Of a DNA stretch of 48,191 bases, positions 1-48,191 are shown in pieces. A program made the translations under genes and the position numbers. The stretch's first letter is position 1, and each line of letters begins with the position of its first letter. The notes under the pieces are model-generated. The model did not search any database, was not told the DNA's origin, and was given only the letters and a program-made list of their open reading frames with translations. Location of the stretch: contig DATNQI010000037.1 in the NCBI GenBank assembly GCA_036704125.1, forward strand, positions 1-48,191, in the 5' to 3' direction. The stretch comes from Pantanalinema sp. (GTDB lineage Bacteria > Cyanobacteriota > Sericytochromatia > S15B-MN24 > UBA4093).

Positions 1-39
1 CCGGCCATGTTCCCCGTCCTGGCCGCGGTTGCGGCGTGA
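1..39 (+). CDS. possible C-terminal tail of a gene cut by the window edge
   Basis: Frame 1 is open from the first base to a TGA and reads PAMFPVLAAVAA. It may be the end of a gene beginning outside the window. Twelve codons are too few to identify anything, and the open stretch could be chance. Confidence 0.25.
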   Translation, partial: PAMFPVLAAVAA

Positions 40-105
40 TGTTCCAGGCACCGACGCTAGCATGCTATACCCGCGCCCTTCTGTGACAAAACACCCGGCA
101 ACGCC

Positions 106-139
106 AAGAAAAACGCCGCGCCCCAGGGGGCGCGGCGTT
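106..139 (-). terminator. rho-independent terminator of the YHS gene
   Basis: A 12-13 bp GC-rich perfect stem (AACGCCGCGCCCC and its complement) is followed on the minus strand by TTTCTT, starting about 20 bases after the stop codon of the YHS-domain gene. Confidence 0.8.
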
Positions 140-158
140 GAGAAGGCGAGGGATGGGG

Positions 159-392
159 CTAGGCGATGGAAGCCAGCTCGGCGGTGGGCGAGAGGGTGAT
201 GGTCACCCGCAGCTCGCGCCGAAGATCGGCCGGGGGGTTGGAGAAGAACTGGCTCTGGCAGCGATGGGAGCAGAAGTGGTAGCGCTGGCCGCGGTACATC
301 ACCGGGCCGACGGCGTCGCTCAGATCGAGCGTGCAGCCGCAGATGGGGTCCAGCGTCACGCCGGGGACGCTGTGCGAAGAAACGTGCGTCAT
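159..392 (-). CDS. YHS-domain metal-binding protein, 77 aa
   Basis: The protein carries the YHS signature: DPICG near residue 15, then Y-x-G-x-x-Y-x-F-C-S-x-x-C and a following F-x-x-NP. YHS domains are small Cys/His folds found in heavy-metal ATPases and copper-handling proteins, so a role in metal binding or delivery is the family-level guess. The start at 392 is chosen because AGGAAGG lies about 7 bases upstream; the longer frame to 428 has no ribosome-binding site. It is a stand-alone gene with its own terminator, divergent from the pilin. There is no signal peptide or membrane segment, so it is probably cytoplasmic. The extra Cys after DPICG could add a ligand, which is inference. Confidence 0.8.
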   Translation of the reverse strand: MTHVSSHSVPGVTLDPICGCTLDLSDAVGPVMYRGQRYHFCSHRCQSQFFSNPPADLRRELRVTITLSPTAELASIA

Positions 393-472
393 TGCAATTC
401 CTTCCTGTGTTTGAGGGCCCGTGCGCACGGGCCTGCGCGCTGGGAAAGCTGGTCGAGACCAACCGCTCTTTA

Positions 473-500
473 ATTATAGCAGCCGGTCCATGATTCTGAA
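473..500 (-). promoter_or_regulatory. probable promoter of the YHS gene
   Basis: The minus strand reads TTCAGA, 16 bases, then TATAAT (a perfect -10 at 478-473). The site lies in the AT-rich gap between the YHS gene and the divergent pilin gene and about 80 bases upstream of the YHS start. Confidence 0.45.
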
Positions 501-661
501 GTGCGATCCGAGATCTTTCTTTTGCGCGTGTGATTTTTTTCGGCCGCTGGGTTTAAATGGGGAAGCAACCGGGAGGGCCTGGGTCAGGTTTCCGGGTGAG
601 GTGCCCCTCGGGGCCACGTTTTTCGAAGCTCTCTCTCTTTCTCTCTCGAACGGAGGATGGA

Positions 662-1171
662 ATGGTCCGCAACACCTCGAAGCAAGCTGGCTTCACCCTG
701 ATCGAACTGCTGGTAGTCGTCGTCATCATCGGTATCCTCGCCTCGGTCGCCATCCCCAACTTCATGGGGGCCCAGGACAAGGCCAAGAACTCGGGCGTTC
801 AGGCGAACGTGCACAACGTCCAGACCGCGCTGGAGCAGTACGCGATCGACAACTCGGGCTCGTATCCGGACAAGCTCTCCGCGATGATTGGTGGCGCGGG
901 TTACCTTACTACTTATCCAAAGACCCCCTGGGGCAAGCAGCAGGCACCCGGCAGCGACATCAACGCCGACTACAGCGGCAACGTTGCACTGGGTTCGGGC
1001 GCTGCGACGTCCTACAAGGCCCCCGGCGTGCTGGCCGATCCCACCCTCATGGACCACTTCGGTGCCATCGGCTATTACCGATCGGGCGCCGCCAACGAGA
1101 AGTACGACCTGGTCGGTGCAGGCAAGAAGGCTCAGGATTCGGTCTGCGTGATCCACGTCAAGAATTACTAG
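662..1171 (+). CDS. pilA: type IV major pilin / GspG-like prepilin, 169 aa
   Basis: The class III signal peptide is short and basic, MVRNTSKQAG, with cleavage before F11. The mature N-terminus FTLIELLVVVVIIGILASVA holds the conserved Glu5 and the hydrophobic polymerising helix (residues 11-35). The globular part (about 40-169) shows the GspG-like segment N-x-V-Q-T-A-L-E-Q-Y with a downstream YP, followed by a Gly/Ala-rich loop. There is only one Cys, near the C-terminus, so no disulfide D-loop as in Pseudomonas pilins. The start at 662 follows GGAGG at 652-656; an upstream frame extension from 557 lacks the prepilin logic. A CT-rich leader (about 621-650) precedes it. Its position upstream of pilD and pilMNOPQ supports pilus function; a type II secretion pseudopilin is the alternative. 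Confidence 0.9.
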   Translation: MVRNTSKQAGFTLIELLVVVVIIGILASVAIPNFMGAQDKAKNSGVQANVHNVQTALEQYAIDNSGSYPDKLSAMIGGAGYLTTYPKTPWGKQQAPGSDINADYSGNVALGSGAATSYKAPGVLADPTLMDHFGAIGYYRSGAANEKYDLVGAGKKAQDSVCVIHVKNY

Positions 1172-1199
1172 GCTTTCACCGCTTTCGTCCATTTCTGCC

Positions 1200-1241
1200 A
1201 AACGGATGGCGTGCAAGGTTTTCCTTGCACGCCATCCGTTT
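1200..1241 (+). terminator. perfect 19-bp hairpin after the pilin gene
   Basis: AAACGGATGGCGTGCAAGG, a TTTT loop and the exact complement form a 19-bp stem beginning 28 bases after the pilin stop. There is no long T-run (only GTTTATAC follows). It probably protects the pilin 3' end and attenuates read-through into the ABC transporter genes. Confidence 0.75.
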
Positions 1242-1298
1242 ATACGCTTTCGCCAGTGGTATACAACGAGCGGGAATCCACTCGTGCAGGAGTTCGCA

Positions 1299-2042
1299 AT
1301 GGACAGGATCGTCGTAGATATCCAGAATCTCGGCAAAATTTACCCCCCTCAGATCGGGCAGGCGAAGAAGATCGCACTCGATGGGGTGACCCTTCAAGTG
1401 AAGGAGGGCGAGACCTTTGGCCTGCTCGGTCCGAATGGTGCAGGCAAGACCACCTTGCAGAAGATTCTGCTTGGGCTCGTTCGACCCAGCTCTGGCAAGG
1501 CGGCTGTGCTGGGGGCTTCTCCTGATGACACGAAGGTTCGTGTCAAGGTCGGATATCTGCCTGAGAATCCTTACTTTTACACTTACCTGACCGGTCGCGA
1601 GTTCGTGGAGTTCTGCGGAGGTTTGTTCGGCCTTTCTGGAAAGGTGCTACACAACCGCGCGACCGAGCTGCTCGATCGCGTGGGGATGGCGTACGCGGAG
1701 AACACCCAGCTTCGCAAGTACTCCAAGGGAATGCTCCAGCGGGTCGGGGTCGCGCAGGCGCTCGTCAACGATCCCGAGATCGTCTTCCTCGACGAGCCCA
1801 TGAGTGGCCTGGATCCGGTGGGACGGCGTGAGATGCGGGATATCATCCTCGACCTCAAGCGCGAGGGAAAAACCGTCTTCTTCAACTCTCACATCCTCTC
1901 GGACGTGGAGGCGCTGTGCGATCGCGTCGGGATCCTGAACGCTGGAAGGCTGGTCGTCTGCGGCAACGTTCGGGACCTGACCGCGACCAGCGGTCACCTG
2001 GAGGACGTCTTCATGCAGGCGGTCGGAGGTCTCAAGGCATGA
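1299..2042 (+). CDS. pilH: ABC transporter ATP-binding protein of the pilus cluster (PilH-like), 247 aa
   Basis: The protein has a complete nucleotide-binding domain: Walker A GPNGAGKT (44-51), signature YSKGMLQR (141-148), Walker B IVFLDEP (161-167) and the switch His in NSHILSD (near 198). The CcmA/NatA-type pattern fits ABC-2 exporters. GCAGGAG lies about 6 bases before the chosen ATG at 1299; the longer frame from 1206 runs back through the terminator hairpin. Its stop overlaps the next start (ATGA), so it is coupled to the permease. In Myxococcus the pil cluster also carries an ABC transporter (pilH ATPase, pilI permease) between pilA and pilD and needed for pili, which is the basis for the symbol. 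The substrate is unknown. Confidence 0.85.
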   Translation: MDRIVVDIQNLGKIYPPQIGQAKKIALDGVTLQVKEGETFGLLGPNGAGKTTLQKILLGLVRPSSGKAAVLGASPDDTKVRVKVGYLPENPYFYTYLTGREFVEFCGGLFGLSGKVLHNRATELLDRVGMAYAENTQLRKYSKGMLQRVGVAQALVNDPEIVFLDEPMSGLDPVGRREMRDIILDLKREGKTVFFNSHILSDVEALCDRVGILNAGRLVVCGNVRDLTATSGHLEDVFMQAVGGLKA

Positions 2043-2797
2043 TCCGCCTCTGGGACCTGGCGCACAACACCTTTCGCGAGACGATTCGCGACCGGATCCT
2101 CTACGTGATCCTGGTGTTCGCCTTAGTCATGATCGGGGCGAGTGCTCTCTTCGGGACGCTCACCGTCGGCCAGGATCGCAAGATCGTGCTGGACCTCGGG
2201 CTCGCCGCCATCGAGCTTTTCGGAGTGGCGATCGCCGTCTTCGTCGGCACCAGCATGCTGTTCAAGGAGATCGACAAGCGCACGGTCTACGTGGTGCTGA
2301 CCAAGCCCATCCCGCGGTCGGAGTTCCTGCTGGGCAAGTTCCTCGGGCTCGCGCTTACCCTCTGCGTCTTACTCGTGCTCATGGGGGCTGCCTTTGTGGG
2401 GCTCGCCGCAATGAAGGGGGCCTATGCGCCCGAGTTGCTCGGGGCGATCGCCATGATCGGCCTGCAACTGCTGGTGGTGATGGCGTTGACCGTGTTCTTC
2501 TCGACCTTCGCCTCACCCATCATGAGCATGCTCTTCACCTTCTGCCTCTATCTGATCGGGCACAACACCGAGACCCTGCGGGCCCTTGTGCAGAAGGCGA
2601 GCCCAGCTCTCAAGGTGGGCATCGAGGCCCTCTATTACGTGCTGCCCAACCTCAGCACCTTCGACGCCAAGAACCTCGCAGTCTACGGTGAGGGGGTTCC
2701 CGCGGGACGCTGGCTGTGGGCTGTTGGCTATGGAGCGGCTTACGTGTGCGCCTTGCTGGCGACGGCTTCGGCTATTTTCGAGCGCAAGGAGTTCTAG
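2039..2797 (+). CDS. pilI: ABC-2 type permease of the pilus cluster (PilI-like), 252 aa
   Basis: A short N-terminal amphipathic region (FRETIRDR) precedes about six predicted transmembrane helices, starting near residues 18-38 and ending before residue 245. This is the ABC-2 permease layout, and such permeases pair with the ATPase encoded just upstream. The start ATG overlaps the upstream TGA. The motif KEIDKRTVYVVLTKPI-R-EFLLGKF is typical of ABC-2 permeases. Its location between pilin and prepilin peptidase matches pilI of Myxococcus. It could export or insert a pilus assembly factor, which is inference. Confidence 0.8.
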   Translation: MIRLWDLAHNTFRETIRDRILYVILVFALVMIGASALFGTLTVGQDRKIVLDLGLAAIELFGVAIAVFVGTSMLFKEIDKRTVYVVLTKPIPRSEFLLGKFLGLALTLCVLLVLMGAAFVGLAAMKGAYAPELLGAIAMIGLQLLVVMALTVFFSTFASPIMSMLFTFCLYLIGHNTETLRALVQKASPALKVGIEALYYVLPNLSTFDAKNLAVYGEGVPAGRWLWAVGYGAAYVCALLATASAIFERKEF

Positions 2798-2800
2798 TCC

Positions 2801-3460
2801 ATGCGCCGCATCCTCGTTGCGCTGGGGCTGGCTGGCCTCTTCTGGGGGGCGCAGGCGCTTTGCTCGTCACAGGTGGGAGCTTTCAAGACGAGCATGTCCG
2901 GGCGCCTGATCGTGCCGGATCCACAGGCTGCCAAGCTCGTGGTTTCAGACTTCAATAACCTCTGGGCTGACGTTCTCTGGGTTCAGGTGCTGATCCACAA
3001 CGGAGACCAGCACATGGCCGTGGACGAGGCCTCGCGCGACTTCGGCGGCATGCTGGAGGCGCTGGAGCTGGCGACGGACTTCGATCCGCGCTTCCATGAA
3101 GCAGCGATCATCGGTTCCTGGCTGCTCACGGACGTCGGGCGGCTCGATGATGCGCGCCAACTACTCACCAAGGGGATGCTCAGCAACCCTTCCATGTGGA
3201 TCTATCCTTATCAGCTCGGTTTCGTCGAATTCCTCTATGCGCGACGTTACGCCCAGGCCGCCGAATATTTCTCTCGGGCGGCTTCCTTGCCCGATGGTCC
3301 CCCGGCTGCCGCCCGCATGGCCGCGGCGATGTACTCCAAGAGCAACAAGGCCGACATGGCCATCAATGCCTGGAAGAACATCCACGCTAAGGGGGATGCC
3401 CGCATCCGTGGCATCGCCCGCCGGGCCCTCGCCAAGCTCGGGGTCGCGGTCGATCCCTGA
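2801..3460 (+). CDS. membrane-anchored TPR-like protein of the pilus ABC operon, 219 aa
   Basis: The N-terminus MRRILVALGLAGLFWGAQAL is a signal anchor. The rest is helical, with TPR-like repeats in about residues 60-215 (for example LATDFDPRFHEAA and the YARRYAQAAEYFSRA segment). It starts three bases after the permease stop and is clearly in the same operon. Its genomic role corresponds to the accessory protein of the Myxococcus transporter (PilG), but the gene order differs (here it is last) and I see no sequence basis for claiming orthology. It probably acts at the periplasmic face of the transporter. Confidence 0.7.
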   Translation: MRRILVALGLAGLFWGAQALCSSQVGAFKTSMSGRLIVPDPQAAKLVVSDFNNLWADVLWVQVLIHNGDQHMAVDEASRDFGGMLEALELATDFDPRFHEAAIIGSWLLTDVGRLDDARQLLTKGMLSNPSMWIYPYQLGFVEFLYARRYAQAAEYFSRAASLPDGPPAAARMAAAMYSKSNKADMAINAWKNIHAKGDARIRGIARRALAKLGVAVDP

Positions 3461-3613
3461 GCCCTGCGCGGGATTATGTGCGCGACGCACCGCTAAACGC
3501 CTGCTTGGGCGGTAGAATGAGAAGAACCCTCGCGTGATAGGTTCATCATGGGAGTGGGTAGAATCGTTTGAGGAAGCCGTTTCAGGGCTTAGCGGCGAGG
3601 AAGCGCAACCGCG

Positions 3614-4405
3614 ATGACGATGGATCCAGCAAACCTCCCCATGGCGTTCGTCGCATTCGCGGCGTGCGTCTTTGGTTGCTTGATCGGGAGCTTCCTCAAC
3701 GTCGTCATCTACCGCCTCCCCAACGAGGAATCCATCGTCTGGCCCGGCTCTCACTGCCCCAGGTGCGACACCTCCCTGCACTGGTACGAGAACATCCCGC
3801 TCCTGAGCTACGCCGTGCTCGGGGGCAAGTGCCGGACCTGCAAGCAGCCCATTTCTTGGCGCTACCCGCTGGTCGAGGCCACGACCGGCCTGCTGTGGCT
3901 CGCCCTCATGCTCCGCGAGGGGCCGACCCTTCGCTTCTTCGCCGAGGCCGTCCTGGCGTCGGTGCTGGTCGCCATCTTCTGGATCGACGTGGACACCATG
4001 CTGATCCTCGACGTCATGACCTGGCCGGGCATCGCGCTGGGCCTCGTCTACGCCGCTTGGGTCGCCCAGGCGCTGCCCCTTCACCTGGGGGCCGCGGTCG
4101 GGGGCTACGCCTTCTTCCTGGCCATCGAGCTGGTCTCCCGGTGGGTCTTCAAGGTGGACGGCATGGGGCGCGGGGACGCCAAGCTCGCGGCCATGATGGG
4201 CGCCTGGCTCGGGCCCTCGGGCCTCGCCGTCGCCCTGATGATCGCCTTCACCCTGGGCTCGGTCATCGGGCTCGCCCTCAAGGCCCGCGCGGGCGGCGAG
4301 AGCAAGCCCTTTCCCTTCGGCCCCGCGCTGGTCCTGGGGACCTTTGCCAGTCTGTTCGCCGGCCATGCCATCTGGGCCTGGTACGTCGGACTGCTGATGG
4401 GTTAG
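3614..4405 (+). CDS. pilD: prepilin peptidase / N-methylase, 263 aa
   Basis: This bifunctional inner-membrane enzyme cleaves prepilin leaders after Gly and methylates the new N-terminal Phe. The N-terminal segment GSFLNVVIYRLP (25-36) and two zinc CxxC pairs (C48/C51 and C73/C76) define the methylase part. The aspartyl protease residues lie in IDVDTMLILD (about 124-133) and GMGRGDAKL (183-191). About eight transmembrane helices follow the cytoplasmic loop. Length is normal for the family. A GGAAG lies about 11 bases before the first of two nearby ATGs. It is followed within 14 bases by pilM, so it heads or joins the pilMNOPQ operon. TAGAAT hexamers at 3513 and 3559 lack convincing -35 boxes. 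Confidence 0.95.
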   Translation: MTMDPANLPMAFVAFAACVFGCLIGSFLNVVIYRLPNEESIVWPGSHCPRCDTSLHWYENIPLLSYAVLGGKCRTCKQPISWRYPLVEATTGLLWLALMLREGPTLRFFAEAVLASVLVAIFWIDVDTMLILDVMTWPGIALGLVYAAWVAQALPLHLGAAVGGYAFFLAIELVSRWVFKVDGMGRGDAKLAAMMGAWLGPSGLAVALMIAFTLGSVIGLALKARAGGESKPFPFGPALVLGTFASLFAGHAIWAWYVGLLMG

Positions 4406-4418
4406 GCAAGGAAGCACG

Positions 4419-5528
4419 ATGGAACTGACGACGCTGATCGAGAGCCTGAAGTCGGGCTTCAAGAAGAAGAAGTGCATCGGCCTGGACATCACGGCCGACA
4501 CCATCGTGGCCGTCGAGCTCAAGCGGCAGCGCAACCAGATCTCGCTCGAGAACATCGCCATCGCGAGCACCCCGCTCAACGCCGTCCAGGACGGCGAGAT
4601 CGTGGACCCGGGCGCCGTCGCCGAGGTCATCGCCGTGCTGCTCGAGGAGAACGGCATCGAGGCCCAGCAGGTCGTCTGTGCGGTGGCCGGCCAGAGCACC
4701 ATCATCCGGCCGGTGCGCTTCCCGGCGATGCCCGAGGCCGAGCTCAGGGAGGTCATCAGCATCGAGGCCGAGCGCTACATCCCGTTCGCCATCGACGACG
4801 TCAACGTCTCGTTCCAGTCGATCAACGAGGTGGAGGAGGACGGCGCCCCCAAGCAGGAGGTCGTGCTGGTCGCGGCCCAGAAGACCCTGGTGGAGTCCTA
4901 CCAGCAGACCGTCAACGAGGCGGGGCTCGAGCTGGTGTGCATGGACGTGGCGTCCTTCGCGGTGATGCGGTCGATCGTGAACACCGAGCAGCTGGATGAC
5001 GACCAGAGCGTGGCGCTGGTGCACATCCAGGGCTGGACCACCGACATCAACATCATGGTGGGTGGCGTGCCGCGCTTCTCGCGCTCGATCCCCATCGGCT
5101 TCTCCTACTTCCTCGATACCATCATCAACTCGCTGGGCCTCGACGAGGAGACCGCTCGCTCGGTCCTCGACGAGATCGACGTGGACCCGCAGGGCTACGA
5201 GGCGATGGGGGCCCAGGTCGAGCAGGCCACCGAGATCATCCGGCCCGCCCTGATGGAGCTGATCGGCGAGATCGGGCGATCGCTGGACTTCTACCTCTCG
5301 CAGGGCACCGAGCCCCTCACCCACGTGGTGCTCAGCGGCCGGGGCGGCAACCTCCGCAACCTGGACCGCTTCCTCACCAACCGCCTGGGCATGCAGACGA
5401 TCCTGGTCAATCCCTTCGCCACCATCGAGGTCGACGAGGGGGCCTTCGATCCCGAGGTGCTCCAGCCGCAGGCCCCGACGCTGGCGACGGCCATCGGGCT
5501 CGCGATCCGGGGGGTGCAGGGCGTATGA
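4419..5528 (+). CDS. pilM: type IV pilus inner-membrane platform protein PilM, 369 aa
   Basis: This is an actin-like, FtsA-related ATPase fold. GLDITADTIVAVEL (21-34) is the phosphate-1 loop. FPAMPEAELREVISIEAERYIPF is diagnostic of PilM, and the C-terminal LSGRGGNLRNLDRFL loop binds the adenosine side. The protein is cytoplasmic and binds the N-terminal INLL tail of PilN to link the pilus machine to the inner membrane. The family length is about 350 aa, so it looks complete. AAGGAAG precedes the ATG, and its TGA overlaps the pilN ATG. Confidence 0.95.
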   Translation: MELTTLIESLKSGFKKKKCIGLDITADTIVAVELKRQRNQISLENIAIASTPLNAVQDGEIVDPGAVAEVIAVLLEENGIEAQQVVCAVAGQSTIIRPVRFPAMPEAELREVISIEAERYIPFAIDDVNVSFQSINEVEEDGAPKQEVVLVAAQKTLVESYQQTVNEAGLELVCMDVASFAVMRSIVNTEQLDDDQSVALVHIQGWTTDINIMVGGVPRFSRSIPIGFSYFLDTIINSLGLDEETARSVLDEIDVDPQGYEAMGAQVEQATEIIRPALMELIGEIGRSLDFYLSQGTEPLTHVVLSGRGGNLRNLDRFLTNRLGMQTILVNPFATIEVDEGAFDPEVLQPQAPTLATAIGLAIRGVQGV

Positions 5529-6103
5529 AGGCCATCAACATCAACCTGCTGGGGGATCGCCCGGCCTCCCTGCTGCCCACCAACCTCAACATCGACCCGG
5601 AGCTCCTGCTCAGGGGCGTGGTCGGCGCCTCCCTCGCCCTGCTCCTGCCGATCATCGTCGGCTTCTCGGTGGACAAGCTGCTGCTCGGTCCGGCAATCGC
5701 CGAGAACGAGCGCCTGCGCCAGAGCATCGGCACCAACAAGAACACGGCCACGGTCCTCAAGAAGGACAAGGAGAAGGCCGAGGCCCTGGAGAAGGATTAC
5801 GAGAGCCTCCTGCGGCTCGCGCGGCAGAGCGCGACCTGGAAGAGCGTGCTCGAGGAGGTCCGCGACCTGACCCCCACCGACGCGTGGCTGACGCGCCTCT
5901 CCATCGAGGGCACCAGCAGGCTGAAGATCGAGGGCAAGGCCCTCGACTACCGTGCGATCGCCTTCTTCTACACCAACTTCCAGAACGCCAACCACTTCGC
6001 GCGCCCGGTGCTTGGCAGCCTGCAGAGCGAGAGCGTGGGCGGGCAGGCGGTCATCCGCTTCAACCTGGACTGCGACATCAACGACCAGGGGCTCGGAGGA
6101 TAG
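5525..6103 (+). CDS. pilN: type IV pilus alignment protein PilN, 192 aa
   Basis: The N-terminus contains INLLGDRP, the short cytoplasmic tail that docks into PilM. One transmembrane helix lies at about 29-50, followed by a charged coiled coil (about 55-100) and a ferredoxin-like periplasmic domain with TDAWLTRLSIEG. PilN pairs with PilO. It overlaps pilM by four bases, indicating translational coupling. Confidence 0.93.
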   Translation: MKAININLLGDRPASLLPTNLNIDPELLLRGVVGASLALLLPIIVGFSVDKLLLGPAIAENERLRQSIGTNKNTATVLKKDKEKAEALEKDYESLLRLARQSATWKSVLEEVRDLTPTDAWLTRLSIEGTSRLKIEGKALDYRAIAFFYTNFQNANHFARPVLGSLQSESVGGQAVIRFNLDCDINDQGLGG

Positions 6104-6106
6104 CCG

Positions 6107-6697
6107 GTGGAAAGCATCACCCTCTTCGGTCGCACCATCCAGCTGACCCCCGAGCTCTACTCGCGGGCCGTCGTCGTCGGCTGCGTGCTCCTGGGCCTGT
6201 TCATGTTCAGCAACAACGCCCTGCCCAAGATCCAGGAGTACCTGGCGATGCGTACCACCCTCGCCGAGAGTCGCACGGAGCTCGAGAACGCCCAGGCGAT
6301 CACCCAGACAGGCCCCCAGATCAAGGCGCGCCTCCAGCGGGTCGAGGAGAACCTGGCCGCCCTCCACGGGCGCTTCCCGCCGCGCAACCAGGTGCTCTCG
6401 ATCATGCTCCTGGACCTCTCCAAGATCTTCCAGGACACCCACAACGAGCTGGTGACCTTCCAGCCGCGCGAGTTCACGGCCCTCACCCAGGAGTCCCTCA
6501 AGGACCTCGGGAAGCTGAGCGTCGAGGTCACGGCCAAGGGGACCTACCCCTCGGTCATCCTGCTCTTCGATCAACTCAGCCGCTACGAGCGCGTGCTGAC
6601 CATCGAGGCGCCCACCCTCACCCCGGGTGAGTCCGACTCGCTCAACAGCAACCTCACCGTGACCTTCACCCTCACGACCTATGCGCTAAGCCAGTAA
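6107..6697 (+). CDS. pilO: type IV pilus alignment protein PilO, 196 aa
   Basis: A GTG start is preceded by GGAGGA. A short N-terminus is followed by a single transmembrane segment (about 19-37), a coiled coil (about 45-90) and the PilO domain, where LLDLSKIFQDTHNELVTFQP and the final beta strands are recognisable. It heterodimerises with PilN in the periplasm and contacts PilP. Size and order (M-N-O-P-Q) are standard. Confidence 0.92.
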   Translation: MESITLFGRTIQLTPELYSRAVVVGCVLLGLFMFSNNALPKIQEYLAMRTTLAESRTELENAQAITQTGPQIKARLQRVEENLAALHGRFPPRNQVLSIMLLDLSKIFQDTHNELVTFQPREFTALTQESLKDLGKLSVEVTAKGTYPSVILLFDQLSRYERVLTIEAPTLTPGESDSLNSNLTVTFTLTTYALSQ

Positions 6698-6710
6698 GAG
6701 GACCCCGCCG

Positions 6711-7508
6711 ATGAAGAATCGCCAACGCGTCACTTTCCAGCAGGTGATGATCATCCCGGCGCTCACCACGCTGGGCCTGGGCAGCCTTCTCTACGCCCAG
6801 AACCTCTCGCTGACGACGCCGGTCAACGCCGCTCCGCTGGCGGCGATCCCCGGTGCCCTCGCGGCCACCTCGGCGACCACCGGCGAGATCACCGCCTCGG
6901 ACGGCCCCGTCCAGCTCGCGGCGGCGCCCGCGCGCTCCGCGACGTCGAGCGTCGTCTTCGACGGCAACCCGGAGTTCGGAGCCGGCGCGGCCCTGCCCGG
7001 CGAGCGCGACCGGATCAGGGCCACCACCAAGGTGGACCTGGTGCGCATGGCCCGCGAGAACTCGGGCCGAGAGGATCCTTTCGTCGCCCTGATCAACCCG
7101 GGCCCGGACGTCATCCAGGCCCTGCCGAGCCTGCCCACCCTGCGCCCGCAGACGGTCCCCATCGGCGCCGCGGAGCCCTCCATCGTGCTCCCCAAGCGCC
7201 CGGTCAAGGTCGCGACCCGCATCAACAGCGAGGGCAACCGAGAGATCATCATCGACCCGCCCGAGGCCGGCGACGAGCCCGCGCGCGGCCCGCTGCTCGT
7301 GCCCAAGTGGACCCTCTCGGGGGTCCTCAACACCGGGCGCGAGCAGATCGCCCTGCTGGAGAACGAGGGCAACAGTCGCGAGGCGCGCCTCGGCGAGGTC
7401 CTGGAGGACGGCTCGCGCGTGGTGCGGCTCGAAAGCAGAAAGGTTGTCCTCATGCTGAACGGGCGGCGATTCCCCAAGACGATCGGAGGCGCGGATGCGG
7501 CCAATTAA
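6711..7508 (+). CDS. pilP: PilP-like pilus assembly protein, 265 aa
   Basis: PilP links the PilNO complex to the secretin. The diagnostic segment GREDPFVAL (119-127) precedes a Pro-rich linker. The C-terminal beta domain (about 195-255) reads WTLSGVLNTGREQIALLENEG and GEVLEDGSRVVRLES, typical of PF04351. The N-terminus has a hydrophobic anchor (about 12-30) and not an obvious lipobox, and a low-complexity Ala/Thr spacer makes it longer than the usual 170-180 aa. Its end overlaps the pilQ start by 14 bases. Confidence 0.85.
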   Translation: MKNRQRVTFQQVMIIPALTTLGLGSLLYAQNLSLTTPVNAAPLAAIPGALAATSATTGEITASDGPVQLAAAPARSATSSVVFDGNPEFGAGAALPGERDRIRATTKVDLVRMARENSGREDPFVALINPGPDVIQALPSLPTLRPQTVPIGAAEPSIVLPKRPVKVATRINSEGNREIIIDPPEAGDEPARGPLLVPKWTLSGVLNTGREQIALLENEGNSREARLGEVLEDGSRVVRLESRKVVLMLNGRRFPKTIGGADAAN

Positions 7509-8976
7509 GCTGAAAACGAGGGCGACGCGCGCCGTGCTCTCGGCGACCCTCGCCCTGGGCGCCCTCGGCGCCGCGCCTGCGCCGAGCCTCGCGCAGCTGA
7601 TGGATTCCACCGGGGCCAGGCCGCTCTCCGACCAGACGGCGGCCCCCGAGCGGCCCAAGCTGATCACCAACCCGACCCTGCTGACCCTCAACCTCGCCAA
7701 CGCCGACGTGCGGGCCATCCTGGACATGATGGGCAAGAAGGGCGGCATGAACCTGGTCATCGACGAGTCGGTGTCGGGGACGGTCTCGCTCTCGCTCAAG
7801 GCGGTGCCCCTGGACGAGGCCCTCAACCTGGTCCTCAAGATGAAGGCCCTCTCGGCCCGGCGCATCGGCGCGACCCTGCTCATCGCCACGGAGGAGACCT
7901 TCCTCAAGAAGGGCTTCTCTGGGAACCAGACGGCGCTCTTGCGCTTCGACAACGCCAAGGTCGAGGACGTCGAGAAGATCATGAAGGACGCCCTGACCGA
8001 CGGCGCCGGGGGCCAGGGAGGCGGCGACGGCAAGGGGATGGCCGTAAACCCGGTCAACGCCAAGATCATCAAGGACGACCGGACCAACTCGCTGCTCATC
8101 ACCGCCCCCGAGGAGATCATCGACCGGGCGCGCGCCCTCAAGGCCCTGCTCGACGTCCCGACCCCCCAGGTCGAGATCGACGTCAAGGTGCTCGAGCTCT
8201 CGGAGAACGCGAGCCGCCAGCTGGGCTTCAGCTACGGCTTCGCCAACGGCAAGTTCGGGACGGGCTATAACAACGGCACCCCCGACGCGACGGCGGGCGG
8301 CGCGGGCAACCAGGCCGGCAACCCGAGCACCCCGGCGGACGGCGTGAGCCTGACCTTCAGCGCGCTCGGCAACTTCACGGCCAACTTCAACGCGCGGATC
8401 AACGCCGTCATCACCGACGGCCAGGCCACGGTCATGGCCAACCCCAAGGTCGTGGCGCAGGACAACAAGGAAGCCTCGATCGACATCGTCAACAAGCACC
8501 CCATCCTCAGGACGACCACCACCACCACCGGCACCCAGACGAACGTCGAGTTCATCGACGTGGGCCAGAAGCTGACCATCACCCCCAGGATCGACACGGC
8601 GGGCTTCGTGACCCTCGCTCTGGCCCCCGAGGTGAGCGTCGAGGGCGGCTCGACCCTGGTGAACGGAAACTCGGTGCCCATCGTCAACACCCGCCGGGTC
8701 AAGACGAGCATGCGCGTGCGCGACCAGGAGAGCATCGTCATCGGCGGCCTGAAGCGCAACGACTCGACGGCGACCACCACCAAGGTCCCCATCCTGGGCG
8801 ACATCCCCCTGATTGGCATGCTGTTCAGGAACAACGTGGTCCAGGCACGCCAGACGGACGTCGTGATCATCGTGACCCCGCGGATCCAGACCAAGGTCCA
8901 GTCCTCGACCGAGACCCTGCCCTCGAGCGGCGGCGGCAACGCCCCCGCACCGGCTGGCGGCCCGCCCCGGTTCTAA
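7495..8976 (+). CDS. pilQ: outer-membrane secretin PilQ, 493 aa
   Basis: A signal peptide ends near SLAQ (about residue 34). An STN/N0 domain (about 58-110), an N1 domain (about 140-225, ending KALLDVPTPQVEIDVKVLEL) and the secretin barrel with its C-terminal signature VPILGDIPLIGMLF (about 428-441) follow. The protein forms the outer-membrane channel for the pilus. At 493 aa it is shorter than most PilQ proteins (600-900 aa) because the N-terminal AMIN domains are missing. A Gly-rich loop and a Ser/Gly/Pro-rich tail flank the conserved parts. It is the last gene of the operon; the ATPases PilB/PilT and the platform protein PilC are not in this window. Confidence 0.95.
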   Translation: MRPIKLKTRATRAVLSATLALGALGAAPAPSLAQLMDSTGARPLSDQTAAPERPKLITNPTLLTLNLANADVRAILDMMGKKGGMNLVIDESVSGTVSLSLKAVPLDEALNLVLKMKALSARRIGATLLIATEETFLKKGFSGNQTALLRFDNAKVEDVEKIMKDALTDGAGGQGGGDGKGMAVNPVNAKIIKDDRTNSLLITAPEEIIDRARALKALLDVPTPQVEIDVKVLELSENASRQLGFSYGFANGKFGTGYNNGTPDATAGGAGNQAGNPSTPADGVSLTFSALGNFTANFNARINAVITDGQATVMANPKVVAQDNKEASIDIVNKHPILRTTTTTTGTQTNVEFIDVGQKLTITPRIDTAGFVTLALAPEVSVEGGSTLVNGNSVPIVNTRRVKTSMRVRDQESIVIGGLKRNDSTATTTKVPILGDIPLIGMLFRNNVVQARQTDVVIIVTPRIQTKVQSSTETLPSSGGGNAPAPAGGPPRF

Positions 8977-9003
8977 GCAGATCGATGTCGAGTTTAGCCT
9001 TCG

Positions 9004-9139
9004 CTTGATTTCCCCGCCCCCCGGTGGGGCGGGGCTAGGGGTGGGGGGATTAAATCAAGTTCCTCATGCCCTCGGTCGAAGACTCGGAGTGATTGGATCC
9101 CCCCACCCCCGACCCCGCCCCACCGGGGGGCGGGGAGGA
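9004..9139. repeat. repeat family A, copy 1 (long GC-rich inverted repeat)
   Basis: The left arm contains CCCCGCCCCCCGGTGGGG and runs on to CGGGGCTAGGGGTGGGGGGAT. The right arm (about 9097-9139) is its near-exact reverse complement. Each arm can also fold alone. The central spacer carries AAATCAAGTTCCTCATG. Other copies lie at 20034, 22032 and (one arm) 11271. It sits between pilQ and the convergent hydrolase gene. No open reading frame is inside, so it resembles a MITE or REP-like element. Confidence 0.85.
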
Positions 9140-9192
9140 CTCAGGTAACGGTTTATCTCAGCCAAGCAAGCTTAGGACGAGCAGGCCTGCGA

Positions 9193-9220
9193 CGAGGCCG
9201 CCTCTTCTGAGGCGGCCTCG
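9193..9220. terminator. bidirectional terminator between pilQ and the hydrolase gene
   Basis: CGAGGCCGCCTC, loop TTCT and its exact complement form a 12-bp stem followed by TTTGCTT on the plus strand. It lies six bases past the stop of the convergent minus-strand hydrolase gene. Confidence 0.75.
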
Positions 9221-9226
9221 TTTGCT

Positions 9227-10414
9227 TCACGGCATCGCGACGGAGTCGGTCGCCTCCTCCGAGGGAAGCACGGGCTCGACGACCGCCCGGCTCTGCTCCT
9301 CGCTCAGCGTCAGGCCGAACCACTGCGCGACGGTGTGGTAGTAGGCCTGAAAGTCCTCCCAGGCCACCGGCTGCCCCGCTCCGGGGAAGAGCCGCAGCCC
9401 GCGCGGCTCGGGGGCCACCATGTGAAGCTGGCGAAGCAGCCCGCCCGGGTCTTCCTTGCTGCCGAGCAGGAGGACCGGGGTCCCCTTGGCCTTCGGCAAC
9501 AGCTCCGCGGTCTCGGGGCCATGCCCCCCCGCGATGCGCACGCCCGCCCCCACGCGCCAGTAGAGCCTGCCCAGCATGTTGCCGGGGTCCTGGAACCATG
9601 CCCCGCGCACGGGGGCCTCGCCCCAGTGGCCGGTCGGCGCCGCGAGCGCCAGGCTGCGGATGCTCTTCTGCTCGCTGACGGCCACGATGGCGGGCAGGGT
9701 CGACTCGCGCTCGGCAAGCACCCCCACCTGGTTGGCGCCGCGGGCGTTGAGGAAGGCCACCGCCGCCAGCAGGTCGTACTTGGCCTTGAGGTCGGGCGTC
9801 TGCTTGCCGCCGCTGTCGCCGGTGCCGCGCGGGTCCAGCACCAGCACGTCGAAGCGCGGGGCGAGCCACTGGGCCAAGGAGGCGATCGCGAAGCCCTTGC
9901 GATCGCTCGCCCAGCCCGGCACCAGCACCACGCCGATCCCGGCGCCGCGCCCCATGTAGGTCGCCTTCAGGTTCACCCCGTCGGCGGTGGTCAGGGCGAC
10001 CTCCTTTGCGCTGATGGGGTAGGCGAGCTCCTCGTGCGGCAGGGTGTAGCCGGGAGCGCCCTTGAGGGTCGCGCGGTAGGCGCCCTGCGCCCACAGCACG
10101 TAGCAGGCGCCCAGCACCACGGCCGTCGCTCCGCCGAGGGCCGCGCGCGCGCGCACCCCCTGCTTCATGGCGAAGACCGCCGTCGCCACGGCGAAGACGG
10201 CGTTGAGGCCCGAGAGCAGCACGGCGATCGCGGGGTGGCGATCGCAGACCGGCGTCAGGAACTGCAGGATCCAGCCGAACAGCAGCCCGGCGCCCAGGAG
10301 CCCCCCGCTGATCCAGAGCGGATCGACAGAGGAGGGATCGAGCGAGAGCTTCGCCTCGCCCGCTGGGCGGGCGAATGAGGGGCGGGGAGTCCGGGGCTCG
10401 GGGAATGGGGGCAC
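9227..10414 (-). CDS. membrane alpha/beta-hydrolase-fold protein lacking the catalytic residues, 395 aa
   Basis: Three predicted transmembrane helices (about 33-54, 62-84, 90-112) precede an alpha/beta hydrolase domain (about 140-375). The core strands are clear (GVVLVPGWASDRKGF, DVLVLDPRGTGDSGG), as in CocE/BAAT-type hydrolases. However, the nucleophile elbow, expected as G-x-S-x-G, reads VLAERES. The position of the catalytic His, expected in a GAGH motif, reads FPGAGQPVAWEDF. Both substitutions together suggest a non-catalytic family member. The GTG start at 10414 has GAGGT seven bases upstream. It is monocistronic, with a terminator just past the stop. Its function is unknown; binding or sensing is a guess. 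Confidence 0.75.
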   Translation of the reverse strand: MPPFPEPRTPRPSFARPAGEAKLSLDPSSVDPLWISGGLLGAGLLFGWILQFLTPVCDRHPAIAVLLSGLNAVFAVATAVFAMKQGVRARAALGGATAVVLGACYVLWAQGAYRATLKGAPGYTLPHEELAYPISAKEVALTTADGVNLKATYMGRGAGIGVVLVPGWASDRKGFAIASLAQWLAPRFDVLVLDPRGTGDSGGKQTPDLKAKYDLLAAVAFLNARGANQVGVLAERESTLPAIVAVSEQKSIRSLALAAPTGHWGEAPVRGAWFQDPGNMLGRLYWRVGAGVRIAGGHGPETAELLPKAKGTPVLLLGSKEDPGGLLRQLHMVAPEPRGLRLFPGAGQPVAWEDFQAYYHTVAQWFGLTLSEEQSRAVVEPVLPSEEATDSVAMP

Positions 10415-10519
10415 GATGCGACCTCGTTAGCTTGAAGGTGACGCCCTTATCATACGGCGCTTGATCCGGGCACGGCAACGCGCCGTTTAGCTCGCTTGGC
10501 ACACGGGTATGCGGGGAGC

Positions 10520-11266
10520 ATGAACAAAGTGCTGATCGCCGCGCTCGGCCTCGCCGTCGCCGGCGGGCTCGGGGCCTTCGCCGCCGACCCCAGAAACCAG
10601 GCCGCCCTTCGCCTGATCGTCACCAACATGGCCGCCGAGAAGCCCGCCATGCAGGGTGTCGCCTTCAAGGTTCCCTTCCTCAAGGATCCGCCCCCGAAGA
10701 AGGCCTATCCCGGCCTCTACCCCGAGAACATCACATGGGGGACGGACGCGGTCCTCAAGTACAGCGACCTGGGGGACGGCTACTGGCAGACGCCCGGGAT
10801 CAACCTCGTTAACGGCCGCTCGGTGGAGAACGAGGCCGACGAGTGGCAGGCGCACTTCCGCTTCAAGTTCAACCCGCCCACCGATCCCCTGCACCCGGGT
10901 CACACCCTGGTCGCGATCGACTCGCCGCAGCACGCCCTGAGCTTCGCGCCCCTGGGGGCCGTGGACTTCGACGGGGTGAGGACGATCCCGGCCGACAGGT
11001 GGCTCAAGCGCAGCGAGAACGAGCGCGCGGCGGTGTGGAACCTCAAGGCCGGGGACGTGGTAGGGGTCAAGGTCGAGGCGGTCTCCTTGGCCGAGCCCGC
11101 TTCGGGCAGCGCCAAGCCGGCGGCCCCCAAGCGCCACACCTTCGTGGCGAAGCTGCTGCTCAAGAAGCTGTCGCACTCGACGGTGCGCTTCGACTTCGTC
11201 TACCGCAACGACGGCAAGCTGGACTTCCCCGCGCCCAACCTCCCGGAGCCCGCGGCGCGCCACTAA
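10520..11266 (+). CDS. secreted protein of unknown function, 248 aa
   Basis: A signal peptide MNKVLIAALGLAVAGGLGAFA with a likely signal peptidase I site before ADP supports the start at 10520. An ATG eight codons upstream would disrupt that peptide, and neither start has a well-spaced ribosome-binding site (GGGGAG ends one base before 10520). The mature protein is Pro- and Trp-rich with segments such as YPGLYPENITWGTDAVLKYSD. I recognise no family. It is divergent from the hydrolase gene and convergent with the 99-aa gene. Confidence 0.65.
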   Translation: MNKVLIAALGLAVAGGLGAFAADPRNQAALRLIVTNMAAEKPAMQGVAFKVPFLKDPPPKKAYPGLYPENITWGTDAVLKYSDLGDGYWQTPGINLVNGRSVENEADEWQAHFRFKFNPPTDPLHPGHTLVAIDSPQHALSFAPLGAVDFDGVRTIPADRWLKRSENERAAVWNLKAGDVVGVKVEAVSLAEPASGSAKPAAPKRHTFVAKLLLKKLSHSTVRFDFVYRNDGKLDFPAPNLPEPAARH

Positions 11267-11270
11267 TCAT

Positions 11271-11302
11271 AATCCCCCGCCCCCCGGTGGGGCGGGGAGG
11301 AG
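11271..11302. repeat. repeat family A, single-arm copy
   Basis: One arm only: CCCCGCCCCCCGGTGGGG followed by CGGGGAGGA. It fills the 37-bp gap between two convergent genes (stops at 11266 and 11304) and probably works as their bidirectional terminator. Confidence 0.75.
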
Positions 11303-11303
11303 A

Positions 11304-11603
11304 TCACGGTTCCGCCCAGCCTTCGAACAACGTTTCGATCAGCTCGCGCATCTCGGCGAGGATGGCGCCTCTCAGGTCGTGCTCCTCGGGGAAGGCCCAC
11401 TCGCCGCCGATGGTGGCGCCCTCCAGCAGCCGCCGCAGCCTCGCGGTCGCCTGATAATCGTCGAGGTAGTACCGCCCCCCGTCCCGGTGCAACTCGCGCA
11501 CCTCGATGACCTTGCCCCACAGGCTCTGGTCGAAGACGATCGCCTCGCCGCTGGTGAAGGCGAGCCGGTGGGTCGTGACGAGCTCGGGATCCGGTTCGAA
11601 CAT
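11304..11603 (-). CDS. small protein of unknown function, 99 aa
   Basis: AGAGGA precedes the ATG by seven bases. The sequence is mixed alpha/beta and acidic, with a segment FDQSLWGKVIEVRELHRDGGRYYLDDY that looks like an antiparallel sheet and a helical C-terminus. There is no signal peptide or membrane segment. No family is recognised. The ORF and ribosome-binding site look genuine. Confidence 0.65.
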   Translation of the reverse strand: MFEPDPELVTTHRLAFTSGEAIVFDQSLWGKVIEVRELHRDGGRYYLDDYQATARLRRLLEGATIGGEWAFPEEHDLRGAILAEMRELIETLFEGWAEP

Positions 11604-11719
11604 GGCTGTCCTCTCTGCTCTGGTGATTCTAGCATCGCCCCTTTAAATCTTCGTGAAAGGCTCGTGCAGGCCAATCGGGCGGGTATAGTGCCTCCATAAC
11701 GGGTTGAAAGGGGGCAACG

Positions 11720-11956
11720 ATGCAGATCGATTCCATCGTCATCGAACGGGAAGACGGCCCCCTCTTCTGCGGGCTCCTGTTCTTCGAGCACGAGGCCACC
11801 GCCCAGTACCTTCCCTGGACCGTGGACCTCAACGATCCGCGCAGGATCGTCCTCAAGCTCTTCCCGCCCGAGGCAGGCGGCGCCCTGCCCGTGGTCCAGG
11901 CGCACTACGAGACCATGGCCGGCGCCATCGTCGATCGGGTCCTGCAGGACCAGTAG
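11720..11956 (+). CDS. small protein of unknown function, 78 aa
   Basis: GAAAGGGGG lies about 6 bases before the ATG, and a TATAGT hexamer sits 30 bases further upstream (11684-11689, no clear -35). The protein is acidic and soluble, with no recognisable domain. It starts MQIDSIVIEREDGPLFCGLL, resembling the edge strands of a small beta protein. Confidence 0.6.
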   Translation: MQIDSIVIEREDGPLFCGLLFFEHEATAQYLPWTVDLNDPRRIVLKLFPPEAGGALPVVQAHYETMAGAIVDRVLQDQ

Positions 11957-12027
11957 AGCCGCCCCTTCCTTCTTTCAACCTTCCCGTCTCCCCTGTCGCA
12001 CCTCGCTCGCAGCCGTTTGGACGAGCG

Positions 12028-12056
12028 TTGTTCATGACAGGGGGGGATGCTACCAT
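12028..12056 (+). promoter_or_regulatory. candidate promoter of the envelope cluster
   Basis: TTGTTC, 17 bases, then TACCAT, about 115 bases before the MucB/RseB-like gene. The match to the sigma-70 consensus is only moderate. Confidence 0.35.
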
Positions 12057-12086
12057 GGCCGGGGACATCGTGAGGCATCGCGCGTT

Positions 12087-12106
12087 CAGGGTTCGATCGA
12101 ACCCTG
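12087..12106. promoter_or_regulatory. perfect 20-bp palindrome, candidate operator
   Basis: CAGGGTTCGATCGAACCCTG is an exact palindrome without a spacer, 63 bases upstream of the MucB/RseB-like gene and just downstream of the candidate promoter. Lacking a loop, it suits a dimeric DNA-binding protein better than an RNA hairpin. The XRE regulator encoded in the same cluster is an obvious candidate, which is inference. Confidence 0.5.
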
Positions 12107-12169
12107 CGCCGGCCTCCGTCGTCAAGAGATGCAGCAGCGTCCCCCGCCTTGTTGGAAGAAGGAATGCGC

Positions 12170-13270
12170 ATGAACCGATTCGCCTTGAAAGCCGTGGCCG
12201 TCGCCCTCACGGTCTCGACGTTCCCGGCCGCCCTCGCGAGCGCCGCTTTCGCGGCCCCTACCCCCACCCAGCTGGTCCGGCAGGTGCTCGACTCTCAGGG
12301 CTCGGTCTCGTACACCGGCAAGCGCGTGCAGCTCCTCACCCGCCAGACCCTCGCCCTCAAGGCCTCCATGCGGGTCTTCTACCAGGACGACAAGAACTAC
12401 CGCGTCACCGTCCAGGAGCCCTCGACCCTCACGGGCGTCAACCTCTGGATGAAGGACAACCGCGCCAACGTCTTCTTCCCCGCCGAGAACCTGCTCTTCC
12501 GCAACGACAACCCCACCGGCAGCAACGAGGCCGCGAGCACCATCTTCGGCCAGCTGACCGCCAATCCCGCCCTCTTGCAGCGCAACTACTCCCTGCGCAT
12601 CCTCTCGGATGCCGAGGAGCCCAACAGCATCGTCGCCATGACGCCCTGCTACGTGCTCGAGGCCGAGCCCATCCGCGGCTACGTCACCCCCGGCCACCGC
12701 TTCTGGATCTCGCGGGACACCAACCAGGTCCTCAAGGAGGAGCGCACGTGGGGCAAGGGCCTCTCGCCCTACTTCTCCAGCTACTTCGAGGACTTCGTGC
12801 CCAGCCCGCGGGTGGACACCGAGGTCGGCCTGCCCTCTTCCAAGCTCAACACCGTCCAGCTCCAGCGCGACCAGAAGAACTCCTTCGTGCAGTACCGCTC
12901 GGTCGAGGAGGCCGAGAAGGCCATCGGCGAGAAGGTGGCCCTGCCTACCTACATGCCGGCGGGCTTCCAGCTCCACTCGCTCCAGTTCGCGAGCTTCTTC
13001 GGCACGCGCATCACCCTGTTGCACTACACCGACGGTCTCAACTGGATGTTCGTCTCCTACCGCCCCAAGCCCAACATGTTCCTGACCGTCATGGCCGGCG
13101 CCATGGCCCTGGGCCTGGTGGACAAGATGAGCTCGCTTAGTTACCAGGCGCCTTACAACTACTTCGGCACCGAGCAGGGCGGGCAGCTCCTCTACGCGTA
13201 CGGCGACCTCTATCCGGACGATCTCCAGCGGACCGTGAACTCGGTGACCTTCGCCAGCGCTGCCAAGTAG
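12170..13270 (+). CDS. MucB/RseB-like periplasmic protein, 366 aa
   Basis: A signal peptide (cleavage near AAFA) is followed by a LolA/RseB-type fold. LVRQVLDSQGSVSYTGKRVQLL is the typical start of the MucB/RseB N-terminal domain, which binds lipid or lipoprotein. The smaller C-terminal domain contains VALPTYMPAGFQLHSL, as in RseB-type proteins. In Proteobacteria RseB senses envelope stress and holds the anti-sigma factor RseA, but no sigma/anti-sigma pair adjoins this gene, so the partner must differ. The start at 12170 has AAGGA about 7 bases upstream; earlier TTG and ATG codons are less well spaced. It is the first gene of a cluster with the TonB-like and XRE genes. Confidence 0.75.
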   Translation: MNRFALKAVAVALTVSTFPAALASAAFAAPTPTQLVRQVLDSQGSVSYTGKRVQLLTRQTLALKASMRVFYQDDKNYRVTVQEPSTLTGVNLWMKDNRANVFFPAENLLFRNDNPTGSNEAASTIFGQLTANPALLQRNYSLRILSDAEEPNSIVAMTPCYVLEAEPIRGYVTPGHRFWISRDTNQVLKEERTWGKGLSPYFSSYFEDFVPSPRVDTEVGLPSSKLNTVQLQRDQKNSFVQYRSVEEAEKAIGEKVALPTYMPAGFQLHSLQFASFFGTRITLLHYTDGLNWMFVSYRPKPNMFLTVMAGAMALGLVDKMSSLSYQAPYNYFGTEQGGQLLYAYGDLYPDDLQRTVNSVTFASAAK

Positions 13271-13288
13271 GGTACGGAAAGAGGTCCC

Positions 13289-14137
13289 ATGCGCATCGGC
13301 TCGTTCGGAGCGTCGCTCCTGATCCACGCCCTGGTGATCGGCGCGCTCGTCTTCCCGGCGGGCAGCGCCGCGCGTCGGGTGAAACCCTTGCCGCTGCCCA
13401 CCCCGAACATCACGGTGGCGCTGGTGGAGCTGGCCAGGCTCCGGCCCAAGGCCCTCGAGACCCACACCGGGACCATCAAGTATCCCGAGAAGAAGAAAAA
13501 GCACCAGCCCCACAAGCCGGCGCCCGCTCCGAAGGCCACCCCCACGCCCGCCAAGGTGGCGGCCAAGCCGAAGCCCACTCCGAAGCCTACTCCGCTGCCC
13601 ACGCCTTCGGCCAAGCCGGTTGAGAAGGACCACGAGACCTTCGAGGCGCTGCGCAAGTACAAGGAATACGCCGGCTTGACCGACGAGCAGATCCGCAAGA
13701 TGCCGCTGCCCCCCGGCATGAAGGACTGGAAGTCGGTGCTGGCCATGACCAAGGAGCTGGACAAGCTCGACTGGACCCAGCCCCCGCCCGACACGGGCGA
13801 CAAGGAGAAGAAGGTCTCGGGCGGCGGCTTCTTCGGCTGGGCGCCGAGCGGGCTCGGCCAGACGGCCGAGTACATGGGCGGCCCTGCCCGCGAGCAGGTG
13901 GACGGCAAGTGGCGCTATGCCTTCCAGTACTTCGGCACCGTCATGGTCGCCGAGTGGACCGAGGGCGCCACCGCCGCGAAGGTCGCCTACTATCCCTTCG
14001 GCCAGAAGCCTGACGAGGCCAAGACCTTCGAGGTGCCGGTCAAGCCGCGCGACGAGGACATGAGTGCCGCGATGATCGGGCAGTTCTACCTCATCAGCGC
14101 GGGGCAGGCCCCGCTGCCGGTGTCGAGTCAGAAGTGA
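13289..14137 (+). CDS. TonB-like protein with divergent C-terminal domain, 282 aa
   Basis: The N-terminus FGASLLIHALVIGALVF is a TonB-style signal anchor. A long Lys/Pro-rich stretch (about 65-112, repeated KPTPKPTP-like units) would span the periplasm. The C-terminal part (about 175-280, for example GQTAEYMGGPAREQVDGKWRY) does not show the canonical TonB C-terminal fold, and no ExbB/ExbD genes are nearby. It may act as an envelope-spanning linker and not in energised import. GAGGT lies just before the ATG. Its stop overlaps a GTG that can start the XRE gene. Confidence 0.65.
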   Translation: MRIGSFGASLLIHALVIGALVFPAGSAARRVKPLPLPTPNITVALVELARLRPKALETHTGTIKYPEKKKKHQPHKPAPAPKATPTPAKVAAKPKPTPKPTPLPTPSAKPVEKDHETFEALRKYKEYAGLTDEQIRKMPLPPGMKDWKSVLAMTKELDKLDWTQPPPDTGDKEKKVSGGGFFGWAPSGLGQTAEYMGGPAREQVDGKWRYAFQYFGTVMVAEWTEGATAAKVAYYPFGQKPDEAKTFEVPVKPRDEDMSAAMIGQFYLISAGQAPLPVSSQK

Positions 14138-14814
14138 ATATTGAACGCCATGGCTTCGCCGGCGGTCACCCCCCCGTGGTCCCCCCATCGAGGGGGGACA
14201 GGTTAGCCGAGCGCCTTTCCGAGCTGCGCAAGGCCGCGGGCCTGACCCAGGTGCAGCTCGCCGAGCGCGCGGGCATCAGCCGTGCCTACCTGGCGGCCCT
14301 CGAGCGCGGCCTCTCCAGCGCGACCAAGGCCCCGCCCAACCCTTCGCGGGAGATTCTCGACGCGCTCGCGCGCGCGCTCGGGCTGGATCGCGCGGCCCTG
14401 CTGGGGCAGCCCGAGCGTCAGACCGCCCTGCCCTTCCCCGAAGAGGCGGCAGCTTCGCTCTCGCGCCTCGGCTTCGCGCCCGCGCCCGCGCCCGGGGGCG
14501 AGGCCGAGGCGTGGGCGCTGCCCGTCGCCGACGGCGTGGTCGAGGTGGCCGATGGGGTGGACGAGGCCCTGGGTCTTTCCCCCGGGGACGGGGTCCTGGT
14601 TCGCACCCTGGCCCCGGGCGCCGAGGCTCCCGAGGGCCTTTGCCTCATCGAGACGGGCGGCGCCTGGACCTGGGGACGCTTGGCCCGCATCGCCGGGCAG
14701 CCCTTCGCGAGCGCCCCCGACGGCAGCTACCGGCCCCTCGGCAAGGGAGCGGTTGTCAGGGCCGAGGCGATCGCCCTCGTCCGGCGGTTGCACGATCACC
14801 CGAACGGGGCATAA
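14134..14814 (+). CDS. XRE-family transcriptional regulator with a sensor-like C-terminus, up to 226 aa
   Basis: A helix-turn-helix of the Cro/CI type (about residues 23-85) is clear: LRKAAGLTQVQLAERAGISRAYLAALERG. The remainder (about 95-220) resembles the C-terminal part of LexA/CI-type repressors (LGLSPGDGVLVRTL) but shows no evident Ser/Lys peptidase pair. The start is uncertain. A GTG at 14134 overlaps the upstream stop; another GTG is at 14176. Neither has a Shine-Dalgarno sequence, and the first 22 or so codons lie inside a copy of repeat family B. It is presumably co-transcribed with the TonB-like gene and may control the palindrome at 12087. Confidence 0.7.
   Translation: MNIERHGFAGGHPPVVPPSRGDRLAERLSELRKAAGLTQVQLAERAGISRAYLAALERGLSSATKAPPNPSREILDALARALGLDRAALLGQPERQTALPFPEEAAASLSRLGFAPAPAPGGEAEAWALPVADGVVEVADGVDEALGLSPGDGVLVRTLAPGAEAPEGLCLIETGGAWTWGRLARIAGQPFASAPDGSYRPLGKGAVVRAEAIALVRRLHDHPNGA
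14142..14205 (+). repeat. repeat family B, copy 1
   Basis: TGAACGCCATGGCTTCGCCG starts a 64-bp repeat that ends in a CCCCCC-ATCGA-GGGGGG hairpin and AGGTTA. The second copy is at 26556 in the same orientation and context. Here it overlaps the 5' end of the XRE coding frame. Confidence 0.85.
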
Positions 14815-14838
14815 GAGGGGAACGGAGGATTACGTCTG

Positions 14839-15021
14839 ATGAAGAATCTCGGAAAGCTCTTGCTCTTGTGCGCCCTGGCCCTGGCCCCTGTCGCCTGCGC
14901 CGTCGAGGAGGACGACCTCGTCACGCCCGCGGGCCCGCCCGCGACCACCGGCGGCGGCGGTACCGATCTGGGTGGAAGCATCGGAGGCGGCAACAACGCG
15001 TCCCAGAGCGCCACGCCGTAG
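14839..15021 (+). CDS. small Gly-rich probable lipoprotein, 60 aa
   Basis: A signal peptide with a lipobox-like LAPVAC (Cys near residue 20) is followed by an acidic stretch (EEDD) and a Gly-rich tail ending SQSATP. GGAGG lies about 10 bases before the ATG. No function can be assigned; it is probably a small outer-membrane-associated lipoprotein at the end of the envelope cluster. The -3 Pro of the lipobox is atypical. Confidence 0.55.
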   Translation: MKNLGKLLLLCALALAPVACAVEEDDLVTPAGPPATTGGGGTDLGGSIGGGNNASQSATP

Positions 15022-15069
15022 CCCCTGTCCTGGGCCCCTCGAACCGGCGAATGCCCGCCCTTTGAAGGT

Positions 15070-15098
15070 TTGACGCACCTTCCCCCGCGTGTTATACC
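15070..15098 (+). promoter_or_regulatory. promoter of secG and the peptide transporter
   Basis: TTGACG, 17 bases, then TATACC. It lies about 60 bases upstream of secG and after the preceding gene, in a good position to drive secG and the downstream transporter genes. Confidence 0.55.
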
Positions 15099-15161
15099 TG
15101 ATGTTGCGAAAGGGTGTTCTTCGCCTTTCGCGCAGTCGACGTCGCTTGTCAGAGGACCCCA

Positions 15162-15401
15162 ATGACCTTCTTCAAAGTTTTCCTGAGCATCTCGCAGGTC
15201 TTCCTCTCGATCGCCCTGATCGCCGCGGTACTTCTGCACTCCGCCAAGGGCGAGGGCCTCGCCGGCATCGGCGGACAGGCGCACATGTTCGGAAGCCAGA
15301 AGGGCGTGGAGGCCGGCCTCAACCGGATCACGACGGTCATCGCCGTCTGCTGGGTCCTGGTGGCGATCGTGCTGGCGGTCATGGGCCGCTCGGGTCTCTA
15401 G
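15162..15401 (+). CDS. secG: protein translocase subunit SecG, 79 aa
   Basis: Two transmembrane helices (about 3-25 and 53-74) flank the conserved cytoplasmic loop LLHSAKGEGLAGIGGQAHMFGSQKG, which is diagnostic of SecG, the accessory subunit of the SecYEG channel. CAGAGGA precedes the ATG at 15162; the frame extends upstream to 15114 without support. It lies immediately before the peptide-binding protein gene and may be co-transcribed with it. Confidence 0.93.
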   Translation: MTFFKVFLSISQVFLSIALIAAVLLHSAKGEGLAGIGGQAHMFGSQKGVEAGLNRITTVIAVCWVLVAIVLAVMGRSGL

Positions 15402-15414
15402 GGTGCGGCTGCTG

Positions 15415-17253
15415 ATGGTCCGTAAGTTGCATCGCGCCCTTCTCCCTGCAATCCTGGCGATCACCCTCGGCCTCACCGGCTGCACCGCATCCAGCAGCAA
15501 GCGTCCCGACCCGGTGCCCTACGACAAGGTCACCTACACGATCCCCAACCCCAAGGTCCAGGGCGGCACCCTCGGCAAGGGGCAACGGATCCTGACGGGC
15601 GTCTTCTCGAGCGAACCCAACTCCTTCAACAAGTTCTACGCCGAGGGCGTCAACTCGCAGTACGCCCTGACCTTCATGTACGAGGGCCTGGTCGAGTCGA
15701 ACCCCAAGACGGCCGCGGTCGAGCCCGGCCTCGCCGAGTCCTGGACGGTGTCGCCCGACAACAAGACCTTCGTCTTCAAGCTGCGCGAGGGGCTCAAGTG
15801 GTCCGACGGCCACCCCCTCACCGCCGACGACGTGGTCTTCACCTTCAACGAGATCATCTGCAGCCCCAACTTCGCCGACAACCGTCAGGTCGATGGGGTG
15901 CGGATCGACGGCAAGTTCCCCAAGGTCACCAAGCTCGACGACCTGCACGTCAAGTTCGAGCTGCCGCGCGTGTTCGGGCCCTTCCTGAGCACCGTCGCCG
16001 GCACCGCCTTCGTGCCCAAGCACCAGTGGGAGCCCCTGGTCAAGGAGAAGGACAAGAGCGGCCGTCCCAAGCTGTACCAGGCCTTCGGGGTCAACGACGA
16101 CGTCACCAAGCTGATCGGCAGCGGTCCCTACACCATCGCCGAGTACATCCCGGGCCAGCACATCCTCCTCAACCGCAACCCCTACTACGGGCTGCGGGTC
16201 GACGAGGCCAGGAAGCCCCTGCCCTACTCGGACCAGATCCTGCTGCTCATCACCCCCAACTTCTCGACCGAGTCGCTGAAGATGATGGCCAAGGAAGCGG
16301 ACTTCATGCTCGAGCAGGTCCGCTCCAAGGACTACCAGCTCATGAAGCCCATGGAGAAGACCAGCGGCTTCACCGTCGCCGACGGCGGCACCGACTTCGG
16401 CAGCTTCTCGGTCTACATCAACATGAGCCGGGACAAGGGCCCGAACGGCGAGTACTACGTGCCGCTCAAGAAGCAGCGCTGGTTCAACAACGTCAACTTC
16501 CGTCGGGCGCTGAGCCACAGCCTCGACCGGGACACGGTCATCTCCAATCTGGCCCTGAACCTCGCCGAGCCGGCCTATGGCCCGCTCTCGTCGAGCAATC
16601 CCTACTACACCGACGACGTGCCCAAGTACTCCTACGACCTGGCCAAGGCCAAGGCGGAGCTCGAAAAGGGCGGCTTCAAGTGGGATTCGCAGGGCCGCTG
16701 CCTCGACGACCAGGGCAACCCGGTCGAGTTCGACCTCCTGGTCTACTCCGAGAGCCCCAACTCGATCCCCTTCGGCAACATCTTCAAGGCGGACCTCGAG
16801 AAGAACGGCATCAAGCTCAACGTGAAGCCGATCACCTTCAACGCCCTGGTGGACAGGACGGGCAAGAGCCTGGACTACGACACCTGCATCATGGGCTTCA
16901 CCGGCAGCACCGAGCCCAACACCGGCGCGAACCTCTGGACGAGCAACGGCACGCTGCACATGTTCAACCAGCGATCGCCCAAGTCCACCTACAAGGCCCC
17001 CAACAACCCGTGGGAGACCCGCATCGACCAGATCTACAGCGAGGCGAGCGGCACCATGGACGAGAACAAGCGCAAGGCGCTGTTCGCGGAGTGGCAGCGC
17101 ATCGTCGCCAGCGAGCTGCCCTTGCTGCACATCTACAACAAGACGGCCTTCTACGTGTACCGCTCGAGCCTCCAGAACACCGAACCCACGGCGCTCACGG
17201 CCACGTTCCTGTACCACCCGTTCGTGAACTTCTGGCAGATGTACGCCGAGTAA
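15415..17253 (+). CDS. oligopeptide ABC transporter substrate-binding lipoprotein, 612 aa
   Basis: This is a family 5 solute-binding protein (OppA/DppA type). A lipoprotein signal ends LGLTGC. The domain covers nearly the whole chain, with family motifs such as EPGLAESWTVSPDNKTFVF and LREGLKWSDGHPLTADDVVFTF, and RRALSHSLDRD in the second lobe. It binds peptides or similar solutes at the outer face of the inner membrane and delivers them to the permeases encoded next. The start is uncertain: ATG 15415 gives the cleanest signal peptide, and a GTG four codons earlier follows the secG stop directly. Confidence 0.9.
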   Translation: MVRKLHRALLPAILAITLGLTGCTASSSKRPDPVPYDKVTYTIPNPKVQGGTLGKGQRILTGVFSSEPNSFNKFYAEGVNSQYALTFMYEGLVESNPKTAAVEPGLAESWTVSPDNKTFVFKLREGLKWSDGHPLTADDVVFTFNEIICSPNFADNRQVDGVRIDGKFPKVTKLDDLHVKFELPRVFGPFLSTVAGTAFVPKHQWEPLVKEKDKSGRPKLYQAFGVNDDVTKLIGSGPYTIAEYIPGQHILLNRNPYYGLRVDEARKPLPYSDQILLLITPNFSTESLKMMAKEADFMLEQVRSKDYQLMKPMEKTSGFTVADGGTDFGSFSVYINMSRDKGPNGEYYVPLKKQRWFNNVNFRRALSHSLDRDTVISNLALNLAEPAYGPLSSSNPYYTDDVPKYSYDLAKAKAELEKGGFKWDSQGRCLDDQGNPVEFDLLVYSESPNSIPFGNIFKADLEKNGIKLNVKPITFNALVDRTGKSLDYDTCIMGFTGSTEPNTGANLWTSNGTLHMFNQRSPKSTYKAPNNPWETRIDQIYSEASGTMDENKRKALFAEWQRIVASELPLLHIYNKTAFYVYRSSLQNTEPTALTATFLYHPFVNFWQMYAE

Positions 17254-17266
17254 GGAGCTGTAGCGC

Positions 17267-18235
17267 GTGTTTCGTTATCTCATCAAGCGCCTCCTCCAGA
17301 TGATCCCCCTCTTGATCATCATCTCGGTGATCTCCTTCGGGGTGACCAAGCTCGCGCCCGGCGACTTCCTCTCCAAGATGGAGATGAACCCCAACGTCAG
17401 CGCCGAGACCATCAAGAAGGAGCGCGAGCGCCTGGGCCTCGACCAGCCGGTACAGATCCAGTACCTGCGCTGGGCGGGCAACTTCGCCAAGGGCGACATG
17501 GGCATCTCGTTCACCTACAACGCCCCGGTGGCGTCGGTGATCGGGCAGAAGCTCGGCAACACCCTGATCCTGGGGCTCGCTGCCATGCTCTTCACCTGGC
17601 TGATCGCCATCCCGCTCGGGATCTACTCCGCGGTGCGGCAGTACTCGCTGGGGGACAAGGTCGCCTCGGTCTTCTCCTTCGTCAGCCTGGGCATCCCCGA
17701 CTTCTTTTTGGCGCTGCTCTTGCTCTACTTCGCGTCGCGCACGGGGATCTTCCCCATCGGCGGCATGATGAGCCCGCAGTCCTTCACCTTCCCCTGGTAC
17801 CAGCAGGCGGTCGATCTGCTGTATCACCTGATCGTGCCGACGGTCGCGGTGGGCATCGGGTCGATCGCGATCCTCCAGCGCCGCATGCGCGGCAACATGC
17901 TCGACGTGCTCGGCGAGGATTACATCCGCACCGCCCGCGCCAAGGGCCTGCCCGAGAACAAGGTCATCTACAAGCACGCGGTTCGCAACGCCATCAACCC
18001 CATGGTCACCCTCCTCGGCTACGACCTGGCCGCGCTGCTCTCGGGCTTCGCGCTGGTCGAGAACGTCGTGGGCTGGCCCGGCCTGGGCCAGCTGATGCTG
18101 CAGGCCATGGTGGGCATGGACATGACCCTCTCGATGGCCGGCCTGATGATCGGCGCCACCATGCTGATCGTGGGGAACCTGCTCGCCGACTTGCTGCTCG
18201 CCGCGGTCGACCCGCGCATCAAACTGGAGGCCTAG
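17267..18235 (+). CDS. peptide ABC transporter permease (OppB/DppB type), 322 aa
   Basis: This BPD-type inner-membrane permease has about six transmembrane helices and the N-terminal [24 protein letters not shown] typical of OppB/DppB. The EAA loop reads [24 protein letters not shown] (about residues 223-246). A GTG start follows AAGGAG. It pairs with the next gene to form the channel. The spacing of 13 bases from the binding-protein gene and 3 bases to the next indicates one operon. Confidence 0.93.
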
Positions 18236-18238
18236 CCC

Positions 18239-19378
18239 ATGTCCGCTTTGACGCAGACCGCCAACAACGCCACCCAGGCGGAGAAGGACGGCCTCGACGA
18301 GAAGATGGTCTCCTCGAACGTCCGGGTGTGGCGCCGCTTCCGCAAGCACAAGATGGCCATGGCCGCCGGCGCCTTGCTGATCGTCATGTACCTGGTGATG
18401 CTCCTCGCGAGCTTCATCGCCCCGTACACCGACGCCACCGAGCACCGCACCCTCTCGCTGGCTCCGCCCACCCCCATCCACGTCGTGCACGAGGGCAAGT
18501 TCATCGGGCCCTTCGTCTACAACGCGGTTCGCCACTTCGATCCCGAGACCAAGCTCATGAGCTACCGGGAGGATCGCAGCAAGCCCTACCGCTTCCAGCT
18601 CTTCGCGAAGGGCGACAAGCACAAGCTGCTCTGGGCTATCCCGACCGAGCGTCACCTGTTCGGTGTCGAGACGCCGGGCAACGTCTTCCTCTTCGGCACG
18701 GACCAGATGGGGCGCGACCTGTTGAGCCGCATCCTTTACGGGTCGCGGGTGTCGTTGACCGTCGGCATCATCGCCATGGCGATCTACATCCCCATCGGTC
18801 TGACGGTGGGCGGCGTCGCGGGCTACTTCGGCGGCTGGGTGGACAACGTCCTGATGCGCATCGTCGAGGCCCTGATGGCCTTCCCCTCGTTCTACCTGCT
18901 CTTGGCCCTGTTCGCGGCGACCCAGAAGTGGGAGATCACCTCGATCCAGCGCTACATCGTCATCACGGCAATCTTGAGTTTGCTCGCATGGACGGGCCTG
19001 GCCCGCGTCATCCGGGGCATGGTGCTCTCGATCAAGCAGAACGAGTACATCGAGGCCTCGCGGGCCGCGGGCGCCGGCAGCTGGTGGATCATCACCAAGC
19101 ACGTCCTGCCGCAGACCTCGACCTGGGTCATCATCAGCGCCTCGCTGTCGGTCCCGAGCTTCATCCTGAGCGAGTCGGCGCTGTCCATGCTGGGCGTGGG
19201 CGTGCAGGAGCCCGCGGCGAGCTGGGGCAACATGCTTAACCAGGCGCTCGACATCCCGAGCCTGACCCTCTACCCCTGGCTGACGTTGCCCGGCTTCTTC
19301 ATCACGATCGCGATCGTGGCCTTCAACTTCCTGGGCGACGGCCTGCGCGACGCGTTCGATACCAAGCGCCGAGTCTAA
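18239..19378 (+). CDS. peptide ABC transporter permease (OppC/DppC type), 379 aa
   Basis: An N-terminal OppC_N segment ([26 protein letters not shown]) is followed by a large periplasmic loop (about 65-160), longer than usual, and the permease core with EAA loop [22 protein letters not shown] (about 265-286). The end [15 protein letters not shown] is the classical OppC/DppC C-terminus. The OppD/OppF ATPases that should power the system do not follow, so they must be encoded elsewhere. Immediately past the stop there is a weak hairpin (AGCGCCGA / TTCGGCGCT). Confidence 0.93.
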
Positions 19379-19431
19379 TCCCGAGCGCCGAGTCCAAGCG
19401 ACCCAAGTTCTTCGGCGCTTCCCCTCTCGAT

Positions 19432-19474
19432 AACCCCTCCTCGCCTCCTTAGCATGGGAGACCGGGGAGGGGTT
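19432..19474 (+). promoter_or_regulatory. hairpin that covers the ribosome-binding site of the next gene
   Basis: AACCCCTCC (19432-19440) is exactly complementary to GGAGGGGTT (19466-19474), which contains the Shine-Dalgarno of the lipoprotein starting at 19480. Folding would hide the ribosome-binding site. It could alternatively be part of a terminator for the peptide transporter operon. Confidence 0.45.
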
Positions 19475-19479
19475 GCGTC

Positions 19480-19989
19480 ATGAAGGCACGTTCATGCTCC
19501 GGTTTGCTCGGCATGGCGGTGGGGGTGGTGGCGCTCGGCGGCTGCTCCGAGCCCGAGCCGACGACCTACGTCTTCCGCCAGGCTCCGCCGATCCTTTCGA
19601 CGGGCACGAGCCAGGCCACGACGAGCGTCGGGGTGCTGACGGGCAAGATCTACCTCGCCGACAGCGAGGACATCGACCCCGCCACGGGCCTGCCCAAGGG
19701 GTATCGGCTCCTTGATGGCGAGGCCAAGGTGTCGGTGAGGGTGACGACCACCCGCAGGACGCTGACAGGGACCGTGAGCGAGGGCGGCTACCGGGTGTCG
19801 GGGGTGCCCGTGGGGGTGCCGCTCGAGGTGACGGCGGGCCGTACCGGGGCGGTCTCGAAGACCCAGGCCTACACCATGCCGCCGAGCGGCCAGGGTCGCC
19901 TGAGCTTCGCCTACGTGGGGGGATCGGGGGACAGCTACCTGGTCGGACCGCCGGCCTACGCGGTGCCGACGGTCAAGAGCGGTAAGTAG
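19480..19989 (+). CDS. lipoprotein with a carboxypeptidase-regulatory-like beta domain, 169 aa
   Basis: A lipoprotein signal ends ALGGC (Cys near residue 22). The mature part includes about 50-120 with the pattern GVLTGKIYLAD ... TLTGTVSEGGYRVSGVPVGVPLEVTA, which is the shape of carboxypeptidase regulatory-like (CarboxypepD_reg) beta-sandwich domains used for adhesion or scaffolding in the envelope. GGGAGGGG lies about 9 bases before the ATG and is buried in the hairpin at 19432-19474. No catalytic motif is seen. Confidence 0.65.
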   Translation: MKARSCSGLLGMAVGVVALGGCSEPEPTTYVFRQAPPILSTGTSQATTSVGVLTGKIYLADSEDIDPATGLPKGYRLLDGEAKVSVRVTTTRRTLTGTVSEGGYRVSGVPVGVPLEVTAGRTGAVSKTQAYTMPPSGQGRLSFAYVGGSGDSYLVGPPAYAVPTVKSGK

Positions 19990-20033
19990 GCCGGGTCCGT
20001 CTCTAAGCAGGTCGGTGTGAAACTAACCGTCCG

Positions 20034-20242
20034 CTTGATTCCCCGCCCCCCGGTGGGGCGGGGCTAGGGTGAACGTCTAACGAAACTGTTTCATCAAGCC
20101 GCTTACAGCGGCCACCACAACACATGCCTGGTCTTGTTAGATGCGAGGGGTGGGGGGATATGATCAGGTCCCTCACGAAGGCATGAGGAACTTGATCATA
20201 TCCCCCCACCCCCGACCCCGCCCCACCGGGGGGCGGGGAGGA
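20034..20242. repeat. repeat family A, copy 2 (complete, with insertion)
   Basis: Both GC-rich arms are present, extended inward by complementary ATATGATCA and TGATCATAT stretches flanking CCTCACGAAGGCATGAGG, so the whole element can fold into one long hairpin. The left arm is interrupted after CTAGGG by 77 bases (20070-20146) absent from copy 1, and GGG is repeated on both sides of the insert. The bases before the element (CTAAGCAG) are also shared with copy 1. Confidence 0.85.
20075..20142 (+). other. attC-like site (integron cassette recombination site), 68 bp
   Basis: It begins GTCTAAC (fits RYYYAAC) and ends GTTAGAT (fits GTTRRRY); these two pair with six Watson-Crick pairs and one wobble. 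The centre GCCGCT-TAC-AGCGGC is a perfect small hairpin, and the L boxes pair imperfectly around CAT/ATG. The ends, the TCAAGCCG segment and the final GTTAGATGC resemble aadA-type attC sites. No integrase or cassette gene adjoins it. The match is by eye. Confidence 0.45.
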
Positions 20243-20276
20243 CGCAGGCAGACATTTTGATTCAGGCAATACGTGC

Positions 20277-20864
20277 TTAGGGCTTGGCGGTGCCCAGCGA
20301 GTCCAGCATCTCCGAGATGCGCTGCTTGGTCCCGGCGTCGGTGGCGAGCAGCTGCGCCTTGGTCCACTCGACGCGGGCCGCGTCGTTCTTGCCCTCGGAG
20401 CTCAGGACGACCCCCAGGTTGAGGTGGGCCTGCAGGTGGTCGGGGTACTTCGCGATGACGGCCTCGAAGGCCTGCTTGGCATCGGCGGAGCGGTCCATGT
20501 GGAAGAGAGAGGTGCCGTAATCGACCCGCACGTTGGCGTCGTCCGGCTGGATCGCAAGCGAGCGGGAGTAGGCGTCGGCGGCCTCGGGATAGCGCTTGAG
20601 GTCGTAGTAGGTGTTGCCCAGCAGCGTCAGGATCGCGGCGTCCTTGGGGTTGGCCTTGGCGGCGGCCTCGAGCTGGGGCAGGGCCTGGGTCGAGGCGTCC
20701 TGGGGCTGCGGGCCGTGGTCGAAGATGCTCAGCAGCGGCACGAGCGAGCTGATCAGGACGGCTGCGGCGAGGATGCCGATGCCGATGCGCACCACCCAGT
20801 TGCGCTTCCTGGCGGGGATCTCCTCGTTGAGCTGGGGGGCGCGCCGAACGACCTTCTGTTTCAA
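20277..20864 (-). CDS. TPR protein with one membrane anchor, 195 aa
   Basis: A cytoplasmic basic N-terminus (about 1-23) and one transmembrane helix (about 26-46) are followed by tetratricopeptide repeats (about 62-165: AAILTLLGNTYYDLKRYPEAADAY, then ANVRVDYGTSLFHMDRSADAKQAF, then LQAHLNLGVVLSSEGKNDAA). It resembles CcmH/NrfG-like scaffold proteins. No other start is in frame, so the TTG at 20864 is used, with AGGGA about 11 bases upstream. Downstream lies repeat A copy 2, which may end transcription. Its partner is unknown. Confidence 0.75.
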   Translation of the reverse strand: MKQKVVRRAPQLNEEIPARKRNWVVRIGIGILAAAVLISSLVPLLSIFDHGPQPQDASTQALPQLEAAAKANPKDAAILTLLGNTYYDLKRYPEAADAYSRSLAIQPDDANVRVDYGTSLFHMDRSADAKQAFEAVIAKYPDHLQAHLNLGVVLSSEGKNDAARVEWTKAQLLATDAGTKQRISEMLDSLGTAKP

Positions 20865-20940
20865 AACCGTGATTCCCTGATTCCTTGATGATGAGCGGTT
20901 CCGGGCCCATTCTACACGCCCTTGCGCCGTTCCGCCATGG

Positions 20941-20956
20941 CTTCTTGTTCAAGAAG
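20941..20956. promoter_or_regulatory. inverted repeat between divergent genes
   Basis: CTTCTTG-TT-CAAGAAG, a 7-bp inverted repeat with a two-base spacer, lies in the shared upstream region of the TPR gene (minus) and the phosphodiesterase gene (plus). It could be an operator; no promoter is obvious. Confidence 0.3.
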
Positions 20957-21014
20957 CAAGCTTTCCCTTAACATGACGATAACCTATCAACAATCCCCCC
21001 CCACGGAGGTGCAA

Positions 21015-22022
21015 GTGCTCGCCAATCCCCAGCGCTCGAAGCGTATCGCCCCTCTCAGGACCGCGCTGCTGCGCGGCATGCTGGCCGTGCTTGGGCTGAG
21101 CGCGCTGACGGGCCTCGTGGGCTGCGCAGGGGGACCCGTGGGGGCGCCGAGCGCGCGCGGGGCCGCCTCGTTCGGGATCCTGGGCGCGATCCCCTACCAC
21201 CGGATCGATCCGGTGCCGCTCCATGCGCCCCGCTTCCCGGCCTGGGTCGTCGCTCACCGCGGCTTCTCGAGCCGGTTTCCTGAGAACACCGTCGCGTCGT
21301 TCCGAGCGGCGGCCGAGTTCGGCGCGGACATGGTGGAGCTCGACGTGCAGCTGACCAAGGATCGCCAGCTGGTGGTGATGCACGACGCCAAGGTCGATCG
21401 CACCACCAGCGGCAAGGGCGAGGTCAAGGACCTGAAATTCGCGCAGATCCGGGCCCTGGACGCGGGCGGCAAGTTCAAGCCCGAGTTCGCCGGCCTGCAG
21501 GTGCCGACCCTCGAGGAGTCGCTGGACGCGGTGCGGGGCAAGGCCATGCTCAACATCGAGGTGAAGGGCTGCAAGGACGCCGAGGACCGCGCCTTCATGG
21601 CCAGCGAGATCAACCGCCTGGTCGAGCAGCGGGCCTACCTCGACCACGTGCAGGTGATGTCCTTCGACAGCGCCTTCATGCAGGAGATGCGCCGGCAGAA
21701 TCCCCGCATGAGCCTCGCCCTGCTGGGCCTGGTGGACCCGCTCGACTCGCGCCTGTCCCGGGCCGTGAAGCTCAAGATGGACGGCCTGAACCTGATGCTC
21801 GCCATGCTCGACTCGGGCGACGTCGATGAGATCCAGAAGGCCGGCCTCAGGGTCAACGTCTGGACGGTCAACAAGCAGAAGACCATGCGCAAGGCCCTGG
21901 GGCGCGGGGTGAACGGCCTCATCACCAACTACCCGGACGTGGCCGCCGCCGCCATGGACGCCCACTTCAACGGCAAGCCCATGCGCCTGATGCAGGACGG
22001 CGAGGACCAGACCGAGTCGTAA
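21015..22022 (+). CDS. glycerophosphodiester phosphodiesterase lipoprotein, 335 aa
   Basis: It hydrolyses deacylated phospholipids to sn-glycerol-3-phosphate and alcohols. The GDPD signature is complete: AHRGFSSRFPENTVASFRAA, then MVELDVQLTKDRQLVVMHD, then IEVKG and the C-terminal VNVWTVN and GVNGLITNYPD, arranged around a TIM barrel. The acidic and His residues that bind the metal (HRG, ENT, ELDV, HD, E of IEVK) are present. A lipoprotein signal with LVGC puts it on a membrane, probably outside the cytoplasm. The GTG at 21015 is preferred over upstream codons because GGAGGT lies five bases before it. Confidence 0.92.
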   Translation: MLANPQRSKRIAPLRTALLRGMLAVLGLSALTGLVGCAGGPVGAPSARGAASFGILGAIPYHRIDPVPLHAPRFPAWVVAHRGFSSRFPENTVASFRAAAEFGADMVELDVQLTKDRQLVVMHDAKVDRTTSGKGEVKDLKFAQIRALDAGGKFKPEFAGLQVPTLEESLDAVRGKAMLNIEVKGCKDAEDRAFMASEINRLVEQRAYLDHVQVMSFDSAFMQEMRRQNPRMSLALLGLVDPLDSRLSRAVKLKMDGLNLMLAMLDSGDVDEIQKAGLRVNVWTVNKQKTMRKALGRGVNGLITNYPDVAAAAMDAHFNGKPMRLMQDGEDQTES

Positions 22023-22031
22023 CCTGCCAGG

Positions 22032-22117
22032 CTTGATTCCCCGCCTTCGCCACAAGGAACTTGATTTTATCCCCCCACCCCCGACCCCGCCCCACCGAGG
22101 GGCGGGGAGGATTCAAG
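22032..22117. repeat. repeat family A, copy 3 (left arm deleted)
   Basis: CTTGATTCCCCGCC is followed directly by spacer sequence (AAGGAACTTGATTTTATC) and the complete right arm, ending GGGGAGGATTCAAG. The left arm is shortened to a few bases. It lies between two convergent genes. Confidence 0.8.
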
Positions 22118-22121
22118 GGGG

Positions 22122-23561
22122 TCAGGTCGGCCGCTCCTTTTTCATGCTCGCCTGATACGTCACGACCACCTCGCCATGCGCCGGGATCGTCGGGGTGAAC
22201 CTTGCCTGGGTGCTCGAGAGCTTCTCGAAGGGAATCGAGCTGCTGGTGATGGTCCAGTCGCCGCTCATCTGCTCGATGAGCTCGACGGTGACCGGCGCGT
22301 CCTGTTCGTTGCGAAGGGTGATCCGGTAGGAGGTCTCCTGGGTGGTGTCGGTCGTGCGGTAATCGGTCTGCACGCGCTTGGAAGTGACGTCGAAGGCCTC
22401 CCCCAGGTCCAGGATGAGGTCCTGCTCGGTCGGGGTGTCGGGGATGCGCGGCTCGCCCGCGATCGCGAGCCTGTCCTGGGCGTCCGGGGTGTAGACGGCG
22501 ACCTTGCCGCGGGGGATGGGCATGCCGAGCCCCGAGGCGGCCGTGTTCTTGATCGTCAGCCTGATGCGGGCCTTCTGGGGCAGCTCCGGCTCGGTGATCC
22601 GGTAGAAGGCCACGTGGCTCTCCACCCGGAACTTCCGTGAAATCGTCACCTGGTCCCGCTCCGCGAGCCTGAGGCGCTCCTCGGCGCCGCGCGAAAGGTT
22701 CAGCGGCTCGCTCAGCACGTACTGGTAGCGCGCGGCGTAGGGCTCGGCCACGACCCCCTGGCTCACCTCGGCGTAGGCCCGGCCGCCTCCGGCCATCAGG
22801 GGCATGGGGGCGAAGTGCTCTTTGCGGGTGACGTCCCCCGCCACCAGGGTCACCCGGGCGTCCCGGTAGGCGGCGTCCGAGCGGTTGGTGATGGCCGCCC
22901 AGTGCGTCCAGGCCCCACGGGTCTGGAGCCGGTCGGTGACGAGGGTGTACTCGCTCTGCCAGCCCAGCTGGTTGGCGACGTACGAGGCGGTGGCCACGCC
23001 GCTCCAGGCGCTTGCGAGCGAGGCGATCCACTCCATGGTGGGGTCGGTCGCGAGGTCCGCGCGAGGGGGCAGGGCGACCTTGCCGGGCGGCTCGGGGTAG
23101 ATCGTGTCGCCGATCTTGTAGACCGGCCCCGAGTCGGTCATCAGGAGGGTGGCCTGCAAGGAGCCCGTGCCCTCCTTCGGGATGATCTCGACGAGGCTGC
23201 CGTGGTACTGATCCAGCAGCTTGTCGCGCGTCTTGAGGTCGTACCGGAAGCGCCGCGCGTCCACCCGGGCCGGCACCTGGAGGTAGGCGTTGCGGCCGTC
23301 GGTCTGGCCGGGGACCCCGGGGAAGCGGATGATCTGGTCGCCCGCCGCCAGCCTGACGGACCGCGCGTCGGTGACCAGCGCCCACTGGTCGCCGTACAGG
23401 GTGAGCGAAAGGGTGGCCGAGGCGTGGGGAGCCTGCTGCACGGGCAGGCCCCCCCAGTTCAGGGCGGCGACCTCCCACGGCGCTCCCGGACCCTTGCAGC
23501 CAAAGAGGATGCTCAGGCTCGCGGCGACGCCGATTGCCGCGCCGAACGTCCGGTTCTTCAC
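22122..23561 (-). CDS. DUF4139-like lipoprotein, 479 aa
   Basis: The GTG start at 23561 has AAGGAGG about 6 bases upstream. A lipoprotein signal ends SILFGC. The mature chain begins with a beta-rich region (about 35-110: LSLTLYGDQWALVTDARSVRLAAGD) and continues into the DUF4139 layout with a long set of beta strands and the typical WTHWAAITNRSDAAYRDARVTLVAGD and SYRITLRNEQDAPVTVELIEQM segments. DUF4139 proteins are of unknown biochemical function, often mucoidy-inhibitor-like. It is probably an envelope protein. The frame continues upstream to 23765 without a ribosome-binding site. Confidence 0.8.
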   Translation of the reverse strand: MKNRTFGAAIGVAASLSILFGCKGPGAPWEVAALNWGGLPVQQAPHASATLSLTLYGDQWALVTDARSVRLAAGDQIIRFPGVPGQTDGRNAYLQVPARVDARRFRYDLKTRDKLLDQYHGSLVEIIPKEGTGSLQATLLMTDSGPVYKIGDTIYPEPPGKVALPPRADLATDPTMEWIASLASAWSGVATASYVANQLGWQSEYTLVTDRLQTRGAWTHWAAITNRSDAAYRDARVTLVAGDVTRKEHFAPMPLMAGGGRAYAEVSQGVVAEPYAARYQYVLSEPLNLSRGAEERLRLAERDQVTISRKFRVESHVAFYRITEPELPQKARIRLTIKNTAASGLGMPIPRGKVAVYTPDAQDRLAIAGEPRIPDTPTEQDLILDLGEAFDVTSKRVQTDYRTTDTTQETSYRITLRNEQDAPVTVELIEQMSGDWTITSSSIPFEKLSSTQARFTPTIPAHGEVVVTYQASMKKERPT

Positions 23562-23714
23562 GGACCGCCTCCTTTTGCTCTTCGTGGACGAGCCCTGTTC
23601 TAGCCCGAAGCCGGGCCCCGGTAAACGGATGCTCTTTCGCCCCTGCGGTGCGCGAAGCCCGTTTCGGCGCCCCTCCGGCGGCCGCATGGAGAAAGCCCTT
23701 GGGCGTCGTGCTGG

Positions 23715-23723
23715 TGCTATAGT
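23715..23723 (+). promoter_or_regulatory. extended -10 promoter of the AEC carrier gene
   Basis: TGCTATAGT is an extended -10 (TGn plus TATAGT). No clear -35 is present. It lies 60 bases upstream of the gene. Confidence 0.45.
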
Positions 23724-23782
23724 GGAAGGGCGGCATGGCGCTCGGCGCCTGGGATGCGGCCGCAACCGAGCGATGAAAGCCG

Positions 23783-24691
23783 ATGCCCATGTGGAGTACC
23801 GCTCTGCTCTTCGCCCTGATGATCGCTGCAGGCTACGCCTTTCGCCGCCTGCGCCTGGTGGGCCCCGACGCGACCCGCGACATCAACCAGCTGGTCCTCA
23901 ACTTCTGCCTTCCCGTCCTGGTCTTCCTCTCCCTTCACCACGCCACCCTGTCGTGGTCGTACGCGGTCATCCCGGCGATCGCCTGGTTCTCGATCCTGCT
24001 CGGCGCCGGCGCCGGCTGGGTGATCGCGCGCCTGGGTCGCCTCTCGAAGGCCCAGGCAGGGGCGGTCATGCTGCTCATGGCCTTCGGCAACACCGCCTTC
24101 ATCGGCTATCCCGTCCTCTCCGCGCTTTACGGGCCTGATCACCTGACCGTCGGCATCTTCTACGATCAGCTCGGCACCTCGGTCCTGCTCAACACGCTCG
24201 GGATCGCGATCGCGAGCGGCGCAAGCGGCGCGTCGGTCCGGCCGCTCGAGCTGGTTCGCAAGCTCTTGGCCTTCCCGCCCCTCTACGCCCTGGTCCTGGG
24301 CTTCGCGCTGCACGGCGTTTCGATCGCTCCCTGGCTGGAGGGCGCCCTGCTGCGGGTCGCCGACATGACGACGCCGCTCATCATGTTCTCCCTGGGCCTC
24401 GCGATCCGGCCGGGCAACTGGCGCCAGGACTCGCACCTGGTCGGAGCGGTGGTGCTGGTGCGGCTGGTCCTCGTCCCGCTGGCGGTCCTCGCGGCGGCGA
24501 GGCTCTTCGGCTTGCCGCCGGCCTTCCTGCAGGCCTCGGTGCTGCAGGCGGCCATGCCGGCCATGCTGTCGTGCCTGTCGATCGCGGTGATCTACGGGCT
24601 GGACGTGGTGTTCGTCGTGAACGGCCTGATGGCGACCCTGTTCTGCGGCCTGGTGACCCTGCCCGTCTGGTACTGGCTGCTGGGGCTTTGA
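23783..24691 (+). CDS. AEC-family membrane carrier (auxin efflux carrier-like), 302 aa
   Basis: About ten transmembrane helices in two inverted five-helix halves, with family motifs NQLVLNFCLPVLVFLSL (about 33-49) and GNTAFIGYPVL (about 102-112) in the unwound core helices, and QAAMPAMLSCLSIAVIYGLD near the end. AEC proteins export or take up small carboxylates, auxin-like or malate-like substrates; the substrate here is not predictable. The two ATGs at 23783 and 23789 are both possible; GAAAG is just upstream. It is monocistronic. Confidence 0.85.
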   Translation: MPMWSTALLFALMIAAGYAFRRLRLVGPDATRDINQLVLNFCLPVLVFLSLHHATLSWSYAVIPAIAWFSILLGAGAGWVIARLGRLSKAQAGAVMLLMAFGNTAFIGYPVLSALYGPDHLTVGIFYDQLGTSVLLNTLGIAIASGASGASVRPLELVRKLLAFPPLYALVLGFALHGVSIAPWLEGALLRVADMTTPLIMFSLGLAIRPGNWRQDSHLVGAVVLVRLVLVPLAVLAAARLFGLPPAFLQASVLQAAMPAMLSCLSIAVIYGLDVVFVVNGLMATLFCGLVTLPVWYWLLGL

Positions 24692-24708
24692 GCACGCCCT
24701 CTCAAATC

Positions 24709-24717
24709 TGCTAGGAT
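24709..24717 (+). promoter_or_regulatory. extended -10 promoter upstream of the 159-aa membrane protein
   Basis: TGCTAGGAT, an extended -10, lies 70 bases upstream of the start and just after the AEC gene. It probably also serves sbcD and sbcC. Confidence 0.4.
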
Positions 24718-24786
24718 GGTGAAAACAGGCGGTGGCCGCGATTTCCCGCGCCTGTGTCGATCCGCACCGTGCTTGAAGGAGCCCCC

Positions 24787-25266
24787 ATGTCCGCAGCCGA
24801 AGACCGTGCCCGCTTTGCCCGTGACCTCCGCACGTCGGTGGGGGGCATGTTCCTCACGGTGGTGGCCTACAGCGCGATCGTCGTCTGGCTGTGGAAGGTC
24901 GCGCCCGCCGCGCAGAACCCGACCCTCAACCTCCTCGAGGTCGTCTTCCTCGTGGTGGCCAACGCCCTGTTGCTCGCGGGCTTCATCTACTGGCGCAAGC
25001 TGCCCACCAAGAAGATGAAGGAGCTTCCCGCCCGCAAGTTCGGCAAGGCAGAGCGCGAGCCGGGCCCCACCCCGCGCGCGATCGCCCTGCGCACGCAGAC
25101 CTTCATCGTGGCGGCCATGCTAGAGGCCCCCGCCGTCCTCGGCCTGGTCCTGCACGCGATGGGGGCCCCCACGTCCCACTCGCTGACCTACATCGGCGCG
25201 AGCGCCCTCGGCGTGCTCTGGCTCTGGATCGCCATCCCCGCCAAGGCGCAAGAGGTCCTCGCTTGA
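24787..25266 (+). CDS. four-helix membrane protein of unknown function, 159 aa
   Basis: Four predicted transmembrane helices lie at about 20-40, 52-72, 104-131 and 136-157, in two pairs separated by a basic loop (LPTKKMKELPARKFGK). AAGGAG lies about 6 bases before the ATG at 24787. Its TGA overlaps the TTG start of sbcD, so the two are co-expressed, but I see no functional link. No family was recognised. Confidence 0.65.
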   Translation: MSAAEDRARFARDLRTSVGGMFLTVVAYSAIVVWLWKVAPAAQNPTLNLLEVVFLVVANALLLAGFIYWRKLPTKKMKELPARKFGKAEREPGPTPRAIALRTQTFIVAAMLEAPAVLGLVLHAMGAPTSHSLTYIGASALGVLWLWIAIPAKAQEVLA

Positions 25267-26555
25267 GCCGCCCGCTCAAGTTCCTGCACGTCGCCGACCT
25301 CCACCTGGGCGCCACCCCGTACCACCACGAGGAGCGCAGCAAGGACTTCTTCCGCGCGCTGCACCACGTCGTCGTCCGCTACGGGGTGGAGGAGGGCGTG
25401 GACTTCGTCGTGATCGCCGGCGATCTCTTCGACAAGCGCAACATCGAGCCGCGGGTCCTGACCCAGGCGACCGTCGTCTTCAAGGAGCTCAAGGAGGCGG
25501 GGATCCCGGTCTTCGCCATCGAGGGCAACCACGACCGCTCGGGCCACGCGAGCCAGGTCACCTGGCTGCGCTACCTGTCGGACTGGGGCTGGTTCCGCCT
25601 GCTCGAGCCCGAGCACCAGGAGGACGGCAGCATCGTGCTGAACCCCTGGAGCGACGAGGAGCACCACGGGGGCTACCTGGACTTCAAGGGCGTGAGGATC
25701 GTGGGATCCAGGTGGTACGGGGCCACCACCGCCGCGGTCATCAAGCCGCTGGCGGACGCCATCGCGCGGCTTCCCGGCGATCCCTACACCCTCCTGATGT
25801 TCCACACGGGGCTGGACGGCTACCTCGACCACTACTCGGGCGGCGTCACCCACCACCAGCTCAAGCCCTTCAAGGAGGCCGGCGTCCACTACCTGGCGCT
25901 CGGCCACATCCACAAGCGCTACGAGGAGTCGGGCTGGATCTACAACCCGGGCAGCCTGGAGGCCGCCAACGTGGGCGAGTACCGCGAGGAGCGCGGGGCC
26001 TACCTGGTCGAGATCGACCCCGAGGCGCGCACCCACGTCGCCACCCACATCACCGACTACCCTTCGCGCCCCTTCCACCGCCTGAAGCTGGACGTGAGTC
26101 CCTTCGCCTCGCCCGAGGAGACGATGGAGGCGATCGAGGCCCACCTGAGGCGCGAGTGGCCGCGGTGCAAGCCCAAGTGGCCCACCGACGAGACGGTCGC
26201 CAAGCCCGTGGTGGAGCTGACCCTCCACGGGACCCTCGGCTTCAAGCGCCACGAGCTGGACCTGGACGCGGTCGCTCAGCTCATCGTCGCGCACTGCGAT
26301 CCCTTGCTGCCCCGCGTGAAGTACGACGCCATCCCCGCCGAGTACGCGGTGGCGCCGGGGGCGGCCATCGGCATGGACCGAAAGGAGCTGGAGCGCCAGG
26401 TGGTCAAGGACCTGGTGAGCCGGGATGCGCGCTACCAGCCCAGGGCCGAGGCCTACGGCCAGGTCGTGCTCTCCCTGAAGCAGCAGGCGATCGCAGGGGC
26501 GCCCCCCGCCGAGATCGCCTCGTACCTGACCCGGGCCCTGTCGGAGCTCGGTTAA
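25263..26555 (+). CDS. sbcD: exonuclease subunit SbcD (Mre11-like), 430 aa
   Basis: This calcineurin-like nuclease cleaves DNA hairpins and ends together with SbcC. All metal-site motifs are present: DLHLG (12-16), GDLFDKRN (53-60), GNHDRSG (88-94), the His of FHTG (181) and GHIHKR (214-219). The C-terminal capping region (about 270-430) follows. The TTG start overlaps the previous stop (TTGA) and has AGAGG about seven bases upstream; a much longer upstream frame is a shadow of the membrane-protein gene. It is the partner of sbcC, which starts 72 bases downstream after a copy of repeat B. Confidence 0.92.
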   Translation: MSRPLKFLHVADLHLGATPYHHEERSKDFFRALHHVVVRYGVEEGVDFVVIAGDLFDKRNIEPRVLTQATVVFKELKEAGIPVFAIEGNHDRSGHASQVTWLRYLSDWGWFRLLEPEHQEDGSIVLNPWSDEEHHGGYLDFKGVRIVGSRWYGATTAAVIKPLADAIARLPGDPYTLLMFHTGLDGYLDHYSGGVTHHQLKPFKEAGVHYLALGHIHKRYEESGWIYNPGSLEAANVGEYREERGAYLVEIDPEARTHVATHITDYPSRPFHRLKLDVSPFASPEETMEAIEAHLRREWPRCKPKWPTDETVAKPVVELTLHGTLGFKRHELDLDAVAQLIVAHCDPLLPRVKYDAIPAEYAVAPGAAIGMDRKELERQVVKDLVSRDARYQPRAEAYGQVVLSLKQQAIAGAPPAEIASYLTRALSELG

Positions 26556-26623
26556 TGAACGCCATGGCTTCGCCGGCGATCACCCCCCCTTGCGTCCCCC
26601 CCATCGAGGGGGGGAAAGGGTTA
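26556..26623 (+). repeat. repeat family B, copy 2
   Basis: TGAACGCCATGGCTTCGCCG begins directly after the sbcD stop. The repeat ends in CCCCCC-ATCGA-GGGGGG and GAAAGGGTTA, four bases before the sbcC start. Its Gly-codon-like G-rich end provides the only candidate Shine-Dalgarno (GGGGGAAAGGG) for sbcC. Confidence 0.85.
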
Positions 26624-26627
26624 TAAG

Positions 26628-29600
26628 ATGCACATCGTCTCGGTCGAGCTGGAGAACATCAAGCGGTACACCCACGACCGCTTCGAGTTCATGCTGGGCA
26701 CCAACGCCATCTCCGGGCCCAACGGCGCGGGCAAGTCCACCATCCTCGAAGCCATCGGCTTCGCCCTCTTCGACAGCCTCCCCTACAAGAAGGAGGACTT
26801 CCTGCGCCGGGGCGCGACGACGGGCACCGTGCGGGTGACCTTCGAGTCCGGGGTGGACGAGCGCGAGTACACGGTCGTCCGCAACACCAAGTCCACCTAC
26901 TACGTCTACGACCCCGCGACCAAGACCCGCGTGGCCGAGCAGAAGACGGACGTGCTCGCCTGGCTGCGCGAGCACCTGGGGGTCGCGCCCGACACCGACC
27001 TGGACGAGTTCTTCCGCACCACCATCGGCGTGCCGCAGGGCACCTTCACCGCGGTCTTCATGGACACCGCCACGCGCCGCAAGGCCGTGTTCGACCGCAT
27101 CCTGAGGGTCGAGGAGTACCGCCAGTCCTCGGATGCCCTCAAGGAGACGCTGCAGCACTTCCAGGGCCGGATCAACGAGGCCGACAAGGAGCTTGCGGGC
27201 TACCAGGGACGCCTCCTGCGCATGCCGGACCTCGAGGTGCAGCAGGCCCAGCTCGAGACCGAGCAGCGCTCGACCGAGGAGCGCCTCTCGCGCGCCACCA
27301 AGGAGCTCGCCCTCTATCAGGGGCGCCTCGTCGAGGTGGACGCCCTGGAGAAGGCAATCGCCCAGGATCGGCGCGACCTCGAGACCCTCGGGACCAGGCG
27401 CGATTACGCCCGCAAGGAGCGCGACGCGGCCCAGGCGCGCGTCGGCGAGGCCGAGCGCGCCATGAGCGAGCGCAAGGCCCTCGAAGGCGATTACCGGGCG
27501 TATCAGGCCGCGGAGAAGGACCTCACCGCGCTTCAAGCCGATCTCAAGGCCCGTGACGCCCTCAGGTCCGAGCGCGCCGGGGTGCAGCGCAAGCTGGACG
27601 AGGCGACCTTCGCGCTGCAGACCCTCGCGTCGCGCTTGACGGCGCTCGAAAAGGACGCCGAGGCCCGCGAGGCCCTGCGGCCCCAGGTCGAGGCCCAGGC
27701 GAGGCACGAGGCGGCGCTCTCGGACCTCAAGGCCAAGCTCTTGGAACTCAAGGCCCTCGAAGAGCGCCTCGCGCGGACCCGCGCCGAGCATGCCACCTGG
27801 GCCGAGCGCCTGAGCAAGATCGAGGCCGAGCTCGGCGCCATCGACGCACTCGCCGAGGCGCCCCTTCGCGTCGCGACCCTGGAGGCCTCGCTCAAGGAGC
27901 AGGAAGCGTTGCTTGCGGCATTTCGCGAGGCCGAGTTGCAGCGCAAGGAGCGCGAGAGCCGCCGCAAGCTGCTCGAGGAGGAGGCCGCCAGGGAGCGCCG
28001 CGCCGTCACGGCCCACGCCGCGACCCTGGCCGAGAAGGAGCCGCTGCGCAAGATCGCTGCTCAGCTCGACGCCCTGACCGAGCAGGGGCAGGCCCTGCGC
28101 GATCGCCTCTCGTTGGTGGAGGCCGAGCTTGCGCGCGATCGCCAGGCTTCGACCCAGTTCCAGGCCGGCAACCTGTGCCCCATCCTCAACGTCGGCTGCC
28201 CCATCCTCGAAGGCCAGTCGCCCGAGGCTTACTACCAAGACGTCATCGCCCAGGGCGAGGCCAAGGCCAAGGCCCTGGGCGCGGAGATCCTGGACCTGCG
28301 CAGGCGCTGGAAAGAGGCGAGCGACGCGAGCAAGCAGGTCGCCACGCTCGACGGCGTGCGCTTGCAGCACGACGAGGCCAAGCTCGCGCTCGAAAAGCAC
28401 GAGGCGGCGCTCGCCGCTCTGGCCAAGGCGGACGCCGCCGTCGCGGGCGCTTCGGCCGAGGGCGAGGCGCTTTCGCGCGCCATCGCGACGGCCCGCGAGG
28501 CCTTGACCAAGGCCCAGGCCGAGGCGGGGCGCTACGCCCAGCGCGAGGGCCTCGCCACCCAGCGCGACGCCGTGGTCAAGGAGCAGGCCGATCGCCGCTC
28601 GGCCATCGAGGCCGACGAAGCGGCGGCCAAGGCCCACGGCGCGCTCGCCGAGCGTCTCGCTGCCGTCGAGCAGGAGCTTGTACAGCTGGGGGATCCCCGC
28701 TCGCGCGACCGGGCCCTGGAGCGCGCGATCGCCGAGCGCCCCCGGCTCGAGGCCGAGCGTTCCGCTCAGGCCACCGCGGCTCGGGAGCAGACCGCTGCGC
28801 TTTCGGCCCTGGACGAGCGCCTTTTGCCCTTCGCCGAACTCGACACGCGCCTGCTGCAAGCGGGCGATCGCAAGAAGGCGTCGGAGGCGGGTTACCAGCG
28901 TTACCTCGCGGTGGCCGGTGTCGCCGACGAGCTTGCGGCTCGCCATCAGGCCCACCGGGACGCGCTTTCGCGTCTCGAGGCGATCGAAGGTGAGCTTGCG
29001 GCCCTTGCTTCCACTTCGAGCGAGCGCAGTGCCGCCTACCAGGCCGAGGAGCACGCGAGCCTGCGCGAGCGGGTCGAGGGCCTCAAGGCCGAGGCGATCC
29101 GCTTCGAGCAGGCGGTGGGCTTTCTCGTGCAGCAGCTGGAGCGCACCCGAGCGGAGATGCGCGAGCTCTCCCGGGTGCAGGAGGAGATGAAGGAGGCGAT
29201 CGCCGCGCGCGAGCGCCTGGTGGCCGATGCGTCCTTCGTCGAGTTCGCCCGTGGCACCCTCAAGGAGGCGGGCCCCTTCATCACCGAGGCCTACCTCATG
29301 ACCATCTCGCTGGAGGCCGACCGCCTCTTCCGCGAGATCACGGGCCACCACCAGGTGCATCTGCGCTGGAGCAACGACTACGAGATCCTGCTCGAGGAGG
29401 AGGGACGCGATCGCCCCTTCAACAACCTCTCGGGCGGCGAGCAGATGGCCGCGGCCCTCTCGGTTCGCCTCGCCCTCCTCAAGGAGACCTCGAGCGTGGA
29501 CATGGCCTTCTTCGACGAGCCGACCACCAACATGGACGAGAACCGGCGCAGCAACCTCGCGCACCAGATCGGCGAGATCAGGACGTTCAAGCAGCTGTTC

Positions 29601-29666
29601 GTGATCAGCCACGACGACACCTTCGAGCAGTGGACGGATCACGTGGTCCGGGTGGCCGAGCGATAG
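26628..29666 (+). CDS. sbcC: exonuclease subunit SbcC (Rad50-like SMC ATPase), 1012 aa
   Basis: The ATPase head is split to the two ends: Walker A SGPNGAGKST (29-38), and at the C-terminus the signature NNLSGGEQMAAALSVRLAL, Walker B MAFFDEPTTNMD and the switch ISHDD. Between them are two long coiled coils (about 170-510 and 530-880). The hook between them has two Cys in CPILNVGC (C517 and C524, six residues apart) and lacks the canonical CxxC. SbcC tethers DNA and drives the SbcD nuclease. Its ATG follows repeat B, whose G-rich end serves as ribosome-binding site. Confidence 0.92.
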   Translation: MHIVSVELENIKRYTHDRFEFMLGTNAISGPNGAGKSTILEAIGFALFDSLPYKKEDFLRRGATTGTVRVTFESGVDEREYTVVRNTKSTYYVYDPATKTRVAEQKTDVLAWLREHLGVAPDTDLDEFFRTTIGVPQGTFTAVFMDTATRRKAVFDRILRVEEYRQSSDALKETLQHFQGRINEADKELAGYQGRLLRMPDLEVQQAQLETEQRSTEERLSRATKELALYQGRLVEVDALEKAIAQDRRDLETLGTRRDYARKERDAAQARVGEAERAMSERKALEGDYRAYQAAEKDLTALQADLKARDALRSERAGVQRKLDEATFALQTLASRLTALEKDAEAREALRPQVEAQARHEAALSDLKAKLLELKALEERLARTRAEHATWAERLSKIEAELGAIDALAEAPLRVATLEASLKEQEALLAAFREAELQRKERESRRKLLEEEAARERRAVTAHAATLAEKEPLRKIAAQLDALTEQGQALRDRLSLVEAELARDRQASTQFQAGNLCPILNVGCPILEGQSPEAYYQDVIAQGEAKAKALGAEILDLRRRWKEASDASKQVATLDGVRLQHDEAKLALEKHEAALAALAKADAAVAGASAEGEALSRAIATAREALTKAQAEAGRYAQREGLATQRDAVVKEQADRRSAIEADEAAAKAHGALAERLAAVEQELVQLGDPRSRDRALERAIAERPRLEAERSAQATAAREQTAALSALDERLLPFAELDTRLLQAGDRKKASEAGYQRYLAVAGVADELAARHQAHRDALSRLEAIEGELAALASTSSERSAAYQAEEHASLRERVEGLKAEAIRFEQAVGFLVQQLERTRAEMRELSRVQEEMKEAIAARERLVADASFVEFARGTLKEAGPFITEAYLMTISLEADRLFREITGHHQVHLRWSNDYEILLEEEGRDRPFNNLSGGEQMAAALSVRLALLKETSSVDMAFFDEPTTNMDENRRSNLAHQIGEIRTFKQLFVISHDDTFEQWTDHVVRVAER

Positions 29667-29700
29667 CACGCAACCGAGCCAAGTCCCACCTTTTCGGCGT

Positions 29701-29871
29701 GTGACCTTGCTCACCCCCTGAAAACCGTCGCTTCTTCGGAGGTGCGGGTCAGGGGCTGTTTTGGGCGGCGAAGAACGGGCAAGCGCAAAGCGCCCGCCGA
29801 CAGGGCCACCTGGGCGAAACGCACGTACGGGCCCCAGGGTGTCCCGTGTTAAAAAATGGGCATCGAAAGTT
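29701..29871 (+). ncRNA. conserved leader RNA, copy 1, candidate cis-regulatory structure
   Basis: This 171-nt block fills most of the 345-bp gap before the first lipoprotein gene. It starts with a hairpin GTGAC-CTTG-CTCAC and contains a 91-nt core (29781-29871) shared ungapped with copy 2 (69 of 91 identical by my count). The core includes GGCGAAACGCACGTACGGG and a CAC-GTAC-GGG / CCC-GTG stem, and ends CATCGAAAGTT. A second hairpin just before the ribosome-binding site (CGCCTC / GGGGCG, about 29967-29987) is also shared. No known riboswitch class was recognised. Confidence 0.5.
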
Positions 29872-30011
29872 CACCACTGGCCCACGAACTCACCTGAACC
29901 GATTCGCAGGATGGATTTCCTCTCAATGAACGAAGATTTCACGTCGTGAAGCGTGCCGGTGGTCTCGCCTCTGATCAATCGGGGCGAATGAGAAGGAAGG
30001 ATGGGAACGGT

Positions 30012-30536
30012 ATGCGCGTGAATCACCTCAACGGTCTTCTGCTCGGTCTCGCCCTCGTCACCGCCAGCGGTTGCAGCACCGCGCCCACCGCGGCCCCTGC
30101 CGCCCCGAACCCCGTGGTCCACCCGGTCCAGCAGCTCGAGCCCGCCGGCGCAGTGCCGGCGCAGGTCGCCCCCGCACCGCTGGCGGCTTCTCCCTGCAAC
30201 CCCTGCGACGGCGTCGGGGCCTACGGCGCCCCCTACGGTCCCTACGGAGGTGCCCCGTACTACCCCTACACGGGCATTCCCCTGCCCGGCTACGCCACCT
30301 TCTTCGACCCGTTCGCCGTCCCGGTCGTCGACAACATCTCGAGCAACGTCTCCCCCTCCAACGTCGTCCAGGACTCGAGCATCAGCATCACCGGCAACAA
30401 CAACACGGTGATCATCAAGCAGGGCGGCCGCGGCGGCGGGCGAATCGACGGCCTGGACGTGACCGTCGACGGCAACGGGAACACGGTCGAGGTCAAGCAG
30501 GGTCGCGATCGCAAGAATAACGACAAACCGGTCTAA
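30012..30536 (+). CDS. lipoprotein paralogue 1 with curlin-like repeats, 174 aa
   Basis: A lipoprotein signal ends TASGC (Cys about residue 21). A Pro/Ala-rich linker leads to a Cys-, Gly- and Tyr-rich region (NPCDGVGAYGAPYGPYGG and PYYPY, about 62-90), then FFDPF and a C-terminal beta region with two repeats of the type I-x-G-x-x-N-x-V-x3-Q-G (GNNNTVIIKQGG, GNGNTVEVKQG). N-x-V-x3-Q is close to the curlin repeat N-x-A-x3-Q, and DUF3060-type beta solenoids look similar. It is the first of three tandem paralogues. The start is set by AAGGAAGG about 11 bases upstream; the frame extends to 29946 without support. The function is unknown. Confidence 0.7.
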   Translation: MRVNHLNGLLLGLALVTASGCSTAPTAAPAAPNPVVHPVQQLEPAGAVPAQVAPAPLAASPCNPCDGVGAYGAPYGPYGGAPYYPYTGIPLPGYATFFDPFAVPVVDNISSNVSPSNVVQDSSISITGNNNTVIIKQGGRGGGRIDGLDVTVDGNGNTVEVKQGRDRKNNDKPV

Positions 30537-30554
30537 TCGGCGAATTTTTCTCGC

Positions 30555-30593
30555 GCGCAGGGGGCGGACTTGGTCCGCCCCCTGCGCTTTTTT
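30555..30593 (+). terminator. strong rho-independent terminator
   Basis: GCGCAGGGGGCGGAC, loop TTG and the exact complement form a 15-bp stem followed by TTTTTT. It separates paralogue 1 from the leader of paralogue 2, so the two are separate transcripts. Confidence 0.93.
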
Positions 30594-30646
30594 CATCGAG
30601 CGAGCAGGGGTCGAAGTAAGCGACCGAAATCCCTGCCATCGCAGCT

Positions 30647-30817
30647 GTGAGCTTGCTCACGCCGGGGAAACCCGTGCTTATCCGGAAAGACGGATGCCGG
30701 GCCGATTTCATCCCCCGAGATCGATCAAGCGTGAAGCGCCTGGTGACAGGCCCGCTTAGGCGAAACGCACGTATGGGTGATCTGCTCTCCCGTGATAAAA
30801 ATTGACCATCGAAAGTT
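30647..30817 (+). ncRNA. conserved leader RNA, copy 2, candidate cis-regulatory structure
   Basis: This 171-nt block, equal in length to copy 1, begins with a perfect GTGAG-CTTG-CTCAC hairpin. It shares the 91-nt core (30727-30817) with GGCGAAACGCACGTATGGG, a variable 11-nt loop, then CCCGTG, a run of A and CATCGAAAGTT. The distance to the start codon is 142 bases (141 in copy 1). A hairpin CGCCTCG / CGAGGCG precedes the Shine-Dalgarno. Together with the terminator before it, this accounts for the 422-bp gap between genes. Confidence 0.5.
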
Positions 30818-30958
30818 TGATGACCGGCTCAGTCGATCAAATGAATCCCGAGATTGAAGCGAAGTCCTCTTAACTCACCCGGATTTCCCGCCGAGAAACG
30901 TGCCGGTTATCTCGCCTCGGTTCGAGCGAGGCGAACGTGAAGGAAGGATGGGAACGGT

Positions 30959-31489
30959 ATGCGCATGAACCACTTCAACGGTCTTCTGCTTGGTCTCGCC
31001 CTCGTCGCCGCCAGCGGTTGCAGCACCGCGCCCACCGCGGCCCCTGCCAACCCGGCCCCGGTCCTGCCGGTCCAGCCCGCCGGCGGTCAGCCCGTGCAGC
31101 AGCTGGCGCCGGTGGACCCCTGCCCGCAGCCGGTCGCCCCCGCACCGCTGGCGGCCGATCCCTGCAACCCCTGCGACGGCATCGGAGGCTACGGCGCCCC
31201 CTACGGTCCCTACGGCGGCGCTCCGTACTATCCCTACGGGGCGGGCCTCAGCACCGTCTTCTTCGATCCCTTCGCCTTCAACTCGGTGGTCCTCGATACG
31301 GTCGTCGTCCAAGACGACGTGAGGCCCAACAACGTCATCCGCGACACGGACGTCACCATCACGGGCAACCGCAACCAGGTCGTCTTCAACCAGGGTGGGC
31401 ACGGCGGGAGCCGGATCGACAACCTGGGCGTCACGATCGACGGCAACAACAACTCGGTCAAGATCAAGCAGGGTGCTCGCCGCAAGTAA
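30959..31489 (+). CDS. lipoprotein paralogue 2 with curlin-like repeats, 176 aa
   Basis: It is closely related to paralogue 1: same signal (MRMNHFNGLLLGLALVAASGC), same NPCDGIGGYGAPYGPYGG core (about 74-91), FFDPF, and two C-terminal repeats (GNRNQVVFNQGG and GNNNSVKIKQG). An extra PCPQP-type segment lengthens the linker. AAGGAAGG precedes the ATG. The copy includes the same 310-bp upstream region as paralogue 1, so gene and control region duplicated together. A surface-exposed, possibly fibre- or matrix-related role is a guess. Confidence 0.7.
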   Translation: MRMNHFNGLLLGLALVAASGCSTAPTAAPANPAPVLPVQPAGGQPVQQLAPVDPCPQPVAPAPLAADPCNPCDGIGGYGAPYGPYGGAPYYPYGAGLSTVFFDPFAFNSVVLDTVVVQDDVRPNNVIRDTDVTITGNRNQVVFNQGGHGGSRIDNLGVTIDGNNNSVKIKQGARRK

Positions 31490-31541
31490 CCCCGGAGCCC
31501 GTTTTTTCGAGGCGTGCCTCCACGAGAGAAGGAAAGACTGA

Positions 31542-32123
31542 ATGCGAATGAACGCTTATCACGGTCTGGTGGTCGGCCTCACGGCCGCGATGGTCACGGT
31601 CGGCGGTTGCAGCACCGCGCCGAGCGCTCCGGCCGAGCCGGCTCGACCGGATCCGGCCCCGATCCTGCCGAACGGCGGCCAGCCGATGCAGCAGGTGGCT
31701 CCGCCCGTGTCGGATCCCTGCCCTCAGCCCCCCGTGGCGCAGACGACCGATCCCTGCCCGCAGCCGCTGCCCCCGGCGCCGCTCGCGACGAACCCCTGCA
31801 ACCCCTGCGACGGCATCGGCGGCTACGGTCCCTACGGCGCCCCCTACGGCCCCTACGGGTACGGCGGCTACCCCTTCTTCGCGAACGCCATCCCCTTCTT
31901 CTTCGACGATGTCGTCGTCTTCGACGACGACCACCGGCCGCACCGTCGTAACCGGGATCGCGACCACAACGGCCACGGGAACGGCGGCGGATCGAACCAC
32001 GGTGGCGGCTGGCAGGGCGGTGGTGGATCGAGCGGAGACGGCTGGCACGGCGGCGGCGATCGCCCGGGCCGCGGCGAGGGTCGCGGGAGCGGGCGAGGCG
32101 AAGGCCGCGGCGCTCGGCGCTAG
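31542..32123 (+). CDS. lipoprotein paralogue 3 with a Gly/His/Arg-rich tail, 193 aa
   Basis: The N-terminal half matches paralogues 1 and 2 (signal ending VGGC, two DPCPQP segments, NPCDGIGGYGPYG, then FFFDD). From about residue 125 the curlin-like repeats are replaced by a charged low-complexity tail: DDDHRPHRRNRDRDHNGHG, then GGG/WHGGG repeats, and a GRGEGRG end. Such tails may bind metal or nucleic acid, which is inference. It lacks the long leader and follows paralogue 2 after 52 bases, so the two are probably one transcript. GGAAAG precedes the ATG. Confidence 0.65.
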   Translation: MRMNAYHGLVVGLTAAMVTVGGCSTAPSAPAEPARPDPAPILPNGGQPMQQVAPPVSDPCPQPPVAQTTDPCPQPLPPAPLATNPCNPCDGIGGYGPYGAPYGPYGYGGYPFFANAIPFFFDDVVVFDDDHRPHRRNRDRDHNGHGNGGGSNHGGGWQGGGGSSGDGWHGGGDRPGRGEGRGSGRGEGRGARR

Positions 32124-32173
32124 ACAGGCATCATCGAGAGCTGGCCTCGCCCATCCCATCCGGCGAGCTAGGC

Positions 32174-32200
32174 GAGCGCCCCCCGAGCCGGGGGGCGCTC
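32174..32200. terminator. bidirectional terminator
   Basis: GAGCGCCCCCC, loop GAGCC and the exact complement form an 11-bp stem in the gap between convergent genes (lipoprotein 3 and the AspT-like transporter). Confidence 0.75.
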
Positions 32201-32204
32201 TGCT

Positions 32205-33845
32205 CTAGCGGGAGAGCCACCACAGCAAAAGCTGGGCGCCCAGGATCTTGGCGATCATCGCCAGGGGCATGATGGCGGCGTAGACGCGGTTGGGGGCGTC
32301 CGAGCGCGATCGCTCGGAGGCGAAGCTCAACAGAGCCGGCTGGGTCTGCCCGCCGGCCATGAGCCCGGCGGCGCTCACCCAGTCCGTCTTGAGCAGCCCC
32401 ATGGCTCCCCACAGCAGGACCGCGCTGGAGGCGAGGGTCGCTGCCGCCCCCACCGCGACCAGCTCCGGCCCGTGGGCGCTCAGCGCCGCGGCGAAGTGCC
32501 GGCCGGAACGCAGGCCCACGGCAGCGAAGAACAGGACCAGCCCCAGCTGGCGAAGCGCCTGGTTGGCCGCGAGCGGCAGGCTCCAGATGATGGGGCCCGT
32601 GCGGCCGAGCCGGCCGAGCAGAAGGGCCACGAGCAGGGGGCCGCCCGCGAGCCCGAGCTGCAGGTGCATCCCCCCGGGCAGCGGCACGCGCAAGAGGCCG
32701 AGCGCGATCCCCATGAGGGCGCCGAGCGAGAGCGAGAGGAAGTCGGTCTCGCTGATCCCCTTGAACGAGTCGCCGAAGTAGCGGGCGACCGCCGCCATCT
32801 GGTCGGTCCGCGCGACCACGCGCAGCCGGTCTCCGCGCTCCAGCACGGTGTCGTCGGAAGGGACGAAGTCGAGATCGCCGCGCCGGATCCGGGTGACGAC
32901 CGCCTCCCAGCGGTTCTCGAGGGCGATGTCGCCGAGGCGCCTGCCCACCAGGCGCGGGTTGGAGAGGATGATCCGGCGGAAGTCCACCTCGTCGCGCCGG
33001 GTCTCGGGGCCGGGCTCGCCCTGGGCCTCGGGGCCGAGCAGGCTCCCCGCCTGCGCGAGCCCCTCCGGGCTGCCGACCACGTGCAGGATGTCCCCCGCCT
33101 CGAGCGCCGTCCCCGCGGTCGCGACCATCACGTGGTCCCCGCGCTGGACGCGGCTGACCCGCACGCCGATCCTGGAAAGGGGGGTGGACTCGATGGGCGC
33201 GCCGATCATGGCGGGATTGGTGAGCCGGAGGTTGCGGGAGCTGGCGGGCTCGCTCTCCTCCCCGCCGTCGTGCTCCGCCTGCCGTGCCGCGGCCGCCACG
33301 TCGATCCGGCCCAGGCGCAGGGTCAGCTCCGCGAGGAGCAGGGGCAGCCCCACCCCCAGCGGATAAGCGATCGAGTAGCCGACGGTGGGCAGCGCGGCCG
33401 AGGGGGTGCCGCGCAGCGCCTCGCTGACCGCCGCCAGCGCGGGGGTGTTGGTCAGGCTCCCGCAGAAGAGGCCCGCGGCGAGCGCCGGGTCGAGGCCGAG
33501 CCGCTGCGCGGCGAGCCAGGTGAGGCTCGCTGCCCCGACGATGGCCCCGAGGGCGAGCAGCAGGAGGCCGCCCCCCTTCTGCCTCATGATCCGGAAGAAG
33601 CCGGGCCCCGCCTCCAGGCCGATGGCGTAGACGAAGAGCAGGAGCCCGAACTGCCCCACGAACTCGGGAAGCTCGAAGCGATCGCCCCCCCAGGCGCCGA
33701 GCCCGAGCCCCACGAACAGCACGGTCGCGACCCCGAGGCCCACGCCTCGCAGGCGGATCTGGCTCAGGAGATAGCCCGCGCCGATGGTGAGGAAGAGAAT
33801 GCCCAAAGGGGCCTGCCCGAGCCCCTCTTTCAGCGCGTCGAACAC
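32205..33845 (-). CDS. AspT/YidE-like transporter with two TrkA-C domains, 546 aa
   Basis: This member of the aspartate:alanine exchanger family has two sets of about five transmembrane helices (about 1-175 and 385-545) flanking a cytoplasmic part with two TrkA_C (RCK_C) regulatory domains (about 200-370; GTALEAGDILHVVGSPEGL and DDTVLERGDRLRVVARTDQM). The conserved GLFCGSLTNTPAL and GLMAGGQTQPALLSF are the duplicated GxxxGxxTNTPAL-type motifs. The substrate is not predictable. The GTG start lies three bases after the universal stress gene, forming a two-gene operon. Confidence 0.87.
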   Translation of the reverse strand: MFDALKEGLGQAPLGILFLTIGAGYLLSQIRLRGVGLGVATVLFVGLGLGAWGGDRFELPEFVGQFGLLLFVYAIGLEAGPGFFRIMRQKGGGLLLLALGAIVGAASLTWLAAQRLGLDPALAAGLFCGSLTNTPALAAVSEALRGTPSAALPTVGYSIAYPLGVGLPLLLAELTLRLGRIDVAAAARQAEHDGGEESEPASSRNLRLTNPAMIGAPIESTPLSRIGVRVSRVQRGDHVMVATAGTALEAGDILHVVGSPEGLAQAGSLLGPEAQGEPGPETRRDEVDFRRIILSNPRLVGRRLGDIALENRWEAVVTRIRRGDLDFVPSDDTVLERGDRLRVVARTDQMAAVARYFGDSFKGISETDFLSLSLGALMGIALGLLRVPLPGGMHLQLGLAGGPLLVALLLGRLGRTGPIIWSLPLAANQALRQLGLVLFFAAVGLRSGRHFAAALSAHGPELVAVGAAATLASSAVLLWGAMGLLKTDWVSAAGLMAGGQTQPALLSFASERSRSDAPNRVYAAIMPLAMIAKILGAQLLLWWLSR

Positions 33846-33848
33846 GGC

Positions 33849-34295
33849 CTAGGCGCCCGCGGCCTCGAGCGCGACGCCGACGGGATAGATCAGCACGCCG
33901 CAGGGCGCATGCATCAGCACGCTCTCCGCCACGCTGCCGTGGAGCAGGCGCTCGGCGCCCTTTCGGGCGTTCGATCCGAGCACGATCAGGTCCGCGCCTA
34001 TCTCCTTGGCGATCGCCACGATGGTCGAGGCGGGCTCGCCCGTCCTCACGAGGCCCCGGGCTTCGAGGCCGGCCTCGCGCAGCTCGGCCGCGGCCAGGTC
34101 GAGGGCCGTGAGCGCCGTCTCGGCCAGCTGGTCGTAGCCGGCTATCACCTGCGGCATCTGGTCGGGAAGGACCGGGCTGGGAATGACCGAGAGGACGTGG
34201 AGCTCGAAGGGCTGCGTCCCCAGCACGGCGATGAACTGCCGGATGGCCGCCGCGGAGACGGTGGATCCTTCGGTGGCGATGAGGATACGGCGCAT
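33849..34295 (-). CDS. universal stress protein (UspA family), 148 aa
   Basis: RRILIATEGSTVSAAAIRQF starts the typical Rossmann-like UspA fold, and GSNARKGAERLLHGSVAESVLMHAPCGVLIYP carries the ATP-binding G-x-x-G-9x-G-S type motif. AAAGGA precedes the ATG. It is in operon with the AspT-like transporter and may regulate it through nucleotide binding, which is inference. The full family length is about 140-150 aa. Confidence 0.9.
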   Translation of the reverse strand: MRRILIATEGSTVSAAAIRQFIAVLGTQPFELHVLSVIPSPVLPDQMPQVIAGYDQLAETALTALDLAAAELREAGLEARGLVRTGEPASTIVAIAKEIGADLIVLGSNARKGAERLLHGSVAESVLMHAPCGVLIYPVGVALEAAGA

Positions 34296-34375
34296 GGATG
34301 TCCTTTCTCTTTCCCGGGCACGCGGAGCGACCCGGGATTCTGGCGTGAAGGCTGAGGGGAATGCGTCGGTGGTGG

Positions 34376-34855
34376 CTAGGTGTCGATGGGGATCCAGCGG
34401 TGCTCGATGCGGTCGGGCCAGAGGTCGAGCCGCCCCACCGAGGGCGGCGTTCCATCGTAGTTGTAGGCGGCGCTCGACGGGCAGAAGGCGCGGACCCTCC
34501 CCGCATCCTGGAAGGCGCGCTTGTGGATGTGGCCGAAGAGCACCAGCCGGCAGTCCAGGTCGTCGGCGTAGCCGACCAGCTTGACCAGGTCGCGCTTGAC
34601 CCCGTGACGGTGGCCGTGCGTCAAGAGGATGCTCCAGCCCTCGATGTCGAGCTGCTTCTCGGGGACCACGTCCAGGGGCAGGTCGTTGTTGCCCAGCACC
34701 TGCACGATCGGCACCGGCTGAAGGAGCGCGAGCTGCTGACCGTCCTTGAAGCCGTCGCCCAGGTGGACGACCAGGTCGCAGCCCTCGGCCAGGCGGGCGA
34801 TCGCTTGAAGGTTCGCGCGGCCGTGCGTGTCGCTGACGACCAGGAGGCGCTTCAC
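34376..34855 (-). CDS. YfcE/MJ0936-type metallophosphoesterase, 159 aa
   Basis: The metal-binding motifs are in order: VSDTHG (7-12), HLGDGFKD, LGNND, LTHGHRHG and FGHIHKR. This is the YfcE type, with phosphodiesterase activity on model substrates and an unknown natural substrate. The GTG start overlaps the rdgB stop (GTGA), so it is coupled to rdgB. Its position after rdgB is common in bacteria. Confidence 0.9.
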   Translation of the reverse strand: MKRLLVVSDTHGRANLQAIARLAEGCDLVVHLGDGFKDGQQLALLQPVPIVQVLGNNDLPLDVVPEKQLDIEGWSILLTHGHRHGVKRDLVKLVGYADDLDCRLVLFGHIHKRAFQDAGRVRAFCPSSAAYNYDGTPPSVGRLDLWPDRIEHRWIPIDT

Positions 34856-35409
34856 GCCATCGCCTCGAGCAGGAGGCGCACCGCGCGGGCCCGGTGCGAG
34901 TGGACGTTCTTCTCGTCGGCGCTCAGCTCGGCGTAGGTCTTGCCCAGCCCCTCGACCTCGAAGACCGGGTCGTAGCCGAAGCCGCCCGTGCCCCGGGGGG
35001 CCTCGGTGACCCGGCCTTTCACGACGCCCTCGACCGCGATCTCGCGGCCGTCGGGGTAGGCGAGCACCACGGCGCAGTGGAAGGTCGCCGCCCGGCTGGC
35101 CTTGCCCTCGAGCTCTGCGAGGAGCTTGTTGATGCGGTCGGCGTCGCTCTCGGCGTAGCGGGCCGAGGCGATGCCGGGCCGGCCGTCCAGGGCCTCGACC
35201 GCGATCCCCGAGTCGTCGGCGAGGCACGGCACCTCGAAGCGCTCCGCGCACTGACGGGCCTTGAGGCGGGCGTTCGCGACGAAGGTGCTGCCCGTCTCCT
35301 CGACCTCGACGGCCTCGGGCATGGCGCTCAGGTCGAAGGGGGCGTCGGTGAGGAGGGGCTTGAACTCGGACAGCTTGTGGGCGTTGGTGGTGGCCAGGTA
35401 GACTTGCAC
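34852..35409 (-). CDS. rdgB: non-canonical purine NTP pyrophosphatase (RdgB/HAM1), 185 aa
   Basis: It hydrolyses dITP, dXTP and XTP to keep deaminated purines out of DNA. Family motifs are present: LATTNAHKLSEFKPLL, ADDSGIAVEALDGRPGIASARYA and TGGFGYDPVF, and the C-terminal NVHSHRARA. It lies ten bases after rel and overlaps the phosphoesterase gene. Confidence 0.95.
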   Translation of the reverse strand: MQVYLATTNAHKLSEFKPLLTDAPFDLSAMPEAVEVEETGSTFVANARLKARQCAERFEVPCLADDSGIAVEALDGRPGIASARYAESDADRINKLLAELEGKASRAATFHCAVVLAYPDGREIAVEGVVKGRVTEAPRGTGGFGYDPVFEVEGLGKTYAELSADEKNVHSHRARAVRLLLEAMA

Positions 35410-35419
35410 GGCTGCTCGC

Positions 35420-37600
35420 TTACTTCTTGACGGGACGGGCCTTCTGCGACTTGGCGACGCGGTAGGCCTGGAGGACGTCCGGGATGCGGCTGAGGGTCGC
35501 GATGACGCGCTGGAGGTGGGCCATGTCCAGGACGTCGATGATCAGCGTGATGATGACGATCTTGTCGCGGGCCTGGCGCACCTTGACGGTGCGGATGTTG
35601 GTCTTGATGTCCGCGATCTTGATGGTGATGTCCTTGAGGACGCCGACCCGGTCGATGACCTCGACGGCGATCTCGACGGGGTAGCTCGCCGACGCGCTCA
35701 CCCCGGCCCAGCTCACGTTGAGGCGCCGCTCGGGCTCGACGGCGAGCAGGTTGGGGCACTCGGTCGAGTGGACCGAGATCCCGCGCCCGCGGGTGACGGT
35801 GCCCATGATGGGCTCGCCGGGCACCGGCGAGCAGCACTTGGCGATCGCAAGCTGCATCCCCGCCTCGCCGTCCACCAGGATCCCGGTGCCGTTGCGGCTC
35901 TTGGGGGCGATGGGCTTGGCCTTGAAGGACTCGGGGGTGATCTCGGGCTCGGGGGGGGCGAACTCGGCGCGGATCTGGTTGGCGACTTGCAGGGAGGTCT
36001 TCTCGCCGTAGCCGATGGCCGCGATCAGGTCGTCGACCTCCTTGTAGTTCATCTTCTGGGCGATGCCGAGGAGCTTGTCGCCCTTGAGCAGCTGGTCGAG
36101 GCCGGTGCGGCCAAGCTCGCGCTCCAGGGCCTCGCGGCCCCGGGTGATGTTCTCGTCGCGGCGCTCCTTTCGGAACCAGCTGCGGATCTTGTTCTTGGTG
36201 GAGCTGGTGGCGACGAAGTTGAGCCAGTCGAGCGACGGGTGGCCGTGCTTGGTCGTCAGGATCTCGACGATGTCGCCGTTCTTGAGGCGGTGGTCCAGGG
36301 TGACGATGCGGCCGTTGACCTTGGCGCCGATGCAGCGGTTGCCGACCTCGGTGTGGACGCGGTAGGCGAAGTCCACCGGGGTGGCCCCGGAGGGCAGGTC
36401 GATCACGTCGCCGCGAGGCGAGAAGACGAAGACCTCCTCGGCCTGGAGGTCCTCCTTGACCGTCTCGACGAACTCCTCCGAGTTCTTGGCGTCGCCCTGC
36501 CAGTCGAGGAGCTGCTTGAGCCACGAGAGCTTCTGGTCCGCCTCGGTCAGGGCGGCGCCGCCCTCCTTGTAGCGCCAGTGGGCCGCGATGCCGTACTCGG
36601 CGACCCGGTGCATCTCGAAGGTGCGGATCTGCACCTCGACAGGCTTGCCGCCGGGGCCGATCACCGTGGTGTGGAGGCTCTGGTAGAGGTTGGGCTTGGG
36701 CATCGCCACGTAGTCCTTGAAGCGGCCCGGGATGGGCCGCCAGATCGAGTGGACCACGCCGAGGACCTCGTAGCACTCCTTGATGTTGTCGACCAGCACG
36801 CGGATGGCCGTGATGTCGAAGATGTCGGAGAACTCCTTGGACTGGCTCTGCATCTTCTGGTAGATGCTGTAGAAGTGCTTGGGGCGGCCGTAAACGTCCG
36901 CCTGCTCGACGCCGACCCGCGCGAGCTCCTCCTCGATGCTGGTGACGATCTCCTGGATGTAGCGCTCGCGCTCGTCGCGCTTCTCGCCGAGGAACTGGGC
37001 GATCTTGTAGTAAGCGTCGGGGTGCAGGTAGCGAAGGCTCATGTCCTCCAGCTCCCACTTGATCTTCCCCATGCCCAGGCGGTGCGCGAGGGGCGCGAAG
37101 ATCTCGAGGGTCTCCTTGGAGATCTCCTGCTGCTTCTCGGCGCGCATGTGCTTGAGGGTGCGCATGTTGTGGAGGCGGTCGGCGAGCTTGATCAGGATGA
37201 CGCGCACGTCCTTGGCCATGGCCACGAACATGCGGCGGAAGTTCTCGGCCTGGCGCTCTTCCTTGGAGGAGAACTTGAGCTTCTCGAGCTTGGTGACGCC
37301 CTCGACGAGCTTGCAGACCTCGCGCCCGAACCGCTTGGTCAGCTCCTCGGGCGTGACCTCGGTGTCCTCGAGCACGTCGTGCAGCAGGCCCGCCGCGACG
37401 GTGGCCCCGTCCGCCTCGAGCTGTGCCAGGATCAGGGCGACCTCGTAGGGGTGGATGATGTAAGGCTCTTCGCTCTTGCGGAACTGCCCCTCGTGCTCGG
37501 CGCGGGCGAACTCGTAGGCGCGCCCGACGAGATCGATCTCTTCGGGCGAGGCGTACTTGCCCATGGTGTTGATCAGGGCTTCCGTCGCGATCGCTGTCAT
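35420..37600 (-). CDS. rel: bifunctional (p)ppGpp synthetase/hydrolase, 726 aa
   Basis: The order is HD hydrolase (about 45-150; IIHPYEVA, LLHDVLEDT), synthetase (about 235-345; RVLVDN, RFKDYVAMPKPNLYQSLHTTV), TGS (about 388-448; VFVFSPRGDVIDLPSGATPVDFAYRVH), a helical and CC-type region (GAGM-like IAKCCSPVPGEPI), and ACT (about 650-720). RFKD in the synthetase loop is the signature of bifunctional Rel/SpoT enzymes and not of RelA (EXDD). The HD metal-binding residues are intact, so both activities are expected. It sits downstream of recJ behind its own promoter and before rdgB. Confidence 0.95.
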   Translation of the reverse strand: MTAIATEALINTMGKYASPEEIDLVGRAYEFARAEHEGQFRKSEEPYIIHPYEVALILAQLEADGATVAAGLLHDVLEDTEVTPEELTKRFGREVCKLVEGVTKLEKLKFSSKEERQAENFRRMFVAMAKDVRVILIKLADRLHNMRTLKHMRAEKQQEISKETLEIFAPLAHRLGMGKIKWELEDMSLRYLHPDAYYKIAQFLGEKRDERERYIQEIVTSIEEELARVGVEQADVYGRPKHFYSIYQKMQSQSKEFSDIFDITAIRVLVDNIKECYEVLGVVHSIWRPIPGRFKDYVAMPKPNLYQSLHTTVIGPGGKPVEVQIRTFEMHRVAEYGIAAHWRYKEGGAALTEADQKLSWLKQLLDWQGDAKNSEEFVETVKEDLQAEEVFVFSPRGDVIDLPSGATPVDFAYRVHTEVGNRCIGAKVNGRIVTLDHRLKNGDIVEILTTKHGHPSLDWLNFVATSSTKNKIRSWFRKERRDENITRGREALERELGRTGLDQLLKGDKLLGIAQKMNYKEVDDLIAAIGYGEKTSLQVANQIRAEFAPPEPEITPESFKAKPIAPKSRNGTGILVDGEAGMQLAIAKCCSPVPGEPIMGTVTRGRGISVHSTECPNLLAVEPERRLNVSWAGVSASASYPVEIAVEVIDRVGVLKDITIKIADIKTNIRTVKVRQARDKIVIITLIIDVLDMAHLQRVIATLSRIPDVLQAYRVAKSQKARPVKK

Positions 37601-37620
37601 TTCCGTCTCCCGAGGCTTCC

Positions 37621-37648
37621 ATTATATACCGGCGGTGGGTCGTGCGAA
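37621..37648 (-). promoter_or_regulatory. promoter of rel
   Basis: The minus strand reads TTCGCA, 16 bases, then TATAAT (37626-37621), 21 bases before the rel ATG. The leader would be very short, with GGGAGA as ribosome-binding site. Confidence 0.55.
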
Positions 37649-37698
37649 GGACTTTATACCCGCCAAGCGGTAGTTTTGACGCCTTTTTCCGCCGCCGC

Positions 37699-39405
37699 TC
37701 AGGCCTCCGCGGCCCGGGCGACGCCGTGCAGGCGCAGCTGCACCTTGAGCTGCCCGTTGAAGTGGTTGAACTCGGGGGTGAAGGCCAGGGCGACCCGGTC
37801 GGGCACCGGGTGGAGCTCGCCCATGTTGAAGCCGACGGCCTCGCGGATCTCGAGCCCGTGCTGCACCTCGAGGAAGAGGTGACGCTTCTCCTTGCCGCGC
37901 AGCTTCTGCTTGACGACCTGGACCCCGCGCACGCAGAGCACCGGCTCGGGGTTGCCCTGGCCGGTCGGTTGCAGCCACGCGAGCTCTCTGACCACCTGGG
38001 GGGTCATCTCGGCCAGGTGGACCTCGGCGTCCAGGTAGCGGGGCGGGCGCTCCGAGACGTCCAGGCCCTGCTGCCGCACCGCGGCGTCGAGGCGTTCGCG
38101 GAAGGCGTCCAGGTTCTGTCGCTCGAGGCCGACGCCCGCGGCCTGGGCGTGGCCTCCCCAGCGCGTGAGCAGGTCGCGCGAGGCCTCGAGGGCCTTGAAG
38201 AGGCTGATGCCCTCGGGCGAGCGGCCCGAGCCCTTCCAGTGGTCGCCATCGAGGGCGAGCAGGATGACCGGGCGCGCGTAGGCCTCGACCAGCCGGGAGG
38301 CGACGATGCCGATCACCCCGTGGTGCCAGTCCTCCTTGGCCAGGACGATGGCGGAGTCCTTGGTCGGGTCCACCTCCAGCTCGGCGAGCATCATGGCCTC
38401 GGCCTCGACCCGCTTGGAGGTCTCCTGGCGCAGGCGGTTGAGGCGATCCAGCTCCACGGCGAAGACGCGCGCGTCGTCCAGGGTCTCGGCAAGGAAGAGC
38501 TTGAGGCCGACCTCGGGGTGGTCCATGCGGCCGGCGGCGTTGATGCGCGGCCCGATCCGAAAGCCGATGTCGCCCGCGTCGATGGCAGCGAGGCTGTTGA
38601 TGTTCGCGATCTCGGCGAGCGCCTGGATGCCGGGGCGCGGGGCGGTCGCGATCAGGTGCAGGCCGCGCGCGACGAGCGTCCGGTTGACGCCCGTCAAGGG
38701 GGCCATGTCGGCGATGGATCCGATGGCGACCAGGTCCAGCAGGTCCTCGACCCCGTGGCCGGAAGGGGCGATCTCCTCGAGGGCCGAGGCCAGGGTGTAG
38801 GCGACGCCGACGCCGGCGAGCCCCGCCATCTCGATCGGGCAGCCGCCGAGGCGCGGGTTGATGATCGCGTAGGGGGACGGCAGCACCGCGGGCGGGGTGT
38901 GGTGGTCGGTGATGATGACCTCCATGCCCCTCGACTTGGCGAACTCGACCTCCTGGATTGAGGAGACGCCGTTGTCCACCGTGACGACCAGCTTGAGCCC
39001 CCGGTCGGCGAGATCCTGGAGGGCGTTGCAGTTCATGCCGTAGCCGTCCTCGAAGCGGTGGGGCAGGAAGTACTGGACGTTGTAGCCGGCGCGGGCCAGG
39101 TAGCTGAAGAGCAAGGAGGTGCTGGTCACCCCGTCGGCGTCGTAGTCGCCGTAGACGACGATGGGCTCGCCGGTGTCGAGGGCGCTCGCGAGGCGGCGGG
39201 CGGCCTTGTCGATGCCGGGCAGGGCCCAGGGGTTGAGCTCGTAGGGCTCGTGGCCCAGGTAGCGGCGGCCGCTCTCGGGATCCTGGACCCCGCGCACGGC
39301 GAGCATTCGGGCGAGCAGGGGCGTGATGCCGAGTTCGTATGACAGGCGATCGACCACGTCCGGGTCGGCGTCGCGAATTTGCCAGGAGGTTTCGAGCTGG
39401 TGCAT
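37699..39405 (-). CDS. recJ: single-strand exonuclease RecJ, 568 aa
   Basis: It degrades single-stranded DNA 5' to 3' in recombination and mismatch repair. The DHH-family motifs are complete: GDYDADGVTS (about 84-93), VTVDNGVSS, TDHHTPP (about 156-162), and a DHHA1 part with GWGGHAQAAGVG-like LLTRWGGHAQAAGVGL, followed by the OB-type C-terminal domain. GGAGG precedes the ATG, and a TATAGT hexamer sits just upstream (39419-39414) without a well-spaced -35. It is divergent from the tRNA-Thr gene and lies upstream of rel. Confidence 0.95.
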   Translation of the reverse strand: MHQLETSWQIRDADPDVVDRLSYELGITPLLARMLAVRGVQDPESGRRYLGHEPYELNPWALPGIDKAARRLASALDTGEPIVVYGDYDADGVTSTSLLFSYLARAGYNVQYFLPHRFEDGYGMNCNALQDLADRGLKLVVTVDNGVSSIQEVEFAKSRGMEVIITDHHTPPAVLPSPYAIINPRLGGCPIEMAGLAGVGVAYTLASALEEIAPSGHGVEDLLDLVAIGSIADMAPLTGVNRTLVARGLHLIATAPRPGIQALAEIANINSLAAIDAGDIGFRIGPRINAAGRMDHPEVGLKLFLAETLDDARVFAVELDRLNRLRQETSKRVEAEAMMLAELEVDPTKDSAIVLAKEDWHHGVIGIVASRLVEAYARPVILLALDGDHWKGSGRSPEGISLFKALEASRDLLTRWGGHAQAAGVGLERQNLDAFRERLDAAVRQQGLDVSERPPRYLDAEVHLAEMTPQVVRELAWLQPTGQGNPEPVLCVRGVQVVKQKLRGKEKRHLFLEVQHGLEIREAVGFNMGELHPVPDRVALAFTPEFNHFNGQLKVQLRLHGVARAAEA

Positions 39406-39441
39406 AGACCTCCACTATAACCCGGGAGGGGCTGCCACGTC

Positions 39442-39470
39442 TTTACAAGGGTGGGTTCTCCTGGTAGGAT
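39442..39470 (+). promoter_or_regulatory. promoter of the tRNA-Thr gene
   Basis: TTTACA, 17 bases, then TAGGAT, ending 34 bases before the mature tRNA. The best sigma-70-like promoter of the window. Confidence 0.75.
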
Positions 39471-39503
39471 TGGTTCCTGTTTCGAGGAAACGTCGAGACG
39501 TTC

Positions 39504-39575
39504 GCCGGATTAGCACAGCGGTAGTGCATTCGATTCGTAATCGAAAGGTCGTGGGTTCGATTCCCACATCCGGCT
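39504..39575 (+). tRNA. tRNA-Thr with anticodon CGU
   Basis: The cloverleaf can be drawn completely. The acceptor stem GCCGGAT pairs with ATCCGGC, the D arm is GCACAGCGGTAGTGC, the anticodon arm TTCGA-TTCGTAA-TCGAA gives anticodon CGT (reads ACG, Thr), and the T arm is GTGGG-TTCGATT-CCCAC. The discriminator is T and CCA is not encoded. Confidence 0.96.
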
Positions 39576-39592
39576 CTGGCACCCCCCGTAGC
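39569..39592 (+). repeat. tRNA 3'-end repeat, copy 1 (family D)
   Basis: This 24-base segment covers the tRNA 3' end (TCCGGCT) and the left half of its terminator (CTGGCACCCCCCGTAGC). It recurs with one change at 42703-42726, which has TCCGACT at the tRNA end. Confidence 0.8.
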
Positions 39593-39628
39593 ACTCGACA
39601 TTTTGTCAGCTCGGGTGTGGTGCCTTTT
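39578..39628 (+). terminator. terminator of the tRNA-Thr gene
   Basis: GGCACC (39578-39583) pairs with GGTGCC (39619-39624), reinforced by CCCCG / CGGG, and TTTT follows. The same 3' half, GGGTGTGGTGCCTTTT, occurs at 40373 and 42738. Confidence 0.8.
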
Positions 39629-39657
39629 CTTTATGGCCCGAAATGTTGAGGCCTGTG

Positions 39658-40224
39658 ATGCCAACCATGAAGAGACGGCGCTTGCGCACCCTCAAAATCC
39701 TGGCCGTCACCCTTGGGGGCTCCGTTCTTGCCCTGGTTGCACTAATCGCCTGGTTTGGCATCTCGCTTTCCCTCGACAACCGCATCAAGCACGAGCTCCT
39801 GCGCGTGGCTGCTCCCGACGGGACGCATGAATTCGTGTTGTTGAGCGATAGCGCCGACTTCGGGGATCCTGCCTGGTACGTCTACGAACTCGAACGGGGC
39901 CAGCGCCTTCCCTCGTTCGCTCGGGAGGCCCACAACACCGACGGGGTCCTCTTCTGGAACTATTCCGAGGATGGCGGTTATACGGACGATCCCCACCTTG
40001 AGATCCGTGACCGGCGCTACCTCGTCTTTTCGCGAGGCGGACGCTACCACGGCCTTTATGACATCACCAAGCGGCGGGTGCTGGTGAATGAGGAGTGCCC
40101 GTGGTGGTCGTATCGCGAGTTGCCGAAGAGCGAGCAGGATCGGTGGGTCTTCCAGAACCTCCATGCGCCCATCCACAGGATCTTGTCCGCCGGGAAACCG
40201 AGCCCGAGCAAGGTGACGAACTGA
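39658..40224 (+). CDS. membrane-anchored protein of unknown function, 188 aa
   Basis: A basic N-terminus (MPTMKRRRLRTLK) and a transmembrane helix (about 16-37) are followed by a beta-rich domain (about 45-170) with many aromatic residues (YVYELERGQRLPSF, DGVLFWNYSEDGGYTDD, YHGLYDITKRRVLVNEE). The start at 39658 has GAGG seven bases upstream. There are no known motifs. It begins 82 bases after the tRNA, inside the segment bracketed by tRNA-end repeats, and its base composition is less GC-biased than that of the pil genes. Confidence 0.65.
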   Translation: MPTMKRRRLRTLKILAVTLGGSVLALVALIAWFGISLSLDNRIKHELLRVAAPDGTHEFVLLSDSADFGDPAWYVYELERGQRLPSFAREAHNTDGVLFWNYSEDGGYTDDPHLEIRDRRYLVFSRGGRYHGLYDITKRRVLVNEECPWWSYRELPKSEQDRWVFQNLHAPIHRILSAGKPSPSKVTN

Positions 40225-40297
40225 GGAAGAACCCAGGCGGAGCCGGTATCTCCTGCCGGTTGAGAACCCGGATAACAAGCGCCCGGGCCTCAACGAG

Positions 40298-40325
40298 GGC
40301 CAAGCTTCAAGCGAAACAGGGCTCG
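40298..40325 (+). repeat. copy of the 3' end of the endonuclease V-like gene
   Basis: Bases 40298-40325 match 43083-43111 with two or three changes. In frame it reads AKLQAKQG followed by a stop after two more codons, like the C-terminus of the gene at 42781. The rest of the gap 40225-40412 holds no other recognised feature apart from the terminator. Confidence 0.65.
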
Positions 40326-40357
40326 GTGTAAGCGGGGGCGTTTGGTTCCTGCTCTTT

Positions 40358-40391
40358 GGCATTCCCCTGGTCGGGTGTGGTGCCTTTTTTT
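40358..40391 (+). terminator. terminator, degenerate copy of the tRNA-Thr terminator
   Basis: GGCATTCCCC...GGGTGTGGTGCC with a run of seven T. The right half is identical to the terminators at 39578 and 42712; the left half has drifted. It separates convergent genes. Confidence 0.65.
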
Positions 40392-40412
40392 GCGCGCTCG
40401 AAGCCGGCAGGC

Positions 40413-41291
40413 TCAGCCCCGGCTCAGGTGACGCAGCTTGTCCGGATTCCTCACGACGAAAATGGATCGCACCTGGCCTGCTTGGACGTCGAAGGCGAAA
40501 ACCGTTTGGGGATGTCCGTTTTCCAGGACCAGGAGCCCCTGCTGACCGTTGACGTGGATGGAGCGCAGGCTGATCGCGCCCTCCCCCGTGTACTGGCTCG
40601 CGATCCAGGCAAGGAACCGTGCGACGTATCCGCGCGAGATGATGGGCCTGATCGCCGATCGGTTCTTGCCGCCTCCGTCCGAGTAGAGCGTCGCGTCTTC
40701 GGCCAGCAGGTGCAAGATTTGAGCCATGTCGCCGGTGCGCGAAGCATGCAGGAACTGCCGGATGAGCGCGTCGTCCGCGGCCGGGGAGGCGGGTGGGGCC
40801 GCCGGATGCTGCCCCGCGAGCTTCTTCTTGACCCGGCTGAGGATCTTGCGGCAGTTGTCCTCGCTCTTTTGCACCAGGTCACCGATGAACGCGTAGTCGA
40901 ACTCGAAGGCCACCCGCAGGATGAAGACGGCGCGCTCGACCGGCGCGAGCGACTCCATGAGGGCCAGGAGGGCGTACGAGACGCCCTCATCCTTCAGGAC
41001 GTGGAGGGCGGGATCCTCCGCTTCCGTGAGGAGCGGCTCCGGCAGCCACGGGCCGACGTACGCTTCGCGCTGCTTGCGGGCGCTCTTGAGCAGGTCGAGG
41101 CAGCGATTGGTCGTTATCTTGCACAGGTAGGCTTTGGGCTGTCGGACATCCGACGGCGTCTCGCGGTACAGTTGGGCGAAGACGTCGTGCACGATGTCCT
41201 CCGCGTCCGTGACCTGGCCGAGCATGCGGTACGCCAGCGAGAACATCATGGGCTTGTAGCGGGTGTACCACTGCTCGACGACAGGTGTCAT
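40413..41291 (-). CDS. ECF sigma factor of the ECF41 group (SigJ-like), 292 aa
   Basis: Sigma region 2 (about 3-75) and region 4 (about 118-170; AFEFDYAFIGDLVQKSEDNCRKILSRVKKKL) are joined by a linker with WLPEP, and a SnoaL-like C-terminal extension (about 178-290) carries DGGGK and NPDKL. These three motifs together define ECF41 factors, in which the extension acts as a built-in regulator in place of an anti-sigma factor. The ATG at 41291 follows the oxidoreductase stop by two bases, so the two genes form an operon, as is usual for ECF41 with COE-type oxidoreductase partners. The longer upstream frame is a shadow of the oxidoreductase gene. Confidence 0.92.
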   Translation of the reverse strand: MTPVVEQWYTRYKPMMFSLAYRMLGQVTDAEDIVHDVFAQLYRETPSDVRQPKAYLCKITTNRCLDLLKSARKQREAYVGPWLPEPLLTEAEDPALHVLKDEGVSYALLALMESLAPVERAVFILRVAFEFDYAFIGDLVQKSEDNCRKILSRVKKKLAGQHPAAPPASPAADDALIRQFLHASRTGDMAQILHLLAEDATLYSDGGGKNRSAIRPIISRGYVARFLAWIASQYTGEGAISLRSIHVNGQQGLLVLENGHPQTVFAFDVQAGQVRSIFVVRNPDKLRHLSRG

Positions 41292-41293
41292 TC

Positions 41294-42508
41294 TCAGATC
41301 GCTTTCCCTTTTCTGGATGCTCGCGGGCCGTCGAAGAAATCGACGAGCTGCCACGTGTAATCCCGGATCTTCCACCCTAACTTGCCGGTCAGCACGATGT
41401 CGAGTCCCCACTTTCGCGTCCAGATGAAGCCGTCGCTTGGGCCCAGGCCGATGCAAAACAGCGAGATGGCCGGGCCATGCGCCGGCACCGGCTGGCCGAG
41501 GAAGTCGCCCTGCACGATCGCCGCAAGCCGGCACGCCTGAGCGGTCGCCTCCCGGCACGTCATACCGTCCGCGCGGCCGGTGGCAGGGTCGACGATGCGG
41601 GCACAGTCGCCGATGGCATAGACATACGGCCAGCCCGACACGCGGTAGTGCGCATCCACGATCATTCTATCGCCTTCATCCGTCGGCGCCTTCCAGGCTT
41701 TCAGGGCGGGGCTCGGCCTGAGGCCCAAGGTCCAGACGCACGTCTGCGCGCGGAGGCTGGAGCCTCCCTTCAACCGAACCTGGCCGTCCTCGAAGCGCTC
41801 GGCTCGCGCCCCATGCCGGACCGTCACGCCGAGCCGACCGAGCCGTTGCTCCAGCTTGCGGCCGATCGCCTTGGGAGCGCCGGGGAGGAGCCGTTCCTGC
41901 GCATTGATCAAGTGGACGCCGCCCCGCTTGGCGTCCAGGCGATGGCGCTTCTTCTCGTCGGCGAGCCAGGTGGCGATTTCCGCCGCCGTCTCGACGCCCG
42001 AGATGCCGCCCCCCACCACCGCCACGCGCAACAGCTGGTCCTGTCGGTCCGGATCGCTCGTCGAGATGGCTCGCTCGATGTTGTGGGCGAGGTGGCGCTT
42101 GATTTCCTCGGCATGGGCGGGCGAAGCGAGGTTGATGCCACCGCTTTCGGGTGGTGCGACGATGAACTGGCTTCCCACGGCGACGATCAGGGCGTCGTAT
42201 GGGAACCGCGTGGTTCGGTCCTCTCGATCGCGCAAGAGGACGGCCTTGGCTTCGGCTTCGATGCCCATCACCTCGGCCTGGACGAACTCGACCCCGGCCA
42301 TTTCCCGAAGACCCGCTGCGAAAGAGGCGACGACCTTGGTCGGGCCGACGGCCGCCTTGAACAGCAGCACTTTCTTAAGATGCCCGGGATGCTTGTCGAT
42401 CAAGACGATCTTGACCCCCTCGGGGTCCGGGAACTGCCTTCTCAGGGCGATAAGCGCTTGCATGCCGGCGTAGCCGCCCCCCACGATCACGATGGTCTTG
42501 CGGGTCAT
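41294..42508 (-). CDS. NADH dehydrogenase-like FAD oxidoreductase, 404 aa
   Basis: This pyridine nucleotide-disulfide family flavoprotein is of the NDH-2/Ndh type. The FAD-binding GxGxxG is in VIVGGGYAGMQAL (7-19), the NAD(P)-binding site in VAVVGGGISGVETAAEIA (about 163-180), and the second FAD contact in YVYAIGDCARI (about 292-302). There is no redox Cys pair. A long C-terminal region ends with a basic segment. AGGAGG precedes the ATG. It is the first gene of the operon with the ECF41 sigma factor and is its likely regulated partner; electron transfer to quinone is possible but not shown. Confidence 0.88.
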   Translation of the reverse strand: MTRKTIVIVGGGYAGMQALIALRRQFPDPEGVKIVLIDKHPGHLKKVLLFKAAVGPTKVVASFAAGLREMAGVEFVQAEVMGIEAEAKAVLLRDREDRTTRFPYDALIVAVGSQFIVAPPESGGINLASPAHAEEIKRHLAHNIERAISTSDPDRQDQLLRVAVVGGGISGVETAAEIATWLADEKKRHRLDAKRGGVHLINAQERLLPGAPKAIGRKLEQRLGRLGVTVRHGARAERFEDGQVRLKGGSSLRAQTCVWTLGLRPSPALKAWKAPTDEGDRMIVDAHYRVSGWPYVYAIGDCARIVDPATGRADGMTCREATAQACRLAAIVQGDFLGQPVPAHGPAISLFCIGLGPSDGFIWTRKWGLDIVLTGKLGWKIRDYTWQLVDFFDGPRASRKGKAI

Positions 42509-42702
42509 GTTCGGTTCCTCCTAGTTCAAAGGTTTCCGGCCATAGGACGAACAGGCGATGCTTTTTGTGACACCTGGGGCCCGAGCGACGATCCGGGGTC
42601 GATGGTCCTCGGGCATCGAGCCCGCTTGCTCACTGCATTTGAGCGTCTTCGCGGGCCACCCCCCTCGATCCACGCAGCAAACGATCTTCACCTCCGACTC
42701 TG

Positions 42703-42726
42703 GCACCCCCCGTAGCTTTATGGCAT
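42703..42726 (+). repeat. tRNA 3'-end repeat, copy 2 (family D)
   Basis: Twenty-three of 24 bases match the tRNA-Thr 3' end and terminator start at 39569-39592. A weaker similarity to the T-arm (CGAT..CAC..TCCG.CT) extends about 15 bases upstream. It lies 3.13 kb from the tRNA in the same orientation. Confidence 0.75.
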
Positions 42727-42755
42727 TATGCCTGCTCGGGTGTGGTGCCTTTTTT
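42712..42755 (+). terminator. terminator, copy of the tRNA-Thr terminator
   Basis: GGCACCCCCCG...CGGGTGTGGTGCC with TTTTTTG; an inner hairpin GGCATTATGCC lies in the loop. There is no tRNA gene in front of it, and the upstream gene runs away from it, so it ends nothing visible. Confidence 0.75.
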
Positions 42756-42780
42756 GTTTTCACCCCGAGAGGGGGCATCG

Positions 42781-43116
42781 ATGCGGAGCTGGTATCCCCT
42801 TCCCGTCGAGGCGCTGGATGACAAGCGGCTGCTGGCCGAGCACAACGAGCTGCTCATCATGGCCAGGGCGATCGCGGGCCTGACAAAGGGCTATCGAAAC
42901 CACCCCGAGACCAAGCGCTGGGTGGGACACAGCAAGGCCATGAAGGATCGTCACGACCGACTCGCCGCCGAGATGGTCCGCAGAGGCTTCAACCATCAGA
43001 GCCCGTGGCCCGAGGAACTCATCAATCCAGCGGACGGGGACGACTATCCCACGACGCTCTTGGAGCCGCTTGAAGTGATGAAGGCCAAGCTTCAAGCGAA
43101 GCAGGGGCTCGCTTGA
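42781..43116 (+). CDS. pyrimidine-dimer DNA glycosylase-like protein (T4 endonuclease V type), 111 aa
   Basis: It aligns by eye with T4 endonuclease V. LDDKRLLAEHNELLIMARAI resembles the phage helix with the catalytic Glu23 (the Glu of HNELL is retained), and MKDRHDRLAAEMVRRGFN matches the C-terminal helix FLRKRQIELIAECLKRGFN of the phage protein. T4 enzyme uses its N-terminal Thr2 as nucleophile; here the N-terminus is MRSWYP, and Arg22/Arg26 equivalents are changed. The start at 42781 is supported by GAGAGGGGG just upstream. Repair of UV dimers is the family role, but activity is uncertain. Confidence 0.75.
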   Translation: MRSWYPLPVEALDDKRLLAEHNELLIMARAIAGLTKGYRNHPETKRWVGHSKAMKDRHDRLAAEMVRRGFNHQSPWPEELINPADGDDYPTTLLEPLEVMKAKLQAKQGLA

Positions 43117-43144
43117 TTGTGGATGCGCCGTGACATTTGAGATT

Positions 43145-43876
43145 TCAGATCGATTCGAGCATCCGGATGACCTCCTGAGCAAAGCAGTTCGCATCCTTCG
43201 GCCAGCGCGCGGTGATCAGGTTACGGTCCCTCACGACAAAGGGAATCCAGGGCGCCTTCCCTTTCCGAAAGTCGGAAGGGGCTTGCAGGCTGTCTTTGAT
43301 CTCGTCTTCCACGTAGGCCGGGTAAGTCCGGTAGTAGCCCCCGAGCTTCCAAAACGTGAGGTAGAACCCAGTGCGTTCGAGGCTCTTGAGCAAGCCAGTC
43401 ACCTGACGCCCGTACAGGACGCTCCTGCCCGTAGTGGGATCGAGGGTTCGAGCGAGGACGATGAGGCCATGGCAGATGGCCGCCACGGGCTTGTTCGCCT
43501 GGAAGAACCCCAGGACCTTCTCTCGTAGTACGCTGTTTTCCAGGTACTGTTTCATTCCCGACGCATGCCCGCCGGGCAGGAGCAGGGCGTCGAACTGGGA
43601 CGGGTCGATGTCTCGGTAGCGGATGGGATGCAGGAAGGCCGTGGTCTGGCGCATCCTGTCGTAGCAGGCCACTGCCTCCGGCTTGGCGCCCAGCTGGCCA
43701 AAAATAACACCGCTGATGAGGAGCGGGTCGGCTGCAGCAACTCGCCCATGCTCGGTCGAGAAGACTGTCTCATAGCCTTGCTCGGTAAACCGGCTCCAGG
43801 GGATGGATACTTCCGTCACGTCGAAGTCGTGATCAGGCAGCGGAATTAGCACACGGGGCATGGATGCTGGTCTCAT
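43145..43876 (-). CDS. DJ-1/PfpI family protein (class I glutamine amidotransferase-like), 243 aa
   Basis: The nucleophile elbow AAICHG (Cys about 136) and LLLPGGHASGM (about 99-109, with the supporting acidic residue upstream) place it in the DJ-1/ThiJ/PfpI superfamily, close to Hsp31/glyoxalase III-type proteins. Possible roles are deglycase, glyoxalase or chaperone; the sequence does not decide. The chain is longer than DJ-1 (about 190 aa) because of an inserted segment (about 55-85). ATG 43876 or the ATG five codons later (43861) may be used; neither has a strong ribosome-binding site. Confidence 0.85.
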   Translation of the reverse strand: MRPASMPRVLIPLPDHDFDVTEVSIPWSRFTEQGYETVFSTEHGRVAAADPLLISGVIFGQLGAKPEAVACYDRMRQTTAFLHPIRYRDIDPSQFDALLLPGGHASGMKQYLENSVLREKVLGFFQANKPVAAICHGLIVLARTLDPTTGRSVLYGRQVTGLLKSLERTGFYLTFWKLGGYYRTYPAYVEDEIKDSLQAPSDFRKGKAPWIPFVVRDRNLITARWPKDANCFAQEVIRMLESI

Positions 43877-44023
43877 TTCTCACGAGAAGGGGCTTTCCTT
43901 TCTTTCGATGCGGGCGCGGAAAAAATGTGGCTTCATTCCTAATTCCCTAAGGTGACATGAGCGCTCGCTTGGGGTAGACACGAGAATGGAGCGGCATTTC
44001 CATGAAGTTAGACGCGAGGGTCG

Positions 44024-44596
44024 ATGAGCGCCGAAGAACGTGAAGCCAAGCAACGCATGATCGCCTATGCCAGGCAGTCGCTGGCCAAGGATGCGAGACT
44101 TCTCGATCTGCGCTTCGAAGCGGGGAGCTCCAGCTGGCAGGCCTCTGCCGTCAGCAAGGCGGCGGGCGTCATCGAGGTCGTTGCCATCAAGGAGAACGGC
44201 CAGTGGAGCTTCTCTTCCTCAAAGCCGACCAAGCACCTCTCTCGTGCGATGATCGGCACCCGGATCGAAAACGAGGGGCTCGGTAAGTTGCTCGTCCGGC
44301 TCGCCGTCGTCGCGGTCATCGTCGGAGGTGCTTACGTGGCCCTGCCTCACGTCCAGGCCGCCTTGAAGCAACTCCCGGTTGCGGGCTTTTCGCCGCCTGC
44401 CGCGCCGGCGCAAGCTCCGCTGGGTGCTTCGCTCAATTCCAAGCTTCTCGATTCGGCGAACGGGCTCGCCAATGACCCAGTTCGCAAGGCCGCCCTCGAG
44501 AAGGCGAGCGCCAAGCTCACCGGCTCTCAAGGGGGGAACCGTGGCCTGAGCGAGATCAATCGATTGAATTCCGCGGCGGCTGGTCAGAGGCCTTAG
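44024..44596 (+). CDS. single-pass membrane protein of unknown function, 190 aa
   Basis: A soluble N-terminal part (about 1-85), with a strand-rich SSSWQASAVSKAAGVIEVVAIKENGQWSFSSSKPT, is followed by a transmembrane helix (about 92-110) and a Pro/Ala- and Ser-rich tail (about 125-190). GAGGG lies six bases before the ATG. No domain recognised. It ends ten bases before repeat C copy 1. Confidence 0.65.
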   Translation: MSAEEREAKQRMIAYARQSLAKDARLLDLRFEAGSSSWQASAVSKAAGVIEVVAIKENGQWSFSSSKPTKHLSRAMIGTRIENEGLGKLLVRLAVVAVIVGGAYVALPHVQAALKQLPVAGFSPPAAPAQAPLGASLNSKLLDSANGLANDPVRKAALEKASAKLTGSQGGNRGLSEINRLNSAAAGQRP

Positions 44597-44606
44597 CCGC
44601 CAGGGA

Positions 44607-44776
44607 AAGCCCCCGCCGGGTGTGCGACCGGCGGGGGCTTGCTGCTCAGAGAGAGGTGAGGGGTGCGCTCTTGATGCCCTTATCTTGCCACGCCGGATCG
44701 GATCGTTCAGTCGCGGCGTCCACGCTCGAGGCGTGAGGTTCCTAACGCTCGCTTTGACGCTCAGGCGGGATTTCGC
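44607..44776. repeat. repeat family C, copy 1
   Basis: The left end is a 13-bp stem AAGCCCCCGCCGG / CCGGCGGGGGCTT with loop GTGTGCGA. Conserved blocks GCTCAGAG, CTTGATG.CCTTATCTTGCCAC and a right-end GTGAGGTTCCTAACGCTCGCTT follow. It lies between convergent genes, its right end touching the stop codon of the minus-strand barrel gene. Confidence 0.85.
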
Positions 44777-45349
44777 CTAAAACAGCGCCGTGACCCTGAG
44801 AGGGAGAGCGCTTGCGCGCAGACTGAGCTCCAGGTTCGGAGAGAGCCTTAATCCGGTTTCGATCCAAGGAACGCCGAGCCAGTCCTGCGCGGTGCTGAGG
44901 CCGCCATTGCCGGCGATCTGGAGCGTCGTGTTGGGGGTCACTCTCGCCCACAGTCGTCCGGCGTCGAATTGAAGCGAGACGCCTACGATCCCGCCCGCGG
45001 GGTTCGCCGAAAATCCCTCTCTGAAGCTGTTACGTCCCCAGTCCTGCCTGGCGCCGATGATGGGGCCCCATGAGAAATGCTCGCTTGTCTTGAGGGAATA
45101 GCGTCCATAAAGGGAGTAATAGATCTGTCCCGGGTTCATGAAGGCGCCAGGGAAATAGGCGCCGGTCATGGCGAAGCTGTAGGGGGTTTCGGGCAAGGTC
45201 ACTTCGCCCTCGAGGCTGATGTTGAACGGGAAGAGGGTCGCGACTCCGATTTTGCCGGATAGTGGCTGTGCCCCTGCACTTCCATTGCTCAGAAGAAGCA
45301 AGGATGCAAATGCAAGAGCGTATTTTTTATCAACAATTTTATATTCCAT
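44777..45349 (-). CDS. outer-membrane beta-barrel-like protein, 190 aa
   Basis: A signal peptide (about 1-28, ending SAGAQ) precedes alternating hydrophobic strands rich in aromatic and Gly residues (SFAMTGAYFPGAF, YYSLYGRYSL, GIVGVSLQFDAGRLWARV) and a final strand ending LRVTALF with a C-terminal Phe, the classical barrel signal. No family is recognised. The first ATG is only seven bases from the promoter -10 and has no ribosome-binding site, so the message may be leaderless. The AT-rich N-terminal codons (KIVDKKYAL) contrast with the GC-rich surroundings. Confidence 0.7.
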   Translation of the reverse strand: MEYKIVDKKYALAFASLLLLSNGSAGAQPLSGKIGVATLFPFNISLEGEVTLPETPYSFAMTGAYFPGAFMNPGQIYYSLYGRYSLKTSEHFSWGPIIGARQDWGRNSFREGFSANPAGGIVGVSLQFDAGRLWARVTPNTTLQIAGNGGLSTAQDWLGVPWIETGLRLSPNLELSLRASALPLRVTALF

Positions 45350-45355
45350 AAATAA

Positions 45356-45383
45356 ATCATACCACTGGGCGCCGTGAAGTTAA
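45356..45383 (-). promoter_or_regulatory. promoter of the beta-barrel gene
   Basis: The minus strand reads TTAACT, 16 bases, then TATGAT with an extended -10 TG one base upstream (TGGTATGAT). The -10 ends seven bases before the start codon at 45349. Confidence 0.6.
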
Positions 45384-45401
45384 CCCTCGCCCGAACGGAG
45401 G

Positions 45402-45554
45402 AATCCCCCGCCGGGTGTGCGACCGGCGGGGGATTGGTGCTCAGAGAGGTGAGGGGGTGCGCTCTTGATGTGCTCATCTTGCCACGGGTGGTCGTTCGAT
45501 GCCGTCGCTCCTCGCACGCCTGAGCTGTGAGGCTCCTGACGGGCGCTTGCTCGA
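45402..45554. repeat. repeat family C, copy 2
   Basis: The stem is AATCCCCCGCCGG / CCGGCGGGGGATT with loop GTGTGCGA. Then GTGCTCAGAG, CTTGATGTGCTCATCTTGCCAC and GTGAGGCTCCTGACGGGCGCTT. It starts about 20 bp upstream of the barrel promoter and ends at the stop codon of the minus-strand peroxidase gene. Confidence 0.85.
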
Positions 45555-46073
45555 TTAGCCCTGTGCCTTTAGCGCCTCTTGAACGGCCTTGATCACCTCG
45601 GGATCGGTGGGCTCGGTCTTGGGGTGGAAGCGCTTGATGACCTTACCTGCGCGATCCACCAGGAACTTGTCGAAGTTCCAGCGGATCTCGCCTTCGACGC
45701 CGGGTTGGGTCGTCAGGTACTGGTAGAGGGGCGCCTGGGCCTCACCCTTGACGGGGAGCTTGGCGAACATGTCGAAGCCGACGCCGTAGTTGGCCGAGCA
45801 GAACTGCCCGATCTGCTCGTTGCTGCCGGGCTCTTGGGCGCCGAAGTCGTTCGAGGGGAAGCCCAGCACCTTCAGCCCCTGCGCCTGGTAGGAATCGTGC
45901 AACTCCTGAAGACCCTTGTACTGCGGGGTGAGACCGCACTCGGAGGCGGTGTTGACGATCAGCAGGACCTTGCCGCGATAGTCCGACAGGGAAACCGGCG
46001 TGCCGTTGAGGCGGTCGACCTGAAAATCGTAGAGCAGGGCGAGGTCCTTTCGATGGTGAGGCTGGACAGCCAC
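45555..46073 (-). CDS. glutathione peroxidase-like thiol peroxidase, up to 172 aa
   Basis: It reduces H2O2 and organic hydroperoxides. The catalytic tetrad is visible: Cys in NTASECGLTPQY, Gln in the GFPSNDFGAQEPGSNEQI region, Trp and Asn in WNFDKFLVDRAG. The enzyme probably depends on thioredoxin, as most bacterial family members do, which is inference. The start is uncertain: the GTG at 46073 has no ribosome-binding site, while AAAGGA about seven bases before a CTG further in would begin just ahead of LYDFQV, where homologues usually start. The 3' end abuts repeat C copy 2. Confidence 0.87.
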   Translation of the reverse strand: MAVQPHHRKDLALLYDFQVDRLNGTPVSLSDYRGKVLLIVNTASECGLTPQYKGLQELHDSYQAQGLKVLGFPSNDFGAQEPGSNEQIGQFCSANYGVGFDMFAKLPVKGEAQAPLYQYLTTQPGVEGEIRWNFDKFLVDRAGKVIKRFHPKTEPTDPEVIKAVQEALKAQG

Positions 46074-46138
46074 AAGTCATACCACGCTCGCAGCGATATC
46101 ACCATGCGATCGCGCCCCGAGAGAACGGAGATGAACCG

Positions 46139-46696
46139 ATGCCCGCCCTTCCCCAGCTACAGACGCCGCGCCTCTTGCTTCGGCCGCTCGTGGAGAGCGA
46201 TGCGGAGGCCGTCTTCGCCTACTGCTCCAACCCCAACGTCTCGCGCTACACCTTGTGGGAACCACACCGGACGCTCGACGATGCGCTGGTGTACATCCGG
46301 GATTACGCCCTTCCCAAGTACGAGAAGGGGATTCCCGAGCCCTTCGCGATCGTCTTGAAGGAGCAGGGCGATCGCGTGATCGGGACGGTTGGCGCCTTCT
46401 GGGCGTCCGAGCCGAACCGATGCCTGGAGCTCGCCTATGCGCTCGCCGAGCCCTACTGGGGGCAAGGGATCGTGGCGGAGGCCGCGCAGGCCGTGAGGGA
46501 TTTCGTGTTCGCGGAGCACCCCATCGAGCGCCTGCAGTGCCGCTGCAAGGTGGAGAACGCGCCGAGCGCGCGCGTCATGGAGAAGGTCGGCATGAAGTGG
46601 GAGGGCACCCTGCGGGCTTCCATTTTCCATCGCGATCGCTTCTGGGACATGCATTACTATTCGCTGCTGCGATCCGAGTGGGAGCGCTTGCGCTGA
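46139..46696 (+). CDS. GNAT N-acetyltransferase (RimJ/RimL type), 185 aa
   Basis: It transfers acetyl from acetyl-CoA, typically to an N-terminal or amine group. The start LQTPRLLLRPLVESDAEAVFAYCSNPNVSRY and the acetyl-CoA loop YWGQGIVAEAAQAV (about 112-125; Q/R-x-x-G-x-G/A) are typical of the RimJ/RimL and RimI-like subfamily, as is CKVENAPSARVMEKVGMKWEG at 140-160. GGAGA is about 7 bases upstream of the ATG. It is divergent from the peroxidase gene with a gap of 65 bases, and ends 13 bases before repeat C copy 3. Confidence 0.92.
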   Translation: MPALPQLQTPRLLLRPLVESDAEAVFAYCSNPNVSRYTLWEPHRTLDDALVYIRDYALPKYEKGIPEPFAIVLKEQGDRVIGTVGAFWASEPNRCLELAYALAEPYWGQGIVAEAAQAVRDFVFAEHPIERLQCRCKVENAPSARVMEKVGMKWEGTLRASIFHRDRFWDMHYYSLLRSEWERLR

Positions 46697-46709
46697 CGCT
46701 TCAAAGGAT

Positions 46710-46852
46710 GACCCCCCGCCGGGTGTGCGTCCGGCGGGGGGTCGTGCTCAGAGGGGTGCGTGGTTGATGGGCTTATCTTGTCACACGGGGCCTCACGCGT
46801 CCGTGGCGAGCCGTACCCCTGACGCGTGAGCCTGCTGACGGCCGCTTGCGTG
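46710..46852. repeat. repeat family C, copy 3
   Basis: The stem is GACCCCCCGCCGG / CCGGCGGGGGGTC with loop GTGTGCGT. GTGCTCAGAG, TTGATGGGCTTATCTTGTCAC and GTGAGCCTGCTGACGGCCGCTT follow. It lies between convergent genes and ends at the stop codon of the minus-strand gene. Confidence 0.85.
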
Positions 46853-47920
46853 CTACTCGCCGGAAGGCGCGGCTTCGTCCAGCGTCTCGACGTACTTCAT
46901 GTAGTCCGCGTAGAGCTTCTGCGCTTGTTCGCCACCCTGCGGGGACATGTAGTGGTTGAAGTCGAAGTTGATCAGCTTCGAGACGTGCGGCTTCGCCTCG
47001 TCGATCTGGCGCTTGATGGTGTCCATTCCACCCGGCTCGGCCTCGAAGCCCTGGTAGAGCTTGGTGCTGCGATGGAAGGTCTCGAGGTTCGCCCACAGCT
47101 CGACGCCATGCTTGCTGGCGGCCTTGGAGATCGCCGTCAGGTCGTGCTCGACCCGATCCAGCTGCTTGGTGGTGCCGCCGACCCCGTCTTGCCAGGCGAG
47201 GACGTCGATCCCGGCGCGCGAGAGCACCGTGTCCCACCAGTTCTCGAGGTACTTGGCGGGCATCGAGAGGGGGACGCCCGGGATCAGGTTGGTGTAGGGG
47301 GAGATCATGACCTTGAGGTCGGGCTTGACGGCCTTGGCCGCGCGCGAGATGTCCCCGTACAGGTCCCCGATGGCCTTGGCGTTCGCGATCCCGTTGACCT
47401 CGTAAGGGATGTAGAGCCCGGTCATCGAGGGGTGATGGCCGAAGCGCTCCACCAGCTCGCGGGTGTAGTCGGCCGCGTCCGTGGCCTCCTCCTTGACCTT
47501 CGAGGGAATGAGGGCCTTGAGGTACCAGTTGTCGAGGGCCTTGCCGTTCGACTCGTCGAGCTTGGTGCCCACCATGACCCCCATGCCGAGTTCGTCGGCC
47601 GCCTTCAGGATGTTCTCCGTGCTGTTCCAGAAGGTGGTGCCGTCGTAGGCGGTGTACTGGATGACCGCGGTGTCCATCCCCAGGCGCTTCATGTCCGAGA
47701 GGGTCTTGGTCCAGTATTCGGCGGGCTGGTCATCGCCGCTGATCTGGATGAACGAACCGGTGAGCCGATCGGGAGCGCGCTGCGCGCCGGTCGGGGCCGT
47801 GGCGCTCATGCTGAGGGTGAGGCGATCGCTCTTGACGGTGCCCTGGCTGGGGACCGGCGCCGCCACGGGGGCGGCGGGCTTGACCCAGGGGCTCGAAGGC
47901 CGAAACGAGGGGATCTCCAT
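46853..47920 (-). CDS. DUF4434-like TIM-barrel protein (glycoside hydrolase-like), 355 aa
   Basis: A disordered Pro/Ala-rich N-terminus (about 1-50) precedes a domain with the DUF4434 pattern: GSFIQISGDDQPAEYWTKTLSDMKRLGMDTAVIQYTAYD (about 55-92), GMGVMVGTKLDE, MTGLYIPYEVNG, KVMISPYTN and WQDGVG, followed by VELWANLETFHR. DUF4434 is related to glycoside hydrolase folds; the Glu of IPYEVNG and the Asp of WQDGVG would be candidate acid/base residues, which is inference. There is no signal peptide, which is unusual for a secreted hydrolase. The upstream region 47921-48191 holds the AT-rich palindromic element and no clear promoter. Confidence 0.75.
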   Translation of the reverse strand: MEIPSFRPSSPWVKPAAPVAAPVPSQGTVKSDRLTLSMSATAPTGAQRAPDRLTGSFIQISGDDQPAEYWTKTLSDMKRLGMDTAVIQYTAYDGTTFWNSTENILKAADELGMGVMVGTKLDESNGKALDNWYLKALIPSKVKEEATDAADYTRELVERFGHHPSMTGLYIPYEVNGIANAKAIGDLYGDISRAAKAVKPDLKVMISPYTNLIPGVPLSMPAKYLENWWDTVLSRAGIDVLAWQDGVGGTTKQLDRVEHDLTAISKAASKHGVELWANLETFHRSTKLYQGFEAEPGGMDTIKRQIDEAKPHVSKLINFDFNHYMSPQGGEQAQKLYADYMKYVETLDEAAPSGE

Positions 47921-48022
47921 GTCGCGCTGCGCCTCCCGGAAGGTGAGTCTCTTGCTTGCCTACTTATACCCGATTTCGGCGCTCATCGTTGCCTTCGATC
48001 CGCGCTTGCGTGCGGCGTTTGT

Positions 48023-48186
48023 GAGCAATATTGATTCAATAACGATTAATGGTAAATATTTCGGCACTCCGCGAGGGGCAAGAGCCTGGGAATTGTGGCC
48101 GATAAGGCTGATAGGCCCGGCTCCATGCCCCTCGCTCTGGTGTTTTGATGTATTTACGCAATCGATTAATTTCATCAATATTGCTC
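48023..48186. mobile_element. 164-bp nested inverted-repeat element (MITE-like)
   Basis: The ends are perfect 12-bp inverted repeats, GAGCAATATTGA and TCAATATTGCTC. They extend imperfectly to 36 bp (24 of 36 by my count, ending in conserved TAAATA). An inner pair GCGAGGGGCA-AGAGCC and GGCTCC-ATGCCCCTCGC adds a second stem. The outer parts are AT-rich in a GC-rich genome. No open frame of note and no target-site duplication are visible. It is 100 bp upstream of the DUF4434-like gene. Confidence 0.6.
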
Positions 48187-48191
48187 GGCCT

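Follow-up and report, generated by a model that had tools for sequence, protein, structure and literature searches.

A duplicated upstream module of lipoprotein genes in Pantanalinema sp. is probably a promoter carrying an operator of the CRP type

Two consecutive lipoprotein genes in a Pantanalinema sp. genome are each preceded by a leader of the same length, and the question is whether these leaders form a structured RNA, as a first, sequence-only reading of the locus had proposed, or act as DNA. The window analysed here is the whole 48,191-nucleotide contig C37 of a 3.5 Mb genome. Within it, an SbcC-like gene (26628-29666) is followed downstream by three lipoprotein genes, arranged as follows.

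30012-30536, plus strand: lipoprotein 1 (lp1), 174 aa, with a weak DUF3060 match below the cut-off
30555-30587, plus strand: intrinsic terminator of lp1, a 15-bp stem followed by TTTTTT, separating two transcription units
30959-31489, plus strand: lipoprotein 2 (lp2), 176 aa, a tandem duplicate of lp1 with 112/165 aa identical
31542-32123, plus strand: lipoprotein 3 (lp3), 193 aa, with no copy of the leader

Because the terminator lies between lp1 and the second leader copy, a promoter is required within the 365-nt gap that holds copy 2. The 52-nt gap between lp2 and lp3 (31490-31541) contains neither a terminator-like site nor a leader copy, and lp3 is probably in one operon with lp2. The C-termini of lp1 (30354-30530) and lp2 (31325-31474) contain repeat units such as ITGNNNTVIIKQGG / VDGNGNTVEVKQG, which we take to be reminiscent of curlin-like repeats. 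Across the window, GCGATCGC, the HIP1 palindrome of cyanobacteria, is strongly over-represented, with 35 occurrences where base composition predicts 1.8; four further palindromes of 8 bp with that base composition occur 1, 8, 2 and 1 times.

The leader blocks, 171 nt each (29701-29871 and 30647-30817), are colinear with an offset of 946 bp and end at nearly equal distances from the start codons, the core being followed by 140 nt up to the ATG at 30012 and by 141 nt up to the ATG at 30959, as the sequence-only reading had described. Its ungapped core with a variable 11-nt loop was likewise recovered (29780-29872, 93 nt, 70/93 identical between copies 1 and 2); the loop differs between the two copies and its 5′-flanking GGCGAAACGCACGTA is invariant. 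The ungapped alignment extends from about 29695 to 29872, past which a single 1-nt indel shifts the offset to 947, and this continues through the start codon into the ORFs. A repeat search of the window shows one continuous tandem repeat, whose unit takes in the entire gene and some 320 nt of the sequence ahead of it. The equal length and spacing of the leaders therefore carry no extra information and need no functional explanation. The features of the two copies are:

29700-29715, plus strand: predicted CRP-type operator of copy 1, TGTGACCTTGCTCACC, a motif match with GTGA-N6-TCAC at 29701-29714
29716-29780, plus strand: stretch of copy 1 from operator to core, conserved in length and variable in sequence (37/65 identical to copy 2, 22/65 to a third copy described below)
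29812-29829, plus strand: invariant box of copy 1, GGGCGAAACGCACGTACG, a candidate activator site with its centre at about -41 relative to the predicted start
29826-29848, plus strand: TACGGG-N11-CCCGTG of copy 1, a hairpin (P4) if RNA, a variable promoter spacer if DNA
29847-29855, plus strand: extended -10-like element of copy 1, TGTTAAAAA, which would place the start near 29862
29965-29987, plus strand: hairpin TCGCCTC-N9-GGGGCGA of copy 1, 5′ of the ribosome-binding site
30646-30661, plus strand: predicted CRP-type operator of copy 2, TGTGAGCTTGCTCACG, a motif match with GTGA-N6-TCAC at 30647-30660
30758-30775, plus strand: invariant box of copy 2, AGGCGAAACGCACGTATG
30772-30794, plus strand: TATGGG-N11-CCCGTG of copy 2, P4 hairpin if RNA, variable spacer if DNA
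30793-30801, plus strand: extended -10-like element of copy 2, TGATAAAAA, which would place the start near 30808
30912-30934, plus strand: hairpin TCGCCTC-N9-GAGGCGA of copy 2, 5′ of the ribosome-binding site, with a U-G to U-A stem change

Overall identity between the two leaders is 61-68% (143/233 and 94/139), and fourfold-degenerate sites of the lp1 and lp2 ORFs are 70% identical (51/73), so most of the leader is conserved no better than near-neutral sites. Identity peaks at the GTGA-N6-TCAC palindrome (operator 14/16), the core (about 80%, with 7/15 in the loop) and the 40 nt directly ahead of the ATG (>90%); the 65 nt that follow the operator reach about 55%. The leader could thus be mostly a remnant of descent, neutral upstream sequence carried along with the gene, in which function is confined to the CRP site and to the final 40 nt, where the ribosome-binding site and the hairpin lie. 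The closeness of leader identity to that of the fourfold sites speaks for this explanation, which we nevertheless hold to be quite improbable in view of the third copy. A comparison of just these two copies does not separate selection on the core from descent.

A covariance model built from copies 1 and 2 and searched against the organism's own genome, the check proposed with the sequence-only reading, yielded one further match of note, a third, unlinked copy on the minus strand of contig C42 (18193-18298; 34 bits, E = 3.4e-5). It lies 115 nt ahead of a 380-aa lipoprotein (MRMSKLPRALAATAAIALSVGCTQAPT...) that has a different C-terminal region and an N-terminal linker resembling that of lp3 (SEPCPQPPLPL vs SDPCPQPPVAQ). 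The third copy aligns with the others without gaps over 183 nt, an offset scan counting 89 matches at offset 0 where the mean is 50, and is much more diverged, with 22-30/65 identical positions from palindrome to core and 3-4/15 in the loop. Since it is so strongly diverged, the parts that it retains are informative. All three copies share, at fixed spacing, GTGA-N6-TCAC, GGCGAAACGCACGTAYG and CGTGnTAnAAA; the third also keeps AGCG, an 18-nt box identical to that of copy 1 (the box is also given as GGCGAAACGCACGTACG) and the 3′ motif (CGTGTTACAAA vs CGTGTTAAAAA and CGTGATAAAAA). Conservation among the three is 18-20/21 in the box, 3-7/15 in the gap, 9-11/13 in the 3′ motif and 6-12/15 in the tail. 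Retention of the box and of CGTGnTAnAAA in so distant a copy requires selection, which argues against a mere remnant of descent. The leader module is therefore real, selectively retained, lineage-specific and regulatory, and the earlier proposal of a conserved, duplicated cis-regulatory block ahead of lipoprotein genes is borne out.

The lipoprotein of the third copy (L076, G000 C42) is one of a group of paralogues, several of which are encoded in G000, on contigs C13, C47 (about three in tandem) and C82, and in the genome of the same taxonomic family (G001 C14). The leader is absent from all of these other paralogues.

Beyond its own genome the module was not found. A DNA search of 59 relatives returned the own genome only, and the covariance model gave no homologue in the 18 genomes of the class or in 386 genomes of the phylum, where two matches of 22-24 bits (G188 and G224) lacked the box. 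In a collection of genome contigs the exact full core pattern had 0 matches, and the 18-nt box alone had 40 scattered ones, about the number expected by chance, none of which scored with the covariance model; 23 matches of a 15-mer in viral contigs were also taken as chance. Allowing up to 3 mismatches, counts of the box in the class genomes equalled those of a reversed control. Several individual matches were set aside: the best box match outside the genome (G006 C137, 1 mismatch) and its counterpart in G008 lie within open coding frames, a 17.7-bit match in the own genome (L077) is next to divergent gene starts and has no box, and the next own-genome match of a model of sequence without structure (C85, 19 bits) needs indels and covers fragments only. 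No homologue of lp1-lp3 was found in the class, where matches of lp1 and lp2 did not exceed low-complexity noise, and in the only genome of the same family, G001, no lipoprotein follows the SbcC homologue, other genes occupying that place. The class is represented by only 18 genomes, and the absence elsewhere is in part due to thin sampling of the lineage.

What, then, do the retained parts encode? At the upstream edge, the sequence-only reading had seen an RNA stem, a terminal hairpin with a CTTG loop. An RNA stem under selection is expected to covary rather than to keep constant half-sites. Here GTGA and TCAC are constant and the middle varies, which is the pattern of a CRP operator consensus and not of a covarying stem; judged by its motif, the supposed CTTG-loop stem is an operator of the CRP type. 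The palindromes of copies 1 and 2, TGTGACCTTGCTCAC and TGTGAGCTTGCTCAC, match TGTGA-N6-TCACA, with TGTGACCTTGCTCACC and TGTGAGCTTGCTCACG each agreeing at 9/10 consensus positions, and the palindrome of the third copy, CGTGATCCTCCTCACG, agrees at 8/10 and, just as in the other copies, is exactly 67 nt away from the core. This consensus, TGTGAN6TCACA, is that of CRP in both E. coli and cyanobacteria (PMC2633013). Genome-wide, TGTGA-N6-TCAC has 12 strand-matches at 10 places, against 1 for a reversed-pattern control, and a rough inspection of ORFs puts nearly all 10 places in intergenic regions or at gene starts. The genome encodes two full-length CRP/FNR relatives, L041 and L042 (PDB matches with E of about 1e-36 and 1e-39), whose recognition helices have the R-E-x3-R pattern (SSRETVTRAL in L041, with SRETVTR; TSRETFTRVL in L042, with SRETFTR).

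Two other sites of this type were observed in the genome. At L033 (1460-1516; G000 C62:8054), a promoter-like TTGACG-N17-TATGAT of canonical form is immediately followed by a CRP-type site, TGTGATTGAGGTCACA, a placement that suggests repression at L033 and, going by the motifs, the use of ordinary sigma-70 promoters by this genome. At L038 (G000 C79:20852), a full TGTGA-N6-TCACA palindrome lies between a minus-strand gene and another putative lipoprotein gene, 2.3 kb from a CRP-family gene.

A CRP site usually activates from positions of about -41.5, -61.5 or -71.5. None of the three copies has a -10-like hexamer 20-60 nt downstream of the palindrome, and from the palindrome to the predicted start, further downstream, it is some 154 nt. 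With no -10 at an activating distance, this is an operator-like site and not a standard class I/II CRP promoter. The predicted start comes from the 3′ end of the core, where all three copies have TGnTAnAAA at the same aligned position (TGTTAAAAA, TGATAAAAA and, in the third, TGTTACAAA). In each region it is the sole match to TGnTATAAT at 6/8 positions or better, against a background of 0.66 such matches per kb and strand. The hexamer TANNNT occurs nowhere in the three upstream regions, no copy has a -10-like hexamer upstream of the core, and no TTGACA-like -35 is present; an ECF-type promoter was rejected because its conserved GGAAC/CGTC pair is absent. If TGnTAnAAA is the -10, transcription would start near 29862 and 30808, the box would have its centre at about -41 and the spacer would be formed by the variable loop, so that activator site, spacer, -10 and start would account for the whole conservation profile. 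The only -10-like element thus predicts a start downstream of the core, a situation that the sequence-only reading had itself named as refuting its structured RNA. Counted against a promoter are the A, in place of T, at -7 in 3/3 copies, the missing -35 and an operator near -154, outside the usual CRP positions, together with the pair-preserving changes in P2/P3 and P4 and a consensus fold with p of about 0.007-0.08, described below.

The inverted repeat TACGnn-N11-nnCGTG might instead serve a second regulator, a dimeric DNA-binding protein, as an operator overlapping the promoter. Its 11-nt spacing and dyad are fixed in 3/3 copies, and it would lie between the predicted -36 and -14; however, the inner two half-site positions vary between copies, operators rarely allow changes there, and the box has no further instance in the genome beyond the leader copies. 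We regard a second operator as highly improbable.

We also weighed a lineage-specific cis-regulatory RNA, in which the transcript would begin downstream of the CRP site but ahead of the core, and in which the folded core would control lipoprotein expression. Its stems would be P1 (GCG/CGC), P2/P3 (CGCCY-GNN-GACAG-NNC-N5-RGGCG) and P4 (UAYGNN-N11-NNCGUG). Single copies fold no more stably than shuffles (z -0.45 and -1.57). The two-copy consensus fold of the core, compared with simulated divergence, has z -2.3 (p 0.0125), and coding duplicates of the same pair, as a control, have z of about 0. With three copies and column shuffles, z is -3.0 to -3.3 and p 0.004-0.008; over the three-copy tests, 29779-29856 has z -2.5 to -3.3 and p 0.004-0.007. 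Under a dinucleotide-preserving null, p rises from 0.007 for 29779-29856 to 0.077 when the full core (29779-29872) is taken, and it is 0.027-0.028 for the hairpin parts; the structure was derived from the same sequences and the windows were picked by eye after the fold was seen, and we read the consensus-fold evidence for an RNA as borderline and suggestive only.

In the unfitted three-copy alignment, 94% of cells are paired and 7/18 pairs are changed on both sides. P1 is invariant and P4 is intact in all three copies, whereas the third copy breaks P2/P3 at three cells. Pair-preserving changes include C-G to U-A in P2, C-G to G-C in P3, and G-C to C-G and G-C to U-G in P4, and some keep only G-U pairs, which fits an RNA better than a DNA palindrome. 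Against this, the consensus structure is not the minimum-energy fold in copy 1 or the third copy, and the core lacks an upstream -10-like element, an Rfam match and a homologue in any other genome searched. In cmscan searches of Rfam, a tRNA was the only match in the window at the gathering score, with nothing in the core, and matches at E up to 10 were at chance level and outside it; the earlier statement that no known riboswitch class is recognisable was thus correct. A loop-tail pseudoknot was discarded, its pairing place differing in each copy, as was an upstream ORF, the short candidates differing between copies. The earlier idea of a structured RNA thus keeps some pair-preserving changes in its favour, while single folds are ordinary, consensus folds borderline and the other genomes searched devoid of the element. 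Altogether, we consider a cis-regulatory RNA unlikely, and rather unlikely its specific form as a new lineage-restricted, CRP-controlled RNA with two stem-loops around the invariant GGCGAAACGCACGUA strand that coordinates several lipoprotein genes.

We therefore favour, as probable, a regulatory module that acts as DNA and has been duplicated: a promoter region from which the lipoprotein genes are expressed and whose upstream edge bears a CRP-type operator. A CRP/FNR-family protein would bind the GTGA-N6-TCAC palindrome, a second activator would bind the invariant box centred near -41, and RNA polymerase would use the extended -10-like TGnTAnAAA. The "stem with a variable loop" would then be a promoter spacer, mostly untranscribed, and the mRNA would begin with an ordinary 5′ UTR some 150 nt long. 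The predicted 150-nt UTRs below the core have unremarkable folds (z 1.30, 0.38 and -1.29 in the three copies). A 7-bp hairpin, TCGCCTC-N9-GRGGCGA, does exist near the ribosome-binding site, as had been proposed, but it lies just upstream of the Shine-Dalgarno sequence and does not cover it.

A tempting RNA-leader pattern can thus come from the tandem duplication of a promoter. The promoter reading makes a CRP-type regulon that includes several lipoproteins testable in a poorly studied sister lineage of cyanobacteria; were the RNA reading true, the core would represent a new small RNA family, so far found in this genome only.

Compared with known systems, the leader shares with structured 5′ leaders of the riboswitch type in Rfam its position, a fixed-length hairpin with a variable loop and a highly conserved box; it differs in having no family match, presence in one genome only and borderline covariation. 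With the extended -10 sigma-70 promoter (TGnTATAAT) it shares TG-n-TA-n-A-A, which all three copies carry at one aligned position, but it has A at -7 and no -35 consensus, and its start is a predicted one. With the CRP/SyCRP1-type promoters of cyanobacteria it shares GTGA-N6-TCAC, CRP proteins with an RE...R helix and a location upstream of protein genes. In most of the known cyanobacterial promoters that CRP activates, TAN3T follows the CRP site after about 22 bp (PMC2633013), whereas here TAN3T after the site is absent and the sole -10-like element lies about 135 bp downstream; the cyanobacteria studied there belong to another class than this genome.
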